57,943 nucleotides of DNA, taken from contig JAKSLT010000004.1 in the NCBI GenBank assembly GCA_024401055.1, forward strand, positions 1 through 57,943, in the 5' to 3' direction. How positions within the stretch are numbered: position 1 is the first letter of the stretch; each line of letters starts with the position of its first letter. Both the position numbers and the translations under genes were made by a program. The stretch is from Bacteroidaceae bacterium (GTDB taxonomy: Bacteria; Bacteroidota; Bacteroidia; Bacteroidales; Bacteroidaceae). Below are positions 1 to 57,943 of this stretch, piece after piece. Below the pieces are notes generated by a model, which worked only from the letters and a program-made list of their open reading frames with translations, did no database searches and had not been told where the DNA came from.

Positions 1-44
1 CAAAATTTTGTCAAAATATTTTACAGTTTCGGGAAAGGGATATC

Positions 45-198
45 GCCTGCGGCGGGGCATGAATTAGGAATAAATTTGGAAGAGATGCCTGCGGCGGGGC
101 ATGAATTAGGAAAAAATTTGGAAGAGATGCCTGCGGCGCTACATAAATTAGGAAAAAATCAGGAATAAATACCTGCGGTCAGGCATGAATTAGGAATT
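45..198. repeat. 42-bp tandem repeat, four units
   Basis: Units begin at 45, 87, 129 and 171, exactly 42 bp apart, each starting (G/A)CCTGCGG and containing a CATGAATTAGGAA-like segment; the fourth is cut short near 198. Copies differ at a few bases. No plausible protein runs through it. The unit is four helical turns long. Function unknown; the array may extend beyond the window start. Confidence 0.85.
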
Positions 199-199
199 A

Positions 200-470
200 T
201 TAGTGTCCGCTAAAAAGTTTAGCCTGTACCCCGAAGGGGTGACACACCCCAGCCAGGGGCAGCGCCCCTGGTCGCAAGTGCGACCACCGTGCACGCCGCA
301 ACGCGGCATAACAGCAAGAGCCTGCGGATGTTATGCCCCGCTGGGGCGGCCATAAGTACGGCAACCGTGCACCAGGGGCGCTCTCGCTTTGGCGAGCGGC
401 AAGCCGATGAGCCCCTGTCTGAGTTGTTTAACCCCTTCGGGGAATCGCCGAAGCCGGACAGCAATATTTT
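200..470. repeat. Dispersed GC-palindromic repeat cluster
   Basis: A chain of short perfect palindromes (CCCCGAAGGGG near 230, GGGGCAGCGCCCC near 256, GGTCGCAAGTGCGACC near 269, GCCGCAACGCGGC near 294). The reverse complement of 255-310 closely matches 57619-57650 at the other end of the window, so this is a dispersed family. Open frames through it are translations of the repeat and were not called as genes. Confidence 0.75.
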
Positions 471-501
471 AGATACTCCCGTTCGGAAAAGCTCAAATAA
501 A

Positions 502-533
502 TTTGGCTTTTCGCTCACTTATTCGTATCTTTG
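502..533 (+). promoter_or_regulatory. Bacteroidetes-type promoter of the LRR gene
   Basis: -33 TTTG at 502-505, 20-nt spacer, -7 TATCTTTG at 526-533, matching the phylum consensus. The expected transcript start near 540 leaves a leader of about 310 nt before the ATG at 849. Confidence 0.75.
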
Positions 534-597
534 CACCCGCAGACGAGAAAAATCGTTTGTCAAGAAGGCGTTCTACGCTGCATCTACTAAGTCGAAA

Positions 598-750
598 TCT
601 GGAAAATTTCTCTTTAAGTAGAAAGATGCTGCAATACAGAATGTCCACGTGTATGTATATCGGTATGCATACATGGCTCTGCGCCGTGTAGCTGCTACAT
701 ACAACGGCGTGGGGCGTTTGTTGCTACTTATTTCTACTTGGTTTTCCAGA
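598..750 (+). other. Candidate structured leader RNA
   Basis: Nested complementary segments are visible: 598-606 pairs with 742-750 (9 bp, perfect), 616-624 with 731-739 (9 bp, perfect), 631-634 with 721-724. Inside are two hairpins: 650-655/668-673 (with CCA/TGG extension 645-647/674-676) and 682-687/704-709 continuing as 688-691/695-698. The whole forms a stem opening into a two-hairpin junction. It lies between the promoter at 502-533 and the LRR gene. I cannot match it to a named RNA family; it could be a cis-acting leader or a processed small RNA. Confidence 0.5.
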
Positions 751-848
751 GCCCGACTTAGATGAGTAAGGACAAGTCCCTACGCTTTTCTTGTAACCTT
801 TCACCAATAAGAAGACCGAGCCGGGGGATTGCGAGGCAAAAGCAATTT

Positions 849-2429
849 ATGAAAAAACTTTTATCCCTTTTCGCACTGATGCTCTTGTGCATCGGCCAAG
901 CGTTAGCCTACGATTTTGAGGTGGACGGCATTTATTACAACAAGGTGGGAAACGATGTTGAGGTGACTTATAACGAATCCTATGGCGAATTCTATTCCGG
1001 CTCTGTCGTTATTCCCTCCACTGTAACCTATGGAGGAAAAACCTATAACGTGACAAGCATAGGACATGACGCCTTCTTGAATTGCTGCGACCTGACCTCC
1101 GTCACCATTCCCAACAGCGTGACGAGCATTGGAGATTACGCCTTCTATTATTGCACTGGTCTGACCTCCGTCACCATCGGCAATGGTTTGAAGTCCATTG
1201 GAAGCGATGCCTTCAATGAATGCTACAGCCTGAATAGCATCTACATTACAGACCTTGCAAGTTGGTGCGGCATCACAGGATTGGGTAGTTTAATGACTGC
1301 ATTGCCTGATTGGATGTTTGAAGACAGAAAACTCTACTTAAACGAGAAAGAATTACAGGGTGATTTTGCTATTCCAGAGGGAGTAACGAGCATAGAAGCC
1401 AAAGCCTTCTTTGGTTGCAGCGGCCTGACCTCCGTCACTATCCCTAACAGCGTGGAAAGAATAGGAAGCGAAGCCTTGGCTGCTTGCAGCGGCATAAAAA
1501 AAGTGTTTGCGCAGAGCATGGTTCCACCCTCTATGGATGCTTCCGCTTTTGAAGAAGATGTGTATAACACGGCCACACTTTATGTGCCTAACACAAACGA
1601 AGCTTGGATAAGATATTGCGGCCATAATGGTTGGAATAACTTCTACAATATCCAAAAGTTCGACATGAGTAAACTTGACGAACTCACTCCCGATACCGAT
1701 TTGCCGCATGTGGAGAGCGTGACGCTGACGGACGGTACGCCTTACACACGCGATGAGAAGTGTATGGTGGGGACGCTGTCGTACACGCGCAATTTCAGTA
1801 ACACGAACTGGCAGGCGCTCTACGTGCCTTTCCAGATGAGCTACGAGGACTGGCAGGCGGACTTCGACGTGGCCGCCATCAATATGTTCCATCAGTATGA
1901 CGACGACGAGGACGGTGTCTTCGACCGCACGCTGCTGGAGGTGCGCTACGTGAAGAGCGGCACTCTCAAGGCCAACCACCCCTACCTCATCCGCGCCAAA
2001 TCTACGGGGAGCAAGACTATCACCCTGCACAACGCCGCCCTCTACCGCGCCGCAGAGAACGAGTTGACATGCTCCTCCACGGAAATCAACTACACCTTCA
2101 CGGGTACCTATGCCGGCGTGAGCGGCACGGACATGTTCACCAACGACTACTACTCCATGGGCGGCGGCACGCTGCACCGCGCGGCCAGCAGCGACAACAA
2201 CCTCGTGCCCTTCCGCTGGTACCTGAAGATGGAGAGCCGCGACGGCCAGATTATCACGCCGCCGGCAAGCGTCCGCGTAAAGGTGTTCGGGGATGATGAC
2301 GAGGTGGAGAGCATCGGCACGGCTGACGTGCAAGCCGCCCCCGCCCTCATCCATTCCATTGACGGCCGCACGGCCCGCACGGGGCAAAAGGGCGTGTTTA
2401 TCATGAACGGCAAGAAAATACTGCGCTGA
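849..2429 (+). CDS. Secreted BspA-type leucine-rich repeat protein
   Basis: 526 residues from the ATG at 849, where a clear signal peptide begins (MKKLLSLFALMLLCIGQALA); an in-frame ATG at 762 would add a 29-residue non-signal tail and is rejected. Residues about 25-240 carry a few BspA/LRR_5 units (LTSVTIPNSV-xSIGxxAF pattern). The following 250 residues resemble the all-beta module that follows LRRs in Prevotella and Bacteroides surface proteins. The tail (IDGRTARTGQKGVFIMNGKK) is the short C-terminal motif of secreted Bacteroidales proteins. Such proteins are usually exported adhesins or binding proteins; the ligand cannot be read from sequence. It overlaps the next gene by one base (TGATG). 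Confidence 0.85.
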   Translation: MKKLLSLFALMLLCIGQALAYDFEVDGIYYNKVGNDVEVTYNESYGEFYSGSVVIPSTVTYGGKTYNVTSIGHDAFLNCCDLTSVTIPNSVTSIGDYAFYYCTGLTSVTIGNGLKSIGSDAFNECYSLNSIYITDLASWCGITGLGSLMTALPDWMFEDRKLYLNEKELQGDFAIPEGVTSIEAKAFFGCSGLTSVTIPNSVERIGSEALAACSGIKKVFAQSMVPPSMDASAFEEDVYNTATLYVPNTNEAWIRYCGHNGWNNFYNIQKFDMSKLDELTPDTDLPHVESVTLTDGTPYTRDEKCMVGTLSYTRNFSNTNWQALYVPFQMSYEDWQADFDVAAINMFHQYDDDEDGVFDRTLLEVRYVKSGTLKANHPYLIRAKSTGSKTITLHNAALYRAAENELTCSSTEINYTFTGTYAGVSGTDMFTNDYYSMGGGTLHRAASSDNNLVPFRWYLKMESRDGQIITPPASVRVKVFGDDDEVESIGTADVQAAPALIHSIDGRTARTGQKGVFIMNGKKILR

Positions 2430-2629
2430 TGAGACGCTATGTTTCCCCAACGACCGACCTCGTGAGTATGAGGGCGGGGGCCGCGCTGCTCACCACCTCC
2501 TACATTCCCGTGGGCGGCAGCGGCGGTTTCGACAATCCTGACGACACGCCCGGCATCCCCGTGGACGATGGTCGCGGCGGCTTCGATACGCGCCGCGAAT
2601 GGTGGTCGCAGGACTGGACGGACGACTGA
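2429..2629 (+). CDS. Small companion protein, 66 aa
   Basis: Its ATG overlaps the stop of the LRR gene, implying translational coupling. The protein (starting MRRYVSPTTDLVSMRAGAAL) is rich in Gly and Asp, has no signal peptide and ends in acidic and Trp residues. Short proteins with an MRKY-P-T--V-S-like start and an acidic Gly-rich tail often follow surface-protein genes in Prevotella; that resemblance is from memory. No function is known. The strong terminator 14 bp downstream supports a two-gene transcript. Confidence 0.65.
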   Translation: MRRYVSPTTDLVSMRAGAALLTTSYIPVGGSGGFDNPDDTPGIPVDDGRGGFDTRREWWSQDWTDD

Positions 2630-2642
2630 ACGCCTTAATGTT

Positions 2643-2686
2643 AAAGAAGCAGGACACACGCACGAATGCATGTGTCCTGCTTCTTT
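2643..2686 (+). terminator. Rho-independent terminator
   Basis: Perfect 16-bp stem (2643-2658 with 2671-2686), 12-nt loop, then TTAAG. It ends the LRR/companion transcript. The stem is A-rich at the base, so it may also work on the minus strand. Confidence 0.85.
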
Positions 2687-2750
2687 TAAGTACTGTCTGT
2701 CTTTTATTTTTATCAAGAATTGCAGTAATCGGCTTTGCCGCTTGCCAGAG

Positions 2751-2912
2751 CAAGAATTAAAGAATTATTTCGTTAGCCTTCTTGCCTGGAATTCTTTTGA
2801 ATTAGCTGCTTGATGCAGCAGAATTGTAGTCCGCATGGTTCCAGCAGAGCGGCGCTCTGCAATTCCTGGAAATTCCAAATCCGACTGCACGGAAATAATT
2901 CTTTAATTCTTG
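2751..2912. repeat. 162-bp element with perfect 21-bp terminal inverted repeats
   Basis: CAAGAATTAAAGAATTATTTC-type arm at 2751-2771 is exactly complementary to 2892-2912. The 120-bp interior has shorter palindromes (CAGAGCGGCGCTCTG near 2846) and two CCTGGAAT-like words in opposite orientation. No protein is encoded. It resembles a MITE, or a long hairpin when transcribed. The rest of the gap up to 3018 is featureless except a GC-rich hairpin at about 2996-3010, directly downstream of the DUF4494 gene. Confidence 0.7.
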
Positions 2913-3018
2913 ATAAGAGAAAAGTCAACGGGGACTAATAGTATAATATTGCGAAATAAAAAATGAAGATAGAGGACACGCCCTACCCCGCCCGCCCCCC
3001 TTCGGGGGGTGGGGGTCT

Positions 3019-3462
3019 TTATTTCTGCGGGGACTGGTAGTGATAGACGTCCATGATTTTGGTGTCGGCCACGCCGACGATGTCGAAGTCGAGCATGTAG
3101 CTCTTCATCTGTTCGCGCATGCGCTCGAGGGCGTTGGGGATGTCGCTGCCCTGCACGAGGATGGCGGCGGCGGTGCGGCGTTCCTTGCCGCTCTCTTCGT
3201 CAACGGTGATGATGCTGATGCGCACCTTGAAGAACTTGTCGGCGCTCTCGTCATCGGTCTCGAAGATTTCCATATACTGCACGCGCTTCATGTCCCACAC
3301 GTTGAACTCGCCGGAAGCGAAGGGACTGACTTCTTCCATGAGACGACGCTCGGCTTCGGTGAAGTTGAGGGCTTCTACAATGTAGCGCTCGGTGACGCGC
3401 TTGAGGGCACCGTTCTCTGCGGCACGCTCATACTTGACGTTGGATTCGATGTATTCTTTCAT
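3019..3462 (-). CDS. DUF4494 family protein
   Basis: 147 residues. Start MKEYIESNVKYERAAENG, then a VTERYIVEALNFTEAE segment typical of the Bacteroidetes-specific DUF4494 family; the length fits. No signal peptide or membrane segment, so cytoplasmic. Function unknown. It follows clpC on the same strand, separated by a MITE-like repeat whose arm begins 16 bp upstream of the ATG, so it is probably cotranscribed with clpC or driven from within the repeat. Confidence 0.8.
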   Translation of the reverse strand: MKEYIESNVKYERAAENGALKRVTERYIVEALNFTEAERRLMEEVSPFASGEFNVWDMKRVQYMEIFETDDESADKFFKVRISIITVDEESGKERRTAAAILVQGSDIPNALERMREQMKSYMLDFDIVGVADTKIMDVYHYQSPQK

Positions 3463-3477
3463 AAGAGAAACTAACTA

Positions 3478-3703
3478 CAGCCCCTTCCCGTCAGGGCTTC
3501 CTGCGGAACCCTGCCACCCCTCCCCCATTTGGGAGGGGAAAATACCTCTATAGGTCGTGTCTTGGGGTTGTGAGGTTGTAAGGTTTTGGGTTTTGTGGTT
3601 ATGAGGTTTTGGTTTTTTCTATTTGGGAACCTTTAGGGCATTATTCCTTCCCCTATGGGGGGAAGGTGGCGCGGTGCGGAGCTGCCGCGTCAGATAGGGG
3701 CTG
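3478..3703. mobile_element. MITE-like element, copy 1 (226 bp)
   Basis: Left arm 3478-3522 starts CAGCCCCTTCCCGTC, contains the hairpin AGGGCTTCC/GGAACCCT (3493-3512) and ends GCCACCCCTCCC. The inverted right arm ends at 3703 (GGGGCTG). The interior keeps the family words ATACCTCTATAGG and CCTTTAGGGCATTATT but is partly replaced by TTTTGTGGTTATGAGG-like sequence. The right arm supplies the clpC stop codon. Same family as 14834-15507, 47281-47483 and 48581-48773. Confidence 0.8.
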
Positions 3704-6242
3704 TGTGGAGCTTGATTGTATTGTCTTCGACGGTTATATGTATGCGCCTCTCCTCGTTGGGGGAGGTTGAGGGGGCTTGGGGGCTCTCCCCCCTCGGGGG
3801 AGCGGGGAGGGGGTCTTCCATAAGGGCTGCGCAGAGGGGTGTCTCAATCTGTTCCTGAATGGTGCGCTTGAGGGAGCGGGCGCCGTAGCGGGGCTCGTAG
3901 CCGGTCTGGGCGATGTGGTCGTAAACGGCATCGTCCACGAGAACCTGGGTGCCGCTCTCGCGGAGACGGGAGAGGAGGGCGTCCATTTCGATGCGCACGA
4001 TGCGGGCAGCGGCAGGACGGTCGAGAGCGTGGAACATAATGATGTCGTCAAGGCGGTTGAGGAACTCGGGGGCGAACTGGCGCTCGAGAGCCTTGCGCGT
4101 GGTGGTGGCGATGAAGGCGTCGTCCACCTCGGAGGGGGCGCTGAAACCTACGCCGGTACCGAAGTCCTTTATCTGGCGCGAACCACTGTTGCTGGTCATA
4201 ATGATGACGGTGTGGCGGAAATCTACGGTGACGCCGTTGCCGTCAGTGAGGCGACCTTCGTCCATTACCTGGAGGAGCATATTGAAGACGTCGGGGTGGG
4301 CCTTCTCTATCTCGTCGAGGAGGATGATGGAGTACGGGCGGCGGCGCACCTTCTCGGTGAGCTGTCCGCCTTCGTCGTAGCCGACGTAGCCCGGAGGGGC
4401 GCCTACGAGGCGGGCACCGGTGTGCTTCTCACCGAACTCGCTCATATCGATGCGGATGAGGGCGTCGGGGCTGCCGAACATCTCCACGGCGAGGCTCTTG
4501 GCGAGATGGGTCTTGCCGACGCCGGTGGGGCCGACGAACATAAAGACGCCGATGGGACGGCCGGGATCCTTGAGGCCGAGGCGTGAGCGCTGGATGGCGC
4601 GGGTGAGCTGGGCGATGGCCTTGTCCTGGGCGATGACTTTCTCGCCAAGGCGCTGGGAGAGGCTGCGAAGCATCTGCCGCTCGTCCTGCTGCATGCGCTG
4701 CACGGGGACGTGGCTCATCATGCTGACCACGCGGGCTATGTCGTCGGCCGTGACGGTCTGCTTGCCGGCACTCTCGTTCTCCTTGCGCCAGACGGCGGAG
4801 GCAGCCTCGGTCTCGCTCTCTACGGCGAGGAGCTGCTCGCGCAGGCCCACGGCGGTCTTGTAATCCTCGAGGCGCACGGCTTCCTTTATTTTCTCACGCA
4901 GGTCGGCTGCCTTGGTGATGAGTTCCTGCATGTGGGGCGGGAGCTCCACGCAGGCGATGTGGGTCTGTGCACCGGCTTCGTCGAGGGCGTCGATGGCCTT
5001 GTCGGGGAAGAAGCGGGTGGTGATGTAGCGGTCGGTGAGGGAGACGCAGGCCTGGAGGGCGTCGGGGGAATAGATGACGCCGTGGTGCTGCTCGTAGCGC
5101 TCGCGTATGTTTTCCAATATGGAGAGGGTCTCTTCTGTGGTGGTGGGCTCTACGCGCACCTGCTGGAAACGGCGGTCAAGGGCTCCGTCCTTCTCAATGG
5201 TCTTGCGGTATTCGGCGGTGGTGGTGGTGCCGATGCAGCGTATCTCGCCGCGGGCAAGGGCAGGCTTGAGGATGTTGGCGGCATCAAGCGAGCCGGGGGC
5301 GCTGCCGGCACCCACGATGGTGTGTATCTCGTCGATGGCGAGGATGATGTCGGGGTGCTTGCGAAGCTCGGTGATGAGGCGGCGGAGTCGCTCCTCAAAC
5401 TGTCCGCGATACTGCGTGCCGGCCACGACCTGCGCCATATCGAGGGCTATAACGCGGTGGCCTTCGAGAGAGGTACCGGCACGGTGCTCGGCGATAAGGG
5501 CGGCGAGGCCTTCAATGATGGCGCTCTTGCCGGTGCCGGGCTCACCCACGAGGATGGGGTTGTTCTTCTTGCGGCGCTGCAGAATCTGGATGACACGCTG
5601 GAGTTCCTGCGTGCGGCCCACGAGGGGGTCCATCGCTCCGGCGAGGGCTGCGGCGGTAAGGTCGCGACCGTACTTGTCGAGGAAGGGTGTTTCGGATTCT
5701 TCATCGCTCTTTTCAAACTCGCTGCTGCCCACAAAGACGCGCTCGCCGTCATCGGAAGAATCGGGCGTTTCGGCGCCAAAGGCAGCCTGCGGTGTGGACT
5801 CGCCCTTAATAAGGGAGGCCACCTTATTGTAACTGACATTGCAAGACGTGAGGAGCGACTTGGCGCGACTGCCTACGGGGTCGCGGAGCATGGCCAGAAG
5901 GAGATGGCTGCCGTCGGTGGTCGTGCTGTGCTGCTGGCGGGCAGCAAGTTCGGCCAAACGGAGGATGCGCTCGCAGTCGGTGTCGAAAGCGGGCTCTTCG
6001 GCGGTATCGGCCGTTGTGGAAACGATGTCGGCGGTGGTGGAGATATTGAAGACTTGCGAGGCTTTCTGCTGGAGCGCTTCGGGAGTAAGGTTGAGGCGAT
6101 AGAGCAACTGCTGGCCGCTGTTGTCCTCCTCCTGTGCAAGGCCGAGGAGAAGGTGCTCGGTGTGTACCTCTCGCTGGCCGCAGCGACGGGCTTCCGCTTT
6201 GCCACGTTCAAGTATTCGGGTGAGTTCTGGAGATCTGTTCAT
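3690..6242 (-). CDS. clpC: ClpC-type AAA+ unfoldase
   Basis: 850 residues, usual for ClpC. Two Clp_N repeats (about 1-145), first AAA+ domain with Walker A GEPGTGKS (233-240), a short UVR-like helical segment near 450-485 (AADLREKIKEAVRLEDYKTA), second AAA+ domain with GPTGVGKT, and a VGF motif that in this family docks onto ClpP. It unfolds substrates and feeds them to ClpP in the cytosol. It lies 66 bp after dapA; a CATAATG/CATTATG hairpin overlaps the dapA stop. The C-terminus is odd: residues 809-830 are encoded by an inserted GC-palindromic repeat and the last residues and TGA lie in a MITE arm. No clpP is in the window. Confidence 0.95.
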   Translation of the reverse strand: MNRSPELTRILERGKAEARRCGQREVHTEHLLLGLAQEEDNSGQQLLYRLNLTPEALQQKASQVFNISTTADIVSTTADTAEEPAFDTDCERILRLAELAARQQHSTTTDGSHLLLAMLRDPVGSRAKSLLTSCNVSYNKVASLIKGESTPQAAFGAETPDSSDDGERVFVGSSEFEKSDEESETPFLDKYGRDLTAAALAGAMDPLVGRTQELQRVIQILQRRKKNNPILVGEPGTGKSAIIEGLAALIAEHRAGTSLEGHRVIALDMAQVVAGTQYRGQFEERLRRLITELRKHPDIILAIDEIHTIVGAGSAPGSLDAANILKPALARGEIRCIGTTTTAEYRKTIEKDGALDRRFQQVRVEPTTTEETLSILENIRERYEQHHGVIYSPDALQACVSLTDRYITTRFFPDKAIDALDEAGAQTHIACVELPPHMQELITKAADLREKIKEAVRLEDYKTAVGLREQLLAVESETEAASAVWRKENESAGKQTVTADDIARVVSMMSHVPVQRMQQDERQMLRSLSQRLGEKVIAQDKAIAQLTRAIQRSRLGLKDPGRPIGVFMFVGPTGVGKTHLAKSLAVEMFGSPDALIRIDMSEFGEKHTGARLVGAPPGYVGYDEGGQLTEKVRRRPYSIILLDEIEKAHPDVFNMLLQVMDEGRLTDGNGVTVDFRHTVIIMTSNSGSRQIKDFGTGVGFSAPSEVDDAFIATTTRKALERQFAPEFLNRLDDIIMFHALDRPAAARIVRIEMDALLSRLRESGTQVLVDDAVYDHIAQTGYEPRYGARSLKRTIQEQIETPLCAALMEDPLPAPPRGESPQAPSTSPNEERRIHITVEDNTIKLHTAPI
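3753..3818. repeat. GC-palindromic repeat inserted in frame in clpC
   Basis: The stretch CCCCCTCCCCGCTCCCCC / GAGGGGGGAGAGC (minus strand) matches the intergenic repeat at 37922-37960, and its other half (CCCCCTCAACCTCCCCC) matches the arm of the element at 21313-21419. It adds about 22 residues rich in Pro, Ser and Glu (809-830) without breaking the frame, just before the natural end of the second AAA+ domain tail. Confidence 0.8.
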
Positions 6243-6308
6243 AATAAATGGAGTCTAAATGAGTACTTCTGCAAACAGTGGTTGCAAAAGCCATGCCATA
6301 ATGGGGCA

Positions 6309-7172
6309 TTATGCTTGGAATGCCTTCATTTCGGCCTTGATTTCTTGCTCTACTGCGGAGCAGACAGGCACGAGCGGCAGACGTAGCACATTGGGGCAGA
6401 GACCCATAGCGTGGAGTATGGCTTTAATGCCTGAGGGGTTTCCGTCTGCCATCGTGAGACGCACGATGGCCTGCAGGCGTTGCTCTGCCGCGGCGTCCCT
6501 GTCATCCACCACGCAACGGAAATGCTCCGGCAGCGCGTTGGCAATGACGCTGATTACACCTGCTGCACCTTCCTGCATCAGCGGCAGGGCGATGCTGTCG
6601 TCGCCGCAGATTACGCCAAAGTCGGCAGGGGCCTCGCGCAGTAGCTGAGAGATTTGGTCGCGCAGGCCACTGGCCTCCTTGATACCCACGATGTTGGGAC
6701 AGGCGGCGATGAGGCGGAGCACGGTGGCAGGAGTGATGTTCACGCCCGTGCGCCCGGGTATATTATATAATATGAGGGGCAGAGGGGAGACTGCGCTCAC
6801 GGCCTTGAAATGTTGGAAGAGTCCTTCCTGTGAGGGTTTGTTGTAGTATGGTGCCACGATGAGGAGGCCTTGAAAACCTGAAAGGTCGGCGGAGGAAATC
6901 CACTGGCAAACCTGATGGGTGCAGTTGCCTCCCGCACCGAGAAGAAGGGGCACGCGGCCGGCATTGACATGGGCAACGGTCTGCATTATGCGGCGTTTCT
7001 CTTCGTCGGTGAGCGTGGGAGTTTCAGCGGTGGTGCCGAGGACACAGAGGAAATCCACGCCACCGGTAATCTGGCGTTCCGTGAGGGCGGCAAGGCATTC
7101 GTAGTCCACGTTGCCGTCAGGGGTGAACGGCGTGATGAGCGCCGTGCCTAAACCATGAAAAGGATTGTTCAT
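6309..7172 (-). CDS. dapA: 4-hydroxy-tetrahydrodipicolinate synthase
   Basis: 287 residues from MNNPFHGLGTALITPF; an upstream in-frame ATG would add 13 residues not seen in the family. Condenses pyruvate with aspartate semialdehyde in the DAP/lysine pathway. Visible hallmarks: GTTAET near 50, LYNIPGRTG (catalytic Tyr), and the Schiff-base Lys in VGIKEAS. It follows ligA by 45 bp in the same run as lysA, which acts at the last step of the pathway. A second member of this superfamily at 32725 is a sialate lyase rather than a duplicate. Confidence 0.95.
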   Translation of the reverse strand: MNNPFHGLGTALITPFTPDGNVDYECLAALTERQITGGVDFLCVLGTTAETPTLTDEEKRRIMQTVAHVNAGRVPLLLGAGGNCTHQVCQWISSADLSGFQGLLIVAPYYNKPSQEGLFQHFKAVSAVSPLPLILYNIPGRTGVNITPATVLRLIAACPNIVGIKEASGLRDQISQLLREAPADFGVICGDDSIALPLMQEGAAGVISVIANALPEHFRCVVDDRDAAAEQRLQAIVRLTMADGNPSGIKAILHAMGLCPNVLRLPLVPVCSAVEQEIKAEMKAFQA

Positions 7173-7217
7173 AGCTTTCTTTTTGAGGGCTGGCATCAGA
7201 GCGCCAGCCAAGGGGTC

Positions 7218-10435
<3,218 letters not shown>

Positions 10436-10447
10436 AACGATAATACA

Positions 10448-10963
10448 CTAATTGAGGTTCAGAAGGCCTTGGGGCAAGTCAAGTGTGAGGGTGCGACGAC
10501 GGAGGTCGTAATCCACGAGGAAGTCGTCGTGATAAGGTATGAGCACTTCCCCGCCGTCGGTGGTTTCAAGGGTGAGGAGGACGTTGGCGCTGCTATCATC
10601 AACATCGATGATGCGCCCTACCCCTTCCACCGTGAAGCCCGTGAGGGCACGGATGCTGGAAAGTTCGGCGTCTTCATCGGTATCTGCCACTGCACTGAAC
10701 GGGAAGAACACTTTTGCGCCGACAAAGCGGCGAGCCTTCTGCTCGGAGTCCACATCCTCGAAGGTGAAGAGGGCACTATCATTTCCTTTATAGCGCCACT
10801 CGGTATAGAAAAACGGCACAAGAATGCCATCAAGTTCCAGCACGAGATAGGTGGCGTCGTCCTGATCAAACGGCGTGTCGGTGAAACTGAGTTCCAGTTC
10901 ACCGCGAGTGCCGTGTGTACGGGTTATACGGCCGATAAGGAATACTTCTTCTTCGCGTATCAT
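10448..10963 (-). CDS. rimM: 16S rRNA processing protein RimM
   Basis: 171 residues, normal length. N-terminal barrel starting IGRITRTHGTRGEL and C-terminal PRC-barrel (LTGFTVEG...VLIPYHDDFLVDYD). Helps 30S maturation around helix 31/33. It lies 45 bp after murA on the same strand. Confidence 0.93.
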   Translation of the reverse strand: MIREEEVFLIGRITRTHGTRGELELSFTDTPFDQDDATYLVLELDGILVPFFYTEWRYKGNDSALFTFEDVDSEQKARRFVGAKVFFPFSAVADTDEDAELSSIRALTGFTVEGVGRIIDVDDSSANVLLTLETTDGGEVLIPYHDDFLVDYDLRRRTLTLDLPQGLLNLN

Positions 10964-11008
10964 CGTAAGAGTGGACTTGATAAAAGATGTGGATTGTGTT
11001 CTACGGGA

Positions 11009-12316
11009 TTATTCTCTTCTTATTTTGGCACCGAGGGCGTTAAGGCGCTCTTCTATGCACTCGTAGCCGCGGTCAATCTGCTCTACGTTTTCTATGCGGC
11101 TGGTGCCTTCTGCACTCATCGCCGCCATAAGCAGGGCAATGCCGGCGCGGATATCGGGGGATGTCATGCGGCGGCCACGGAGGTTCAAACTGCGGTCGTG
11201 ACCTACCACTACGGCACGGTGGGGGTCGCAAAGGATAATCTGGGCACCCATATCAATGAGTTTATCAACGAAGAAGAGGCGGCTCTCAAACATCTTCTGA
11301 TGCACGAGCACGGAGCCCTTGGCTTGAGTAGCCACGACAAGCAGGATGCTCAACAGGTCGGGAGTGAGACCGGGCCAGGGGGCATCGCTGATGGTCATAA
11401 ACGACCCGTCGATAAAGCTCTCCACGGCGTAGTGCTGCGGACCGGGCACGAAGATGTCGTCGCCTCGTTCCTCTATCTTCACGCCGAGGCGTCGGAAGGC
11501 TTCGGGAATTATGCCCAGATGGCGGAGGCCTACGTTCTTGATGGTGAGGCCGTGACCACAGAGAGCGCCGATGCCGATGAAGGAGCCCACCTCGATCATA
11601 TCGGGAAGGATTACGTGCTCGGCTCCGTGTAGGCTCTCAACGCCTTCGATTGTGAGTAGATTGCTGCCGATGCCGCTGATGCGGGCTCCCATCTGGCAAA
11701 GCATCTTGCACAGCTGCTGGATATAAGGCTCGCAAGCGGCGTTGTAGATAGTGGTGGTGCATTCTGCGAGAACTGCGGCCATAATAATGTTGGCCGTACC
11801 CGTGACGGAGGCTTCGTCGAGGAGCATATACGTTCCTTTCAGACGCTTGTCCGAGGCTATCTCGTAGATGTCGTTCTCTTCATCAAAGCGGAACTGTGCC
11901 CCGAGGGCCTGCATACCCATAAAGTGGGTGTCCATACGGCGGCGGCCTATCTTGTCCCCGCCGGGCTTGGCAATGGTGGCACGGCCAAAACGGGCGAGCA
12001 GCGGACCGATGAGCAACACGCTACCCCGCAAGGAGGCACAGCGGTTGAGATACTCTTCGGAGTGGAGATACTGAAGGTCTATCTTGTCGGCCTGGAAGGT
12101 GTAGTCGCCCTTCCCTAAACAGCGCACCTTCACACCTATATCCTCCATCAACTTGATGAGGTTGTTGACGTCGAGAATGTTTGGGATGTTCTGTATGCGA
12201 ACAGGCTCGGCGGTCAGGAGTGTAGCGCCCAGCACTTGCAGGGCTTCGTTCTTGGCGCCTTGCGGAGTGATGGTGCCGCTTATGGGATGGCCGCCTTCAA
12301 TGATAAAACTTGCCAT
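11009..12316 (-). CDS. murA: UDP-N-acetylglucosamine 1-carboxyvinyltransferase
   Basis: 435 residues. First committed step of peptidoglycan synthesis, adding enolpyruvate to UDP-GlcNAc. Seen: QGAKNEALQ substrate motif, RGSVLLIGPLLARFG, and TPDLLSILLVVATQAKG. The loop residue that is Cys115 in E. coli is Asp121 here (AKPGGDKIGRRR), codon at 11954-11956. The same Cys-to-Asp exchange is known to give fosfomycin insensitivity in other bacteria, and I recall the GGDKIG form in Bacteroides MurA. The start is 3 bp after the dxr stop. Confidence 0.96.
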   Translation of the reverse strand: MASFIIEGGHPISGTITPQGAKNEALQVLGATLLTAEPVRIQNIPNILDVNNLIKLMEDIGVKVRCLGKGDYTFQADKIDLQYLHSEEYLNRCASLRGSVLLIGPLLARFGRATIAKPGGDKIGRRRMDTHFMGMQALGAQFRFDEENDIYEIASDKRLKGTYMLLDEASVTGTANIIMAAVLAECTTTIYNAACEPYIQQLCKMLCQMGARISGIGSNLLTIEGVESLHGAEHVILPDMIEVGSFIGIGALCGHGLTIKNVGLRHLGIIPEAFRRLGVKIEERGDDIFVPGPQHYAVESFIDGSFMTISDAPWPGLTPDLLSILLVVATQAKGSVLVHQKMFESRLFFVDKLIDMGAQIILCDPHRAVVVGHDRSLNLRGRRMTSPDIRAGIALLMAAMSAEGTSRIENVEQIDRGYECIEERLNALGAKIRRE

Positions 12317-12319
12317 AAG

Positions 12320-13471
12320 TTATTGTGTGATTATCGCGGATGACCACTGACGCGTCTCGGCGTCGGTATGGAACAGATCATCCAGCGTGGGATTTGCGAT
12401 GAATGTGATATGCTGCATAGCCTTACTGATGAGCTCGGCTATCTGACCGTATGTAATTTCCTCCTTGCGGAAGGCCAGGTTGGCCACTTCGTTGGCGGCG
12501 TTGACGATGCAGGGCATATTGCCGCCGCGGGCCAGGGCGTCGTAGGCCAGACCGAGGCACGGGAAGCGCTCCAGGTCGGGACGCTCGAAGGTAAGGCTCC
12601 CCAAGTGGAACAGGTCAAGCCTGTCGCCTTCCAGCGGCAGACGCTCGGGATAGGTCAGGGCGTACTGGATGGGCAGGCGCATATCGGGCACGCCGAGCTG
12701 GGCCTTCACGGCGCCGTCCTGAAATTCCACGGCGCTGTGCACTATGCTCTCGGGATGCACGTACACCTCTATCTGTTCGGGCCGTACGCCGAAGAGCCAG
12801 CGAGCCTCGATGACCTCAAAGCCTTTGTTCATCATCGTGGCACTATCGATGGTTATCTTGGCTCCCATCTGCCAGTTGGGGTGCTGCAAGGCCTGCGAAC
12901 AGGTTACGCTGCGGAGTTGCTCGGGCGTGAACTTGCGGAAAGGACCGCCGCTGGCCGTGAGGAGTATCTTGGCGATATCATTGCTGTCCTCCCCCACAAG
13001 ACTCTGGAAGATGGCGGAGTGCTCGCTATCCACGGGGAGTATGGCGGCGCGGTTTTGCAGGGCAAGGTCTGTCATCAACTGCCCGGCCACGACGAGGGTC
13101 TCTTTGTTGGCCAGGGCGATGGTCTTGTGCGCCTTGATTGCAGCAACCGTGGGGCGCAGTCCGGCAAAGCCTACCATAGCGGTCACCACGGTATCGACTG
13201 CGTCCATCTGCACCACTTCGCAGAGGGCCTGCGCTCCGGCAAACACCTTTACGGGCAAGTCTGCAAGGGCTTCTTGCAACTTTTCGTAGTGAGCCTCGTT
13301 GGCGATGACCACCACTTCCGGCCTGTACTCCCTTGCCTGCTCTATGAGTTTGTCCACGGAGTTGTTGGCCGTCAGGGCATACGCCTCAAAGCGGTCGGGA
13401 TGCTGGCGGATGACATCAAGCGTCTGCGTGCCGATGCTCCCCGTGGAGCCGAGTATTGCTAATCTTTTCAT
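12320..13471 (-). CDS. dxr: 1-deoxy-D-xylulose 5-phosphate reductoisomerase
   Basis: 383 residues. NADPH-binding GSTGSIG at the N-terminus, LANKETLV, metal/substrate motif PVDSEHSA, and the SGGPFR and MMNKGFEVIEA segments. Converts DXP to MEP in the non-mevalonate isoprenoid route. It lies 6 bp downstream of rseP and 3 bp upstream of murA. Confidence 0.96.
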   Translation of the reverse strand: MKRLAILGSTGSIGTQTLDVIRQHPDRFEAYALTANNSVDKLIEQAREYRPEVVVIANEAHYEKLQEALADLPVKVFAGAQALCEVVQMDAVDTVVTAMVGFAGLRPTVAAIKAHKTIALANKETLVVAGQLMTDLALQNRAAILPVDSEHSAIFQSLVGEDSNDIAKILLTASGGPFRKFTPEQLRSVTCSQALQHPNWQMGAKITIDSATMMNKGFEVIEARWLFGVRPEQIEVYVHPESIVHSAVEFQDGAVKAQLGVPDMRLPIQYALTYPERLPLEGDRLDLFHLGSLTFERPDLERFPCLGLAYDALARGGNMPCIVNAANEVANLAFRKEEITYGQIAELISKAMQHITFIANPTLDDLFHTDAETRQWSSAIITQ

Positions 13472-13477
13472 AACGGC

Positions 13478-14824
13478 CTACAGCAGGAACCTGTCTATAT
13501 CGTTGAATATGGCGTAGGCCATCAGGGCTATCAACAGCCACATGCCTATGGTGTTGAGCACTTCCACCACCTTGTCGGGGAAGCGTCGGCGCGTGATGAC
13601 TTCAAGGAGCGTCAGGAAGATATAGCCGCCGTCCAGCGCGGGGATGGGCAGGAAGTTCATAAAGGCCAACATCAGGGAGATGAAGGCAGTGAGTTCCCAG
13701 AAGCGGCCCCAGTCCCATACAGCGGGGAAGAGGCTGCCGATGGTGCCGAAAGAGCCCACGCTCTTGGCGCCGTCCTTCGTGAAGAGGTATTTCAGGTCGC
13801 TCACATAGCCGCACAGCACATTCCATCCGTGGCTGATACCTGCGGGGAATGACTCGAAGAAGCCGTAGTGCTCCGTCACGGTCTTGTAGTCGGCCAGCGT
13901 GGAGTGGAAGAGTATGTTCAGTTTGGCGTCCTCGCCCACTTCTGCCGTCAGCGTGTCGAAGGCTTCGCCGCGGGCTACTACGAGCGTTGTCTTGCGGGCT
14001 TTCTTCAGGTTTTCGGACTTCACCACATCGCCTACCACGCTCAATTCATACATCACGGCATTACCGCTCGCCGTCTCCTTGCCATTCACGTTGACGATGC
14101 GGTCGCCTTTCTTCATACCGGCCTTCTCAGCAGGACCACCGGCGATGACGCTGTCCACCACGTTGCCCTGTCGCAAGTCCATAAAGCGCGGCGAGGTCTG
14201 TATCATATCCAGCATATTCAGGTCGCCGGGCAGTGCTATGTTCACCTCCTTGCCGTCGCGCAGTACGGTGCATTGATGAGCCGTGGAAATGGCGCGGTAG
14301 ATGTCGCCGCTGTGGCTCTTGAACTCCTGACCGTCGGCAGCCAGCACGATGTCGCCGTCGCGGAAGCCCAATGCCTGTGCCTCTTTGTTAAAGACATAGC
14401 CTTCGGTCATATTCCTTTGGGGCACATAGGTCTCGCCCCAAACGAAGAACACCATAGCGTAGATAAACAATGCCAGCAGGAAGTTTACCAATACGCCGCC
14501 CACCATCACCAGCAGACGCTGCCAGGCGGGTTTGGCGCGGAACTCCCACGGCTGCACTTCCTTGCCGAGTTTGTCGGCGCTCGTGCTTTCGTCCACCATA
14601 CCCTCGATGCTCACATAGCCGCCCAGAGGCAGCCATCCGATGCAGTAGTCGGTGCCTTTATAGCTAAAGAGTTTCAGCGGCTTTATCCACGGGTCGAAGA
14701 ACAGGCAGAACTTGCTCACGCGGATGCCAAACAGTTTGGCGAAGAAGAAATGACCACCCTCATGCAAGAGGATGAGGATGCAGAAACACAACAAGAGTTG
14801 TGCGGTTTTTATTAAGAAGACCAT
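13478..14824 (-). CDS. rseP: RseP-type site-2 membrane protease
   Basis: 448 residues. Zinc site HEGGH in the first transmembrane segment (LILLHEGGHFFFAK), internal PDZ region (about 205-290), and a C-terminal membrane segment with LDGGYIF carrying the third metal ligand. Cleaves transmembrane substrates such as anti-sigma factors. It heads the minus-strand housekeeping run; the arm of the DUF559 element begins only 10 bp upstream of the ATG, so the start region may come from that element. Confidence 0.93.
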   Translation of the reverse strand: MVFLIKTAQLLLCFCILILLHEGGHFFFAKLFGIRVSKFCLFFDPWIKPLKLFSYKGTDYCIGWLPLGGYVSIEGMVDESTSADKLGKEVQPWEFRAKPAWQRLLVMVGGVLVNFLLALFIYAMVFFVWGETYVPQRNMTEGYVFNKEAQALGFRDGDIVLAADGQEFKSHSGDIYRAISTAHQCTVLRDGKEVNIALPGDLNMLDMIQTSPRFMDLRQGNVVDSVIAGGPAEKAGMKKGDRIVNVNGKETASGNAVMYELSVVGDVVKSENLKKARKTTLVVARGEAFDTLTAEVGEDAKLNILFHSTLADYKTVTEHYGFFESFPAGISHGWNVLCGYVSDLKYLFTKDGAKSVGSFGTIGSLFPAVWDWGRFWELTAFISLMLAFMNFLPIPALDGGYIFLTLLEVITRRRFPDKVVEVLNTIGMWLLIALMAYAIFNDIDRFLL

Positions 14825-14833
14825 AATAATTTA

Positions 14834-15507
14834 CAGCCTCTCCCCGTCAGGGCTGCCTCCGGCACCCTGCCACCCCTCACCTGTTGCTTTTGGCGACGGC
14901 CAAAATGCCGAGGGGGATATTACTTGAAAAAGTATTATTTAGGAGAGTGTGAAGATTTATTTCAATTTTTGTTATTTGTTTGTATTATCTGTGAGATGTT
15001 TTCCCGTATATCATCAAGGACATCATCCAAATGGTAGAGAACATCTTCATTGGTATAGCGCAGCACTTTGTAGCCCAGGTGAACGAGGTCGCCAGTGCGA
15101 ATAGCGTCTTCCGAAGATTGTCTTGCAGAGTTGTGATAGTCACCGTCTATTTCTATAACAAGGTGCAAAGGAAGGCAGGTGAAATCTGCAATATAGTCAC
15201 CAATGGGGTGTTGCCGTCGGAAGTTCACGCCAAGTTTCTTCGCTCTCAATTCATACCAGATACAATCCTCTGCCACTGTCATATTATGCCTCAATCCTCT
15301 GGCATATCCTTTCAGCAACTCATATCTATCTGGACGGCTACTCCTATAAAACCGGCTAAGTTCCCTATCCGCTTCACCAGCCATATCCTATTATCTATCA
15401 GTTAAGCGTAATCTAATCAGTGTCCCAATCAGCGCCCCGCATTCTCCCCCTCCCTAACAGGGGAGGGGTGGCGGAGTGACGAAGTCAGCTCCGACGGGGA
15501 GAGGCTG
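14834..15507. mobile_element. Candidate autonomous element: inverted arms around a DUF559 gene
   Basis: Left arm 14834-14878 (starts CAGCCTCTCCCCGTC) and inverted right arm 15463-15507 agree at 38 of 45 positions. Nearly all differences lie in the internal hairpin, and each arm still pairs with itself: AGGGCTGCC/GGCACCCT on the left, GGAGCTGAC/GTCACTCC on the right. The arms match those of the short MITE-like elements elsewhere in the window. The enclosed DNA holds one gene, a DUF559 nuclease. No target duplication is obvious. Movement by this nuclease is inference. Confidence 0.65.
14962..15384 (-). CDS. DUF559 (Vsr/restriction-like) nuclease
   Basis: 140 residues. Core runs from AKGLRxNMT-like (GYARGLRHNMTVAEDCIWYE) through FRRQHPIGDYIADFTC to VIEIDGDYHNS and GYKVLRYTNEDV. 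DUF559 belongs to the PD-(D/E)xK-like nuclease fold; D in DYIADF and ExD in VIEIDG are the likely metal ligands. No signal peptide. No methylase or specificity subunit is nearby, so it is not an evident restriction system. Its position between inverted repeat arms suggests a role in spread of that repeat (inference). Confidence 0.85.
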   Translation of the reverse strand: MAGEADRELSRFYRSSRPDRYELLKGYARGLRHNMTVAEDCIWYELRAKKLGVNFRRQHPIGDYIADFTCLPLHLVIEIDGDYHNSARQSSEDAIRTGDLVHLGYKVLRYTNEDVLYHLDDVLDDIRENISQIIQTNNKN

Positions 15508-17584
15508 TTACTCTAAAATTCGTCACCTTACTCTTAAACGCACCCGTTTCTTTCAGCGGGAACACCAGCGTGCGTTGGAAGTACATCACGCTCTTGTTGT
15601 CTTCGGGGAACACCTCGGGCACCCACATCTGCTTGTTGTTCTGCAAGTATGGGTTGCGGCCCTTGTCCGTAGCGGTGAGGAGTTTCTGGCGGTTGAGGCG
15701 CTCGCGCACCTTCCCGTTCACGAGGAGCACCGTCTCATTGTTATTGCACACTATGGTGATGTCCTCATTCACATTCTTATTCACGCGGTAGTTGAACGCG
15801 CAGAAGTAGCCCTCGCGCTCGAAGCCCAGACGGCCCGTCTCGGGGTCGGAGAGGTAGAAGGTTGTCTCGTCGGTCTTTGTCAGCACCGTGCCTTTTGCTT
15901 CATCAGCGCCTTCAAGGTGGAAGCTCACCTCGTATCCGTAGCCGATTTCCTCGGGGCCGCGCAGCGTGGTGTTGGCGGGCAGTTCGTCCAGACAGAGCAG
16001 TTCCTGGTTCTCGTGGGGCAGCAGCCACAGGCCGTCGGCATTCTTGCCGCGCGCCAGCTGGTTCACGCCGGGGGCCTCGCTCAACATCAGGCGGTTCATA
16101 TTGAACTCTTCATACGGCACCTTCGTCTCGGCACCTCTCCAGCACTTCACGGCCAGCGTCTGCAGGGCCGGCATCACGCGGTCGTGGACGTCGCGCACGG
16201 TGATGCCGTTGCCGGCGTGGTCGTTCCACACGGCAAACATACCGCCCAGGAGGCTCTCGTCCTGCTCTTCAAACTTCTCGCCGCCAATCTGTGCCGGCGT
16301 CCAGCCGTTGTAGAGCATCTGCGTGTTGAGGTAGTCATAGTAGTAGCCGGCGGCGGGCACGATATACACGTAGCCGTCGGGGATGCTCACCAGTTTGTAG
16401 CCCTGCTCCTTCATATCGCGGGGCTGCGCATAGCCGTTGTACCAGCAGTTCATCACCACGCCGTCGTTCGTCACGGGCGTCTCACCCTTGGCGTGCGTCA
16501 GCGAGCCCCAGCAGGCAGGCGTCTTGCCGTAACTCTTCACGAGGCGCAGGTAGCGGTCGGTGAAGTAGCGGAACTTCTCCACCACTTCCTTCTTGGCATT
16601 GCTGTATTCGTCCGTACCGATATTCACGGTCTTACCCACGAACACGGGGTCCTTGCCGCCCAGATATTCTGCGAAGAGGCTGTCGAGGAAGGGGTACAGG
16701 TCTTCGTTGAACAGGTCGAGGTGGTCCATACCGAACTCCTTACTGCCCAGGCTCGGGCGGTAATGGCTGAAGGCCAGGCAGTGCGCCGGTATGTCAATCT
16801 CCGGCACCACTTCAACGCCCATCTTCGCGGCCTCTTTCTGGAACGCCTTGAACTCCTCCTTGCCGTAACTGCCGTCTTTGGCGGTCAGGCCGGGGAAGTT
16901 GGTGCTTTCCAGTCGGAAGGCGGCGGGAGTCTTGTCCCAGTCGCCGCCGAAGTACTGTTTGAAGCCGTTGTCGTTCAGATGTATCTGCAGCGTGTTCATC
17001 TTGTAGTAGGCCATACACTTTGCCAGGTCCTTCAGGTAGCTCATCGGGAAGAACTTCCTGCCGCAGTCTATCATAAAGCCGCGCAGGGCATACTGCGGCT
17101 CATCGTGACACACGCCGCAGGGCAAGTCCCGATCAGCATTCTGCTCAGCAATCTGCAAGATTGTGCGCGTGCCCCAGTACAGGCCCGTCGCCGTTGGGGC
17201 CGTCAGCGTCGTGCCTTTCTCGCTTATCGTAAGGTCGTATGCTTCCGCAGCAAGTTCAGCATGCTGCCCCTTGTCTGTTGTCCGTTGTCTGTTGTCTGTT
17301 GTCTTCTTCAGACAAAGTTCCACGTCGCCGGCCTGCAGTTTCCCGCTCGTCACGACGGGCAGCGTCTCGCCGAACATTTCCTTCCAGTCGGCAGCCATCT
17401 GGCGGGCCACTTCTGCCGTGCCCTTGCGGGCCACGATGCGCTTCACATGAGCACCACCCTCGCCGCCTGTCCACTGTTGAAGTTCGGGCACCACGAAAGG
17501 TTTACTGTTCACAGACTCGGCAGAAGCCGAAACGAGCAATCCTGCTGCGACGAACAGGACACTCATGAGAAAAAGTCTTTTCAT
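15485..17584 (-). CDS. Secreted GH20 beta-hexosaminidase
   Basis: 699 residues with a signal peptide (about 1-22). GH20b-like domain (about 30-155), then the TIM barrel (160-480) with the catalytic Asp-Glu pair at 325-326 (NIGTDEYSNA), and a C-terminal beta domain (LamG-like, 540-690). Removes terminal GlcNAc/GalNAc from glycans in the periplasm or outside. Two oddities: residues about 94-106 (TTDNRQRTTDKGQ) come from a 7-bp tandem repeat, and the final TASPRRS plus TGA lie in the right arm of the DUF559 element. A perfect -7 box is upstream at 17634. Confidence 0.92.
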   Translation of the reverse strand: MKRLFLMSVLFVAAGLLVSASAESVNSKPFVVPELQQWTGGEGGAHVKRIVARKGTAEVARQMAADWKEMFGETLPVVTSGKLQAGDVELCLKKTTDNRQRTTDKGQHAELAAEAYDLTISEKGTTLTAPTATGLYWGTRTILQIAEQNADRDLPCGVCHDEPQYALRGFMIDCGRKFFPMSYLKDLAKCMAYYKMNTLQIHLNDNGFKQYFGGDWDKTPAAFRLESTNFPGLTAKDGSYGKEEFKAFQKEAAKMGVEVVPEIDIPAHCLAFSHYRPSLGSKEFGMDHLDLFNEDLYPFLDSLFAEYLGGKDPVFVGKTVNIGTDEYSNAKKEVVEKFRYFTDRYLRLVKSYGKTPACWGSLTHAKGETPVTNDGVVMNCWYNGYAQPRDMKEQGYKLVSIPDGYVYIVPAAGYYYDYLNTQMLYNGWTPAQIGGEKFEEQDESLLGGMFAVWNDHAGNGITVRDVHDRVMPALQTLAVKCWRGAETKVPYEEFNMNRLMLSEAPGVNQLARGKNADGLWLLPHENQELLCLDELPANTTLRGPEEIGYGYEVSFHLEGADEAKGTVLTKTDETTFYLSDPETGRLGFEREGYFCAFNYRVNKNVNEDITIVCNNNETVLLVNGKVRERLNRQKLLTATDKGRNPYLQNNKQMWVPEVFPEDNKSVMYFQRTLVFPLKETGAFKSKVTNFRVTASPRRS
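17271..17305. repeat. 7-bp tandem repeat in the GH20 coding region
   Basis: Five units of TTGTCTG (second TTGTCCG, last TTGTCTT) within the first 110 codons. Seven is not a multiple of three, so gain or loss of one unit would shift the frame. Confidence 0.85.
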
Positions 17585-17633
17585 GTGTGTGTATTAAGGT
17601 AGGTTCAATAAATTAGTTTTCTTTATTGCGCGA

Positions 17634-17641
17634 CAAAGTTA
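17634..17641 (-). promoter_or_regulatory. -7 box of the GH20 gene
   Basis: TAACTTTG on the minus strand, an exact TAnnTTTG match about 50 bp upstream of the ATG. A TTGG lies 23 nt further upstream, a weak -33. Confidence 0.6.
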
Positions 17642-17847
17642 CATTATTTTTGCGAGCTGACCAATTAAATGCCGAAAGAAATACCTCTATCCGCACAAAA
17701 GAGCCCGCGCGATGCTCATTTTGACGCCTTGGCTTGCGTAATATGCCATGAGATTTCCGTTTATCTCCTTGCGTAGCATGCCGTGCAGCACAACTCCTGC
17801 ATGTAAGTTTTTTTAAGATAAATTTCGCCAAATTTCCGGTCGTAAAA

Positions 17848-17879
17848 TTTGGAGTTTTCGGATATTTTCCGTACTTTTG
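17848..17879 (+). promoter_or_regulatory. Orphan promoter pointing into the 21-bp array
   Basis: -33 TTTG at 17848-17851, 20-nt spacer, -7 TACTTTTG at 17872-17879. No gene of normal size follows on this strand; downstream are a 19-codon open frame (18003-18062, ATGAAACAGACC start) and the repeat array at 18155. It may drive a small RNA or be the relic of a lost gene. Confidence 0.5.
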
Positions 17880-18154
17880 TCATCGCTTCCCTCTACCCTT
17901 CCTTTCTTCCCTTTTTCTTCTTTTCACAATATATTAAAGTCCGTGCCCGCCACGGCCACCCGTCCCCCCCCCATCAACGACAAAATACGATAAACAGCGC
18001 CATGAAACAGACCCACGCAGCATTTCACATCCACTACTTCTTGAGCAAGCACCGGGTGTAGCAGATTGTTCGCTACGCCGTCAAGTCTTGCGATAACACT
18101 GCGCTCATTTCTCGTTGTTTATCTTTGTATTAGATTATTTCACCTCCATTTTTG

Positions 18155-18515
18155 CTGCAACTAGTCCGCATCCCCTGCGGATTAGTTCCCTTTTAATTCG
18201 CACTAGTCCTCTTTTAATTTGAACTAGTTCCCTTTTAATTCCAACTAGTCCGCTTTTAATTCCAACTAGTCCTCATTTAATTCGCGCTAGTCCGCTTTTA
18301 GTGCAAACTTGTTGCCTTTTAGCGCCATCTATTCCCTTTTCGGTAGAAATTAGTCCCCTTTCTCTTGCAACTGCTCCCCCTTTTTTGTCAACTACTTCCC
18401 TTTTAACCGGCCCTAAAGCCGACAAAACAGAAATTAAATGGGAACTAAGGAAAATTAAAAGGGAACTGGTGCGAATTAAAGGAGGACTAGCGCAAATTAA
18501 ATGGGAAAAAGTGAA
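18155..18515. repeat. 21-bp ACTAGT array, locus 1 (two arms)
   Basis: First arm, to about 18420, has units CTTTTAATTnnnACTAGTCC; ACTAGT or a near match stands at 18160, 18181, 18202, 18223, 18244, 18265 and 18286, exactly 21 bp apart, then decays. The second arm (18425-18515) has inverted units (GGGAACTGGTGCGAATTAAA). The rest of the 1-kb gap 17585-18580 holds only the promoters and terminator listed. Confidence 0.85.
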
Positions 18516-18521
18516 AATAAA

Positions 18522-18560
18522 ATGAGAGAAATTTCATATTAAAAGGAAACATTCTCTCAT
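18522..18560 (-). terminator. Terminator of the NAGPA-type gene
   Basis: ATGAGAGAA (18522-18530) pairs with TTCTCTCAT (18552-18560); on the minus strand the stem is followed by TTTATTTTC. It lies about 20 bp past the stop at 18581. Confidence 0.65.
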
Positions 18561-18580
18561 TCGGAATAAAAAAAACTGTC

Positions 18581-19420
18581 TTATCGCGCGATGATGACAT
18601 TGGGGACGGTGCGCTCGCCTTGATGGTCGAAGTGGCGATTGTCGGTGGGGTGATTGACGACGCCGGTAGCCGCGTTCCACAGCGTGGAAGAGCCGCCGCC
18701 GTCGAGGTTGATGGCTTCCACGAGACCGAGATAGCGCGCAAGGGCTGCCATCTCGGGAATGGTGGCTCCCGCGGACTGATCGGGGGCGCGGCCATCGACC
18801 ACTACCATGTATATCCACCCCTCGCGGTCGTAGCCCAACATCGTGCGCGGATGGCGGGTCGCATCGAAGGAACTTGTTCGGGAGGCCGTGAGGTCGCGGC
18901 CTTCTTCTATGAGGACGGGGCCGGACACAATGGCGTCCTTCCAGCCCTCGGTGGCGCGTTCATAGTCGGCTGGCTGCACGGAGACGATGTCGATGCGACG
19001 GCCGTGGCTGCGGAACATGACGGCTCCGTCGCAACGGCAGAGCTCGCCCTCCGCAGTGTGGCCGTATGTGCGGCCGTGCGCCTTGAGAAAGGTGGCGGGC
19101 GTGAGGCGCTTCATGTCGAAATAGCTGGCATTGACGGCCAGGCGGGCCTTGTGCTGCCGGGCCAGACGGCTCGTGGGGGCTGCGCTCTCGCCCGGGGCGT
19201 GGACGACGCGCGTCCTGAACTTGCGGGCGGGATAGCGTGCCACGGAGATATACTGCGTGGCGCCGAAGAGCGTGAGACTGGCGGCCCCCACCTGTGCATG
19301 CCCCACCTTCTGCCATTGCCATGCGGCGCGGACGACGGCAAGGGAGTCGGCAGTGCTCTGCGCACGGACAACGGCGAGAGCACAAAAGGACAGGACGATG
19401 ACAATGAAGGCTTTTTTCAT
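18581..19420 (-). CDS. Secreted phosphodiester glycosidase family (NAGPA domain)
   Basis: 279 residues with signal peptide MKKAFIVIVLSFCALAVVRA. The NAGPA domain fills the mature protein: LAVNASYFD near 95, VSGPVLIEEG, MLGYDREGWIYMVVVDGR, and the family signature AINLDGGGSSTLW. Animal members uncover mannose-6-phosphate; bacterial ones act on phosphodiester-linked sugars in envelopes or spores, substrate here unknown. It starts 34 bp after nrnA and is probably cotranscribed with it. Confidence 0.87.
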   Translation of the reverse strand: MKKAFIVIVLSFCALAVVRAQSTADSLAVVRAAWQWQKVGHAQVGAASLTLFGATQYISVARYPARKFRTRVVHAPGESAAPTSRLARQHKARLAVNASYFDMKRLTPATFLKAHGRTYGHTAEGELCRCDGAVMFRSHGRRIDIVSVQPADYERATEGWKDAIVSGPVLIEEGRDLTASRTSSFDATRHPRTMLGYDREGWIYMVVVDGRAPDQSAGATIPEMAALARYLGLVEAINLDGGGSSTLWNAATGVVNHPTDNRHFDHQGERTVPNVIIAR

Positions 19421-19454
19421 GTTATTTCTACAGGGGCGGCTGGCGCGTGATGAT

Positions 19455-20525
19455 TTATTTCGCCGCGTCGCTGCTCTCCGCGGGTACTCCGGTGAGGAGT
19501 TCGGCGTAGGCCTCGATGGCTTTCTCTACGGTCTGCACGGCGTCCTCGATAGGGAACGGGAGTTCGCCGCCGGCGGCGTTGAGATGGCCGCCACCGTTGA
19601 AAAAGTCCTCGGCCATGCGGTTGCAAGGGAAGTCATTGACGGAACGGAGGCTGACCCTGACGACCTCGCGCTCGGTGTCCTCGCGCAGGGAGACGCTCAA
19701 CTTCATCCCCTTGATTTGCAAGGGCATATTGACGAGTCCCTCGGCGTCTCCGCGGATGTAGTGGTAGTCGGTGAGCTCCTGGCGCGTGATTGTGAAGAGC
19801 GCGGCGTGCTTGTCGGGGAAGGTGACGAGCTTATCGCCGAGCACGTGCCCGATGAAGCGCAGGCGGTCCTCGGAATAGGAATAATAGACGTTGCGATAAA
19901 TCTGCCCCTTGTCGATATGCTTGCGCATAAGCATGGAGATAATCTGATAGAGTTCGGGATCGTCGGCGCTCCATGCGAGGTTGCCGGTGTCGGTCATGAT
20001 GCCGCAATAGAGGCAAGTGGCGGCAGAGCGCGTCATCTGGGGCCAGCCGCCGAGCTGCATGATGAGACGGAACACCACTTCGGCACTGCTGGAAGCCTTG
20101 GGCCGGCTGACGAGCATGGCTGTGGCGAGGGCTGGGTCGGGGTTGGTGTGGTGGTCGATGACAAGGCGGGGGGCGGGGCATTTCTCCAGCGTCTGCTGCA
20201 TATTCTGCACGCGCGAAGCTTCGCCGAAGTCAATGCAGCACACGAGGTCGGCCTTGGCGAAGGCTTCCTCCACCGGTCCGGGGCGGTCAATGAAATGCTG
20301 CACGCGATAGTAGCCGGGGAGCCACTTGAGGAAGTCAGGGCAATGGTTGGGCATCACGACGGTGGGCTCCTTACCGAGACGATAGAGATAGTCGGCCCAG
20401 CCGAGGCATGAGCCCATGGCGTCGCCATCGGGGGAAACGTGGCCGCAAACTACGATGTGCTGAGCATCGCGCAGAAGCGTCATCAGCTGCGTGAGCTCTT
20501 TATCGGAGAGAATGTTTTTTATCAT
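19455..20525 (-). CDS. DHH/DHHA1 phosphoesterase, NrnA-like
   Basis: 356 residues. DHH motifs I-IV are visible: HVSPDGDAMGS, CIDFGEASR, VIDHHTNP and a Thr-Asp motif in MTDTGN; DHHA1 ends in GGGHLNAAGG. NrnA proteins degrade 2-4 nt RNAs and dephosphorylate pAp in the cytosol. Downstream of rpe on the same strand, separated by a repeat-rich 130 bp. Confidence 0.9.
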   Translation of the reverse strand: MIKNILSDKELTQLMTLLRDAQHIVVCGHVSPDGDAMGSCLGWADYLYRLGKEPTVVMPNHCPDFLKWLPGYYRVQHFIDRPGPVEEAFAKADLVCCIDFGEASRVQNMQQTLEKCPAPRLVIDHHTNPDPALATAMLVSRPKASSSAEVVFRLIMQLGGWPQMTRSAATCLYCGIMTDTGNLAWSADDPELYQIISMLMRKHIDKGQIYRNVYYSYSEDRLRFIGHVLGDKLVTFPDKHAALFTITRQELTDYHYIRGDAEGLVNMPLQIKGMKLSVSLREDTEREVVRVSLRSVNDFPCNRMAEDFFNGGGHLNAAGGELPFPIEDAVQTVEKAIEAYAELLTGVPAESSDAAK

Positions 20526-20530
20526 TAGTG

Positions 20531-20656
20531 TGAATTAGCAAATTAGCAAATGTGAGAATTAGCAAATTAGCAAACGTGAGAATTAGCAAATTATATTGTC
20601 TGTCCGCAGGGCATTTCCGAATTTGCTAATTTCCAAATTTGCTAATTTGCTAATTT
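20531..20656. repeat. AATTAGCAAA repeat cluster forming an inverted pair
   Basis: GAATTAGCAAATTAGCAAA words at 20531-20592, then the opposite strand form (TTTGCTAATTTCC...) at 20620-20656. The two halves can pair around a 30-nt loop. Placed right after the rpe stop, it may act as a terminator-like hairpin. The same words recur at 44041-44064, 45455-45490 and 45836-45868. Confidence 0.75.
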
Positions 20657-20657
20657 C

Positions 20658-21308
20658 CTACTGTGAAAGCGATTTCAGGAAACTGATTTCCTCCTGGGGA
20701 TTGTCGGCCTTGAAGATGGCGTTGCCGGCTACGAGGCAGTCGGCGCCGACATCGGCGAGGAGGGGTGCCGTGGTGCGGTTTACACCGCCGTCTATCTGGA
20801 TGAGGGCCTTCGCTCCCTTGCGCTGGATGAGCTCGCGCAGACGGCGGCACTTTTCGGGCGTGGCGTCGATGAACTTCTGGCCGCCGAAGCCGGGATTGAC
20901 GCTCATGAGGAGCACGAGGTCCACGTCGCAGATGATGTCCTCCAGCACGCTGACGGGCGTGGCGGGATTGAGCGTGACGCCGGCCATCATGCCGGCATCG
21001 TGAATCTGGCTGATGACGCGATGGAGGTGGGTGCAGGCCTCGTAGTGGACATTCATTATTTTGGCACCGAGGGCTGCGACTTCGCCGACGAACTTCTGCG
21101 GCTCCACAATCATGAGGTGGACGTCGAGGGGCTTCCCGGCATACTGGGCGATGGCCTTCATTACGGGGAAACCGAAGGATATGTTGGGCACAAACACGCC
21201 GTCCATCACGTCGAGGTGGAACCAGTCGCACGAAGAGCGGTTGAGCATTTCGATGTCGCGCGACAGATGCGCGAAGTCGGCACTGAGAAGGGAGGGAGAG
21301 ACTATCAT
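20658..21308 (-). CDS. rpe: Ribulose-phosphate 3-epimerase
   Basis: 216 residues starting MIVSPSLLSADFAHL; six codons further upstream in frame come from the adjoining repeat and are excluded. TIM barrel with HLDVMDGVFVPN (metal-binding His and Asp), DVHLMI, and MSVNPGFGGQKF. Interconverts Ru5P and Xu5P in the pentose phosphate pathway. A palindromic element starts 5 bp upstream of the ATG. Confidence 0.95.
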   Translation of the reverse strand: MIVSPSLLSADFAHLSRDIEMLNRSSCDWFHLDVMDGVFVPNISFGFPVMKAIAQYAGKPLDVHLMIVEPQKFVGEVAALGAKIMNVHYEACTHLHRVISQIHDAGMMAGVTLNPATPVSVLEDIICDVDLVLLMSVNPGFGGQKFIDATPEKCRRLRELIQRKGAKALIQIDGGVNRTTAPLLADVGADCLVAGNAIFKADNPQEEISFLKSLSQ

Positions 21309-21312
21309 AGTA

Positions 21313-21419
21313 TAAGCCCCCTTCAACTCCCCCTTTGGGGGAGAGCTGCAAGTAGGGGCGTGTCTTGGTTATTAAATCGATAAGGGGTTCTCCCCCCAAG
21401 GGGGAGTTGAAGGGGCTTA
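21313..21419. mobile_element. 107-bp inverted-repeat element next to rpe
   Basis: Left arm 21314-21344 (AAGCCCCCTTCAACTCCCCC start) and right arm 21389-21419 are near-perfect inverted copies of 31 bp; each arm also has a small CCCCCTTTGGGGG hairpin. The interior has GGGGCGTGTCTTGG, also seen in the element at 3478. The half sequence recurs inside clpC. The remaining gap to 21690 shows no gene I can support. Confidence 0.75.
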
Positions 21420-21692
21420 GCACGAGCCCTGAGGGGCTGGACAATCGGCATCGGTCCTCTCGCTGAGCGGACGATACAATCGTGCGAAGGCGCGCAGAAA
21501 GTTTATTGTCTCCTGGCGCGGGGAGACCAGAGCGGGAGTAGAGTTTATCATAGGCTATAAGGCTTCGTTTGTCTATATAACGCGCCAACGCCCATTTTAT
21601 TGTGAAAAGATGAAAAAATATAGGAAATGGTCCTTCCGCGCACGCGTATATATATAAATAAGGTGCGAAAAGCTATAGATAAGATACGAAAA

Positions 21693-21748
21693 ACACGACA
21701 TTCCCGGTACGGTCCTTCCGAGGAGAAGGTGCTCCGTGAATGCCGTGT
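21693..21748 (-). terminator. Terminator of the glycogen/mutarotase run
   Basis: Minus-strand stem ACACGGCATTC / GAATGTCGTGT (one G-T type mismatch), about 34-nt loop with further pairing, followed by TTTTTCG. It lies 60 bp past the mutarotase stop. Confidence 0.75.
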
Positions 21749-21808
21749 CTTTGGTGAATAGAAATATATGTGCGAGGGGGAGAACCGGGGCGGCCCGCCG
21801 CCGAAGGG

Positions 21809-22183
21809 CTAATACAGATGGAACATGCGCTCCATCATCTGCCACTTCTCCTCGCTCTTCTGTCCGGGCTCACACTGCTGGAATTCAGCCATGAAGTCCT
21901 CCCATTCGCTCTGGCGGGGGCCGGCGGCCATCTGGGCCATGGCGGCATCCCAGTCGAGGTCGGCGGGGGCTTCGCATATCATGACAAGGCGCGTGCCGAG
22001 GATATAGATTTCCATCTCCAGCAGGCCGCAGTCCTTGATGCCTTGCAGTATCTCGGGCCATATCTGACCCTCGGAGTGGCGGCGGCGATACTCGGCGATG
22101 AGTTCGGGCTTATAGCGCAGATCCATGGTCTGCACCCAGCGCTTTACGGGGCCGGAATATTGTTTCTGGGGATATCCTTCCAT
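21809..22183 (-). CDS. L-rhamnose mutarotase family protein
   Basis: 124 residues. RhaM/DUF718 pattern: LRYKPELIAEYRRRH with the conserved Tyr/His, IWPEILQGIKDCG, EIYILGTRLVMICEA, and C-terminal FHLY. The family interconverts anomers of rhamnose or fucose. It follows glycogen phosphorylase by 39 bp on the same strand, with no rhamnose genes beside it, so its sugar is uncertain. Confidence 0.85.
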   Translation of the reverse strand: MEGYPQKQYSGPVKRWVQTMDLRYKPELIAEYRRRHSEGQIWPEILQGIKDCGLLEMEIYILGTRLVMICEAPADLDWDAAMAQMAAGPRQSEWEDFMAEFQQCEPGQKSEEKWQMMERMFHLY

Positions 22184-22222
22184 AAGCAGTCGTTTTGAAA
22201 TGAAAGAGTTATGCTGCAGGAA

Positions 22223-24859
22223 TTACACGAACCACTTTACATAGTTCATATCCTGACGGTGGGGCATCTCCGCGTGCTTGGGGTACATGCGATAGGCCAC
22301 CTTGAAGGCGCCGGCCAAATCGATGACAGCGTTAAGCTCGAAGGTGTAGAGGTTGTTCTCGTGGCCGGTCATCTGCATGGGATAGGTCTTGTAGATAACG
22401 TCCTCGTTGGTCTGGGGATCCGCGGTGAGCACCACGCAGTCGATGCCAACGGCGTCGTCGAGGCCTTGCTCGTCGATGACGTACTTCACATAGAACTCCT
22501 TGTCGCTGACGAGGGTGCCTTCGTTGAGGTTTTCGCTGCGCTCGCTGCCCACCACGTTGATGGCGTCCCAGCGCTCAGCCACGAGTTCCTTCCAGGCTGC
22601 AATTTCGCGGGCCTTCTGGCAGTTGTTGGCGGCAATTCTGTGGAAGCGCTCGGCCTGGGGATTGTAGAAACGCTCGTAGTAGTCGTCGAGCTGGCGCTTC
22701 ATGGTATAGTGAGGGGCAATCTGGGCGATGCTGTTCTTGACGGTCTGCACCCACTTCTCGCTGTAGCCCTTCTCGTTGCGGTCGTAGTAGCAGGGGATGA
22801 TTTCCTGCTCGAGGAGCTTATAGACCGTGGAAGCGTCAAGGCGATCCTGATGATCCTGGTTCTGATAGGTGCGGCGGTCGGTGAGGGCCCATCCGGCACC
22901 CTCGCGATAGCCTTCATACCACCAGCCATCAAGCACGGAGAGGTTCACTACGCCGTTCATCAGGGCCTTCTCGCCGCTGGTGCCGGAGGCCTCCAGGGGA
23001 CGGGTGGGCATGTTCATCCAGATGTCAACGCCGGTTACGAGGCGGCGGGCCAGCTCCATGTCATAGTTGTCGAGGAAGATAATCTTGCCGATGAACTCGG
23101 GGCGCTGGCTTATCTCATATATCATCTTGATGAGGCCTTGTCCGGCGCCGTCGGCGGGGTGTGCCTTGCCGGCAAAGAGGAACTGCACGGGGCGTTCGGG
23201 GTCGTTGACGATCTTGGCCAGACGGTCGAGGTCGGAGAAGAGCAGGTGTGCGCGCTTATAGGTGGCGAAGCGGCGGGCAAAGCCAATAATGAGGGCGTTG
23301 GGGTTTATATTGTCGAGCAGGCTGACGACGCGGCCGGGGTCGCCCTGATTCTTGAGCCAGTTCTCGCGGAAACGGGCACGGATGTACTTCACGAGCTTTT
23401 CCTTGAGGGCGCAGCGCGTTTCCCACACCACTTCATCGGGCACGTTGTATATATTCTCCCAGATGCTCTGGTTGCTCTGGTCGGACATCCAGTCCTTGCC
23501 GAAATACTTATTATATACAGCCTTCCATTCGCGAGCGCTCCAAGTGGGGAAATGAACACCGTTGGTAACGTAGCCTACGTGACTTTCGTCGGGGTTGACG
23601 TCATAGAGTTTGAAGTATTCGTCGTGAGAGAGAATGCTGTGGTCGCGGCGGATTTCGCGGGGCATATAGCCGGGCCAGATACCCTGGAACATGAGCTCGC
23701 TCACCTTGCCGTGGAGCCAGCTTACGCCGTTCACTTCCTGGCAGGTCTTGCAGAGGAACGTGCTCATGCAGAATTTCTCGCCCTTGTCCTCAGGATTGGT
23801 GCGGCCGAGGCCCATGAAGTCGTCCCAGGTGATACCGAGTTTAGCGGGATACTGGTCCATGTACTTGGCGAAGAGGCCTTCCTCAAAGTAATCGTGGCCG
23901 GCGGGCACGGGAGTGTGGACGGTGTAGAGCGAAGAGGCACGCACGAGTTCGAGGGCCTCGGTGAAGTTCATGCCCTGCGCCACGTAATCTACGAGACGCT
24001 GGACGTTGCAGAGGGCGGCGTGGCCTTCGTTGCAGTGGTAGATATCCTTCTTGATGCCAAGGCGCTGCAGGGCCAGCATGCCGCCGATGCCGAGCAGGTA
24101 CTCCTGCTTGAGACGGTTCTCCCACTCGCCGCCGTAGAGGGCGTGGGTGATGTTGCGGTCGTACTCGGAGTTCATGCCGTTGTCGGTGTCGAGTAGGTAG
24201 AGGCTGATGCGGCCCACGTTGGCCTTCCACAGGGAGGCATAGACGGTGTAGTTGGGGAAGGGCACGTCAATGACAATCTGCTTGCCGTTCTCGTCGAGGA
24301 CGCGCTCCACGGGGAGGTTGTCGAAGTTTTCGGCCTTGTATTCGGCAATCTGCTGGCCGTCCATGGAGAGGCTCTGGGTGAAGTAGCCATAGCGATAGAG
24401 GAAGCCGACGGCACACATGTCAACATTGCTGTCGGAAGCCTCTTTCAGGTAGTCGCCGGCGAGGATGCCGAGGCCGCCGGAGTAAATCTTCAGCACGTGG
24501 CTGATACCGTATTCCATGCAGAAGTAAGCCACCGAGGCGCGGTTGGCGTCGGGCTTCACGTCCATGTAGGTACGGAAATCGTTATAGACCTTGTCCATTG
24601 CCTTGATGAGCTCGGGGTTGGTCTCCATCTCCTTCAGGCGCTTGTAGCTGATTGCGGCGAGGAGCTCGATGGGGTTCTTGCCCACCTTTCTCCACAGTTC
24701 GGGATCGAGGCTCTTGAAGAGGTCGCGGGCGTCGGAATTCCATACCCACCAGAGGTTGTGGGCGATTTCGTCTAACTTCTTGAGTGAGGTGGGAATGTGA
24801 CTCTTCACGGTCACGGTCTTCCACTGAGGCTGGTTTGCCTTTACAATTTGGACTTTCAT
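22223..24859 (-). CDS. glgP: Alpha-glucan (glycogen) phosphorylase
   Basis: 878 residues; the short bacterial type with an N-terminal DUF3417 region ([13 protein letters not shown]). Seen: active-site region [27 protein letters not shown], and the PLP-lysine segment [14 protein letters not shown]. Releases glucose-1-phosphate from glycogen or maltodextrin. Starts 36 bp after the glycogen synthase gene; a storage-and-release pair. Confidence 0.93.
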
Positions 24860-24895
24860 ATTTCGTAGTAAATGTTATTGTCTGTTTATGGTCTT

Positions 24896-26548
24896 TTACT
24901 TCTGCATGGCCACGGCGTAGGCCTGCTTGTAGTAGGCTATGAAGTTCTTCCATTCTGCCTTGGCGGCGATGGCGGCAGCCTTGCGACGGATGGCATCGCG
25001 CCTTGTCTTGGGCAGGCGCAGCATGTGTTCTATATCGGCGGCAATCCGTGCGGCCACCTCGTAATAGTTGCTGTCATCGCGGTGGATGACGCTCACGCCG
25101 TCTTCCAGCGTTCCGGCATGGCCGAGCTCACTGTCCACCCATTGTCCGAAGCCGCTCAGATCCGTGGTGACGGTAGGCACGCGGAAGGCGGTGGACTCCA
25201 GCGGCGTGTAGCCCCAAGGCTCATAATACGAGGGATATACGGCAAGGTCATTGGCCGAGAGCAGTTCGTAGTACGGCAGGTTGAAGATGCCGTCGCGCCC
25301 CTCCAGGTAGCAGGGCACGAGAACGACCTTCACGGCGTCGTCCTTACCGTTGCCGAGACCGAGGGAGCGAATCATCTGCAAGATTCGGTCTTCATCCGTA
25401 TTATACAAGTAATGCGTGAGCTGCGGATTGGGAAGCGCGCTGTCGCCGAACTCACTCACCTGCTCTAATCTGAGGCGAAGGTCCTCGCGAGGGCCGAGCA
25501 GCCAACACGGTACCTCTATAAGGCTCACGACCTGCGTGCCGGCTTTGCCGTTGTCCTTCAGTCGGGCGTTGAGTTGGGCCATGGCCTCAATGTAAACGTC
25601 GAAGCCCTTGCAGCGGAAGTCGTTGCGGCCACTCGTGGAGACTATCAGCGTGTCGTCGTTCAGCCTTTCACCACACAGCGCCTCCACGATGTCCAGAATG
25701 CGGCGGCGTGCATTTGCGCGGACGGCGTTGAAGCGCGCGCCTTTGGGCACGAAGTCCTTCTCAAAGCCGTTTGGCAGCACCACGTCCGGTGTCTTGTCCA
25801 ACAGCTGTTGGCATTCGCGCGCCGTGAATGTGCTCACGGTGGTGAAGCAGTCGGCTTGGTGGGCACTTTGTTTCTCTATGCTGTGCTTGGCTTCCATATT
25901 GAGTTCACGCGCCATCTGGTCGCCGTTGTAGCCTTTGAAGTAGGCGTACAGTTGCTTGTCGTTTCCGCAAATGCTGCGGCCGATGCTGGTGGCGTGGGTG
26001 GTAAATATGGTGTGCACTTGCGGGCAGGCTTTCTTAAGGAAGAGCATGCCGAGGCCGGTCATCCACTCATGGGCCTGGTAGATGACGCTTCCCTTTATGA
26101 GCTTCTGCTCTATGAGGGTCTGCGCCAGCTTTCCGGCGGCGTAGCTGAACATCGAGGCTTCGTCGTAGTCGCCGTAGGCGTGCAGGGAATCGACTCCGAA
26201 GAGTTCCCAGGCCTGACCGTAGATGCCGTCCCTCAACGTGAAGAAACGGCTGAAATCCACGAGTATGGCAAGCGGCTCTCCCGGTACGTTCCAACGGCCT
26301 ATGCGGATGCGGTGGCCAGCCTGCTCTGCGGCAGACTTCCATTCCGGCAGCAGCGTGGCGTCTTCCGTGAAGTACTCACACGCTTTCTCTTGCCAGATGT
26401 CGGGGCCGATGAAGACGATCTTGTCGCCGTATTCGCCGCAGAGGGTTTTCGCACGTGAAGAGAGGACGGTGTATATTCCGCCCACCTTATTGCATACTTC
26501 CCAGCTCACTTCTATGATGCAGTCGGGGGCTTTGTGTGATGTTGCCAT
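24896..26548 (-). CDS. Glycogen synthase, GT3-like
   Basis: 550 residues. N-terminal EVSWEVCNKVGGIYTVLSSR is the sugar-nucleotide loop of the eukaryote-like GT3 type rather than of ordinary GlgA. STSGRNDFRCKGFDVYIEA and the catalytic EPWGYTPLE (two Glu, seven apart) are visible. Extends alpha-1,4-glucan chains; GT3 enzymes usually take UDP-glucose. Heads the glycogen run; a TAATTTTG box is 70 bp upstream. Confidence 0.92.
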   Translation of the reverse strand: MATSHKAPDCIIEVSWEVCNKVGGIYTVLSSRAKTLCGEYGDKIVFIGPDIWQEKACEYFTEDATLLPEWKSAAEQAGHRIRIGRWNVPGEPLAILVDFSRFFTLRDGIYGQAWELFGVDSLHAYGDYDEASMFSYAAGKLAQTLIEQKLIKGSVIYQAHEWMTGLGMLFLKKACPQVHTIFTTHATSIGRSICGNDKQLYAYFKGYNGDQMARELNMEAKHSIEKQSAHQADCFTTVSTFTARECQQLLDKTPDVVLPNGFEKDFVPKGARFNAVRANARRRILDIVEALCGERLNDDTLIVSTSGRNDFRCKGFDVYIEAMAQLNARLKDNGKAGTQVVSLIEVPCWLLGPREDLRLRLEQVSEFGDSALPNPQLTHYLYNTDEDRILQMIRSLGLGNGKDDAVKVVLVPCYLEGRDGIFNLPYYELLSANDLAVYPSYYEPWGYTPLESTAFRVPTVTTDLSGFGQWVDSELGHAGTLEDGVSVIHRDDSNYYEVAARIAADIEHMLRLPKTRRDAIRRKAAAIAAKAEWKNFIAYYKQAYAVAMQK

Positions 26549-26618
26549 ATCTTATAATAATGGATACGAGTCACGCGCGCGTTATTATATATAATGTGTG
26601 CCCGTGCTCGAGCCTCTG

Positions 26619-26626
26619 CAAAATTA
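26619..26626 (-). promoter_or_regulatory. -7 box of the glycogen synthase gene
   Basis: TAATTTTG on the minus strand, about 71 bp upstream of the ATG, immediately after the rplT terminator. No good TTTG at the usual distance. Confidence 0.5.
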
Positions 26627-26641
26627 CAAATAAAAATCAAA

Positions 26642-26673
26642 AAACCGCAGACGTGCTTGCGCAAATCTGCGGT
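26642..26673 (-). terminator. Terminator of thrS-infC-rpmI-rplT
   Basis: AACCGCAGA / TCTGCGGTT, 9-bp perfect stem with 14-nt loop, followed on the minus strand by TTTTTTGATTTTT. It lies 25 bp past the rplT stop. Confidence 0.88.
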
Positions 26674-26698
26674 TAAAAGATTTTTCTCGGCGTTTCTG

Positions 26699-27043
26699 TT
26701 ACTTTGCCTTTGCAACGATAGCCTTGAAGGCTTCGGGGTTGTTGATGGCAAGGTCAGCCAGAACCTTACGGTTAATCTCGATGCCGGCCTTGTGGAGGCC
26801 GCCCATGAGCTGGCTGTAGCTGGTGCCCTCAAGGCGGGCAGCAGCATTGATGCGCTGGATCCAGAGAGCGCGGAAATTGCGCTTCTTCGTACGACGGTCA
26901 CGGAAGGCATAGGTCAGACCTTTTTCCCAAGTGTTCTTGGCAACGGTCCATACATTCTTGCGGGCACCATAGTAACCGCGAGTCAACTTCAGAATGTTCT
27001 TGCGCTTAGCGCGAGATGCTACATGATTTACTGAACGAGGCAT
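26699..27043 (-). CDS. rplT: Ribosomal protein L20
   Basis: 114 residues, standard length, starting [19 protein letters not shown]; basic helix, [28 protein letters not shown]. Early-assembly 50S protein and, in many bacteria, a repressor of its own operon. 27 bp after rpmI. Confidence 0.97.
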
Positions 27044-27070
27044 TTCTTCTTAGTTTTTAGCGGTTAAACA

Positions 27071-27268
27071 TTAACGGAGATTCAGGAGTTCGCGCACTTG
27101 CTTCTTGTTGGCACTGTCAACAATGGCAACGTGGTCGAGATTGCGCTTCTGTTTCTTCGTCTTCTTGGTGAGAATGTGGCTGTGATAAGCGTGGTGACGC
27201 TTAATCTTGCCTGTTCCGGTCAGCGTAAAACGCTTCTTTGCGCCGGGGTTTGTCTTTACTTTAGGCAT
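27071..27268 (-). CDS. rpmI: Ribosomal protein L35
   Basis: 65 residues, starting [39 protein letters not shown]. Usual length and place between infC and rplT. The 134-bp gap to infC is AT-rich with TTTTAACTTCTAA words and might hold an operon control signal that I cannot define. Confidence 0.97.
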
Positions 27269-27402
27269 TTTGTTAATAATTTATTGATTAATAATGTGCG
27301 GCCGAGCATACCTGAGCTACGGCGCGCGTTAGCTTTTCTTTTCTAATAATACCGTTATCTGCTAAAATTAACTTTTAACTTCTAATTTTTAACTTTTAAC
27401 TT

Positions 27403-28080
27403 CTAAAAGTCGTCTCCTTCGCTGTACGGGCCCTTATATTCTTTCGGGGCCTTCTGCTGGGGCTGCTTCTTCTTGGGCTCTTCGGCAGTGAGGTTCTCGT
27501 CTTCGTCGTCGAAGTCATCGTCAAGCAAGGGCTCGGCGGGCTTCACTGCCTTGGGGGCCGTCTTCTTGGGCGCGATGAACATTATCATGCGCTTGCCCTC
27601 AAGCTGGGGCATCTGCTCTACGCGGCCATATTCTTCCAAATCGTTGGCAAAGCGCAGGAGCAGCACTTCTCCCTGTTCCTTGAAGAGGATGGAACGGCCG
27701 CGGAAGAATACGTAGGCCTTCACTTTGTCGCCTTCGGAGAGGAAACTCTTGGCGTGCTTCAGCTTGAAGTCGTAGTCGTGGTCGTCGGTCTGGGGGCCGA
27801 AGCGGATTTCCTTCACTTCTATCTTCACCTGCTTGGCTTTCATCTCCTTCTGCTTCTTCTTTTGCTGATAGATGAACTTGGAGTACTCTATCATGCGGCA
27901 CACGGGAGGTGCGGCGTTGGGAGAGATTTCTACGAGGTCAAGACCTTTCTGTTCGGCAAGTTGCAGGGCATCGCGGGTTGCCATTACGGTGGACTCAATG
28001 CCGTCGCCGACGATGCGCACCTCGGGCACGCGAATCTGGCGGTTAATGCGGTACTGCTGCTTCAGTTTGTCGTTCTTCAT
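27403..28080 (-). CDS. infC: Translation initiation factor IF-3
   Basis: 225 residues: N domain ([17 protein letters not shown]), lysine-rich linker, C domain ([21 protein letters not shown]...). A C-terminal tail of about 45 residues, acidic then Lys/Gln-rich ([17 protein letters not shown]), makes it longer than the E. coli factor (180). Ends ...YSEGDDF. Starts 128 bp after thrS. Confidence 0.95.
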
Positions 28081-28118
28081 TCAGTAGTGTTAGAGTGTTG
28101 TGATTTTGAAATCGGGCA

Positions 28119-28149
28119 CAAAATTAATAATAAGCCGTTGAATGGCAAA
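28119..28149 (-). promoter_or_regulatory. Promoter of infC-rpmI-rplT
   Basis: Minus strand: -33 TTTG (28149-28146), 19-nt spacer, -7 TAATTTTG (28126-28119). It lies between thrS and infC, so the ribosomal part can be transcribed independently. Confidence 0.75.
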
Positions 28150-28208
28150 GGAAAACGCCGTTTTTTTTCGCTTTTATGCTATAAACCAACTAAAAGTATT
28201 ACTTCGGG

Positions 28209-30161
28209 TTACACATTTTCCATCATTTTGGCCACTTCTTCCTGCACTTTCACGCCGAACTCTGCAACCTTCATAGTGCCCAGGTCGATGCCGCCCTGCT
28301 GGCGTACGGCCACGGCGCCTTCGGCCTGTTCCTTCTCGCCCACGATGACGAGATAGGGGATATGCTTCAGCTCGTTGTCGCGTATCTTGCGGCCTATCTT
28401 CTCGTTGCGGTTATCGACAACGGTGCGCACGCCATACTGCTCCAGCTGGGCCTTCACCTCGTCGGCGTAGTCGTTGTACTTCTCGGAAATGGGCAGGATG
28501 ACCACCTGGTCGGGCGTGAGCCAGAGGGGGAACTTGCCGGCGGTGTGTTCGATAAGCACGGCGCAGAAGCGTTCCATCGAGCCGAAGGGGGCGCGGTGTA
28601 TCATCACGGGGCGCTGTTTGCTGTTGTCCTCGGCGATGTATTCCAGCTGGAAGCGCTCGGGCAGGTTGTAGTCCACCTGTATGGTGCCCAACTGCCAGCG
28701 GCGGCCGATGGCGTCCTTCACCATAAAGTCGAGCTTCGGACCGTAGAAGGCGGCCTCGCCCACCTCCGTGCGGGCCTTCAGACCCTTTTCGGCGCAGGCG
28801 TCAACGATGGCCTGCTCGGCGGTGGCCCATACCTCGTCGGTACCGATGTACTTCGTCTTGTTCTGCGGGTCGCGCAGGGATATCTGTACCTCCACGTTGT
28901 CGTCGGTGAAGTTGAACGTCTTAAACACGCGCTGGATAATATCGATGACCTTGATGAACTCGTCCTTCACCTGGTCGGGACGGCAGAAGATATGGGCGTC
29001 GTCCTGGGTGAAGCAGCGCACGCGCGTCAGGCCGTGCAGCTCGCCACTCTGCTCATAGCGGTAAACGGTACCGAACTCGGCGCAGCGGAAGGGCAGCTCG
29101 CGGTAGGAGCGGGGCTTGTTGGCGAAGATTTCGCAGTGGTGGGGGCAGTTCATGGGCTTCAGCAGGTATTCCTCGCCCTCCTCGGGTGTCTGGATGGGCT
29201 GGAAGGCGTCCTTGCCGTAGTGCTCCCAGTGGCCGGAAGTCACATAGAGGTTCTTGCCGCCGATATTGGGGGTAATCACTTCCTGATAGCCGTAGCGCTT
29301 CTGTATCTTGCGCAGCATGTCCTGCAGGCGCAGGCGCATGTCGGTGCCCTTCGGCAGCCAGATGGGCAGGCCTTTGCCTACGCGCTCGGAGAACATGAAG
29401 AGTTCCATCTCCTTGCCGATGCGGCGGTGGTCGCGTTTCTTGGCTTCCTCAAGCATCACGAGATATTCGTCCAGCATCTTCTTCTTCGGGAAGCTGATGC
29501 CGTAGATGCGCTGCATCTGGTCTTTGGTGGCATCGCCGCGCCAGAAGGCACCGGCCACGCTCATGAGTTTCAAGGCCTTGATGGCGCCCGTACTCATGAT
29601 GTGAGGGCCTTTGCAGAGGTCGGTGAAGTTACCCTGGGTATAGGTGGTGATGCTGCCGTCCTCCAAGTCCTGTTCGATGTGTTCGCATTTGTAGCCCTGT
29701 CCTGCTGCACGGAACTCGGCCAGACAGTCAGCCTTGCTGATTTCCTTGCGCGCCACGGGTTCGTCGGCTCTTACGAACTCCATCATCTTGGCTTCAATCT
29801 GGGGGAAGTCGCCTTCCTTGATTTGCTGTCCGTCGGGCAGCATCACGTCGTAGAAGAAGCCGTTTTCCACGGCGGGGCCGAAGCCGAACTGTATGCCGGG
29901 ATAGAGAGCCTGAAGGGCCTCTGCCAGCAGGTGGGCACTGGTGTGCCAGAAGGCATGCTTACCTTTCTCGTCCTCAAACTTATAGAGGGCTATGGTGGCG
30001 TCGTCCGTGATGGGACGGTTGAGCTCTGTGGTTTCGCCGTTCACGCCGCAGGCAACAACGCTGCGGGCCAAGGCGGGAGAAATACTTTCTGCAATCTGCA
30101 GGCCGGTGACGCCGTTTTCATATTCGCGCACCGTGCCGTCGGGGAAGGTGATTTTTATCAT
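28209..30161 (-). CDS. thrS: Threonyl-tRNA synthetase
   Basis: 650 residues starting [20 protein letters not shown] (TGS domain); an in-frame upstream ATG adds 18 residues covering the promoter and is rejected. Editing domain with [11 protein letters not shown], class II core with zinc-binding Cys in [22 protein letters not shown] and the C-terminal anticodon-binding domain. Confidence 0.96.
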
Positions 30162-30192
30162 GTCGGTTGTTTTGTTTTTCGCAATTTGGCCG

Positions 30193-30200
30193 CAAAGGTA
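30193..30200 (-). promoter_or_regulatory. -7 box of thrS
   Basis: TACCTTTG on the minus strand, 32 bp upstream of the chosen ATG; its position supports the shorter start. No clear -33 TTTG. Confidence 0.6.
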
Positions 30201-30565
30201 CATTTTTATTCCCATATTTTCCGCGCTCCATCCTCAAAAAAGCACTTCGCGCGCACATATATATAAAGATGTGTGCGGTTTTGCCACCCCGACATTTACT
30301 TTTACGCCATTCTCCGCCCGTCCGCCACAGACCGCATCGCCATGCCGCACGTCGGCATCGACCGGATTTTTCGGCCAGACTTAGACGCGCGGAAATATGC
30401 CCGCAAGCCGTCGGATTTGCCTTGCTTCGAATCAAGACAATCGCCATTGAAAATTTGCTTTCAGCGTATTTGTTTTTTCTACTCATTAATAAATGATATT
30501 TAGCATAATACTCGCTTATATATGAAGCAGACATACAAGTAAATCCCGCCCTTCCGTTTTACACG

Positions 30566-30675
30566 GAAAATCATAAAAATCATACTCCATCATACAGATC
30601 TTTATCGCGCCGCAGGCCTGTTTTGCTGCGCAGCTATATGGATTATTATGATGTGTTATGATTTTTATGATTTTT
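30566..30675. repeat. 110-bp inverted-repeat element (AATCATAAAAATCAT)
   Basis: GAAAATCATAAAAATCAT at 30566-30583 is matched at 17 of 18 positions by its inverted copy at 30658-30675. The 74-bp interior has a GCCGCAGG...CTGCGC hairpin. A single half copy (AAAATCATAAAAATTATAAG) is at 40112. Probably a MITE-like repeat. Confidence 0.65.
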
Positions 30676-30689
30676 CCCATTTGCAAGAG

Positions 30690-30995
30690 CCTACTTCCCA
30701 TTCACGGGAGATTTTTTCCCTTTCTTTTTTATCTAGTTCCCATTTAATTTTTCCTTCTTCCCTTTTACGGAAGACACACGCAGGATTAATGCAAAACGAG
30801 GACGGTGTAATGCGAAGTTTTGCAGAAGTAAATCGCAGTAACAGAGACTTAGTTTGAAGCAAAAGGAGACTAGTGCGAATTAAAAGGGAACTAGTGCGAA
30901 TTAAAAGGGGACTAGTGTGAATTAAAAGGGGACTAGTGCGAATTAAAAGGGGACTAGTGCGAATTAGAAGGGGACTAGTGCGAATTAAAAGGGAA
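30690..30995. repeat. 21-bp ACTAGT array, locus 2 (two arms)
   Basis: A degenerate inverted arm (ATCTAGTTCCCATTTAATT, about 30690-30770), a 75-bp centre, then a highly regular arm with ACTAGT at 30869, 30890, 30911, 30932, 30953 and 30974, exactly 21 bp apart; unit GGGGACTAGTGCGAATTAAAA. It lies between the divergent thrS and rpoD. Confidence 0.92.
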
Positions 30996-31029
30996 GAAAA
31001 TTCCGCGTTGCGCGGGACAGAAAAAGGTT

Positions 31030-31332
31030 TTAGAGACCTGCGGCCGGCGGAAATACGGCAAAAGCGGATTCATCGGGTGCCGCAAAGACCCACAAGCGGC
31101 ACAAAAATCCATGAAAGAGACCTACAAGGGCACCGAGGGTATGCCCCGTTGCCCGCAAGGGCTGCACCCCACCCTCTCCGGAGATGACACGGCGCGCCTC
31201 CGTTTCTCCCGAAGCCACGAAGCACGGGAAAACGCGCCGCGGCAGGAGAACGGCGACGGCTGGCTGTAGGGCGGCGACGGCGAGCAGGAAAACGACGACG
31301 GCGGACAGGACTATTTGCAGGAGTATTGGCAT
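31030..31332 (-). CDS. Possible small membrane protein
   Basis: 100 codons. Residues 3-30 form one hydrophobic segment (LLQIVLSAVVVFLLAVAALQ), followed by a short basic stretch and a mixed tail without recognisable motifs. The main support is a complete promoter (31374-31404) placed about 40 bp upstream of the ATG. Bacteroidales have short one-segment membrane proteins of this type, but the tail matches none I can recall and may be frameshifted. Could be a decayed gene. Confidence 0.4.
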   Translation of the reverse strand: MPILLQIVLSAVVVFLLAVAALQPAVAVLLPRRVFPCFVASGETEARRVISGEGGVQPLRATGHTLGALVGLFHGFLCRLWVFAAPDESAFAVFPPAAGL

Positions 31333-31373
31333 GAGTGGCGGGAAGTACTGTTATGGGGTGATTTTTGCGACTG

Positions 31374-31404
31374 CAAAGATATAGAAAAACTCCGAAACGA
31401 CAAA
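31374..31404 (-). promoter_or_regulatory. Promoter upstream of the small membrane ORF
   Basis: Minus strand: -33 TTTG (31404-31401), 19-nt spacer, -7 TATCTTTG (31381-31374). A full consensus match, divergent from the rpoD promoter 83 bp away. Confidence 0.65.
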
Positions 31405-31486
31405 ATCTACGGGCCTGTATTTTTACGGAAATTTACTAAATGGGAAGAAGGTTTCAAAAAACAAAAACGAAGTTTTTCTAAAAAAA

Positions 31487-31518
31487 TTTGGAAATTTGTG
31501 GACTTTTTATTAAATTTG
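31487..31518 (+). promoter_or_regulatory. Promoter of rpoD
   Basis: -33 TTTG at 31487-31490, 20-nt spacer, -7 TAAATTTG at 31511-31518. Leaves a leader of about 165 nt before the rpoD ATG. Confidence 0.7.
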
Positions 31519-31690
31519 CGCGGAAATTTACTATATTAGGCATCAAAGTGTCGTAAGGCGTGGAAAAACAAAGCGCTTCGACGATGCGTGCCCTAAAAAG
31601 GAAAATGAGAAATGGCGCGTCGTTCGGACATTGCTTGCAATGTGCGATTGCCATTCGGGAAAGTTGAAATAAAAATTTTGTCATATATAC

Positions 31691-32551
31691 ATGAGACAAT
31701 TAAAAATCAACAAAAGTATTACCAATCGCACCACCGCAGCACTGGACAAGTATCTGGTGGAGATTGGTCGTGAAGAACTCATCAACACCGACGAGGAGGT
31801 TGAACTGGCGCAGCGCATCCATCACGGCGACCAGAAAGCCTTGGAAAAACTTACCAGAGCCAACTTGCGCTTTGTGGTGAGTGTGGCCAAGCAGTACCAG
31901 AATCAGGGACTCGCCCTGAATGACCTCATCGACGAAGGCAACCTGGGCCTTATCAAGGCTGCTCAGAAGTTTGATGAAACACGTGGATTTAAGTTTATAT
32001 CTTATGCCGTGTGGTGGATACGCCAGAGTATTCTGCAGGCCATCAGCGAACAGAGCCGCATCGTCAGGATGCCGCTCAATCAGGTGGGCTTCCAGAGCAA
32101 ACTGACGAAGGCCATCGTGAACTTCGAGCAGGAGCACGAGCGCCGCCCCTCCATGCAGGAACTGGCCGACCTGCTGGAGACCGACGTGGAAAAGGTGCGC
32201 GACGCACTGGGTACGAACGGCAAGAAGGTGAGTGTGGACGCTCCCTTCCAGGATGACGACAGCAACGCCCTCATCGACATCATGACCGACGTGGACGCCA
32301 AGGGCACGGACGACAAAATGGAGAAAGAATCCCTGTCCACCGACCTCGACTCGGGCCTGAGCATCCTCTCCGAACGCGAGCGGGTGGTGCTGAAAATGCT
32401 CTTTGGCATAGGCCGTCCCGAAATGACGGCCGAAGAGGTGGCCAACAGCCTTAACCTGACAAGGGAGCGCGTGCGCCAGATTAAGGAGCGCGCCCTGCGC
32501 CGCCTGCGCGACGACCCTAAAATGAGTGTGCTGAAAAAGTATTTGGGATAG
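31691..32551 (+). CDS. rpoD: Primary sigma factor (sigma-70 / sigma-ABfr)
   Basis: 286 residues; the Bacteroidetes primary sigma lacks the long acidic region 1.1. Region 1.2 (TAALDKYLVEIGREELI), region 2 (RANLRFVVSVAKQYQNQGL, DLIDEGNLGLIKAAQKFDETRGFKFISYAVWWIRQ split over 2.1-2.4), region 3, and region 4 helix-turn-helix (NLTRERVRQIKERALRRLR). Recognises the TTTG/TAnnTTTG promoters seen in this window. It has its own promoter and ends 10 bp before a repeat arm. Confidence 0.96.
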   Translation: MRQLKINKSITNRTTAALDKYLVEIGREELINTDEEVELAQRIHHGDQKALEKLTRANLRFVVSVAKQYQNQGLALNDLIDEGNLGLIKAAQKFDETRGFKFISYAVWWIRQSILQAISEQSRIVRMPLNQVGFQSKLTKAIVNFEQEHERRPSMQELADLLETDVEKVRDALGTNGKKVSVDAPFQDDDSNALIDIMTDVDAKGTDDKMEKESLSTDLDSGLSILSERERVVLKMLFGIGRPEMTAEEVANSLNLTRERVRQIKERALRRLRDDPKMSVLKKYLG

Positions 32552-32560
32552 GAAAAAAAA

Positions 32561-32640
32561 CAGCCTCTCCCCGTCAAAGCTTCCTTTGGAACTTTGCCAC
32601 CCCTCCCCGGTTAGAAAGGGGGAAAATACTTATAAAGGGA
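32561..32640. repeat. Single arm of the DUF559-type repeat
   Basis: Starts CAGCCTCTCCCCGTC, hairpin AAAGCTTCC/GGAACTTT, then GCCACCCCTCC and a AAAATACTTATAAAGGG interior remnant. No proper right arm; an AGCCCC/GGGGCT hairpin at 32682-32716 before nanA may be its remnant or an attenuator. Confidence 0.7.
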
Positions 32641-32724
32641 GATAACCGTAAGACTTCAAAAACTAAAAACCTTATAAAATCAGCCCCAGCGGAAAACCTT
32701 TAAGAGGGTCGGGGCTTTACCATT

Positions 32725-33663
32725 ATGTTCGAAAAAATCAAGGGACTCATTGACGCCCCCTTCACGCCGATGCACGAAGACGGGAGTATCAATCTCGACA
32801 TCATTCCGGCCTACGCCGCTTTGCTTGCACGCAACGGCCTTAAAGGCGTGTTCATTAACGGATCAAGCGGCGAGGGCTATATGCTCACGGAAGAAGAACG
32901 CCGCCAGCTGGCAGAAGTCTGGGTGAAGGCCGCCGCCGAGGTGAAGACCACGAAGGGCGAAGCCTTCAAGGTGATAGTGCACGTGGGCAGCACCTGCGTG
33001 AAACAGTCCTTCCGCCTGGCCCAGCACGCCCAGGAGATTGGCGCGTGGGGCATAGGCGCCATGGCCACGCCGTTCCCGAAAATCGGCCGCGTGGAGGAGC
33101 TGGTGAAGTACTGCGAAGAGATAGCATGCGGCGCCCCTGCCCTGCCCTTCTACTTCTATCACATCCCCGCCTTCAACGGTGCCTTCCTCTCCATGCTCGA
33201 CTTCCTCAAGGCAGCCGAGGACCGCATCCCCAACCTCGCCGGTATCAAGTACACCTTCGAGAGCCTTTATGAATACAACCGCTGCCGCCGCTACAAGGAC
33301 GGCAAGTTCGACATGCTCCACGGACAGGACGAGACCATCCTGCCCTGCCTCGCCATGGGCGGTGCCCAAGGTGGCATAGGCGGCACCACGAACTACAACG
33401 GCCGCTGCCTCACAGGCATCATCGAGGCTTGGGAAGAGGGCGACCTGGAGAAAGCCCGCGAACTGCAAAACTTCTCGCAGGACGTGATTGACGTCATCTG
33501 CCACTTCCGCGGCAACATCGTGGGCGGCAAGCGCATCATGAAGCTCATCGGCCTGGACATGGGCCCCAACCGCACGCCCTTCCAGAACGTGACGCCCGAG
33601 GAAGAGACACGGCTGCACGAGGAACTGGAAGCCATCAACTTCTTTGAGAGATGTAACAAATAA
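32725..33663 (+). CDS. nanA: N-acetylneuraminate lyase
   Basis: 312 residues in the DapA superfamily but of sialate-lyase type: GSSGEGYML near 47 (lyases have SSGE rather than TTAE), catalytic Tyr in FYFYHIPAFNG, Schiff-base Lys in AGIKYTF. Splits Neu5Ac into ManNAc and pyruvate. Directly followed, with no spacer, by the mutarotase/transporter gene, making a sialate uptake and breakdown pair. Confidence 0.9.
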   Translation: MFEKIKGLIDAPFTPMHEDGSINLDIIPAYAALLARNGLKGVFINGSSGEGYMLTEEERRQLAEVWVKAAAEVKTTKGEAFKVIVHVGSTCVKQSFRLAQHAQEIGAWGIGAMATPFPKIGRVEELVKYCEEIACGAPALPFYFYHIPAFNGAFLSMLDFLKAAEDRIPNLAGIKYTFESLYEYNRCRRYKDGKFDMLHGQDETILPCLAMGGAQGGIGGTTNYNGRCLTGIIEAWEEGDLEKARELQNFSQDVIDVICHFRGNIVGGKRIMKLIGLDMGPNRTPFQNVTPEEETRLHEELEAINFFERCNK

Positions 33664-36294
33664 ATGATGAAACGACTATTCACTCTTTTCATTCTCACAT
33701 CGCTCTGTGCCACATTGTGTGCGCAGGGCGATGTGTGCTTTAATAAGATAAGCACCGAGGCGCAGTCGTCGTGCAACGTGGGCTGCAGCAGCCAGGGCGT
33801 GAGCGCGGCCTTCGCCGGCGTCGTGAAGATAAGCAAGGAGCAAAACCCGGCGCTCCAGCACGACGAATACCAGATGGTGACGGCCGGCGGCAGCAACTTC
33901 CCCACCGTGCCCGCTCATGAGGGCGGCAAGAAAAAGTACTACGACGTCATCATGGCGCAGCAGAACGGCTGGTGGAAACTCGTCGGCCATCTGCCCCAGC
34001 CTCTGGCCTACGGTGCCTCGGCACAGGTACCCGAGGGCATCGTATGCCTCGGCGGACAGGACTCTACAGGAGTGGCCACGAAGAAGGTCTATCTCATCAG
34101 CAGCGTAATGATAGCCGACGCCGTCAGCACGGCCACCAAGCCTGGCCTGACGGGAAAAGGCGAGACGCTAGTGAAGGAACTGCCCGACCTGCCGGAGCCT
34201 ATGGCGGAGTGTGCGGCAGCTTACGACGAGGGCTACATCTATGTGGCCGGCGGCAAGACGAGCAAGTTCTACCGCATGGCATACCCCGAGGGGAAATGGG
34301 AGGAACTCTCTCCCCTACCCGGCCCACAGCGCGTGCAGCCCTGCGCCGCCGTCCAGAAAGACGCACTGGGCCATCACGTCTTCGTGCTCATCGGCGGCTA
34401 CGACCCCGAGAGCAAGACGCTGCCCACCCACACCGTATTATATAATACGCACACACGTTCATGGAGCGAGTCTTCCGCCATGCCCTTCGGCATTGCCGGA
34501 GCGCAGGCCACGCCCATCGGCGCGTGCAGCGTGATAATCGTAGGTGGCGTGAACGCCGACATTTTCACCAAGGCCCTGCAAGGCTGCTACGGCGACGACT
34601 ACATGCTGCACGAGAAGGAATGGTACAAGTTCCGCAAGGACGCCCTCGTCTATAACCTCATCACCGACGCTTGGTCGGAAATCAGCGGCGGCGAGGCTCT
34701 GGCCCGTGCCGGCGGCATGCTCGTCCCCGCGCTTGAGGAAGGCAAGGCCAACACATGGACGCTCATCGGCGGTGAACTCAAGCCCGGCATACGCTCCTGC
34801 AACGTCAACGAGTTGGCGGTGAGTGCCGAGCGCTCTTTCGGCTGGCTCAACTGGACGATGCTGGTGCTCTACCTCATCGGCATGCTTGGCCTCGGCGTGT
34901 ACTTCATGCGCCGCGAGAACAACGCCGAGGACTTCTTCAAGGGCGGCGGCCGCATACCATGGTGGGCCGCAGGTATCAGTATTTACGCTACAATGCTGTC
35001 CGCCATCACCTATATGACGATTCCCGCCAAGGCCTACGCTACGGACTGGACGTACTACCCCATGCAGGTGACGATACTCCTCATCGCCCTGCCCGTCATC
35101 AAGTACTACCTGCCGTTCTTCCGCAACCTGAAGGTGGCCTCGGCCTATCAGTATCTGGAGCTGCGCTTCAACGCCCTCACGCGTCTGCTGGCCTCCGGAC
35201 TTTTCATAACCTTCATGGTGGCCCGCACGGCTCTCGTGCTCTTCCTTCCCTCGTTGGCGCTCTCGGCTGTGACGGGCATCAGCATGGAAGTAAGTATCGT
35301 GCTGATGGGTATCGTGACAATAATCTACTGCACGATGGGCGGCGTTGAGGCTGTCATCTGGGGCGACGTCATTCAGGGACTGCTGCTCGTGGGAGGCGCC
35401 ATCTTCAGTTGCTTCTACCTCTGGGGCAACACTGACGGGGGCTTCTCCGGCGCCTGGCAGATTGCACTCGACAACGACAAGATGCGGCTCTTCGACTGGA
35501 GCTTCGACTGGCGCAGCGCCACCTTCTGGGTCATCATCCTTGGCGGTCTGGCCAACAACCTCGTGAGCTACACCTCCGACCAAACCGTCATCCAGCGCTA
35601 CATGACCACCAAGGACGAGCGCTCCGCCGGACGCGGCATACTGCTCAACGGCCTGATGTCCGTGTTCATCAGTATCGCCTTCTTCATCATCGGCACCGGC
35701 CTCTACACCTTCTTCAAGACGCACCCCGCCTCCATGGACGTCACGATGGCCAAGACCGATGCCATCTTCCCCTTCTTCATGATGAGTCAGATGCCGGCTG
35801 GCATCGCCGGCCTATTGATAGCCGCCATCTTCGCCGCCACGATGAGCACCATCGCCAGCAACATCAACTCTGTGGCCACGGCCTTCAGCGTGGACTTCTA
35901 CCAGCGCTGGCGCCCCAGTGTGGACAGCAAGAAGTTGCTGCGCGTGGCCCGCTGGGCCTGCGTGGGCTGCGGCATGCTGGGCGTGGGCATCGCCTTGTTG
36001 ATGTGCACGTGGGACATCAGCTCCTTGCTGGACTACTTCAACACCATCCTCGGCCTCCTCACCTCCGGCCTGTGCGGTCTGTTCGTGATGGGACGCTTCT
36101 TCCCCCGCATCGGCGGCAAGGCTGCCCTAACGGGCTTCGTCGTAGGCACGGCCGCCGTCTTCATGGTGCGGGCCTGGACGGACGTGAGCTTCCTGCTCTA
36201 CGGCGCCATCGGCATCTTCATCAGCGTCTTCGTGGCCTGGGCCATCTCTCTCTTCAACAAGAAGCCCGCAACTCCCTTACAGGAGGCTTTATAA
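33664..36294 (+). CDS. Fused NanM-like Kelch mutarotase and SSS sodium symporter
   Basis: 876 residues. Signal peptide (1-21). Residues about 25-385 form a Kelch propeller of the cyclically permuted mutarotase type (MVTAGGSNFP, IVCLGGQDS, YIYVAGGKTS, FVLIGGYDPE, IIVGGVN, WTLIGGELK), like NanM, which converts alpha- to beta-Neu5Ac. From about 395 follow some 13 membrane segments of the sodium:solute symporter family (DFFKGGGRIPWWAAGIS, MGGVEAVIWGDVIQG, YTSDQTVIQRYM). The propeller would sit outside the inner membrane, handing the right anomer to the transporter. ATG follows the nanA stop directly. Confidence 0.9.
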   Translation: MMKRLFTLFILTSLCATLCAQGDVCFNKISTEAQSSCNVGCSSQGVSAAFAGVVKISKEQNPALQHDEYQMVTAGGSNFPTVPAHEGGKKKYYDVIMAQQNGWWKLVGHLPQPLAYGASAQVPEGIVCLGGQDSTGVATKKVYLISSVMIADAVSTATKPGLTGKGETLVKELPDLPEPMAECAAAYDEGYIYVAGGKTSKFYRMAYPEGKWEELSPLPGPQRVQPCAAVQKDALGHHVFVLIGGYDPESKTLPTHTVLYNTHTRSWSESSAMPFGIAGAQATPIGACSVIIVGGVNADIFTKALQGCYGDDYMLHEKEWYKFRKDALVYNLITDAWSEISGGEALARAGGMLVPALEEGKANTWTLIGGELKPGIRSCNVNELAVSAERSFGWLNWTMLVLYLIGMLGLGVYFMRRENNAEDFFKGGGRIPWWAAGISIYATMLSAITYMTIPAKAYATDWTYYPMQVTILLIALPVIKYYLPFFRNLKVASAYQYLELRFNALTRLLASGLFITFMVARTALVLFLPSLALSAVTGISMEVSIVLMGIVTIIYCTMGGVEAVIWGDVIQGLLLVGGAIFSCFYLWGNTDGGFSGAWQIALDNDKMRLFDWSFDWRSATFWVIILGGLANNLVSYTSDQTVIQRYMTTKDERSAGRGILLNGLMSVFISIAFFIIGTGLYTFFKTHPASMDVTMAKTDAIFPFFMMSQMPAGIAGLLIAAIFAATMSTIASNINSVATAFSVDFYQRWRPSVDSKKLLRVARWACVGCGMLGVGIALLMCTWDISSLLDYFNTILGLLTSGLCGLFVMGRFFPRIGGKAALTGFVVGTAAVFMVRAWTDVSFLLYGAIGIFISVFVAWAISLFNKKPATPLQEAL

Positions 36295-36354
36295 CAGCTC
36301 CCCGTCACCCTTTAAGGGGACTTTACTTTTTACCTTTTACTTTTTACTTTTTCA

Positions 36355-37854
36355 ATGCTCGGTTTCGACAACGACAAATACCTTCAGATACAGTCCGAAC
36401 ACATCAAGGAGCGCATAGCCCGCTTCGGCGACAAGCTCTACCTCGAGTTCGGCGGCAAGCTCTTCGACGACCACCACGCCTCCCGCGTCCTGCCCGGTTT
36501 CCAGCCCGACAGCAAACTCCGAATGCTCATGCAGCTCAAGGACGTGGCAGAAGTAATCTTCGTCATCTCTGCCGCCGACATCGAGAAGAACAAGGTGCGC
36601 GCCGACCTCGGCATTACCTACGACAAGGACGTCCTTCGCCTTCGCGACGAATTCACCCGGCGCGGACTCTACGTCAGTTCCGTAGTCATCACCCACTACA
36701 ACGGCCAGTCCTCCGCCGCCGCCTTCCGCAAGCGGCTGGAGCGTCTCGGCGTAAATGTCTATTACCACTACCTCATCGAGGGCTACCCCACCAACGTGGA
36801 GCTCATCGCCTCCGACGATGGCTTCGGCAAGAACGAGTTTGTGGAGACCACGCGCCCCCTCGTCGTCATCACGGCCCCCGGCCCCGGCAGCGGCAAGATG
36901 GCCGTGTGCCTCTCCCAGCTCTACAACGAGCAGAAGCGCGGCGTCAAGGCCGGCTACGCCAAGTTCGAGACCTTCCCCATCTGGAACCTCCCCCTCAAGC
37001 ACCCCGTAAACGTGGCCTACGAAGCCGCCACCGCCGACCTCGCCGACGTAAACATGATAGACCCCTTCCATCTTGAGGCCTACGGCAAGATGACCGTCAA
37101 CTACAACCGCGACATCGAAATCTTCCCCGTCCTCAACGCCCTCTTCGAAGGCATCTACGGCGAGAGCCCCTACAAGTCGCCCACCGACATGGGCGTGAAC
37201 ATGGCCGGCTTCTGCATCAGCGACGACGAAGCATGCTGCGAGGCCTCGCGCCAGGAAATCATACGCCGCTACTACAACGCCCTCGTGGCCTTCGCCGACG
37301 GGCGCGACAACAGCACCGAGGTGAACACCGTGAAGCTCCTCATGGGCCAGATGAAACTCACCACCGACTACCGCCGCTGCACCGTAGCCGCCCGTCAGGC
37401 CGCAGAAGAGGCCCTCCTCGAACTGGAAAACAACGTCGAGATGCGCGGCGAGCACTCCGTATCCGCCGCAGCCATAGAGCTGCGGGACGGCACGCTCATC
37501 TCCGGCCACTCATCCCCCCTCCTCGGCGCCAGCGCAGCCCTCCTCCTCAACGCCACGAAGCACCTCGCCGGCATCGACCACGAAGTGAAACTCATCTCCC
37601 AGGAGTTCATCGCCCCCATCCAGCACATGAAGACGACGATGCTCCACGGCAACAACCCCCGCCTCCACGCCGACGAAGTCCTCGTGGCCCTCTCCGTCCT
37701 CAGCCTGCAAGACGACAACTGCCGCCGCGCCCTTGAGGCCCTGCCCCTCCTCAACGGTTGCCAAATTCACTCCACCGAAATCCTCAACGAGATAGACTGC
37801 AAAATCTTCAAGAAACTCGGCTGCAACGTCACCTCCGACCCCGTAAGGAAATAA
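36355..37854 (+). CDS. DUF1846 (UPF0371) family protein
   Basis: 499 residues, full length. Starts MLGFDNDKYLQIQSEHIKER; contains FVISAADIEKNKVRADLGITYD, a nucleotide-loop-like APGPGSGKM near 180, and IDPFHLEAYGKM. Cytosolic, no membrane segments. Function not established for the family. Preceded by a partial repeat (CAGCTCCCCGTC) and a TTTTTACTTTTTAC tract that abuts the ATG. Confidence 0.85.
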   Translation: MLGFDNDKYLQIQSEHIKERIARFGDKLYLEFGGKLFDDHHASRVLPGFQPDSKLRMLMQLKDVAEVIFVISAADIEKNKVRADLGITYDKDVLRLRDEFTRRGLYVSSVVITHYNGQSSAAAFRKRLERLGVNVYYHYLIEGYPTNVELIASDDGFGKNEFVETTRPLVVITAPGPGSGKMAVCLSQLYNEQKRGVKAGYAKFETFPIWNLPLKHPVNVAYEAATADLADVNMIDPFHLEAYGKMTVNYNRDIEIFPVLNALFEGIYGESPYKSPTDMGVNMAGFCISDDEACCEASRQEIIRRYYNALVAFADGRDNSTEVNTVKLLMGQMKLTTDYRRCTVAARQAAEEALLELENNVEMRGEHSVSAAAIELRDGTLISGHSSPLLGASAALLLNATKHLAGIDHEVKLISQEFIAPIQHMKTTMLHGNNPRLHADEVLVALSVLSLQDDNCRRALEALPLLNGCQIHSTEILNEIDCKIFKKLGCNVTSDPVRK

Positions 37855-37921
37855 CAACCTAAACTTTAACCATAACCTTAACATTAACCTTAACCCTCGC
37901 CCCCATTCATTCCCTCTCTAC

Positions 37922-37960
37922 AGCACTCCCCCAAAGGGGGAGCGGGGAGGGGGCTTCCTA
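37922..37960. repeat. GC-palindromic repeat before kdsC
   Basis: CACTCCCCCAAAGGGGGAG palindrome then CGGGGAGGGGGCTTCC; the same words as the segment inside clpC. It ends 2-4 bp before the kdsC-like ATG. Confidence 0.75.
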
Positions 37961-37961
37961 T

Positions 37962-38480
37962 ATGATTAACCACGACCTCACTAAAATTCGCGCCTTCTGC
38001 TTTGACGTGGACGGCGTGTTGAGCGGCAACCTCGTCATTCTCTTCGATAACGACCAGCCCCACCGCACCGCCAACATCAAGGACGGCTACGCCCTCCACC
38101 ACGCCGCACGCCTGGGCTACCCCATGGCCATCATCACCGGCGGCAAGAGCCCTGCCGTGCGCCAGCGCTACGAAGGCCTCGGACTCACCGACATCTACGA
38201 CTGCGCCAGCGTCAAAATCAACACCTTCCGCGAGTGGCTCCAGAAGCGCGGCCTGCGCCCCGAGGAAGTACTCTACATGGGTGACGACGTGCCCGACTAC
38301 GAAGTCATGCAACTCTGCGGACTGCCCTGCTGTCCCGCCGATGCCGCACCCGAAATCAAGGAGATAAGCACATACGTCAGTCATCTTCCCGGGGGACAAG
38401 GCTGCGTGCGCGACGTCGTGGAGCAAGTCCTCCGCGCCCAAGGCAAATGGATGCACAACGCCGAAGCCTTCGGCTGGTAA
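37962..38480 (+). CDS. kdsC: KdsC-type HAD phosphatase
   Basis: 172 residues, the compact tetrameric C0 HAD type. Motif I FDVDGVLSG, motif II AIITGG, motif III/IV YMGDDVPDYE. KdsC dephosphorylates KDO-8-phosphate for lipid A-core assembly; close relatives act on KDN-9-phosphate or Neu5Ac-9-phosphate, a possibility given nanA upstream. Ends before a strong terminator. Confidence 0.88.
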   Translation: MINHDLTKIRAFCFDVDGVLSGNLVILFDNDQPHRTANIKDGYALHHAARLGYPMAIITGGKSPAVRQRYEGLGLTDIYDCASVKINTFREWLQKRGLRPEEVLYMGDDVPDYEVMQLCGLPCCPADAAPEIKEISTYVSHLPGGQGCVRDVVEQVLRAQGKWMHNAEAFGW

Positions 38481-38551
38481 ATCCCCCCAAAAGGCAAAAC
38501 GCCCGCGGACGAACACCCCTGCGGACACCCTCCTAAAGGAGTAAAAGCCGT

Positions 38552-38592
38552 CCGGCATACTTCCTTGCAGCATTTGCAGGGCAGTATGCCGG
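38552..38592 (+). terminator. Terminator after kdsC
   Basis: CCGGCATACT (38552-38561) pairs perfectly with AGTATGCCGG (38583-38592), followed by ATTTATTG. Confidence 0.75.
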
Positions 38593-38689
38593 ATTTATTG
38601 TACCCCCCCCCAAGAACCGCTGCGGACTAAATGGGATAAAACGCCGGAAAACGCCCGTCTTCCAGCGCGGATTCCAGTTCCGCGCGTTC

Positions 38690-38985
38690 TTAGTTCCCTT
38701 TTAATTTTCGCTAGTTCCCTTTTAATTTTTACCGGTTCCCTTTCAGTCCTTCGTAAATGGGAAAAAGGAAAAATTAAAAGAGGACTAGCGCGAACTTAAA
38801 GCGGGTTATTTCAAATTAAAAGCGGACTAGTGCGAACTAAAATCGGACTAGTTCAAATTAAAAGAGGACTAGTGCGAATTAAAAGAGGACTAGTTCAAAT
38901 TAAAAGAGGACTAGTTGAAATTAAAAGCGGACTAGTTGCAATTAAATCAGGACTAGTTGAAATTAAAAGCGGACTAATTTCCATA
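38690..38985. repeat. 21-bp ACTAGT array, locus 3 (two arms)
   Basis: Inverted arm of about three units (38690-38750, e.g. CGCTAGTTCCCTTTTAATT), then about eleven forward units (38757-38985; AGGACTAGTTCAAATTAAAAG and variants), 21 bp apart. It sits between convergent kdsC and the gene at 39136. Translation gives an IKRGLV heptad string, not called as a protein. Confidence 0.9.
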
Positions 38986-39135
38986 AATTTGCCGCGCAAA
39001 AAAAGACAGACGCCGCCTGGGATAACCTTGGCGGCATCTGTCTAAGTCAAAAGTAAAAAATAATATCGCTTGTGAGTATCTATTCCCCGCCCTGTAGGGA
39101 GGGGTTGGGGTGGAGAGTCCGTTCCTCTCCCTTTC

Positions 39136-40017
39136 TTATCGGCGACCTGCGCGGCTGCCTCCGCGACTGCCGCCACCGGCGGGTGAGGATGCGCGGCTGC
39201 CGGAACTTACGGAAGGACGGCTACTGCCAACGCTGCGGCTTCCTACGCTGGGAGATGAACCGAGGGAGGAAGAAGATGGACGGCTGGTCATCGCGGGACG
39301 CGACTCGGTACGGCTTACACTGCTGACGCCTGTACGGGTAGCGCTGGGACGGCTTACGGAACCGCTGGGACGGCTGCTGCCTACGTTGGGCTGACCTGCG
39401 GGACGGTCGTTGTCTCCACGGTTGCCACCTACGTTGGGCTGACCGGCGGGACGGTCGTTACCGCCACGGTTGCCGCCTACGTTGGGCTGGCCGGCGGGAC
39501 GGTCGTCGCCGCGGCGGCCACCTCCGCGATAGCCATTGTGATTATCCTTCGGGCCAGGGCTGCCGGGGCGCATGTCGCCGGGGCCAGGGCCTCCGGGACG
39601 CATGTCGCCGGGACGCGGACCGCGATAGCTGGGGGGCGGAGCGGGACGATAGAAGTGCGTGCGGCCGTAACGCTCATATACGGGGAAGTGCCATCTGTGG
39701 TTCACCCAGCGAAGCGGGCGGAAGAAGTAATCGAAGGTGTTGAAGAGGCGCCACTGGGCCGTGTAGAGCACGCGGGCCAGGCAGGCGTTGCGGTACTCCC
39801 AGAGGTAACCGGTGATGTCGGCTTCTGCCTCACACTTCAGGAAATAGTCGAGGTTGATGCGATAGACCTCGTCGTACTGTGCGTCGGTGAGGTTGAGCTC
39901 GTAGGCCATCTTGTCCGTGAGGTAGTAGGCCTGACGGGCGGCATAGTCGTAGCTGATGGCGGAGGCGCTTGCTATGGAAAGCATCAGCGCGGCGAAAAGT
40001 GCGAAAATCTTTTTCAT
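39136..40017 (-). CDS. Secreted protein with Arg-Gly/Pro-rich repeat tail
   Basis: 293 residues with signal peptide MKKIFALFAALMLSIASASA. Residues 25-125 are a helical domain with an LTxxQ-like motif (LNLTDAQYDEVYRIN), reminiscent of Spy/CpxP folding, and Trp/Tyr-rich end. From 126 on it is low complexity: GPGDMRPG units, three 16-residue units of DRPAGQPNVGGNRG type, then a Ser/Arg tail ending GGSRAGRR. Probably envelope-associated; function unknown. Confidence 0.75.
   Translation of the reverse strand: MKKIFALFAALMLSIASASAISYDYAARQAYYLTDKMAYELNLTDAQYDEVYRINLDYFLKCEAEADITGYLWEYRNACLARVLYTAQWRLFNTFDYFFRPLRWVNHRWHFPVYERYGRTHFYRPAPPPSYRGPRPGDMRPGGPGPGDMRPGSPGPKDNHNGYRGGGRRGDDRPAGQPNVGGNRGGNDRPAGQPNVGGNRGDNDRPAGQPNVGSSRPSGSVSRPSATRTGVSSVSRTESRPAMTSRPSSSSLGSSPSVGSRSVGSSRPSVSSGSRASSPAGGGSRGGSRAGRR
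39381..39520. repeat. 48-bp coding tandem repeat
   Basis: Units begin at 39381, 39429 and 39477, exactly 48 bp apart, encoding the DRPAGQPNVGGNRG units of the gene at 39136. Length changes here keep the frame. Confidence 0.88.
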
Positions 40018-40066
40018 AGCCTTGTTATTTTATTAGTGAATACTCTGCTGTTTTGGTTTTCGATTG

Positions 40067-40074
40067 CAAAAGTG
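40067..40074 (-). promoter_or_regulatory. Probable -7 box of the gene at 39136
   Basis: CACTTTTG on the minus strand, 50 bp upstream of the ATG; one mismatch to TAnnTTTG, with a TTG about 21 nt upstream. Confidence 0.45.
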
Positions 40075-40156
40075 CGAAAAATATTGCACACAGCCCAACA
40101 AAAAGAAGACAAAATCATAAAAATTATAAGAATTTAAGGAATATCAGGCAAGATAC

Positions 40157-40187
40157 TTGCGAAAAACGCAGGATTTTTGTAACTTCG
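40157..40187 (+). promoter_or_regulatory. Promoter of the DUF4301 gene
   Basis: TTG at 40157-40159, 20-nt spacer, TAACTTCG at 40180-40187 (one mismatch to consensus), 70 bp before the ATG. Confidence 0.55.
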
Positions 40188-40256
40188 CAGCGCTGAAAAG
40201 TCATTATAAACGAACATTGCATATTTCACAATTCAAAAAATCATACCCCGCTCTTT

Positions 40257-41780
40257 ATGTATTCCGAACAAGACAGAGCCCTTCTGCGCGAAAAGGGCAT
40301 CAGCGAAGAGAAAGTGCAGCAGATGCTGCAGAGTTTCAAGACCGGCTTCCCCTATCTGCCGCTTGAAGCAGCCGCCACCACCGTCCGTGGCATACAGGCT
40401 CCCACGGCAGAGGAGCAGGAGGCCTACATCGCCGCGTGGGACAACTACGTGGCGAGCGGCAGCCACAAGGTGGTGAAGTTCGTGCCCGCCAGCGGTGCCG
40501 CCAGCCGTATGTTCAAGGACCTCTTTGCTTTCCTCGACGGCGACCACGAAGCTCCGGAAAGCCCGTTTGAGAAGAACTTCTTCGCCCGTATAGCAGAAGC
40601 GCCGTTCGCCGCCGCGCTTGATGACGCTTGCAAGAAGGCCTGCGGCCTCTCCATCGCCGAACTCATCACGGCCGGCCGCTACAAGGACGTCGTGCGGCTC
40701 CTGTTGTCTGCCGAGGGACTGCGCTATGGCATGCTGCCCAAGGGCTTGTTGCTCTTCCATAAATATCCCGACGGCGTGCGCACGCCTTTCGAGGAACACC
40801 TCGTGGAAGGGGCACTCTATGCTCAGGCCGGCGGCAAGGTAAATATCCATTTCACCGTCAGCCCCGAGCATCGCCCGCTGTTTGAGGCGCTCTGCAAGGA
40901 AGTGGTGCCGCAGTATGAGAAGCGGTTCGGCGTGACCTACTCCATCAGCTTCTCGGAGCAGAAACCCAGCACCGACACCATTGCCGCCAATGGCGACGAC
41001 ACGCCTTTCCGTAATGCCGACGGCACGTTGCTCTTCCGCCCGGGTGGCCACGGTGCGCTGATTGAGAACCTCAATGAAATAGACGGCGACGTCATCTTCG
41101 TGAAGAACATCGACAACGTCGTGCCCGACGCCCTCAAGGCCGACACCGTGCGCTGGAAGAAAGTCATCGCCGGCGTGCTGGTGAGCGTGCAGGAACAGAT
41201 TTTTTCCTATCTCGACGAGCTCGCCGACGGCGACGTGGACAACGGGCGTATGCAGGAGATGCTTGCCTTCGTAGAGGACACACTCTGCTGCCACAACGAT
41301 GCCGCCCGCGCCATGGAAGGGCTGGAACTGCTGGACTATCTCTACTGCAAGCTCAACCGTCCCCTGCGCGTCTGCGGTATGGTGCGCAACGTCGGCGAAC
41401 CCGGCGGCGGCCCCTTCCTCGCCTGCAATCCTGACGGCAGCGTAAGCCTGCAGATACTGGAAAGCAGCCAGATTGATATGAACAACGCCCGCAGCAAGAC
41501 TATGTTCAGCGAGGGCACACACTTCAATCCCGTGGACCTCGTCTGCGGCGTACGCGGCTTTGAGGACGAGCACTTCGACCTGCCCGACTACGTCGATCCC
41601 GCCACCGGCTTCATAAGCCACAAGAGCAAGGACGGCCGCGAACTGAAAGCCCTCGAACTCCCCGGCCTTTGGAACGGCGCCATGAGCGACTGGAACACAC
41701 TTTTCGTGGAAGTGCCCCTCTCCACCTTCAACCCCGTCAAGACCGTGGCCGACCTCTTCCGCAAGGAACATCAGGCCTAA
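40257..41780 (+). CDS. DUF4301 family protein, nucleotidyltransferase-like
   Basis: 507 residues. Starts MYSEQDRALLREKGISEEKV, the usual DUF4301 start. FVPASGAASRMFKDL resembles the nucleotide-binding loop of UDP-sugar pyrophosphorylases (GxGTRxx type), and FRPGGHGALIENLNE followed by FVKNIDNVVPD resembles their PxGHGD and NxDNL motifs. I infer a sugar-nucleotidyltransferase fold; no substrate is known. It precedes malQ by 36 bp. Confidence 0.82.
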   Translation: MYSEQDRALLREKGISEEKVQQMLQSFKTGFPYLPLEAAATTVRGIQAPTAEEQEAYIAAWDNYVASGSHKVVKFVPASGAASRMFKDLFAFLDGDHEAPESPFEKNFFARIAEAPFAAALDDACKKACGLSIAELITAGRYKDVVRLLLSAEGLRYGMLPKGLLLFHKYPDGVRTPFEEHLVEGALYAQAGGKVNIHFTVSPEHRPLFEALCKEVVPQYEKRFGVTYSISFSEQKPSTDTIAANGDDTPFRNADGTLLFRPGGHGALIENLNEIDGDVIFVKNIDNVVPDALKADTVRWKKVIAGVLVSVQEQIFSYLDELADGDVDNGRMQEMLAFVEDTLCCHNDAARAMEGLELLDYLYCKLNRPLRVCGMVRNVGEPGGGPFLACNPDGSVSLQILESSQIDMNNARSKTMFSEGTHFNPVDLVCGVRGFEDEHFDLPDYVDPATGFISHKSKDGRELKALELPGLWNGAMSDWNTLFVEVPLSTFNPVKTVADLFRKEHQA

Positions 41781-41816
41781 ACAGCGTACACATTATATAT
41801 ATAATAGAGAAAAGAT

Positions 41817-44039
41817 ATGCACTTTGAGATAGAGTACTGCACCGTATGGGGCGAGAACATCGGCGTGTTGATTGACGGCTATGACAAGCCCGTAATGCTC
41901 TCCACGGCCGACGGCCGCATCTGGAAAGGCGAGGCAGACGTTGACGCCAGCCAGCCCGCCGGCTACCGCTATGGCGTTTGGCGCGACGGACACCTCGTTC
42001 GCCGCGAGATGTGCCTCACGTCCCATCGCCTCCATGACGACGGAGCCCCCGATGCCTGGACTGACCGGCACATCGCCGGCACGGCCGTCCCGCTCTTCTC
42101 GCTCCGCAGCGAAGGCAGCCAGGGCGTGGGCGACTTCGGCGACCTCGCCACGATGATAGATTGGTGCGTCCGCACCGGGCAGCAGGTACTGCAAATCTTG
42201 CCCATCAACGACACCACGAAAACGGGGACACCCGCCGATTCTTACCCCTACTCTTCCATAAGTATTTTTGCCCTCCATCCAATGTACGCAGACTTGCGCC
42301 AACTGCCGCAAGTCAGGAATAAAATGGGCGACGAGATACTACACAAACTCGCCGAGGCCAACCTTCTACCTTCACTTGACTATCCGCTCGTCAATTCTCT
42401 GAAGTTAGAATACTTACGGCTCTTGTTTATAAAAGTAAGAAGGCTAACTCTCCGCAGCAAGGATTATAAAGGATTCCTCTCCGCCAACGCCGACTGGCTC
42501 ATCCCCTACGCTGCCTTCTCCGTGTGTCGCGACAAGTACGCCACGGCCGACTTCTCCAAATGGCCAAAGCACTCTTCCTACGATGCTGCCGAGATTGCCA
42601 GATTCTGCCACGGGAACCCTGCCGCCGAATTCTATATTTGGCTGCAGTATGTGCTTCACGTACAGTTGAGCACCGCCGTGCAGTATGCCCGCCGCCACAA
42701 TGTTCTCATCAAGGGCGACATCCCCATCGGTATTGACCGATACTCTGTAGAGGCTTGGCAGACGCCGCACCTCTTCCACATGGACATGTCGGCCGGAGCA
42801 CCGCCCGATGCTTTCAGTGCCGAGGGCCAGAACTGGGGCTTCCCCACCTACAACTGGGAACGCATGGCCGAGGACGGCTATGCCTGGTGGCGACGCCGCT
42901 TTGCCCACATGGCACAATACTTCGACGCCTACCGCATAGACCATATCCTCGGTTTCTTCCGCATCTGGCAGATACCCTTCTGCGAGAGAGGCGGCCTTCT
43001 GGGCCAGTTCTCCCCTGCCCTGCCCCTTACGGCCGACGAAATCGAACGCTTCGGTCTCCATTTCCAGGAGGAGTTCATGACGCGCCCCTTCATCAACGAC
43101 GCCCTCCTCGAGAAGCTCTTCGGCAGCCTCGCCGACCCAGTGAAGCGCACCTTCCTCACCCGTGCCCACCACGACATCTGGCATCTCCGCCCACAGTTCG
43201 CCACGGGCAAGCTGGTTGAAGCGTGGTTTGCAGATTCTTCCCGCAAGACGCCGACCCTCCTCAAGCAGGAAAGAGTCCGCAAAGGCCTCCACGCACTCCT
43301 TGCCAACGTCCTTTTCCTGCCCGACCATCAGGGCCGCGGCTATCACCCACGCATCGGGGCCGACGCCAGCCAAGTCTTCACGCGCCTCGCCCCACAAGAG
43401 CAGGATGCCTTCCGCCGCATACACAACCACTACTTCTACGAGCGCCACGATGACTTCTGGCGCAACCAAGCCCTGCAGAAGCTCCCCTCATTACTTAACA
43501 GCACCCATCTCCTCCCCTGCGGCGAAGACCTCGGCATGGTGCCCCAGTGCGTACCCGCCGTCATGCAGCAGTTGCAAGTGCTCTCCCTTGAGATAGAGCG
43601 CATGCCCAAAGCCCCGTGGCAAACCTTCGGCGACGTAGCCTCCTACCCCGCCCTCAGCGTCTGCACCACTGGCACCCACGACATGTCGCCCCTCCGCCTC
43701 TGGTGGCAGGAGGACACCGACCTCACCCAGCGCTATTTCGCCGACATCCTCCACGGCTGGGGCCCCGCGCCGAAAGAAGCCACACCGCAAATATGCGAAC
43801 ATATCATCGCCCGCCACCTTGCCAGCCCCTCGTTCCTTTGCATACTCCCCCTGCAAGACTGGCTCGCCCTCTCCGACGCCCTGCGTCATCCCTCGCCCGA
43901 AGAGGAACGCATCAACGTCCCCGCCGACCCTCATCACTACTGGCGCTACCGCATGCACATTACCCTCGACACGCTTCTTCAGACCACGCCCTTCAACGAG
44001 AAGGTTGCCGGCCTCATCGCCACCCATCGTCCCAGATAA
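41817..44039 (+). CDS. malQ: 4-alpha-glucanotransferase (GH77)
   Basis: 740 residues. A short N-terminal starch-binding-like module (about 1-70), then GH77: PLFSLRSEGSQGVGDFGDL, QILPINDT, nucleophile Asp in YRIDHILGFFR, acid/base Glu in PCGEDLGMVP, and TGTHDMSPLRLWW. Disproportionates maltodextrins, complementing the phosphorylase at 22223. Bacteroides homologues are about 890 residues with two CBM20 modules, so this one seems to have lost most of one. Confidence 0.92.
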   Translation: MHFEIEYCTVWGENIGVLIDGYDKPVMLSTADGRIWKGEADVDASQPAGYRYGVWRDGHLVRREMCLTSHRLHDDGAPDAWTDRHIAGTAVPLFSLRSEGSQGVGDFGDLATMIDWCVRTGQQVLQILPINDTTKTGTPADSYPYSSISIFALHPMYADLRQLPQVRNKMGDEILHKLAEANLLPSLDYPLVNSLKLEYLRLLFIKVRRLTLRSKDYKGFLSANADWLIPYAAFSVCRDKYATADFSKWPKHSSYDAAEIARFCHGNPAAEFYIWLQYVLHVQLSTAVQYARRHNVLIKGDIPIGIDRYSVEAWQTPHLFHMDMSAGAPPDAFSAEGQNWGFPTYNWERMAEDGYAWWRRRFAHMAQYFDAYRIDHILGFFRIWQIPFCERGGLLGQFSPALPLTADEIERFGLHFQEEFMTRPFINDALLEKLFGSLADPVKRTFLTRAHHDIWHLRPQFATGKLVEAWFADSSRKTPTLLKQERVRKGLHALLANVLFLPDHQGRGYHPRIGADASQVFTRLAPQEQDAFRRIHNHYFYERHDDFWRNQALQKLPSLLNSTHLLPCGEDLGMVPQCVPAVMQQLQVLSLEIERMPKAPWQTFGDVASYPALSVCTTGTHDMSPLRLWWQEDTDLTQRYFADILHGWGPAPKEATPQICEHIIARHLASPSFLCILPLQDWLALSDALRHPSPEEERINVPADPHHYWRYRMHITLDTLLQTTPFNEKVAGLIATHRPR

Positions 44040-44112
44040 TTAGCAAATTAGAAAATTAGCAAATTTCCCCGCGGCCTCCCCTTATTTTTTACTTTTTACT
44101 TTTTATTTTCTC

Positions 44113-45477
44113 TTGTCCAACACCGATAAATTCAAAATCCTCGGCACCGCCCCCGTCGGCCGTCTCCTCATCCAATATGCCGTGCCCGCCATCATAGCCA
44201 TGGCGGCGTCATCCGTTTATAACATCATCGACGGCATCTTCATAGGCCAGGGCGTAGGTGCCGCCGCCATTATGGGCCTCGCCCTCTGCGCCCCCATCAT
44301 GTCGCTCACCGCCGCTTTCGGCGCCATGGTAGGCGTAGGCTCCTCCACACTTATGTCCGTCCGCCTCGGACAAGAAGACTACGACACCGCCCGCCGCATC
44401 CTCGGCAACACCATCTTCCTCAACGTGGCCATGGGCGTCATCCTGGGCGGCGTCATCCTCCTGTTCCTCGACCCCGTCCTCCGCTTCTTCGGCGCCAGCG
44501 ACGTTACCCTCGAGCCTGCCCGCCAGTTCATGCAGATTATCCTCGCCGGCAACGTCATCACCCATCTCTACCTTGGCCTCAACGGCCTCCTGCGCTCTAC
44601 CAACCGGCCGCGCATTGCCATGTACGCCACCATCGGCACCGTCATCCTCAACTGCATCTTCTGCCCTCTCTTCATCTTCGTGCTCCATCTCGGCATACGC
44701 GGCGCAGCCGTTGCCACCATGCTCGCCCAGCTCTGCATGCTCTTCTGGGAACTGCACCTCTTCCGCGACCCCGCCGAACTCGTCCACACCGACCGCGACA
44801 GCATCATCCACCCCGACCTCCGCATCTGCCGCGAAAGCCTCACCATCGGCCTCCCCAACTTCCTCGTCAACGCCTGCAACTGTTGCATCGCCATCCTCTT
44901 CGTGCGCACCCTCACGGCCCACGGCGGCGACACGGCAGTGGGAGCCTACGGCATAATCAACCGCATCAACTTCTTCATCATCATGGCCGTCATCGGCCTC
45001 AACCAGGGCATGATGCCCATCGCCGGCTATAACTACGGCGCCCAGAAGAACCAACGCCTCTTCCGTGTGCTCTGGCTCACCATAGGCGCCGCCACCGTCG
45101 TCACCACCCTCGGCTGGTTCCTCGGCACCTTCTTCAGCACCGCCCTCGTCACACCCTTCGCCAAGGACGCACCCGCCCTCATCGCCACCGCCGCCCACGG
45201 CATGCGCATCATGGTCATGGTCATGCCCGTCATCGGAGTCCAAATCGTCAGCACGGCCTTCTTCCAGAGCATAGGCTACCCCGGCAAGAGCATTTTCCTC
45301 TCCCTCAGCCGCCAAATCATCTTCCTCATCCCCGCCCTTCTCATACTCCCCCGCATACTCCCCAACCCCGTCGATGGCGTATGGTACAGCATACCCCTCT
45401 CCGACGTCCTCGCCACTCTCACCTCCGTCACCCTCCTCATCATAGAAGTCCGCAAATTTAGGAAATCAGGAAATTAG
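44113..45477 (+). CDS. MATE family efflux transporter
   Basis: 454 residues, 12 predicted membrane segments in two halves: IDGIFIGQGVGAAAIMGLAL near 40 and GLNQGMMPIAGYNYGAQKN near 300 are MATE signatures. Start is TTG at 44113 (MSNTDKFKILGTAPVGRLL); no in-frame ATG nearby preserves the first helix. Exports cationic drugs or metabolites with Na+ or H+. The last residues (EVRKFRKSGN) are encoded by an AATTAGCAAA-type repeat, and a TTTTTACTTTTT tract precedes the start. Confidence 0.9.
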   Translation: MSNTDKFKILGTAPVGRLLIQYAVPAIIAMAASSVYNIIDGIFIGQGVGAAAIMGLALCAPIMSLTAAFGAMVGVGSSTLMSVRLGQEDYDTARRILGNTIFLNVAMGVILGGVILLFLDPVLRFFGASDVTLEPARQFMQIILAGNVITHLYLGLNGLLRSTNRPRIAMYATIGTVILNCIFCPLFIFVLHLGIRGAAVATMLAQLCMLFWELHLFRDPAELVHTDRDSIIHPDLRICRESLTIGLPNFLVNACNCCIAILFVRTLTAHGGDTAVGAYGIINRINFFIIMAVIGLNQGMMPIAGYNYGAQKNQRLFRVLWLTIGAATVVTTLGWFLGTFFSTALVTPFAKDAPALIATAAHGMRIMVMVMPVIGVQIVSTAFFQSIGYPGKSIFLSLSRQIIFLIPALLILPRILPNPVDGVWYSIPLSDVLATLTSVTLLIIEVRKFRKSGN

Positions 45478-45541
45478 CAAATTAGGAAATGCCCAGCGTT
45501 GCTGTATTTTTTACTTTATATTTCTTATTTTTTACTTAATA

Positions 45542-45859
45542 ATGCTCATCGATTCCCTTTTCCTTCTCCTCCCCATGTCCGAGCTTCCCCTTTTGGACCG
45601 CAGCGCACGCCTCGACATGCTCGACTACTACGCCGCCTCGCTCCCCGCCCGCGCCACCAATGCCCTCGGCGGCGAATCCATCCTCACGGCCAAGACCGAC
45701 AGCACCCTCAGCATACACCTCACCGACGTAAGCGACTGGCAGCTCACCGTCCTCCCCGACGGCACACTCCTCTGCACCCACACCCTCCACGTCGCCTCCC
45801 GCCCCGACATCGTCCGCACCCGCCGCTACGACAAAGGAATTAGCAAATTTGAAAATTAG
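45542..45859 (+). CDS. Short DUF3256 homologue, probably truncated
   Basis: 105 residues. MSELPLLDRSARLDMLDYY and ATNALGGESILTAKTDSTL match the start of DUF3256 proteins, which are about 200 residues with a signal peptide as I recall them. Here the C-terminal half is missing: after SRPDIVRTRRYDKG the frame runs into the AATTAGCAAA repeat (ISKFEN) and stops. Function unknown. The gap 45860-46012 holds only T-rich repeat tracts. Confidence 0.55.
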   Translation: MLIDSLFLLLPMSELPLLDRSARLDMLDYYAASLPARATNALGGESILTAKTDSTLSIHLTDVSDWQLTVLPDGTLLCTHTLHVASRPDIVRTRRYDKGISKFEN

Positions 45860-46012
45860 CAAATTAGCACAGTCCCTGCAGGCCCTGTATTTTTTACTTT
45901 TTATTTTTTATTTTTTCCTTTTCACTTTTATACGCCCTTCTTGTCTGCTGAGAAACTGATTTCCAGCATATTCCATCAGACTTCTCCGACGGTTCCTCCG
46001 ACCGGTTCGTCT

Positions 46013-46098
46013 TGGCCACAGCTGTGACGCATACTTGGCCACAGCTGTGACCGATATCCGTCACAGCTGTGGCCATATATCGGTCACTACTGTGGCCA
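46013..46098. repeat. Four-unit CACAGCTGTG palindrome array
   Basis: TGGCCACAGCTGTGA at 46013-46027 and 46036-46050, inverted TCACAGCTGTGGCCA at 46061-46075 and a variant TCACTACTGTGGCCA at 46084-46098. Spacing is about 23-25 bp. The array is symmetric about ATAT at 46054. It lies about 170 bp upstream of the promoter of the pseudouridine synthase gene. Confidence 0.85.
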
Positions 46099-46268
46099 TG
46101 ATGACTAAATGCCGACTAAGAACAATGCCTTCGGCTTTGCCGACGATTTCTTCCATTTTCCTTCCGAGGCAAGGCTAATAGATATTGCAAACTGCGACAA
46201 TTCGTAATATTGAGTTTTGCTTTTAGTTTCCGGTTTGCCCGGAAATGCGAAGAAAAATCGTATTCTTC

Positions 46269-46299
46269 TTTGTTTTCCGCTCACTTTTTCGTAATTTTG
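46269..46299 (+). promoter_or_regulatory. Promoter of the RluA-type gene
   Basis: -33 TTTG at 46269-46272, 19-nt spacer, -7 TAATTTTG at 46292-46299; ATG 22 bp on, so the leader is very short. Confidence 0.8.
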
Positions 46300-46321
46300 C
46301 TGCACATATATATTATATATA

Positions 46322-47254
46322 ATGAGAAGAAACGGAAAAGTCCCCTTTACGACCTTCACGGTGCGGCACGCCACGACGCTGCTGGAGTTTATCCAGGAGG
46401 CGCTGGAAGGCATCTCGCGCAACAAGGCGAAAGCTATCCTGCAGGGCGGCGGTTGTCGCGTGGGACGCAGCATAGTGACCCAGCACGACTACGCGCTGAA
46501 AGCCGGCGACAAGGTGGACATCAGCAAGCATAAGCAGAAGGCCACGCTGCAGAACAGGTTCCTGCGCCTGGTGTATGAGGACGGGCAGATTATCGTGGTG
46601 GAAAAGGCCATCGGCATCCTGTCCATGGCAAGCGCCACGCAGCGGTTCTGCGTGAAGACGCTGCTCGACAATTATTTCCGCCAGAGCGGGCAGCGCTGCA
46701 CGGCCCACGTGGTGCACCGCCTCGACCGCGACACGTCGGGCCTGCTGGTGTATGCCAAGACGAAGGAGGCACAGATGACGCTGGAGAACAACTGGCACGA
46801 AATAGTGACCGACCGCCGCTACATGGCCCTCGTGAGCGGGCGCATGGAGCAGAAGAGCGGCACCGTGCGCTCTTACCTGAAGGACAACCGCCAGTACGTG
46901 ACGTATTCCTCGCCAGAGGACAACGGTGGCAAACTGGCCATCACGCATTTTCGCACGCTGCAGGCGGCGGATGACTACTCGCTGGTGGAACTGCGCCTGG
47001 AAACGGGCCGCAAGAACCAGATTCGCGTACACATGCAGGACTTGGGCCACCCGGTGTGCGGCGACATCAAGTACGGCAACGGCGACGACCCCATAGGGCG
47101 CCTGGCGCTCCATGCCTTCCGCCTGCACTTCTACCACCCGGTGACGGGGGAACATTTGAAGTTTGAAACAACGATACCGGCCAATTTCAAGCCCCTATCC
47201 GTCGCGGCTGCTTCGCACCGCGCCACCTTCCCCCGTGCAGGGGAAGGAGAATAG
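46322..47254 (+). CDS. RluA family pseudouridine synthase
   Basis: 310 residues. S4-type RNA-binding start (SRNKAKAILQGGGCRVG), catalytic Asp in HRLDRDTSGLLVYAKT, and TGRKNQIRVHMQDLGHPV. Isomerises uridines in rRNA or tRNA; which site is not clear. The last 20 or so residues (PLSVAAASHRATFPRAGEGE) and the stop are encoded by a repeat arm, so the natural C-terminus was near ...FETTIPANFK. Confidence 0.9.
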   Translation: MRRNGKVPFTTFTVRHATTLLEFIQEALEGISRNKAKAILQGGGCRVGRSIVTQHDYALKAGDKVDISKHKQKATLQNRFLRLVYEDGQIIVVEKAIGILSMASATQRFCVKTLLDNYFRQSGQRCTAHVVHRLDRDTSGLLVYAKTKEAQMTLENNWHEIVTDRRYMALVSGRMEQKSGTVRSYLKDNRQYVTYSSPEDNGGKLAITHFRTLQAADDYSLVELRLETGRKNQIRVHMQDLGHPVCGDIKYGNGDDPIGRLALHAFRLHFYHPVTGEHLKFETTIPANFKPLSVAAASHRATFPRAGEGE

Positions 47255-47270
47255 CCCTAAAGGAAAGAAA
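47190..47270. repeat. Partial DUF559-type repeat overlapping the RluA-type gene end
   Basis: Left arm with AGCCCCTATCCGTC, hairpin CGCGGCTGC/GCACCGCG, GCCACCTTCCCCC and the interior start ATAGCCCTAAAGGA, then cut off. A second element begins 11 bp later. Confidence 0.75.
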
Positions 47271-47280
47271 ACTCACCCGA

Positions 47281-47483
47281 AGCCCCACCCCGTCGCGGCT
47301 GCTTCGCACCGCGCCAGCCCTCCCCTATAGGGAGGGGGAATAATGACCAAAAGGACGCATACTTAGTAATTCATAAATATAATTTTGTTGCCCCAATACG
47401 CATACTGCCTATAGAGGTATTTTCCCCTCCCTATGGGGGAGGGGTGGAAAAGTGCCGAAGGCAGCTTTGACGGAGAGGGGCTG
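47281..47483. mobile_element. MITE-like element, copy 2 (203 bp)
   Basis: Left arm starts AGCCCCACCCCGTC with hairpin CGCGGCTGC/GCACCGCG. The interior has AAAAGGACGCATACTTAG, AATTCATAAAT and CCTATAGAGGTATTTT. The inverted right arm has hairpin AAAGCTGCC/GGCACTTT and ends GGGGCT. It occupies the whole gap before trpS, ending 10 bp before its ATG. Confidence 0.85.
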
Positions 47484-47493
47484 CGACATCAAA

Positions 47494-48582
47494 ATGAGCA
47501 ATAAAATCATCCTTACGGGCGACCGCCCCACGGGTCGCCTCCACATCGGACATTACGTGGGTTCGCTACGCCGCCGCGTAGAGTTGCAGAACGAGGGCGA
47601 CTATGAGAAGATGTACGTCTTCATCGCTGACGCACAGGCCCTGACGGACAACATCGACAACCCGGAGAAGGTGCGCCAAAACGTGATAGAGGTGGCACTG
47701 GACTATCTGGCCTGCGGGCTGGACCCGGAGAAGGTGACCATCTTCATCCAGAGCCAGATACCAGAACTGACGGAGCTGGCCTTCTACTTCATGGACCTCG
47801 TGAGCGTGAGCCGCCTGCAGCGTAACCCCACCGTGAAGACGGAGATACAAATGCGCGGATTTGCCGGCGAGAGCATCCCCGTGGGGTTCTTCACCTACCC
47901 CGTGTCGCAGGCCGCCGACATCACCCTGTTTAAGGCTACCACCGTGCCGGCCGGCGAGGACCAGAGGCCTATGATTGAGCAGGCCAACGAGATTGTGCGC
48001 CGCTTCAATAATATATATGGAGAGACGCTGGTGGAGTCGCAGGTGATGCTGCCGCAGAATGCCGCCTGCTGCCGCCTGCCGGGAACCGACGGCAAGGCGA
48101 AGATGAGCAAGAGCCTGGGCAACTGCATTTACCTGAGCGACAGCGCCAAGGAACTGAAGAAAAAGGTGAACAGTATGTATACCGACCCCGAGCATATACA
48201 CATCGAGCAGCCCGGCCATCTGGAAGGCAACACCGTGTTTACCTATCTCGACGCCTTCGCCACTGACGAGGACTTCGCGCAGTTCCTGCCGGAATACAAG
48301 AACCTGGACGAGCTGAAGGCCCACTACACCCGTGGCGGCCTGGGCGACGGCACGTGCAAGAAGTTCCTCTACAATGTGCTGAACACCCGTCTGGAGCCCA
48401 TCCGCACGCGCCGCGAGGAGTTGCAGAAGGACATCCCCGCCATCTACGAGATGCTGCGCAAGGGCTGCGAAGATGCCCGCAAAGTGGCACGGCAGACGAT
48501 GGAGGAAGTGCGCAAGGCTATGAAGATAGACTACTTCAACGATGCCGAATTGATAAAAGAGCAGGCTAACAGATACAAATAG
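47494..48582 (+). CDS. trpS: Tryptophanyl-tRNA synthetase
   Basis: 362 residues from [20 protein letters not shown]; 14 more in-frame codons upstream come from the repeat arm and are excluded. Class I HIGH motif in [10 protein letters not shown] and KMSKS in [11 protein letters not shown]. Charges tRNA-Trp. The gene is bounded on both sides by MITE-like copies; its TAG stop (48580-48582) shares the first AG of the downstream element. Confidence 0.95.
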
Positions 48583-48773
48583 CCCCTCTCCGTCAGAGCC
48601 ACCTCCGGTGCTCTGCCACCCCTCCCCTTAGGGAGGGGAAAAATGTCCTAAAGGACGCTTACCTAACAATTCATAAATCCATTGCCCCAAAGACACTACC
48701 TATAGAGGTATTTTCCCCTCCCTATGGGGGAGGGGTGGCAGAGCACCGGAGGTGGCTCTGACGGGAAGGGGCT
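48581..48773. mobile_element. MITE-like element, copy 3 (193 bp)
   Basis: Left arm 48581-48625 and right arm 48729-48773 are almost perfect inverted copies, both with hairpin AGAGCCACC/GGTGCTCT. The interior (CCTAAAGGACGCTTACC, AATTCATAAATCC, CCTATAGAGGTATTTT) matches copy 2. It fills the trpS-serS gap. Confidence 0.88.
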
Positions 48774-48795
48774 TAATTTTTAATTTTTCATACAA

Positions 48796-50115
48796 ATGCT
48801 TACGATCAAGCAAATCACCGACGACAAGGAAGCCATCATCCGTGGCTTGGAGAAGAAACATTTCAAGGGTGCCCGCGAAGCCGTAGAGCAGGTGCTCGCC
48901 ATAGATAACAAGCGCAAGGCCGCACAGGCCGAGGTGGATGCCCTGAAGGCTCAGGTGAACCAAATCAGCAAGTCCATCGGCGGACTGATGAAGGAAGGCA
49001 AGCGCGAAGAGGCTGAGCAGGCCAAGGCGCAGGTGGCCGACATCAAGCAGCGCAGCGCCGAACTCGAAGGCCAGATGAAGGCCGCCGAAGAGGAGCGCCG
49101 CCAGGTGCTCTACACCATTCCCAATGTGCCCTACGCCGAAGTACCCGAAGGCACCTGCGCCGAAGACAACTGGGTGGTGAAGAGCAACCAGAAGGAATGC
49201 GTCGAGGGCCAGGACACCGTAGGCAACTGGACCGCCAATCCCGCCAACGGCGAGGCCAAACTGCCCCACTGGGAACTCGCCAAGGAATATAACCTCATTG
49301 ACTTTGACCTTGGCGTGAAGATCAGCGGCGCCGGCTTCCCCGTATATATCGGCTACGGCGCACGTCTGCAGCGCGCTCTCATCAACTTCTTCCTGGACGA
49401 AGCTCGCAAGGCCGGCTACACCGAGATTATGCCGCCCACTGTGGTGAACCAGGCTTCCGGCTACGGCACGGGGCAGTTGCCCGACAAGGAGGGCCAGATG
49501 TACCACTGCGAAGTGGACGACCTCTACCTCATCCCTACGGCCGAGGTGCCCGTGACGAACATCTACCGCGACGTCATCCTCAACGAGAGCGACCTGCCCA
49601 TCAAGAACTGCGCCTATACCCAGTGCTTCCGCCGCGAGGCCGGCAGTTACGGCAAGGACGTGCGCGGTCTGAACCGCCTCCACGAGTTCTCGAAGATAGA
49701 AATCGTGCGCATCGACACCCCCGAGCACTCCGCCGAGAGCCATAAGGAAATGCTTGCCCACGTGGAAGGCCTGCTGCAGAAACTGGAACTGCCCTACCGC
49801 ATCCTGCGCCTCTGCGGCGGCGACATGAGCTTCACCAGTGCCGTATGCTACGACTTTGAGGTGTATAGCGAGGCCCAGCAGCGCTGGCTGGAGGTAAGTT
49901 CCGTCAGCAACTTCGACACCTATCAGGCCAACCGTCTGCAGTGCCGCTACCGCAACGCCGACAAAAAGATACAGTTGGCCCACACGCTGAACGGCTCCGC
50001 CCTCGCCCTGCCCCGCATCGTGGCCGCCCTGCTGGAAAACAACCAGACGGCAGAAGGCATCCGCATCCCCAAGGCCCTGCAGCCTTACATGGGAACGGAG
50101 TATATCACTAAATAA
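48796..50115 (+). CDS. serS: Seryl-tRNA synthetase
   Basis: 439 residues. N-terminal antiparallel coiled coil (about 25-105) that grips the tRNA-Ser long arm, then the class II core: motif 2 CFRREAGSYGKDVRGLNRLHE split by FSKIE, motif 3 NGSALALPRIVAALLEN. Starts 22 bp after the element at 48581. Confidence 0.96.
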   Translation: MLTIKQITDDKEAIIRGLEKKHFKGAREAVEQVLAIDNKRKAAQAEVDALKAQVNQISKSIGGLMKEGKREEAEQAKAQVADIKQRSAELEGQMKAAEEERRQVLYTIPNVPYAEVPEGTCAEDNWVVKSNQKECVEGQDTVGNWTANPANGEAKLPHWELAKEYNLIDFDLGVKISGAGFPVYIGYGARLQRALINFFLDEARKAGYTEIMPPTVVNQASGYGTGQLPDKEGQMYHCEVDDLYLIPTAEVPVTNIYRDVILNESDLPIKNCAYTQCFRREAGSYGKDVRGLNRLHEFSKIEIVRIDTPEHSAESHKEMLAHVEGLLQKLELPYRILRLCGGDMSFTSAVCYDFEVYSEAQQRWLEVSSVSNFDTYQANRLQCRYRNADKKIQLAHTLNGSALALPRIVAALLENNQTAEGIRIPKALQPYMGTEYITK

Positions 50116-50142
50116 TCCGAACACTTCACTGTCCACCCCTAC

Positions 50143-51117
50143 ATGGAATCTATCATAGAGCCTATCAGCAAAGATGTGCTTCGCAGCGAACTAAAGCCAG
50201 AGTTGCGTCTGCGCAGCACCAATAAGGCCGGCAACGAAATCTACATCGTGACGTGGCACAACGCCCCGAACGTGTTGAAGGAGATAGGCCGTCTGCGCGA
50301 GATTGCCTTCCGCGCCGCCGGCGGCGGTACGGGTCTGGCTTGCGACCTTGATGAGTTCGACACCTGCGAGCACCCCTACCACCAACTCATCGTGTGGAAT
50401 CCTGAAGACGAAGAGATACTGGGCGGCTATCGCTTCCTGCCCGGGAGCGAATGCGAATTTGACGCCAAGGGACAACCGAAACTCGCTACCAGCCACCTCT
50501 TCCACTTCACGGAGGAGTTCATCAAGGACTACCTGCCCTACACCGTGGAACTGGGCCGCTCCTTCGTAAGCCTGGAATACCAGAGCACGAGGGCATTGAG
50601 CAAGAGCATCTTCGCTCTGGACAACCTGTGGGACGGCCTCGGTGCCTTGACCATCGTCATACCCGAGAGCCGCTATTTCTTCGGCAAGATGACGATGTAC
50701 CCTTCGTTCCACCGCCTTTCCCGCGACCTCATCCTGCACTTCTTGCTGAAACATTATCCTGACCACAAAGGCCTCGTAGTACCTCATCAGGCACTTCTGC
50801 CCGAGACGCCAGCAGAAGAGTTGGCAACCTTACTACCCTACGATGACCTGCGTACAGATTACAAGGAACTGAAAGAGTTCGTCCGCCAGCGCGGCGTGAA
50901 CATCCCCCCGCTCTTCAACGCTTATATGTCGCTATCACCCACGATGCGCTGCTTCGGCACCGCCCTCAACCGCGACTTCGGCAACGTGGAAGAGACCGGA
51001 ATCCTCATTGCCACCGACGAGATTCTGCAAGAAAAGAAGATGCGCCATATCGATACTTATGTGAAAGAGCATCCGGCCACCCTGGAACAGTTCCTCGATC
51101 ACTTCGTAAAGCGATAA
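50143..51117 (+). CDS. GlsB-like N-acyltransferase (GNAT fold)
   Basis: 324 residues. EIGRLREIAFRAAGGGTG, DLDEFDTCEHPYHQLIVWN, LGGYRFLPG and VELGRSFVSLEYQ match the OlsB/GlsB (hemolysin-like) acyltransferase group. In Bacteroides thetaiotaomicron GlsB N-acylates glycine to start glycine lipid synthesis; this is from memory of the family. Starts 27 bp after serS. A PlsC-like O-acyltransferase lies further on at 54376. Confidence 0.8.
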   Translation: MESIIEPISKDVLRSELKPELRLRSTNKAGNEIYIVTWHNAPNVLKEIGRLREIAFRAAGGGTGLACDLDEFDTCEHPYHQLIVWNPEDEEILGGYRFLPGSECEFDAKGQPKLATSHLFHFTEEFIKDYLPYTVELGRSFVSLEYQSTRALSKSIFALDNLWDGLGALTIVIPESRYFFGKMTMYPSFHRLSRDLILHFLLKHYPDHKGLVVPHQALLPETPAEELATLLPYDDLRTDYKELKEFVRQRGVNIPPLFNAYMSLSPTMRCFGTALNRDFGNVEETGILIATDEILQEKKMRHIDTYVKEHPATLEQFLDHFVKR

Positions 51118-51138
51118 TAACCCAAGCACGACAAGCGA

Positions 51139-52128
51139 GTGAAGCAGCGCACAATCATCAAATGGGGCTTCATCGGCTGCGGCGAAGTGACCGAGAAGAA
51201 ATCAGGGCCCGCCTTCAACGAGGTGGAGGACTCCGTAGTGGTGGCCGTGATGAGCCGCAACATTGAGAAGGCCCGCAACTATGCAGAGCGCCACGGCATC
51301 CCACGCTACTACGACGACGTGCAGGCTCTCATCTACGACTCCGACGTGCAAGCCGTCTATATTGCCACGCCGCCTTCCACCCACGCCACCTACGCCATTA
51401 TGGCCATGCAGGCCGGCAAGGCGGTGTACATTGAGAAGCCCATGGCGACAAAGTACGACGATTGCCTGCGCATCAACCGCATAGCGGAAACCACCGGCAT
51501 GCCCTGCTTCGTGGCGTACTACCGCCGCTACTTGCCCTATTTCCAGCGCGTCTTCCAACTCGTACAGAACGGAGCCATCGGCAAGGTGGTGAATGTGCAG
51601 ATACGCTTCGCCGTGCCGCCGCGCGACCTTGACTATAACTCCAATTCCCTCCCATGGCGCGTGCAGCCCGACATTGCCGGCGGTGGCTACTTCTACGACT
51701 TGGCGCCCCATCAGATTGACCTTCTGCAGCAAATGTTCGGTCCCATAATCGAGGCACACGGCTATCATGCCAACCTCGGCGGACTCTATGAAGCGGAGGA
51801 CACGGTGTCGGCAGCCTTCACCTTCATGGGCGGTCTGCCAGGCAGCGGCTCGTGGTGCTTCGTGGCCCACGAGAGTGCCCGCGAGGACCGCATCAGCATC
51901 ATCGGCAAGGACGGATCGGTGCACTTCAGCGTCTTCAACTACGAGCCCATCGTTCTTTTCAATGCCGACGGCCGACAAGAAATCACCGTGGAAAATCCCC
52001 GCTACGTCCAACTGCCGCTCATCCGCAACGTCGTTGAGCACCTTCAAAACAAAGCCGTATGCACCTGCGACGGCGTGAGCGCTACAAGCGTAAATTGGGT
52101 GGTTGACCGCATATTAGGAAAGATTTGA
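51139..52128 (+). CDS. Gfo/Idh/MocA family oxidoreductase
   Basis: 329 residues. GTG start at 51139 (MKQRTIIKWGFIGCGEV); Rossmann GFIGCGEV, catalytic-region EKPMATKYDDC, and YDLAPHQIDLLQQMFG. NAD(P)-dependent dehydrogenase of sugars or inositol-like compounds; substrate unknown. 21 bp after the acyltransferase; the next gene overlaps its stop. Confidence 0.88.
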   Translation: MKQRTIIKWGFIGCGEVTEKKSGPAFNEVEDSVVVAVMSRNIEKARNYAERHGIPRYYDDVQALIYDSDVQAVYIATPPSTHATYAIMAMQAGKAVYIEKPMATKYDDCLRINRIAETTGMPCFVAYYRRYLPYFQRVFQLVQNGAIGKVVNVQIRFAVPPRDLDYNSNSLPWRVQPDIAGGGYFYDLAPHQIDLLQQMFGPIIEAHGYHANLGGLYEAEDTVSAAFTFMGGLPGSGSWCFVAHESAREDRISIIGKDGSVHFSVFNYEPIVLFNADGRQEITVENPRYVQLPLIRNVVEHLQNKAVCTCDGVSATSVNWVVDRILGKI

Positions 52129-53126
52129 GACAGAACTCCATACATATTTTACTTATTGCATTCCTCGCTGTCCTTACAGCCGGGGCTTCCGAACCCGACA
52201 CCAGCCGCCAGCGGGTGCCGCTACTTGAGAGGCCGTTCTTCACTGAGGGCATCGTAGGGCGTGCCATCCGCGCCTTCAGTGATTCAGACACCAGCTACGT
52301 GGAATACAGCCACTACAACTGGAGCACAATGGCCTCGGCCGACGCACAGGTGCAGCACTACGCCATCAACACCCCCGACGGCATGCTCCGCACCGGTCCC
52401 GGCTCCACCATCAGCGTGGCTCCTCACTTCGGCTGGCGTTGGTTGGTGTATGGGTATTCATTCAACGTGTGGGGCGGCAACAACAAACTGAAGACACAGC
52501 ATCTCTCCTTCTACACCCGCCCCCTCGGCGTGGATCTTTGTTACCAGAAAAACAGCGGCGACTTCTACGACCGCCGACCTGAGGCCGTCCTCCCCGACGG
52601 CAGCACACCTACCCTCTCCCACTTTAGTAGCAAACTTATCACGGCCCACGCCTTCTACATCTTCAACCACTTCAAGTTCTCCTATTCGGCAGCCCTCACG
52701 CAGGGTGCGCCGCAGCGCCGCAGCGCCGGCTCATGGCTCCTCGGGGTGCGCTACGACCATCAGAATGCGAAGATGGACACTGACATTTTCTACCACAACA
52801 TTGGTGTCTCTACGGGCTATGCCTACAACTGGGTGTTTGCCCCCCACTGGCTCCTCGGTGCTGGCGTGCAACCCGGCGCAGGCTTCACCCTTTGGAAAGA
52901 AAACGAAGAGGGCCAATCTCTCCGCACACGAGCCTTCAACGCCACTCTTGTAGGCCGTGTCGGCCTTGTATGGACCGACGGCACTTGGTTTGCCGGAGCA
53001 TCGGCCGTGAGCCACAATTACTTCTTTCTACGCTCCGGTACATCCTTCACCAACAGCCTCAACTATTTCTCTATCTACGCAGGCATAAAGTTCGGATTGC
53101 GAAAGAAATACAAAAAATACGATTGA
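52125..53126 (+). CDS. DUF4421-like outer membrane protein
   Basis: 333 residues. TTG start overlapping the previous stop (TTGA); signal peptide MRQNSIHILLIAFLAVLTAGA. Alternating beta-strand pattern with PHFGWRWLVYGYSFNVWG and LGVDLCYQKNSGDFYDRR, the DUF4421 hallmarks. Likely an outer membrane beta-barrel; function unknown. Ends in a basic KKYKKYD tail. Confidence 0.72.
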   Translation: MRQNSIHILLIAFLAVLTAGASEPDTSRQRVPLLERPFFTEGIVGRAIRAFSDSDTSYVEYSHYNWSTMASADAQVQHYAINTPDGMLRTGPGSTISVAPHFGWRWLVYGYSFNVWGGNNKLKTQHLSFYTRPLGVDLCYQKNSGDFYDRRPEAVLPDGSTPTLSHFSSKLITAHAFYIFNHFKFSYSAALTQGAPQRRSAGSWLLGVRYDHQNAKMDTDIFYHNIGVSTGYAYNWVFAPHWLLGAGVQPGAGFTLWKENEEGQSLRTRAFNATLVGRVGLVWTDGTWFAGASAVSHNYFFLRSGTSFTNSLNYFSIYAGIKFGLRKKYKKYD

Positions 53127-53128
53127 TT

Positions 53129-53177
53129 GCTCACATTAAGCGCAGCGTCCAGATTACTCACATTAAGCGCAGCTTCC
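53129..53177. repeat. Short direct repeat before the MBL gene
   Basis: CTCACATTAAGCGCAGCGTCCA-like word (22 bp) at 53129-53150 and 53156-53177, one base different, starts 27 bp apart. It covers nearly all of the 61-bp gap; function unknown. Confidence 0.8.
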
Positions 53178-53187
53178 ACATTCACCC

Positions 53188-54006
53188 ATGCGTTTCCATT
53201 TCCTCGGCACCGGCACATCAATAGGCGTCCCTCATTTGGGCTGCCAGTGTGAGGTATGCCAAAGTACGGATGAGCACGACCATCGCCTTCGCACCTCCGC
53301 TCTCCTACAGGCACCCACCGGCAAATACATTCTCTTCGACTGCGGCCCGGACTTCCGCACACAGATGCTGCGCTTTCAGCACCTCCATCAGCAAGAATGG
53401 GGCACCTTCCCCGTAGGTATCTACACCTATAGCCTCCCCGTCATCGCTGCCTGCCTCATCACCCACATCCATTACGACCACGTAGGCGGCCTTGACGACC
53501 TTCGCCCCGTCTCTTATCAGCACCCCATACAAATCTGCGCCGAGCCCTCCGTAGCCAAGGCCATACACAGCCACATGGACTACTGTTTCCGTGAGAATGC
53601 CTACCCCGGAGCCCCCCATCTCACCCTTCAGGAGATTCAGCCCGGAGTACCCCTCCACATCGAAGGCCTTGATATCCTCCCCCTCCGTGTCATGCACGGC
53701 CAGCAGCCCATCGTTGGTTTCCGCATCGGCTCTCTCGCCTATATCACAGACATGAGCAGTGCCCCCGCCGAGACCATTGCAGCCCTACAAGGTGTGCGCA
53801 CCCTTATCATTAACGGACTGCGATGGACACGCCCCCACAAGACGCATCAACGCATAGAGGATGCTGTCGCCCTTGCCCAACAACTTGGTGCAGAGCGCAC
53901 ATACCTCATCCACATGTGTCACGGCGCCGGCTTCCACGAGCAGACCAACGCTCTCCTCCCCCCCAATATCCAACTCGCCTATGACGGATTGGAAATTGAA
54001 GTTTAA
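53188..54006 (+). CDS. MBL-fold metallo-hydrolase, PhnP-like
   Basis: 272 residues. FLGTGTSIGVPHLGCQCEVC at the N-terminus is typical of the PhnP/RNase Z-like group with extra Cys ligands; THIHYDHVGG is the metal site; further His in VMHGQQP and the Asp in YITDMS. Probably a cyclic phosphodiesterase of unknown substrate. Confidence 0.87.
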   Translation: MRFHFLGTGTSIGVPHLGCQCEVCQSTDEHDHRLRTSALLQAPTGKYILFDCGPDFRTQMLRFQHLHQQEWGTFPVGIYTYSLPVIAACLITHIHYDHVGGLDDLRPVSYQHPIQICAEPSVAKAIHSHMDYCFRENAYPGAPHLTLQEIQPGVPLHIEGLDILPLRVMHGQQPIVGFRIGSLAYITDMSSAPAETIAALQGVRTLIINGLRWTRPHKTHQRIEDAVALAQQLGAERTYLIHMCHGAGFHEQTNALLPPNIQLAYDGLEIEV

Positions 54007-54112
54007 GAGCCCCAACCCCTGAAGAGAGCTTTCTGTTACCCATTGTCAAGGTTATCTTCACCTTTCCCTATCTCAACTTTTAACTTTTCATTTTTAACTT
54101 ATAACTTAACTC

Positions 54113-54370
54113 ATGTCCAACCTTTACCTCCGCAACATACTCAACGGCGTCTTTATTCTCCTCGCCATCGCCGCCATGATAGGCGTGATCGCCAGCAAAA
54201 CACCTTTGATGCTTCATATTAGTTATGGAATAGGGCTCCTCGCCGTCCTCATCAAAGTGATAGAAGTCATACTCCGCATGCCTTCCATGACTGGCCACAC
54301 CGTCTATGAACAGCGCCAGCGCGAGAAACGCTCACACAACGAAGACGCTCAGCAGACAAAAAACGATTGA
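54113..54370 (+). CDS. Small two-segment membrane protein
   Basis: 85 residues. Hydrophobic stretches about 10-28 and 33-53, then a charged tail (YEQRQREKRSHNEDAQQ). No family recognised. It lies between the MBL and PlsC-like genes with a TTTTAACTTTTCATTTTT tract upstream; its stop is 5 bp before the next ATG. Confidence 0.7.
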   Translation: MSNLYLRNILNGVFILLAIAAMIGVIASKTPLMLHISYGIGLLAVLIKVIEVILRMPSMTGHTVYEQRQREKRSHNEDAQQTKND

Positions 54371-54375
54371 TTTCA

Positions 54376-54924
54376 ATGTCCCTCTCCTCTGTTATCCTAT
54401 ACAAACTCCTCGGCTGGCGCGCTACGGACACTCTTCCCCGGCGCTCCAAAGCCATCATCTGCGTGGCGCCCCACACAAGCAATTGGGACTTTATAATCGG
54501 CCAGCTCTACTATCGCTCCACAGGCCGGCGCTCAGGTTTCCTTATGAAGAAGTCGTGGTTCTTCTGGCCTCTTGGCCCCATCTTCCGTAGCATGGGCGGC
54601 ATTCCCATTGAGCGCAGCAAGAAATGCTCCACTACCGATGCCATAGCCGATGCAGCGCGTCAAGCCGACCGCTTCTTCCTCGCCATCACCCCCGAAGGAA
54701 CCCGCAGTCGCGTCACCACATGGAAGCGCGGATTCTACTACATCGCCCTCAAGGCCGGCCTCCCCATACAGTGCTACGCCATAGACTACCGCGACCGCCA
54801 CATCATAGGCACCCTTGAAATCAATCCCACTGGCGACGTCGATGCCGACCTGCGCCGCATTATGGACTACTATCGCCCCGTACAGGGGCGCCACCCCGAA
54901 AACTTTGCCGTTGAAGAACTTTAG
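54376..54924 (+). CDS. PlsC-like 1-acylglycerol-3-phosphate acyltransferase
   Basis: 182 residues from MSLSSVILYKLLGWRATD; a TTG three codons upstream is possible. HxxxxD motif in APHTSNWDF and ITPEGTRSRVTTWKRG, the two acyl-CoA/ACP acyltransferase blocks, are clear. Transfers acyl groups in lipid assembly. With the GlsB-like gene 4 kb upstream it may serve glycine lipid or phospholipid synthesis (inference). The next gene starts inside its 3' end. Confidence 0.83.
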   Translation: MSLSSVILYKLLGWRATDTLPRRSKAIICVAPHTSNWDFIIGQLYYRSTGRRSGFLMKKSWFFWPLGPIFRSMGGIPIERSKKCSTTDAIADAARQADRFFLAITPEGTRSRVTTWKRGFYYIALKAGLPIQCYAIDYRDRHIIGTLEINPTGDVDADLRRIMDYYRPVQGRHPENFAVEEL

Positions 54925-57160
54925 CCTCCGTCTTTTCATCTACGTCCTCCTTGCCGTGACCACGGCCTATGCCGCCGACGTCACCCCTTGGACACGCAAT
55001 CTCTCCGCCCCGTTCACCCCCTCGCAGGGACTCGCAGGGCGGCATATCTGTGTATGGGCCAGCCACGGACGGTACTTCAACGTCAATGGCCACCCCACCA
55101 CCCCTCGCGACTCCCTCCGCATCGGTGCATGGCAGTGGCAGCGCCCCAATCTCTTCTGCACCACCGAGGATCTCCTCACGCCCTCCTTCGTATATCCCTT
55201 CCTCATTCCCATGTTGGAGAATGCCGGTGCCGTGGTGTGGACACCCCGTGAGCGCGACATGCAGACCCACATGACCATCGTGCCGCAGCCCACGCGCCAG
55301 ACCGCCCGCCACTACGAATGGCAGGCCACCGTTGACACCCTCGGCGCCTACGCCGTATATGTGCGCTACCCCGCCCTTCCCGACGCCGTGCCCGATGCGA
55401 CATACACCATCCATCACGGCGGCGAGCGCACCCGCATAGCGGTCAACCAGCGCATGGGAGCCGACACATGGGTCTATCTCGGCACGTACCATTTCAATCC
55501 CGCCATACCCCGCGACGGCCTCATCAGGCTCAGCACCGCTACCAACTATCGCGGGCGCCTCGCCGTTGGCAGCGTCAGGCTCGGAGGCGGCATGGGCCAC
55601 ATCGTCCGACAGGCACCCCCAAAGAAAGGCACCACGCCCGCCGACGCCGTCACCAGCGGACTCCCGCATTACCTTGAGGCCGCACGCTACTGGACCGAAT
55701 GGGCTGGTCTCCCCGACAGCCTCTGCAACACAGAGCACGGTCTGGGGGACTACAACGACGACCTCCGCTCGCGCTCCAACATGCTCAACCTTCTCATGGA
55801 ACAGCGCGGCGTGCCCTTTGAACTCTCCCTTGGCGTGCATACCGATGCAGGCTATCGCACCGACTCCATCTACGGTTCCCTCGCCATCTACACAAGTCCC
55901 AATTCCATCCCGCGCCGCGCCGCGCAGGGGGACTCCATCCTCTACTGCGACGGCGGCGTTCCCGGAGGAGAACTTCTCTGCCGCCATCTCTACGACGGCA
56001 TAGTGCGCGACCTCGCCGACCTCGACTGGCAGCACCGCGGCCTGCGCGACGGCAACTATTCCGAGACCCGCGCCCCCCACGTACCGGCCGCCATCATTGA
56101 GATGCTCTCCCATCAGAACTTCCTCGACATGCGCTACGCTCATGACCCTATCTTCAAGTTCCGTCTCGCACGTGCCATCTACAAAGCCATACTACACTAT
56201 AGCCAACAAGACCATTGTCCCACAATCCAGCCCCTCCCCATCCATTCCTTCGCCGCCATTCTCCACAAAGATGAAGCCCATCTCTCATGGTGCGCCACCC
56301 CCGATACACTTGAACCCACAGCTCTACCCACACATTATATAATATATACACGCGTTGACGACGGCGACTTCGATAACGGCCAACTCACCGACGACACCCA
56401 TTTCCACCAACCCGTCACGCCAGGTCATCGCTACACTTTCCGCATCGTTGCCGCCAACGATGGAGGTCTGTCCTTCCCTTCAGAGCAACTGACAGTTTAC
56501 AAAGCCCCCAACGAGCCAACTGCGCAGAATGCCCTTCTCGTCTCTGCCTTCACCCGCCTCTCCGGTCCAGCCTTTATATCCACGCCCGATAGCCTCGGTT
56601 TCCTCCTCAACGAAGACCCTGGCGTGCCATATGGCACCACCCTTGAATACTGTGGTCCACAACTTGATTTCTCGCCATTGAAAGCCGGCAAGGAAGGTCC
56701 CGGTGCTCTCGGCTATAGCAGTAGTGAATGGGAAGGCCGTCCTCTCACCGGTAACACCTTCGACATTGTACCCCGCCGCGCAGCACTCCTCGTCCAAGCC
56801 GACAGCCTCACGTCCTTCAGTAGCGCTTGCGCCGATGCACTCCCCCACATAAGCCCCACGTGCGACACTCCTTGGGCATCCATATATTACCTCGCAGGAC
56901 AACAACGTCGCGCGCCCCACAATATGGCCGACTTCCCCGTTTGGCCCCACAACGTGCGCCCCTATATCGTGCAAAGCCTCGAAGCCGGCTGCCCCCTAAT
57001 TGTCGAAGGCACCTACACGTCCCCCGAGCACCTCAGTCCCGAAGAGCGCGAATGGTGGGAAAGCCTCACAGAGAAGAAAGACAAATACCACATAAAGAAC
57101 ATCAACGACGCAGCCCCCATCGGTAAGCCCGCGTCTTTTAACACCACACCACATATATAA
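54911..57160 (+). CDS. Secreted amidase-like protein with golvesin and FnIII-type domains
   Basis: 749 residues. TTG start at 54911 chosen because it begins a signal peptide (MKNFSLRLFIYVLLAVTTAY); it overlaps the PlsC-like gene by 14 nt. ICVWASHGRYFN near 45 and LGVHTDAGY near 330 and EMLSHQNFLDM near 420 follow the layout of N-acetylmuramoyl-L-alanine amidases (Amidase_3). A golvesin-like insertion is near 130-225 and an FnIII-like module near 470-550. Homologues in Bacteroides are often labelled xanthan lyase. Likely cuts peptidoglycan or a related polymer. Confidence 0.72.
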   Translation: MKNFSLRLFIYVLLAVTTAYAADVTPWTRNLSAPFTPSQGLAGRHICVWASHGRYFNVNGHPTTPRDSLRIGAWQWQRPNLFCTTEDLLTPSFVYPFLIPMLENAGAVVWTPRERDMQTHMTIVPQPTRQTARHYEWQATVDTLGAYAVYVRYPALPDAVPDATYTIHHGGERTRIAVNQRMGADTWVYLGTYHFNPAIPRDGLIRLSTATNYRGRLAVGSVRLGGGMGHIVRQAPPKKGTTPADAVTSGLPHYLEAARYWTEWAGLPDSLCNTEHGLGDYNDDLRSRSNMLNLLMEQRGVPFELSLGVHTDAGYRTDSIYGSLAIYTSPNSIPRRAAQGDSILYCDGGVPGGELLCRHLYDGIVRDLADLDWQHRGLRDGNYSETRAPHVPAAIIEMLSHQNFLDMRYAHDPIFKFRLARAIYKAILHYSQQDHCPTIQPLPIHSFAAILHKDEAHLSWCATPDTLEPTALPTHYIIYTRVDDGDFDNGQLTDDTHFHQPVTPGHRYTFRIVAANDGGLSFPSEQLTVYKAPNEPTAQNALLVSAFTRLSGPAFISTPDSLGFLLNEDPGVPYGTTLEYCGPQLDFSPLKAGKEGPGALGYSSSEWEGRPLTGNTFDIVPRRAALLVQADSLTSFSSACADALPHISPTCDTPWASIYYLAGQQRRAPHNMADFPVWPHNVRPYIVQSLEAGCPLIVEGTYTSPEHLSPEEREWWESLTEKKDKYHIKNINDAAPIGKPASFNTTPHI

Positions 57161-57238
57161 AAAATACGCGCACACACGCGCGAAGCATATTTCCTGCTAC
57201 ATCTCCTACATTGCTACATCCCCACCTCTATAAAAGCA

Positions 57239-57268
57239 CGCGCCGCCAAGGAACTCCTCGGCGGCGCG
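57239..57268 (+). terminator. Terminator after the amidase-like gene
   Basis: CGCGCCGCC (57239-57247) / GGCGGCGCG (57260-57268), followed by ATTTGTCG; the U run is weak. Confidence 0.6.
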
Positions 57269-57286
57269 ATTTGTCGATGGACAAAA

Positions 57287-57318
57287 CGAAGGGCGGAGAA
57301 ACTTATCTTCGCCCTTCG
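57287..57318. terminator. Second hairpin, possibly bidirectional
   Basis: CGAAGGGCG (57287-57295) / CGCCCTTCG (57310-57318), followed by CTTTCATTTC; AAAA precedes it, so it could end transcripts from either side. Confidence 0.6.
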
Positions 57319-57431
57319 CTTTCATTTCGGAGATATTGCTGTCCGGGGAAAAAGAAAGTAATCTTCCGTATCGCTTGAGAAAGCAGGTAATTTGAGAGAT
57401 TACCAATAGTAGGGGCTTACCCTTTATGAAA

Positions 57432-57711
57432 GGGCTGAAAGCCCGAAACATCCTAGCCTAGGGCAGAGTGACCGAAGGGAACGCCGCCCTAGGTTTTTGA
57501 TTGCAGACGCTGTGTAAGTATCCCTCCCCCTGGGGGGAGGTGACGCGAAGCGGCGGAGGGGGGGATTTGTCCTATAGACCAGTGCAATGGGGCGCTGCCC
57601 CGAAACAATTATGCCGCGATGCGGCGAACTTGGTAGTCGCACCTGCGACCCTAGGGCGGCGTTCCCTTCGGTCACTCTGCCCTAGGCTATACAATCAAGG
57701 GCTTTCAGCCC
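57432..57711. repeat. 280-bp composite inverted repeat
   Basis: Outer GGGCTGAAAGCCC (57432-57444) faces GGGCTTTCAGCCC (57699-57711). Inside, a 39-bp segment at 57455-57493 is repeated exactly inverted at 57650-57688; each carries CCTAGGGC...GCCCTAGG. The middle has a CCCTCCCCCTGGGGGGAGG hairpin and the words shared with 255-310. No gene is seen in 57161-57778. Confidence 0.85.
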
Positions 57712-57778
57712 AATGCTAAGAAATTTCACTTTTACCGCACAGCAATATTTCGGAAAATCATAGTCTCCGTCGCAGACA

Positions 57779-57943
57779 TTACTTGATAATCTTCCTGCCG
57801 TTCACGATGCTTACGCCGCGTCGGCCGGGCCAGCGTATCACCATCCGGCCCTGAAGGTCGTACATCGGTGTCACGGCATTGTCCGTCACGATAGTGGCAA
57901 GGCCGGTCACGACGCCGGAGAAGTCGCCGGCTTCCATGATAAG
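57779..57943 (-). CDS. 3' end of a secreted protein (partial)
   Basis: 54 codons are open from the window edge to the TAA at 57779. The tail reads MYDLQGRMVIRWPGRRGVSI then VNGRKIIK, the same C-terminal type (YDLQGR...GVxIxNGKK) as the LRR protein at 849, used in Bacteroidales secreted proteins. The rest of the gene is outside the window, so its function is unknown. Confidence 0.7.
   Translation of the reverse strand, partial: LIMEAGDFSGVVTGLATIVTDNAVTPMYDLQGRMVIRWPGRRGVSIVNGRKIIK

Follow-up and report, generated by a model that had tools for sequence, protein, structure and literature searches.

REPtrons, in which a Y1/HUH enzyme (RAYT, TnpA-REP) is associated with GTAG-tagged REPs and REPINs, are among the described systems closest to the locus reported here, as are Rickettsia palindromic elements, which are in-frame translated palindromic inserts in proteins and, to our knowledge, carry no gene. 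In the RAYT/REPIN system, as presented in the part of the work drawn on here (PMC8049555), the repeats are multiplied by an enzyme that is kept vertically. Other palindromic repeats bear a CGTC tag and include Rickettsia RPE-4/6 and Neisseria dRS3; the cited portion of Di Nocera 2013 (PMC3733652) presents them without a dedicated transposase. Likewise, for the GC-rich intrastrand triplex motif of E. coli, no mobility activity nearby is reported in the cited sections of Holder 2015 (PMC4666352). In this report, we describe a DUF559 nuclease gene enclosed by hairpin-forming inverted arms in a window of 57,943 nt (the whole stretch of DNA analysed, from contig JAKSLT010000004.1 of a Bacteroidaceae bacterium), and we consider it probable that this locus is a small mobile element in which DUF559 serves as a REP-mobilising nuclease, RAYT-like but unrelated, acting on its arms. 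Full-text searches, with subscription papers mostly outside their scope, returned no description of a DUF559-arm association among the matches listed.

The first-pass annotation of the window had placed a DUF559 gene between inverted arms alike at 38 of 45 positions, and our analysis confirmed this arrangement: the gene matches PF04480 (E=2e-31), and the arms at 14833-14885 and 15456-15508, 53 nt each and 85% complementary, come near the earlier figure and are the sole inverted pair of at least 15 nt that an inverted-repeat search reported within 14300-16000. The element has the following parts.

14833..14885, plus strand: left arm, with the outer end, the CGTC-tagged hairpin and the start of GC-rich hairpin 2 (inverted repeat; arm profile match 14834-14929)
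14848..14869, plus strand: hairpin 1 of the left arm, from the C of CGTC to the G before CCA (covariation over 49 arms)
14962..15384, minus strand: DUF559 (PF04480) nuclease gene, PD-(D/E)XK/Vsr-like, 140 aa (PF04480 E=2e-31)
15447..15468, minus strand: hairpin 2 of the right arm, CCCCTCCC...GGGAGGGG (folding and alignment of arms)
15456..15508, minus strand: repeat part of the right arm; including hairpin 2, the arm extends to about 15437 (inverted repeat and arm profile)
15472..15493, minus strand: hairpin 1 of the right arm, with CGTC tag and CCA tail (covariation and folding)

Read from the outer end inward, the 49 aligned arms consist of GCCYC (49/49), the CGTC tag (43/49), hairpin 1, a CCA tail (48/49) and hairpin 2. 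Hairpin 1 is a nine-pair helix broken by a bulged C (45/49 arms), with one pair that uses the C of the tag and a loop of 3 nt. Across the 49 arms, 96.5% of its cells are paired, compared with 32-45% in slid controls; its covariation score of 0.548, against 0.195 for shuffles, was reached by 0/500 shuffles, and both-sided changes occur in 6/9 pairs. Two further counts for hairpin 1 did not rise above shuffles, namely pairs with double changes (62/500 shuffles as high) and further pair types (493/500). Both hairpins formed in the 4 arms that were folded as single-stranded DNA (z -2.1 to -3.6), and this folding together with the covariation of hairpin 1 indicates that the arm structure is probably under selection, whether as DNA or as RNA. 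In the left arm of the window element, hairpin 2 extends to about 14916, and within its loop, in the stretch 14870-14920, lies an additional inner inverted repeat, TTTTGGC...GCCAAAA, that the other aligned arms do not have.

These arms resemble the CGTC REPs, as characterized in the cited portion of Di Nocera 2013, in the tag, the CCA tail, the hairpin between them with a stem of 8-9 bp (here 9 pairs with a bulged C) and the occurrence of paired units. They differ in the bulged C, in a loop of 3 nt instead of 4-5 nt, in the first two stem positions (A:T in CGTC REPs; here A:T in 30/49 arms at the first pair after the tag, then G:C in 27/49 at the second), in the second GC-rich hairpin and in the DUF559 gene inside. 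The element is also like a REPtron in that a nuclease gene stands between short palindromic repeats, many gene-free inverted pairs are present, the gene is kept vertically at some sites and no target duplication is seen. It departs from REPtrons in having several copies per genome and in-frame insertions in genes, in the enclosed gene, which is a PD-(D/E)XK/Vsr-like PF04480 member and not an HUH enzyme (the four PF01797 genes of this genome are located elsewhere and have other repeats), and in the repeat tag, CGTC and not GTAG; because both enzyme and tag differ, the DUF559 element is not a REPtron. Many arms at DUF559 loci of named genomes read CCTCACCCC-NN-CCCCTCTCC...GGAGAGGGG, a look that we take for that of the triplex motif or box C. 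A box C-like repeat, which we take to be the GC-rich triplex motif/box C, lies 3' of the DUF559-family gene ycjD of E. coli (L193 / L215), and there it differs from the arms in being present on one side only.

The arms had further been said to be those of short gene-free elements near 3478, 47281 and 48581, and the arm profile recovers the same family there as inward-facing pairs, along with two single arms in the window.

3478..3703, no strand assigned: gene-free arm pair, MITE/REPIN-like (arm profile; inner 75 nt)
32561..32631, plus strand: single arm (arm profile)
47189..47263, plus strand: single arm, adjoining the 47280 pair (arm profile)
47280..47482, no strand assigned: gene-free arm pair (arm profile; inner 54 nt)
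48580..48774, no strand assigned: gene-free arm pair (arm profile; inner 44 nt)

Throughout the 2.31-Mb source assembly (83% complete), the arm core GCCACCCCTCCCC occurs 176 times with at most one mismatch, compared with 18 occurrences of the reversed control, and inverted arms enclose 6/6 of the DUF559 genes found. Five of these six carry the arm family of the window; the other (L001) has a different, shorter pair (GACCCCCCAGTCCCCCC..., 30 nt, 87%) and additionally shows weaker, chance-like inverted pairs. A set of 432 kb, composed of the window and 20 stretches picked mostly for arm matches and including three further DUF559 sites, holds 97 arm matches and 34 inward-facing pairs less than 1.5 kb apart. 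The inner length is 23-207 nt in 30 of these pairs and 458-546 nt in the remaining 4, which are exactly the DUF559 elements; thus, DUF559 is the only gene carried within the 432 kb read, and the 30 short inverted pairs share their ends with the gene-bearing element in the manner of MITEs or REPINs. The proteins of the 4 other elements of this genome with the window arm family share only 46-53% identity with the window protein, and L023 and L026, which lie on a single contig in the same genome and are the closest copies at different sites, are 87% alike. One arm pair (L167:4232-4587) has inside it 207 nt of tandem partial hairpin units, in which no DUF559 remnant was seen.

That DUF559 genes of other genomes would mostly be bounded by arms was a prediction of the earlier annotation, and it held in named genomes, where 59/78 testable DUF559 loci were enclosed (local inverted alignment score of at least 30 in 400-nt flanks), compared with 4/185 control ORFs in the same loci; the loci are the best-scoring 80 of more from one scan and are not independent, with groups sharing orthologous sites, and the controls are ORFs called mechanically from ATG, about 110 to 430 aa long, real and spurious alike. 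Enclosed loci include records titled Elusimicrobia, Myxococcota, Zixibacteria, Acidimicrobiia, Hyphomonadaceae and Rhodospirillaceae, and the arms differ in sequence across several phyla. Nitrotoga, Dehalococcoidia, Chromatiaceae and most flavobacterial records did not reach the threshold, although repeats could be seen by eye in some of them, and the misses cluster in flavobacterial-type records (e.g. L117, L139, L141 and L152); some misses are in-frame copies with the left arm within the matched stretch or decayed. The family sample (61 genomes), which had no matched ORF control, gave enclosure of 20/22 testable strong matches, the six of the source genome included, and of 0/5 testable weak partial matches; L014, L019 and L030 did not lend themselves to a proper test in it, and a cross-locus 'null' is uninformative in this sample because the loci share arm families. 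Enclosure was found at 16/24 testable loci in the phylum sample (highest-scoring loci) and at 7/12 loci in a plasmid collection (12 of 45 matching records), in Azospirillum lipoferum, Sphingomonas (three loci), Sinorhizobium, Deinococcus and Sphingobium; among the plasmid misses, two cyanobacterial loci were sub-threshold with visible repeats, and one Azospirillum site (two strains) and Methylobacterium were not enclosed. On viral contigs 23/56 loci were enclosed, a result weaker than on chromosomes and without a control, from a set into which 59 of 80 loci entered, with partial matches mostly dropped and 3 more loci too short. Chance or base composition is rejected as an explanation by the ORF control and the reversed-pattern controls.

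Empty sites in related genomes, also anticipated, are present for all three elements of the source genome (of 6) that were compared with congeners, each in at least one congener. For the window site, positions 13500-16600 were compared with 58 genomes of the genus, the source genome included, and the site was inspected in G062, where the flanks align at 79% and 81% and are separated by 101 bp, as against about 700 in the source genome; these 101 bp yielded no arm. The element of contig 12 lies between two genes, presumably prfA and pyrF, and among ten congeners queried G062, G101 and G114 have both genes 79-86 bp apart without the element and with clean junctions after the stop codon, while G089 instead has 286 bp of other sequence. 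At the site of the contig 61 element, G062 has 55 bp, with flanks of 87% and 96%. DDE-type insertion sequences make a target-site duplication, whereas the 34 arm pairs do not show one, direct repeats of at least 4 nt at their ends being no commoner than with random pairing. An ORF of at least 150 aa ends within 20 nt of the element in 14/34 pairs, including all four DUF559 elements, compared with 3.9% of random placements, which include gene interiors, so that part of this stop-codon preference is mere avoidance of genes. Many of the insertions are old, with the same site kept, so that present-day mobility is only a possibility. Two genomes that are about 94-97% alike differ by 105 nt of arm-like repeat DNA flanked by GGA at either end (L110:3380-3484), which one of them (L103) lacks; we do not count this as an exact insertion between close relatives, as it may equally be a deletion in L103.

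The DUF559 protein belongs to PF04480 by its profile match with conserved acidic residues, and E39, D67, E78, D80, H84, D93 and R96 are invariant across 48 sequences. Its nearest solved chains are 3hrl, an endonuclease-like protein (E=5e-32), and 3r3p, a mobile intron protein (E=2e-6) which we take to be I-Bth0305I. The gene is under conservation, with dN/dS of 0.03-0.16 in the 7/17 locus pairs where it was computable, some with high dS; 7 of the other pairs had saturated synonymous change and 3 a stop in the stretch. A Caulobacter DUF559 protein, VsrA, is proposed as a very-short-patch repair enzyme in the cited part of PMC12907096. In E. coli, ycjD lies between sapF and fabI in every genome covering the query, among the matches listed, and at least 80% of the ycjD-region query was found in one place in 3363/5426 genomes. 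We rejected ycjD as a presence/absence case of mobility, as the one alternative strain inspected, FDAARGOS_1301, has another neighbourhood upstream of fabI and not an empty ycjD site.

The relationship to 3r3p, a mobile-intron protein, raises homing into repeats as a rival explanation, whereby another agent spreads the arms, and DUF559 cuts gene-free pairs and enters them when the break is repaired by copying, with the arms as homology. EDxHD/Vsr-like homing endonucleases are like DUF559 in this profile match and in being selfish nucleases, and the fact that DUF559 proteins no more than about half identical share one arm family in the source genome looks as if they had been swapped into resident arms. 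However, the empty sites that were inspected contained no arm, so no prior arm pair is needed, though an intermediate may have been lost; arms of differing sequence enclose DUF559 in several phyla; and 26/84 DUF559 genomes of the phylum sample are without any hairpin of the exact pattern described below, a count that covers that arm type alone. Unlike homing endonucleases, the DUF559 elements have hairpin arms of their own, occupy dispersed unrelated sites and, when inserted in frame, remain with arms and nuclease in the host frame; neither an intron nor an intein was noticed, inteins being covered by a Pfam scan of ten fused frames. We judge homing into repeats to be an unlikely account of these elements.

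It had also been predicted that the abundance of the arms would track the presence of DUF559, and this was supported in 198 Bacteroidota genomes, scored for DUF559 at E<=1e-12 and for hairpins with the exact pattern CCCCTCC..GGAGGGG. DUF559 is present in 84 of them, in 40/47 genomes with at least 3 hairpins compared with 44/151 others (Fisher 9e-12), and in 19/20 genomes with at least 10 hairpins; 0/20,000 within-family permutations reached the observed co-occurrence. RAYT genes (Y1_Tnp) are present in 98/198 genomes and co-occur with DUF559 (odds ratio 3.1), and the association of hairpins with DUF559 holds both in RAYT-positive genomes, where at least 3 hairpins are found in 31/55 with DUF559 vs 4/43 without, and in RAYT-negative genomes (9/29 vs 3/71). 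Arm similarity rises with protein similarity (Mantel rho 0.27, 0/999 permutations; 2459 non-orthologous pairs, 72 enclosed elements), a signal that may partly reflect shared host ancestry or base composition. Genomes rich in new arm insertions but without a DUF559 gene had been named as evidence that would tell against the proposal, and in part such genomes exist: seven genomes of the phylum sample with 3-19 hairpins, among them G277 with 19, have no DUF559 at E<=1e-12, and G017 has 145 hairpins and no DUF559 at E<=1e-3. The proposal is weakened to that extent by G017 and G277, and the 26/84 DUF559 genomes without any exact hairpin likewise tell against it.

Genome G017, with 3 Y1_Tnp matches (one strong), also suggests that DUF559 could be a passenger or helper, that is, that a RAYT or another transposase moves the arms in trans and DUF559 is cargo kept for host benefit, or assists. 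The source genome has four RAYT (Y1_Tnp, PF01797) genes (L273-L276), each with its own inverted repeats, which make up a distinct REP system that coexists with the DUF559 arms. Conservation of DUF559 at fixed sites also fits this view. Both genes are present in 17/20 genomes with at least 10 hairpins, and within the DUF559 genomes hairpins are more abundant where a RAYT is present (at least 3 in 31/55 vs 9/29, p=0.04; at least 10 in 17/55 vs 2/29), so RAYTs may contribute to hairpin abundance. On the other hand, hairpin abundance depends more on DUF559 than on RAYT (logit effects 2.4 vs 1.0), RAYT without DUF559 has no clear effect (4/43 vs 3/71), G056 has 90 hairpins with 2 DUF559 genes and no Y1_Tnp match at E<=1e-3, and no other gene is carried in the 34 arm pairs. 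The RAYTs of the source genome also carry unrelated repeats: the arm profile gave nothing better than E 0.1 at the four loci, though one of them (L275) has a 13-14 nt word resembling the outer end of the arm. A RAYT as the sole mover in the source genome is thus unsupported, and we hold the passenger or helper explanation to be improbable as well.

At several loci, one reading frame spans arm, DUF559, arm and host protein. As located by Pfam, DUF559 lies between the B12-binding domains of methionine synthase (metH; L138, L239), inside leucyl-tRNA synthetase (leuS; L219, L222) and, in a type I restriction enzyme (hsdR; L223), between HSDR_N and the ATPase; in HsdM (L233) it follows the N-6 methylase domain. 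It precedes guanylate kinase in L022 and isopropylmalate dehydrogenase in L008, and it follows a GATase in L228. When the leucyl-tRNA synthetase of L222, whose arms are decayed, is compared with the solved Thermus enzyme, matches stop at residue 236 and restart at 243, with 155 query residues between. The same protein (L222:1-2775) has a second extra segment of about 59 residues at 146-204, outside the DUF559 insert, and one methionine synthase frame (L156:517-4032) has two DUF559 stretches at different places by Pfam. DUF559 elements recur in or beside restriction-modification-type genes (L217, L218, L220, L223, L225, L233, L188 and L191), with DUF1156 neighbours identified by annotation; the hosts and neighbours other than DUF1156, HsdR and HsdM are presumably of this type. 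At least 29 DUF559 matches in the phylum sample, among those listed, lie in stop-to-stop frames of at least 300 aa, and a Pfam scan of ten fused frames gave no intein family, the frame reading through arms and DUF559. The first-pass annotation had ascribed Pro/Gly-rich ends to DUF559 proteins of other Bacteroidota, and such ends were indeed seen: PLPLGE-like peptides are the arms when translated, and in several loci the frame runs through them into the host protein. In-frame translated inserts are common to these elements and the Rickettsia palindromic elements, and the nuclease domain in the insert sets the DUF559 elements apart from them. A host nuclease for mismatch repair or anti-phage defence, lodged in unstable repeat-rich intergenic DNA with arms that are terminators or present by chance, could be argued from VsrA, as proposed in the cited part of PMC12907096, and from the constant place of ycjD, but it is largely contradicted, and very improbable, in view of the tight inverted enclosure at most loci set against 4/185 enclosed controls, the in-frame insertions in metH, leuS and hsdR, which are flanked by repeats at either end, though decayed ones in leuS, and the empty sites.

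The candidate nuclease-driven selfish element that the annotation had proposed stands as a candidate, with enclosure, empty sites and hairpin tracking mostly as predicted. Enclosure, the repeat family, the empty sites, covariation, co-occurrence and conservation of the gene are the observed part of our explanation. From these we infer a working in which the arms at 14833-15508 would serve as the ends of the element and DUF559 would bind them, probably as folded single strands (the bulged CGTC hairpin and the CCCCTCCC/GGGAGGGG hairpin), and cut there. Cutting would allow copies of the element, and much more frequently of gene-free arm pairs, to arise at new places, either intergenic, with a preference for positions just after stop codons, or in frame in permissive loops of proteins. 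The system may therefore work like RAYT/REPIN, with a nuclease retained over long periods sustaining a population of short palindromic repeats, and would do so with an unrelated enzyme of the PD-(D/E)XK type.

DUF559 is a widespread small bacterial nuclease, and it may be the engine that spreads hairpin repeats whose mover was unclear. Our proposal offers such an engine for abundant repeats that, in the cited parts of their descriptions, are reported without one (CGTC REPs, PMC3733652) or without mobility activity nearby (triplex motif, PMC4666352), and DUF559 is a candidate mover for both the CGTC REPs and the E. coli triplex motif. In addition, it would give a role to a large and little-studied nuclease family, explain the Pro/Gly-rich 'PLPLGE'-like segments beside DUF559 domains as translated arms, and describe a mobile element capable of in-frame insertion into essential enzymes. 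More tentatively, we suggest that DUF559 could be the missing dedicated enzyme of orphan repeats, both CGTC REPs and those like the triplex motif or box C, and thus the basis of a second, RAYT-independent REP-mobilising system in several phyla, one that would also insert in frame into essential proteins as translated domains.
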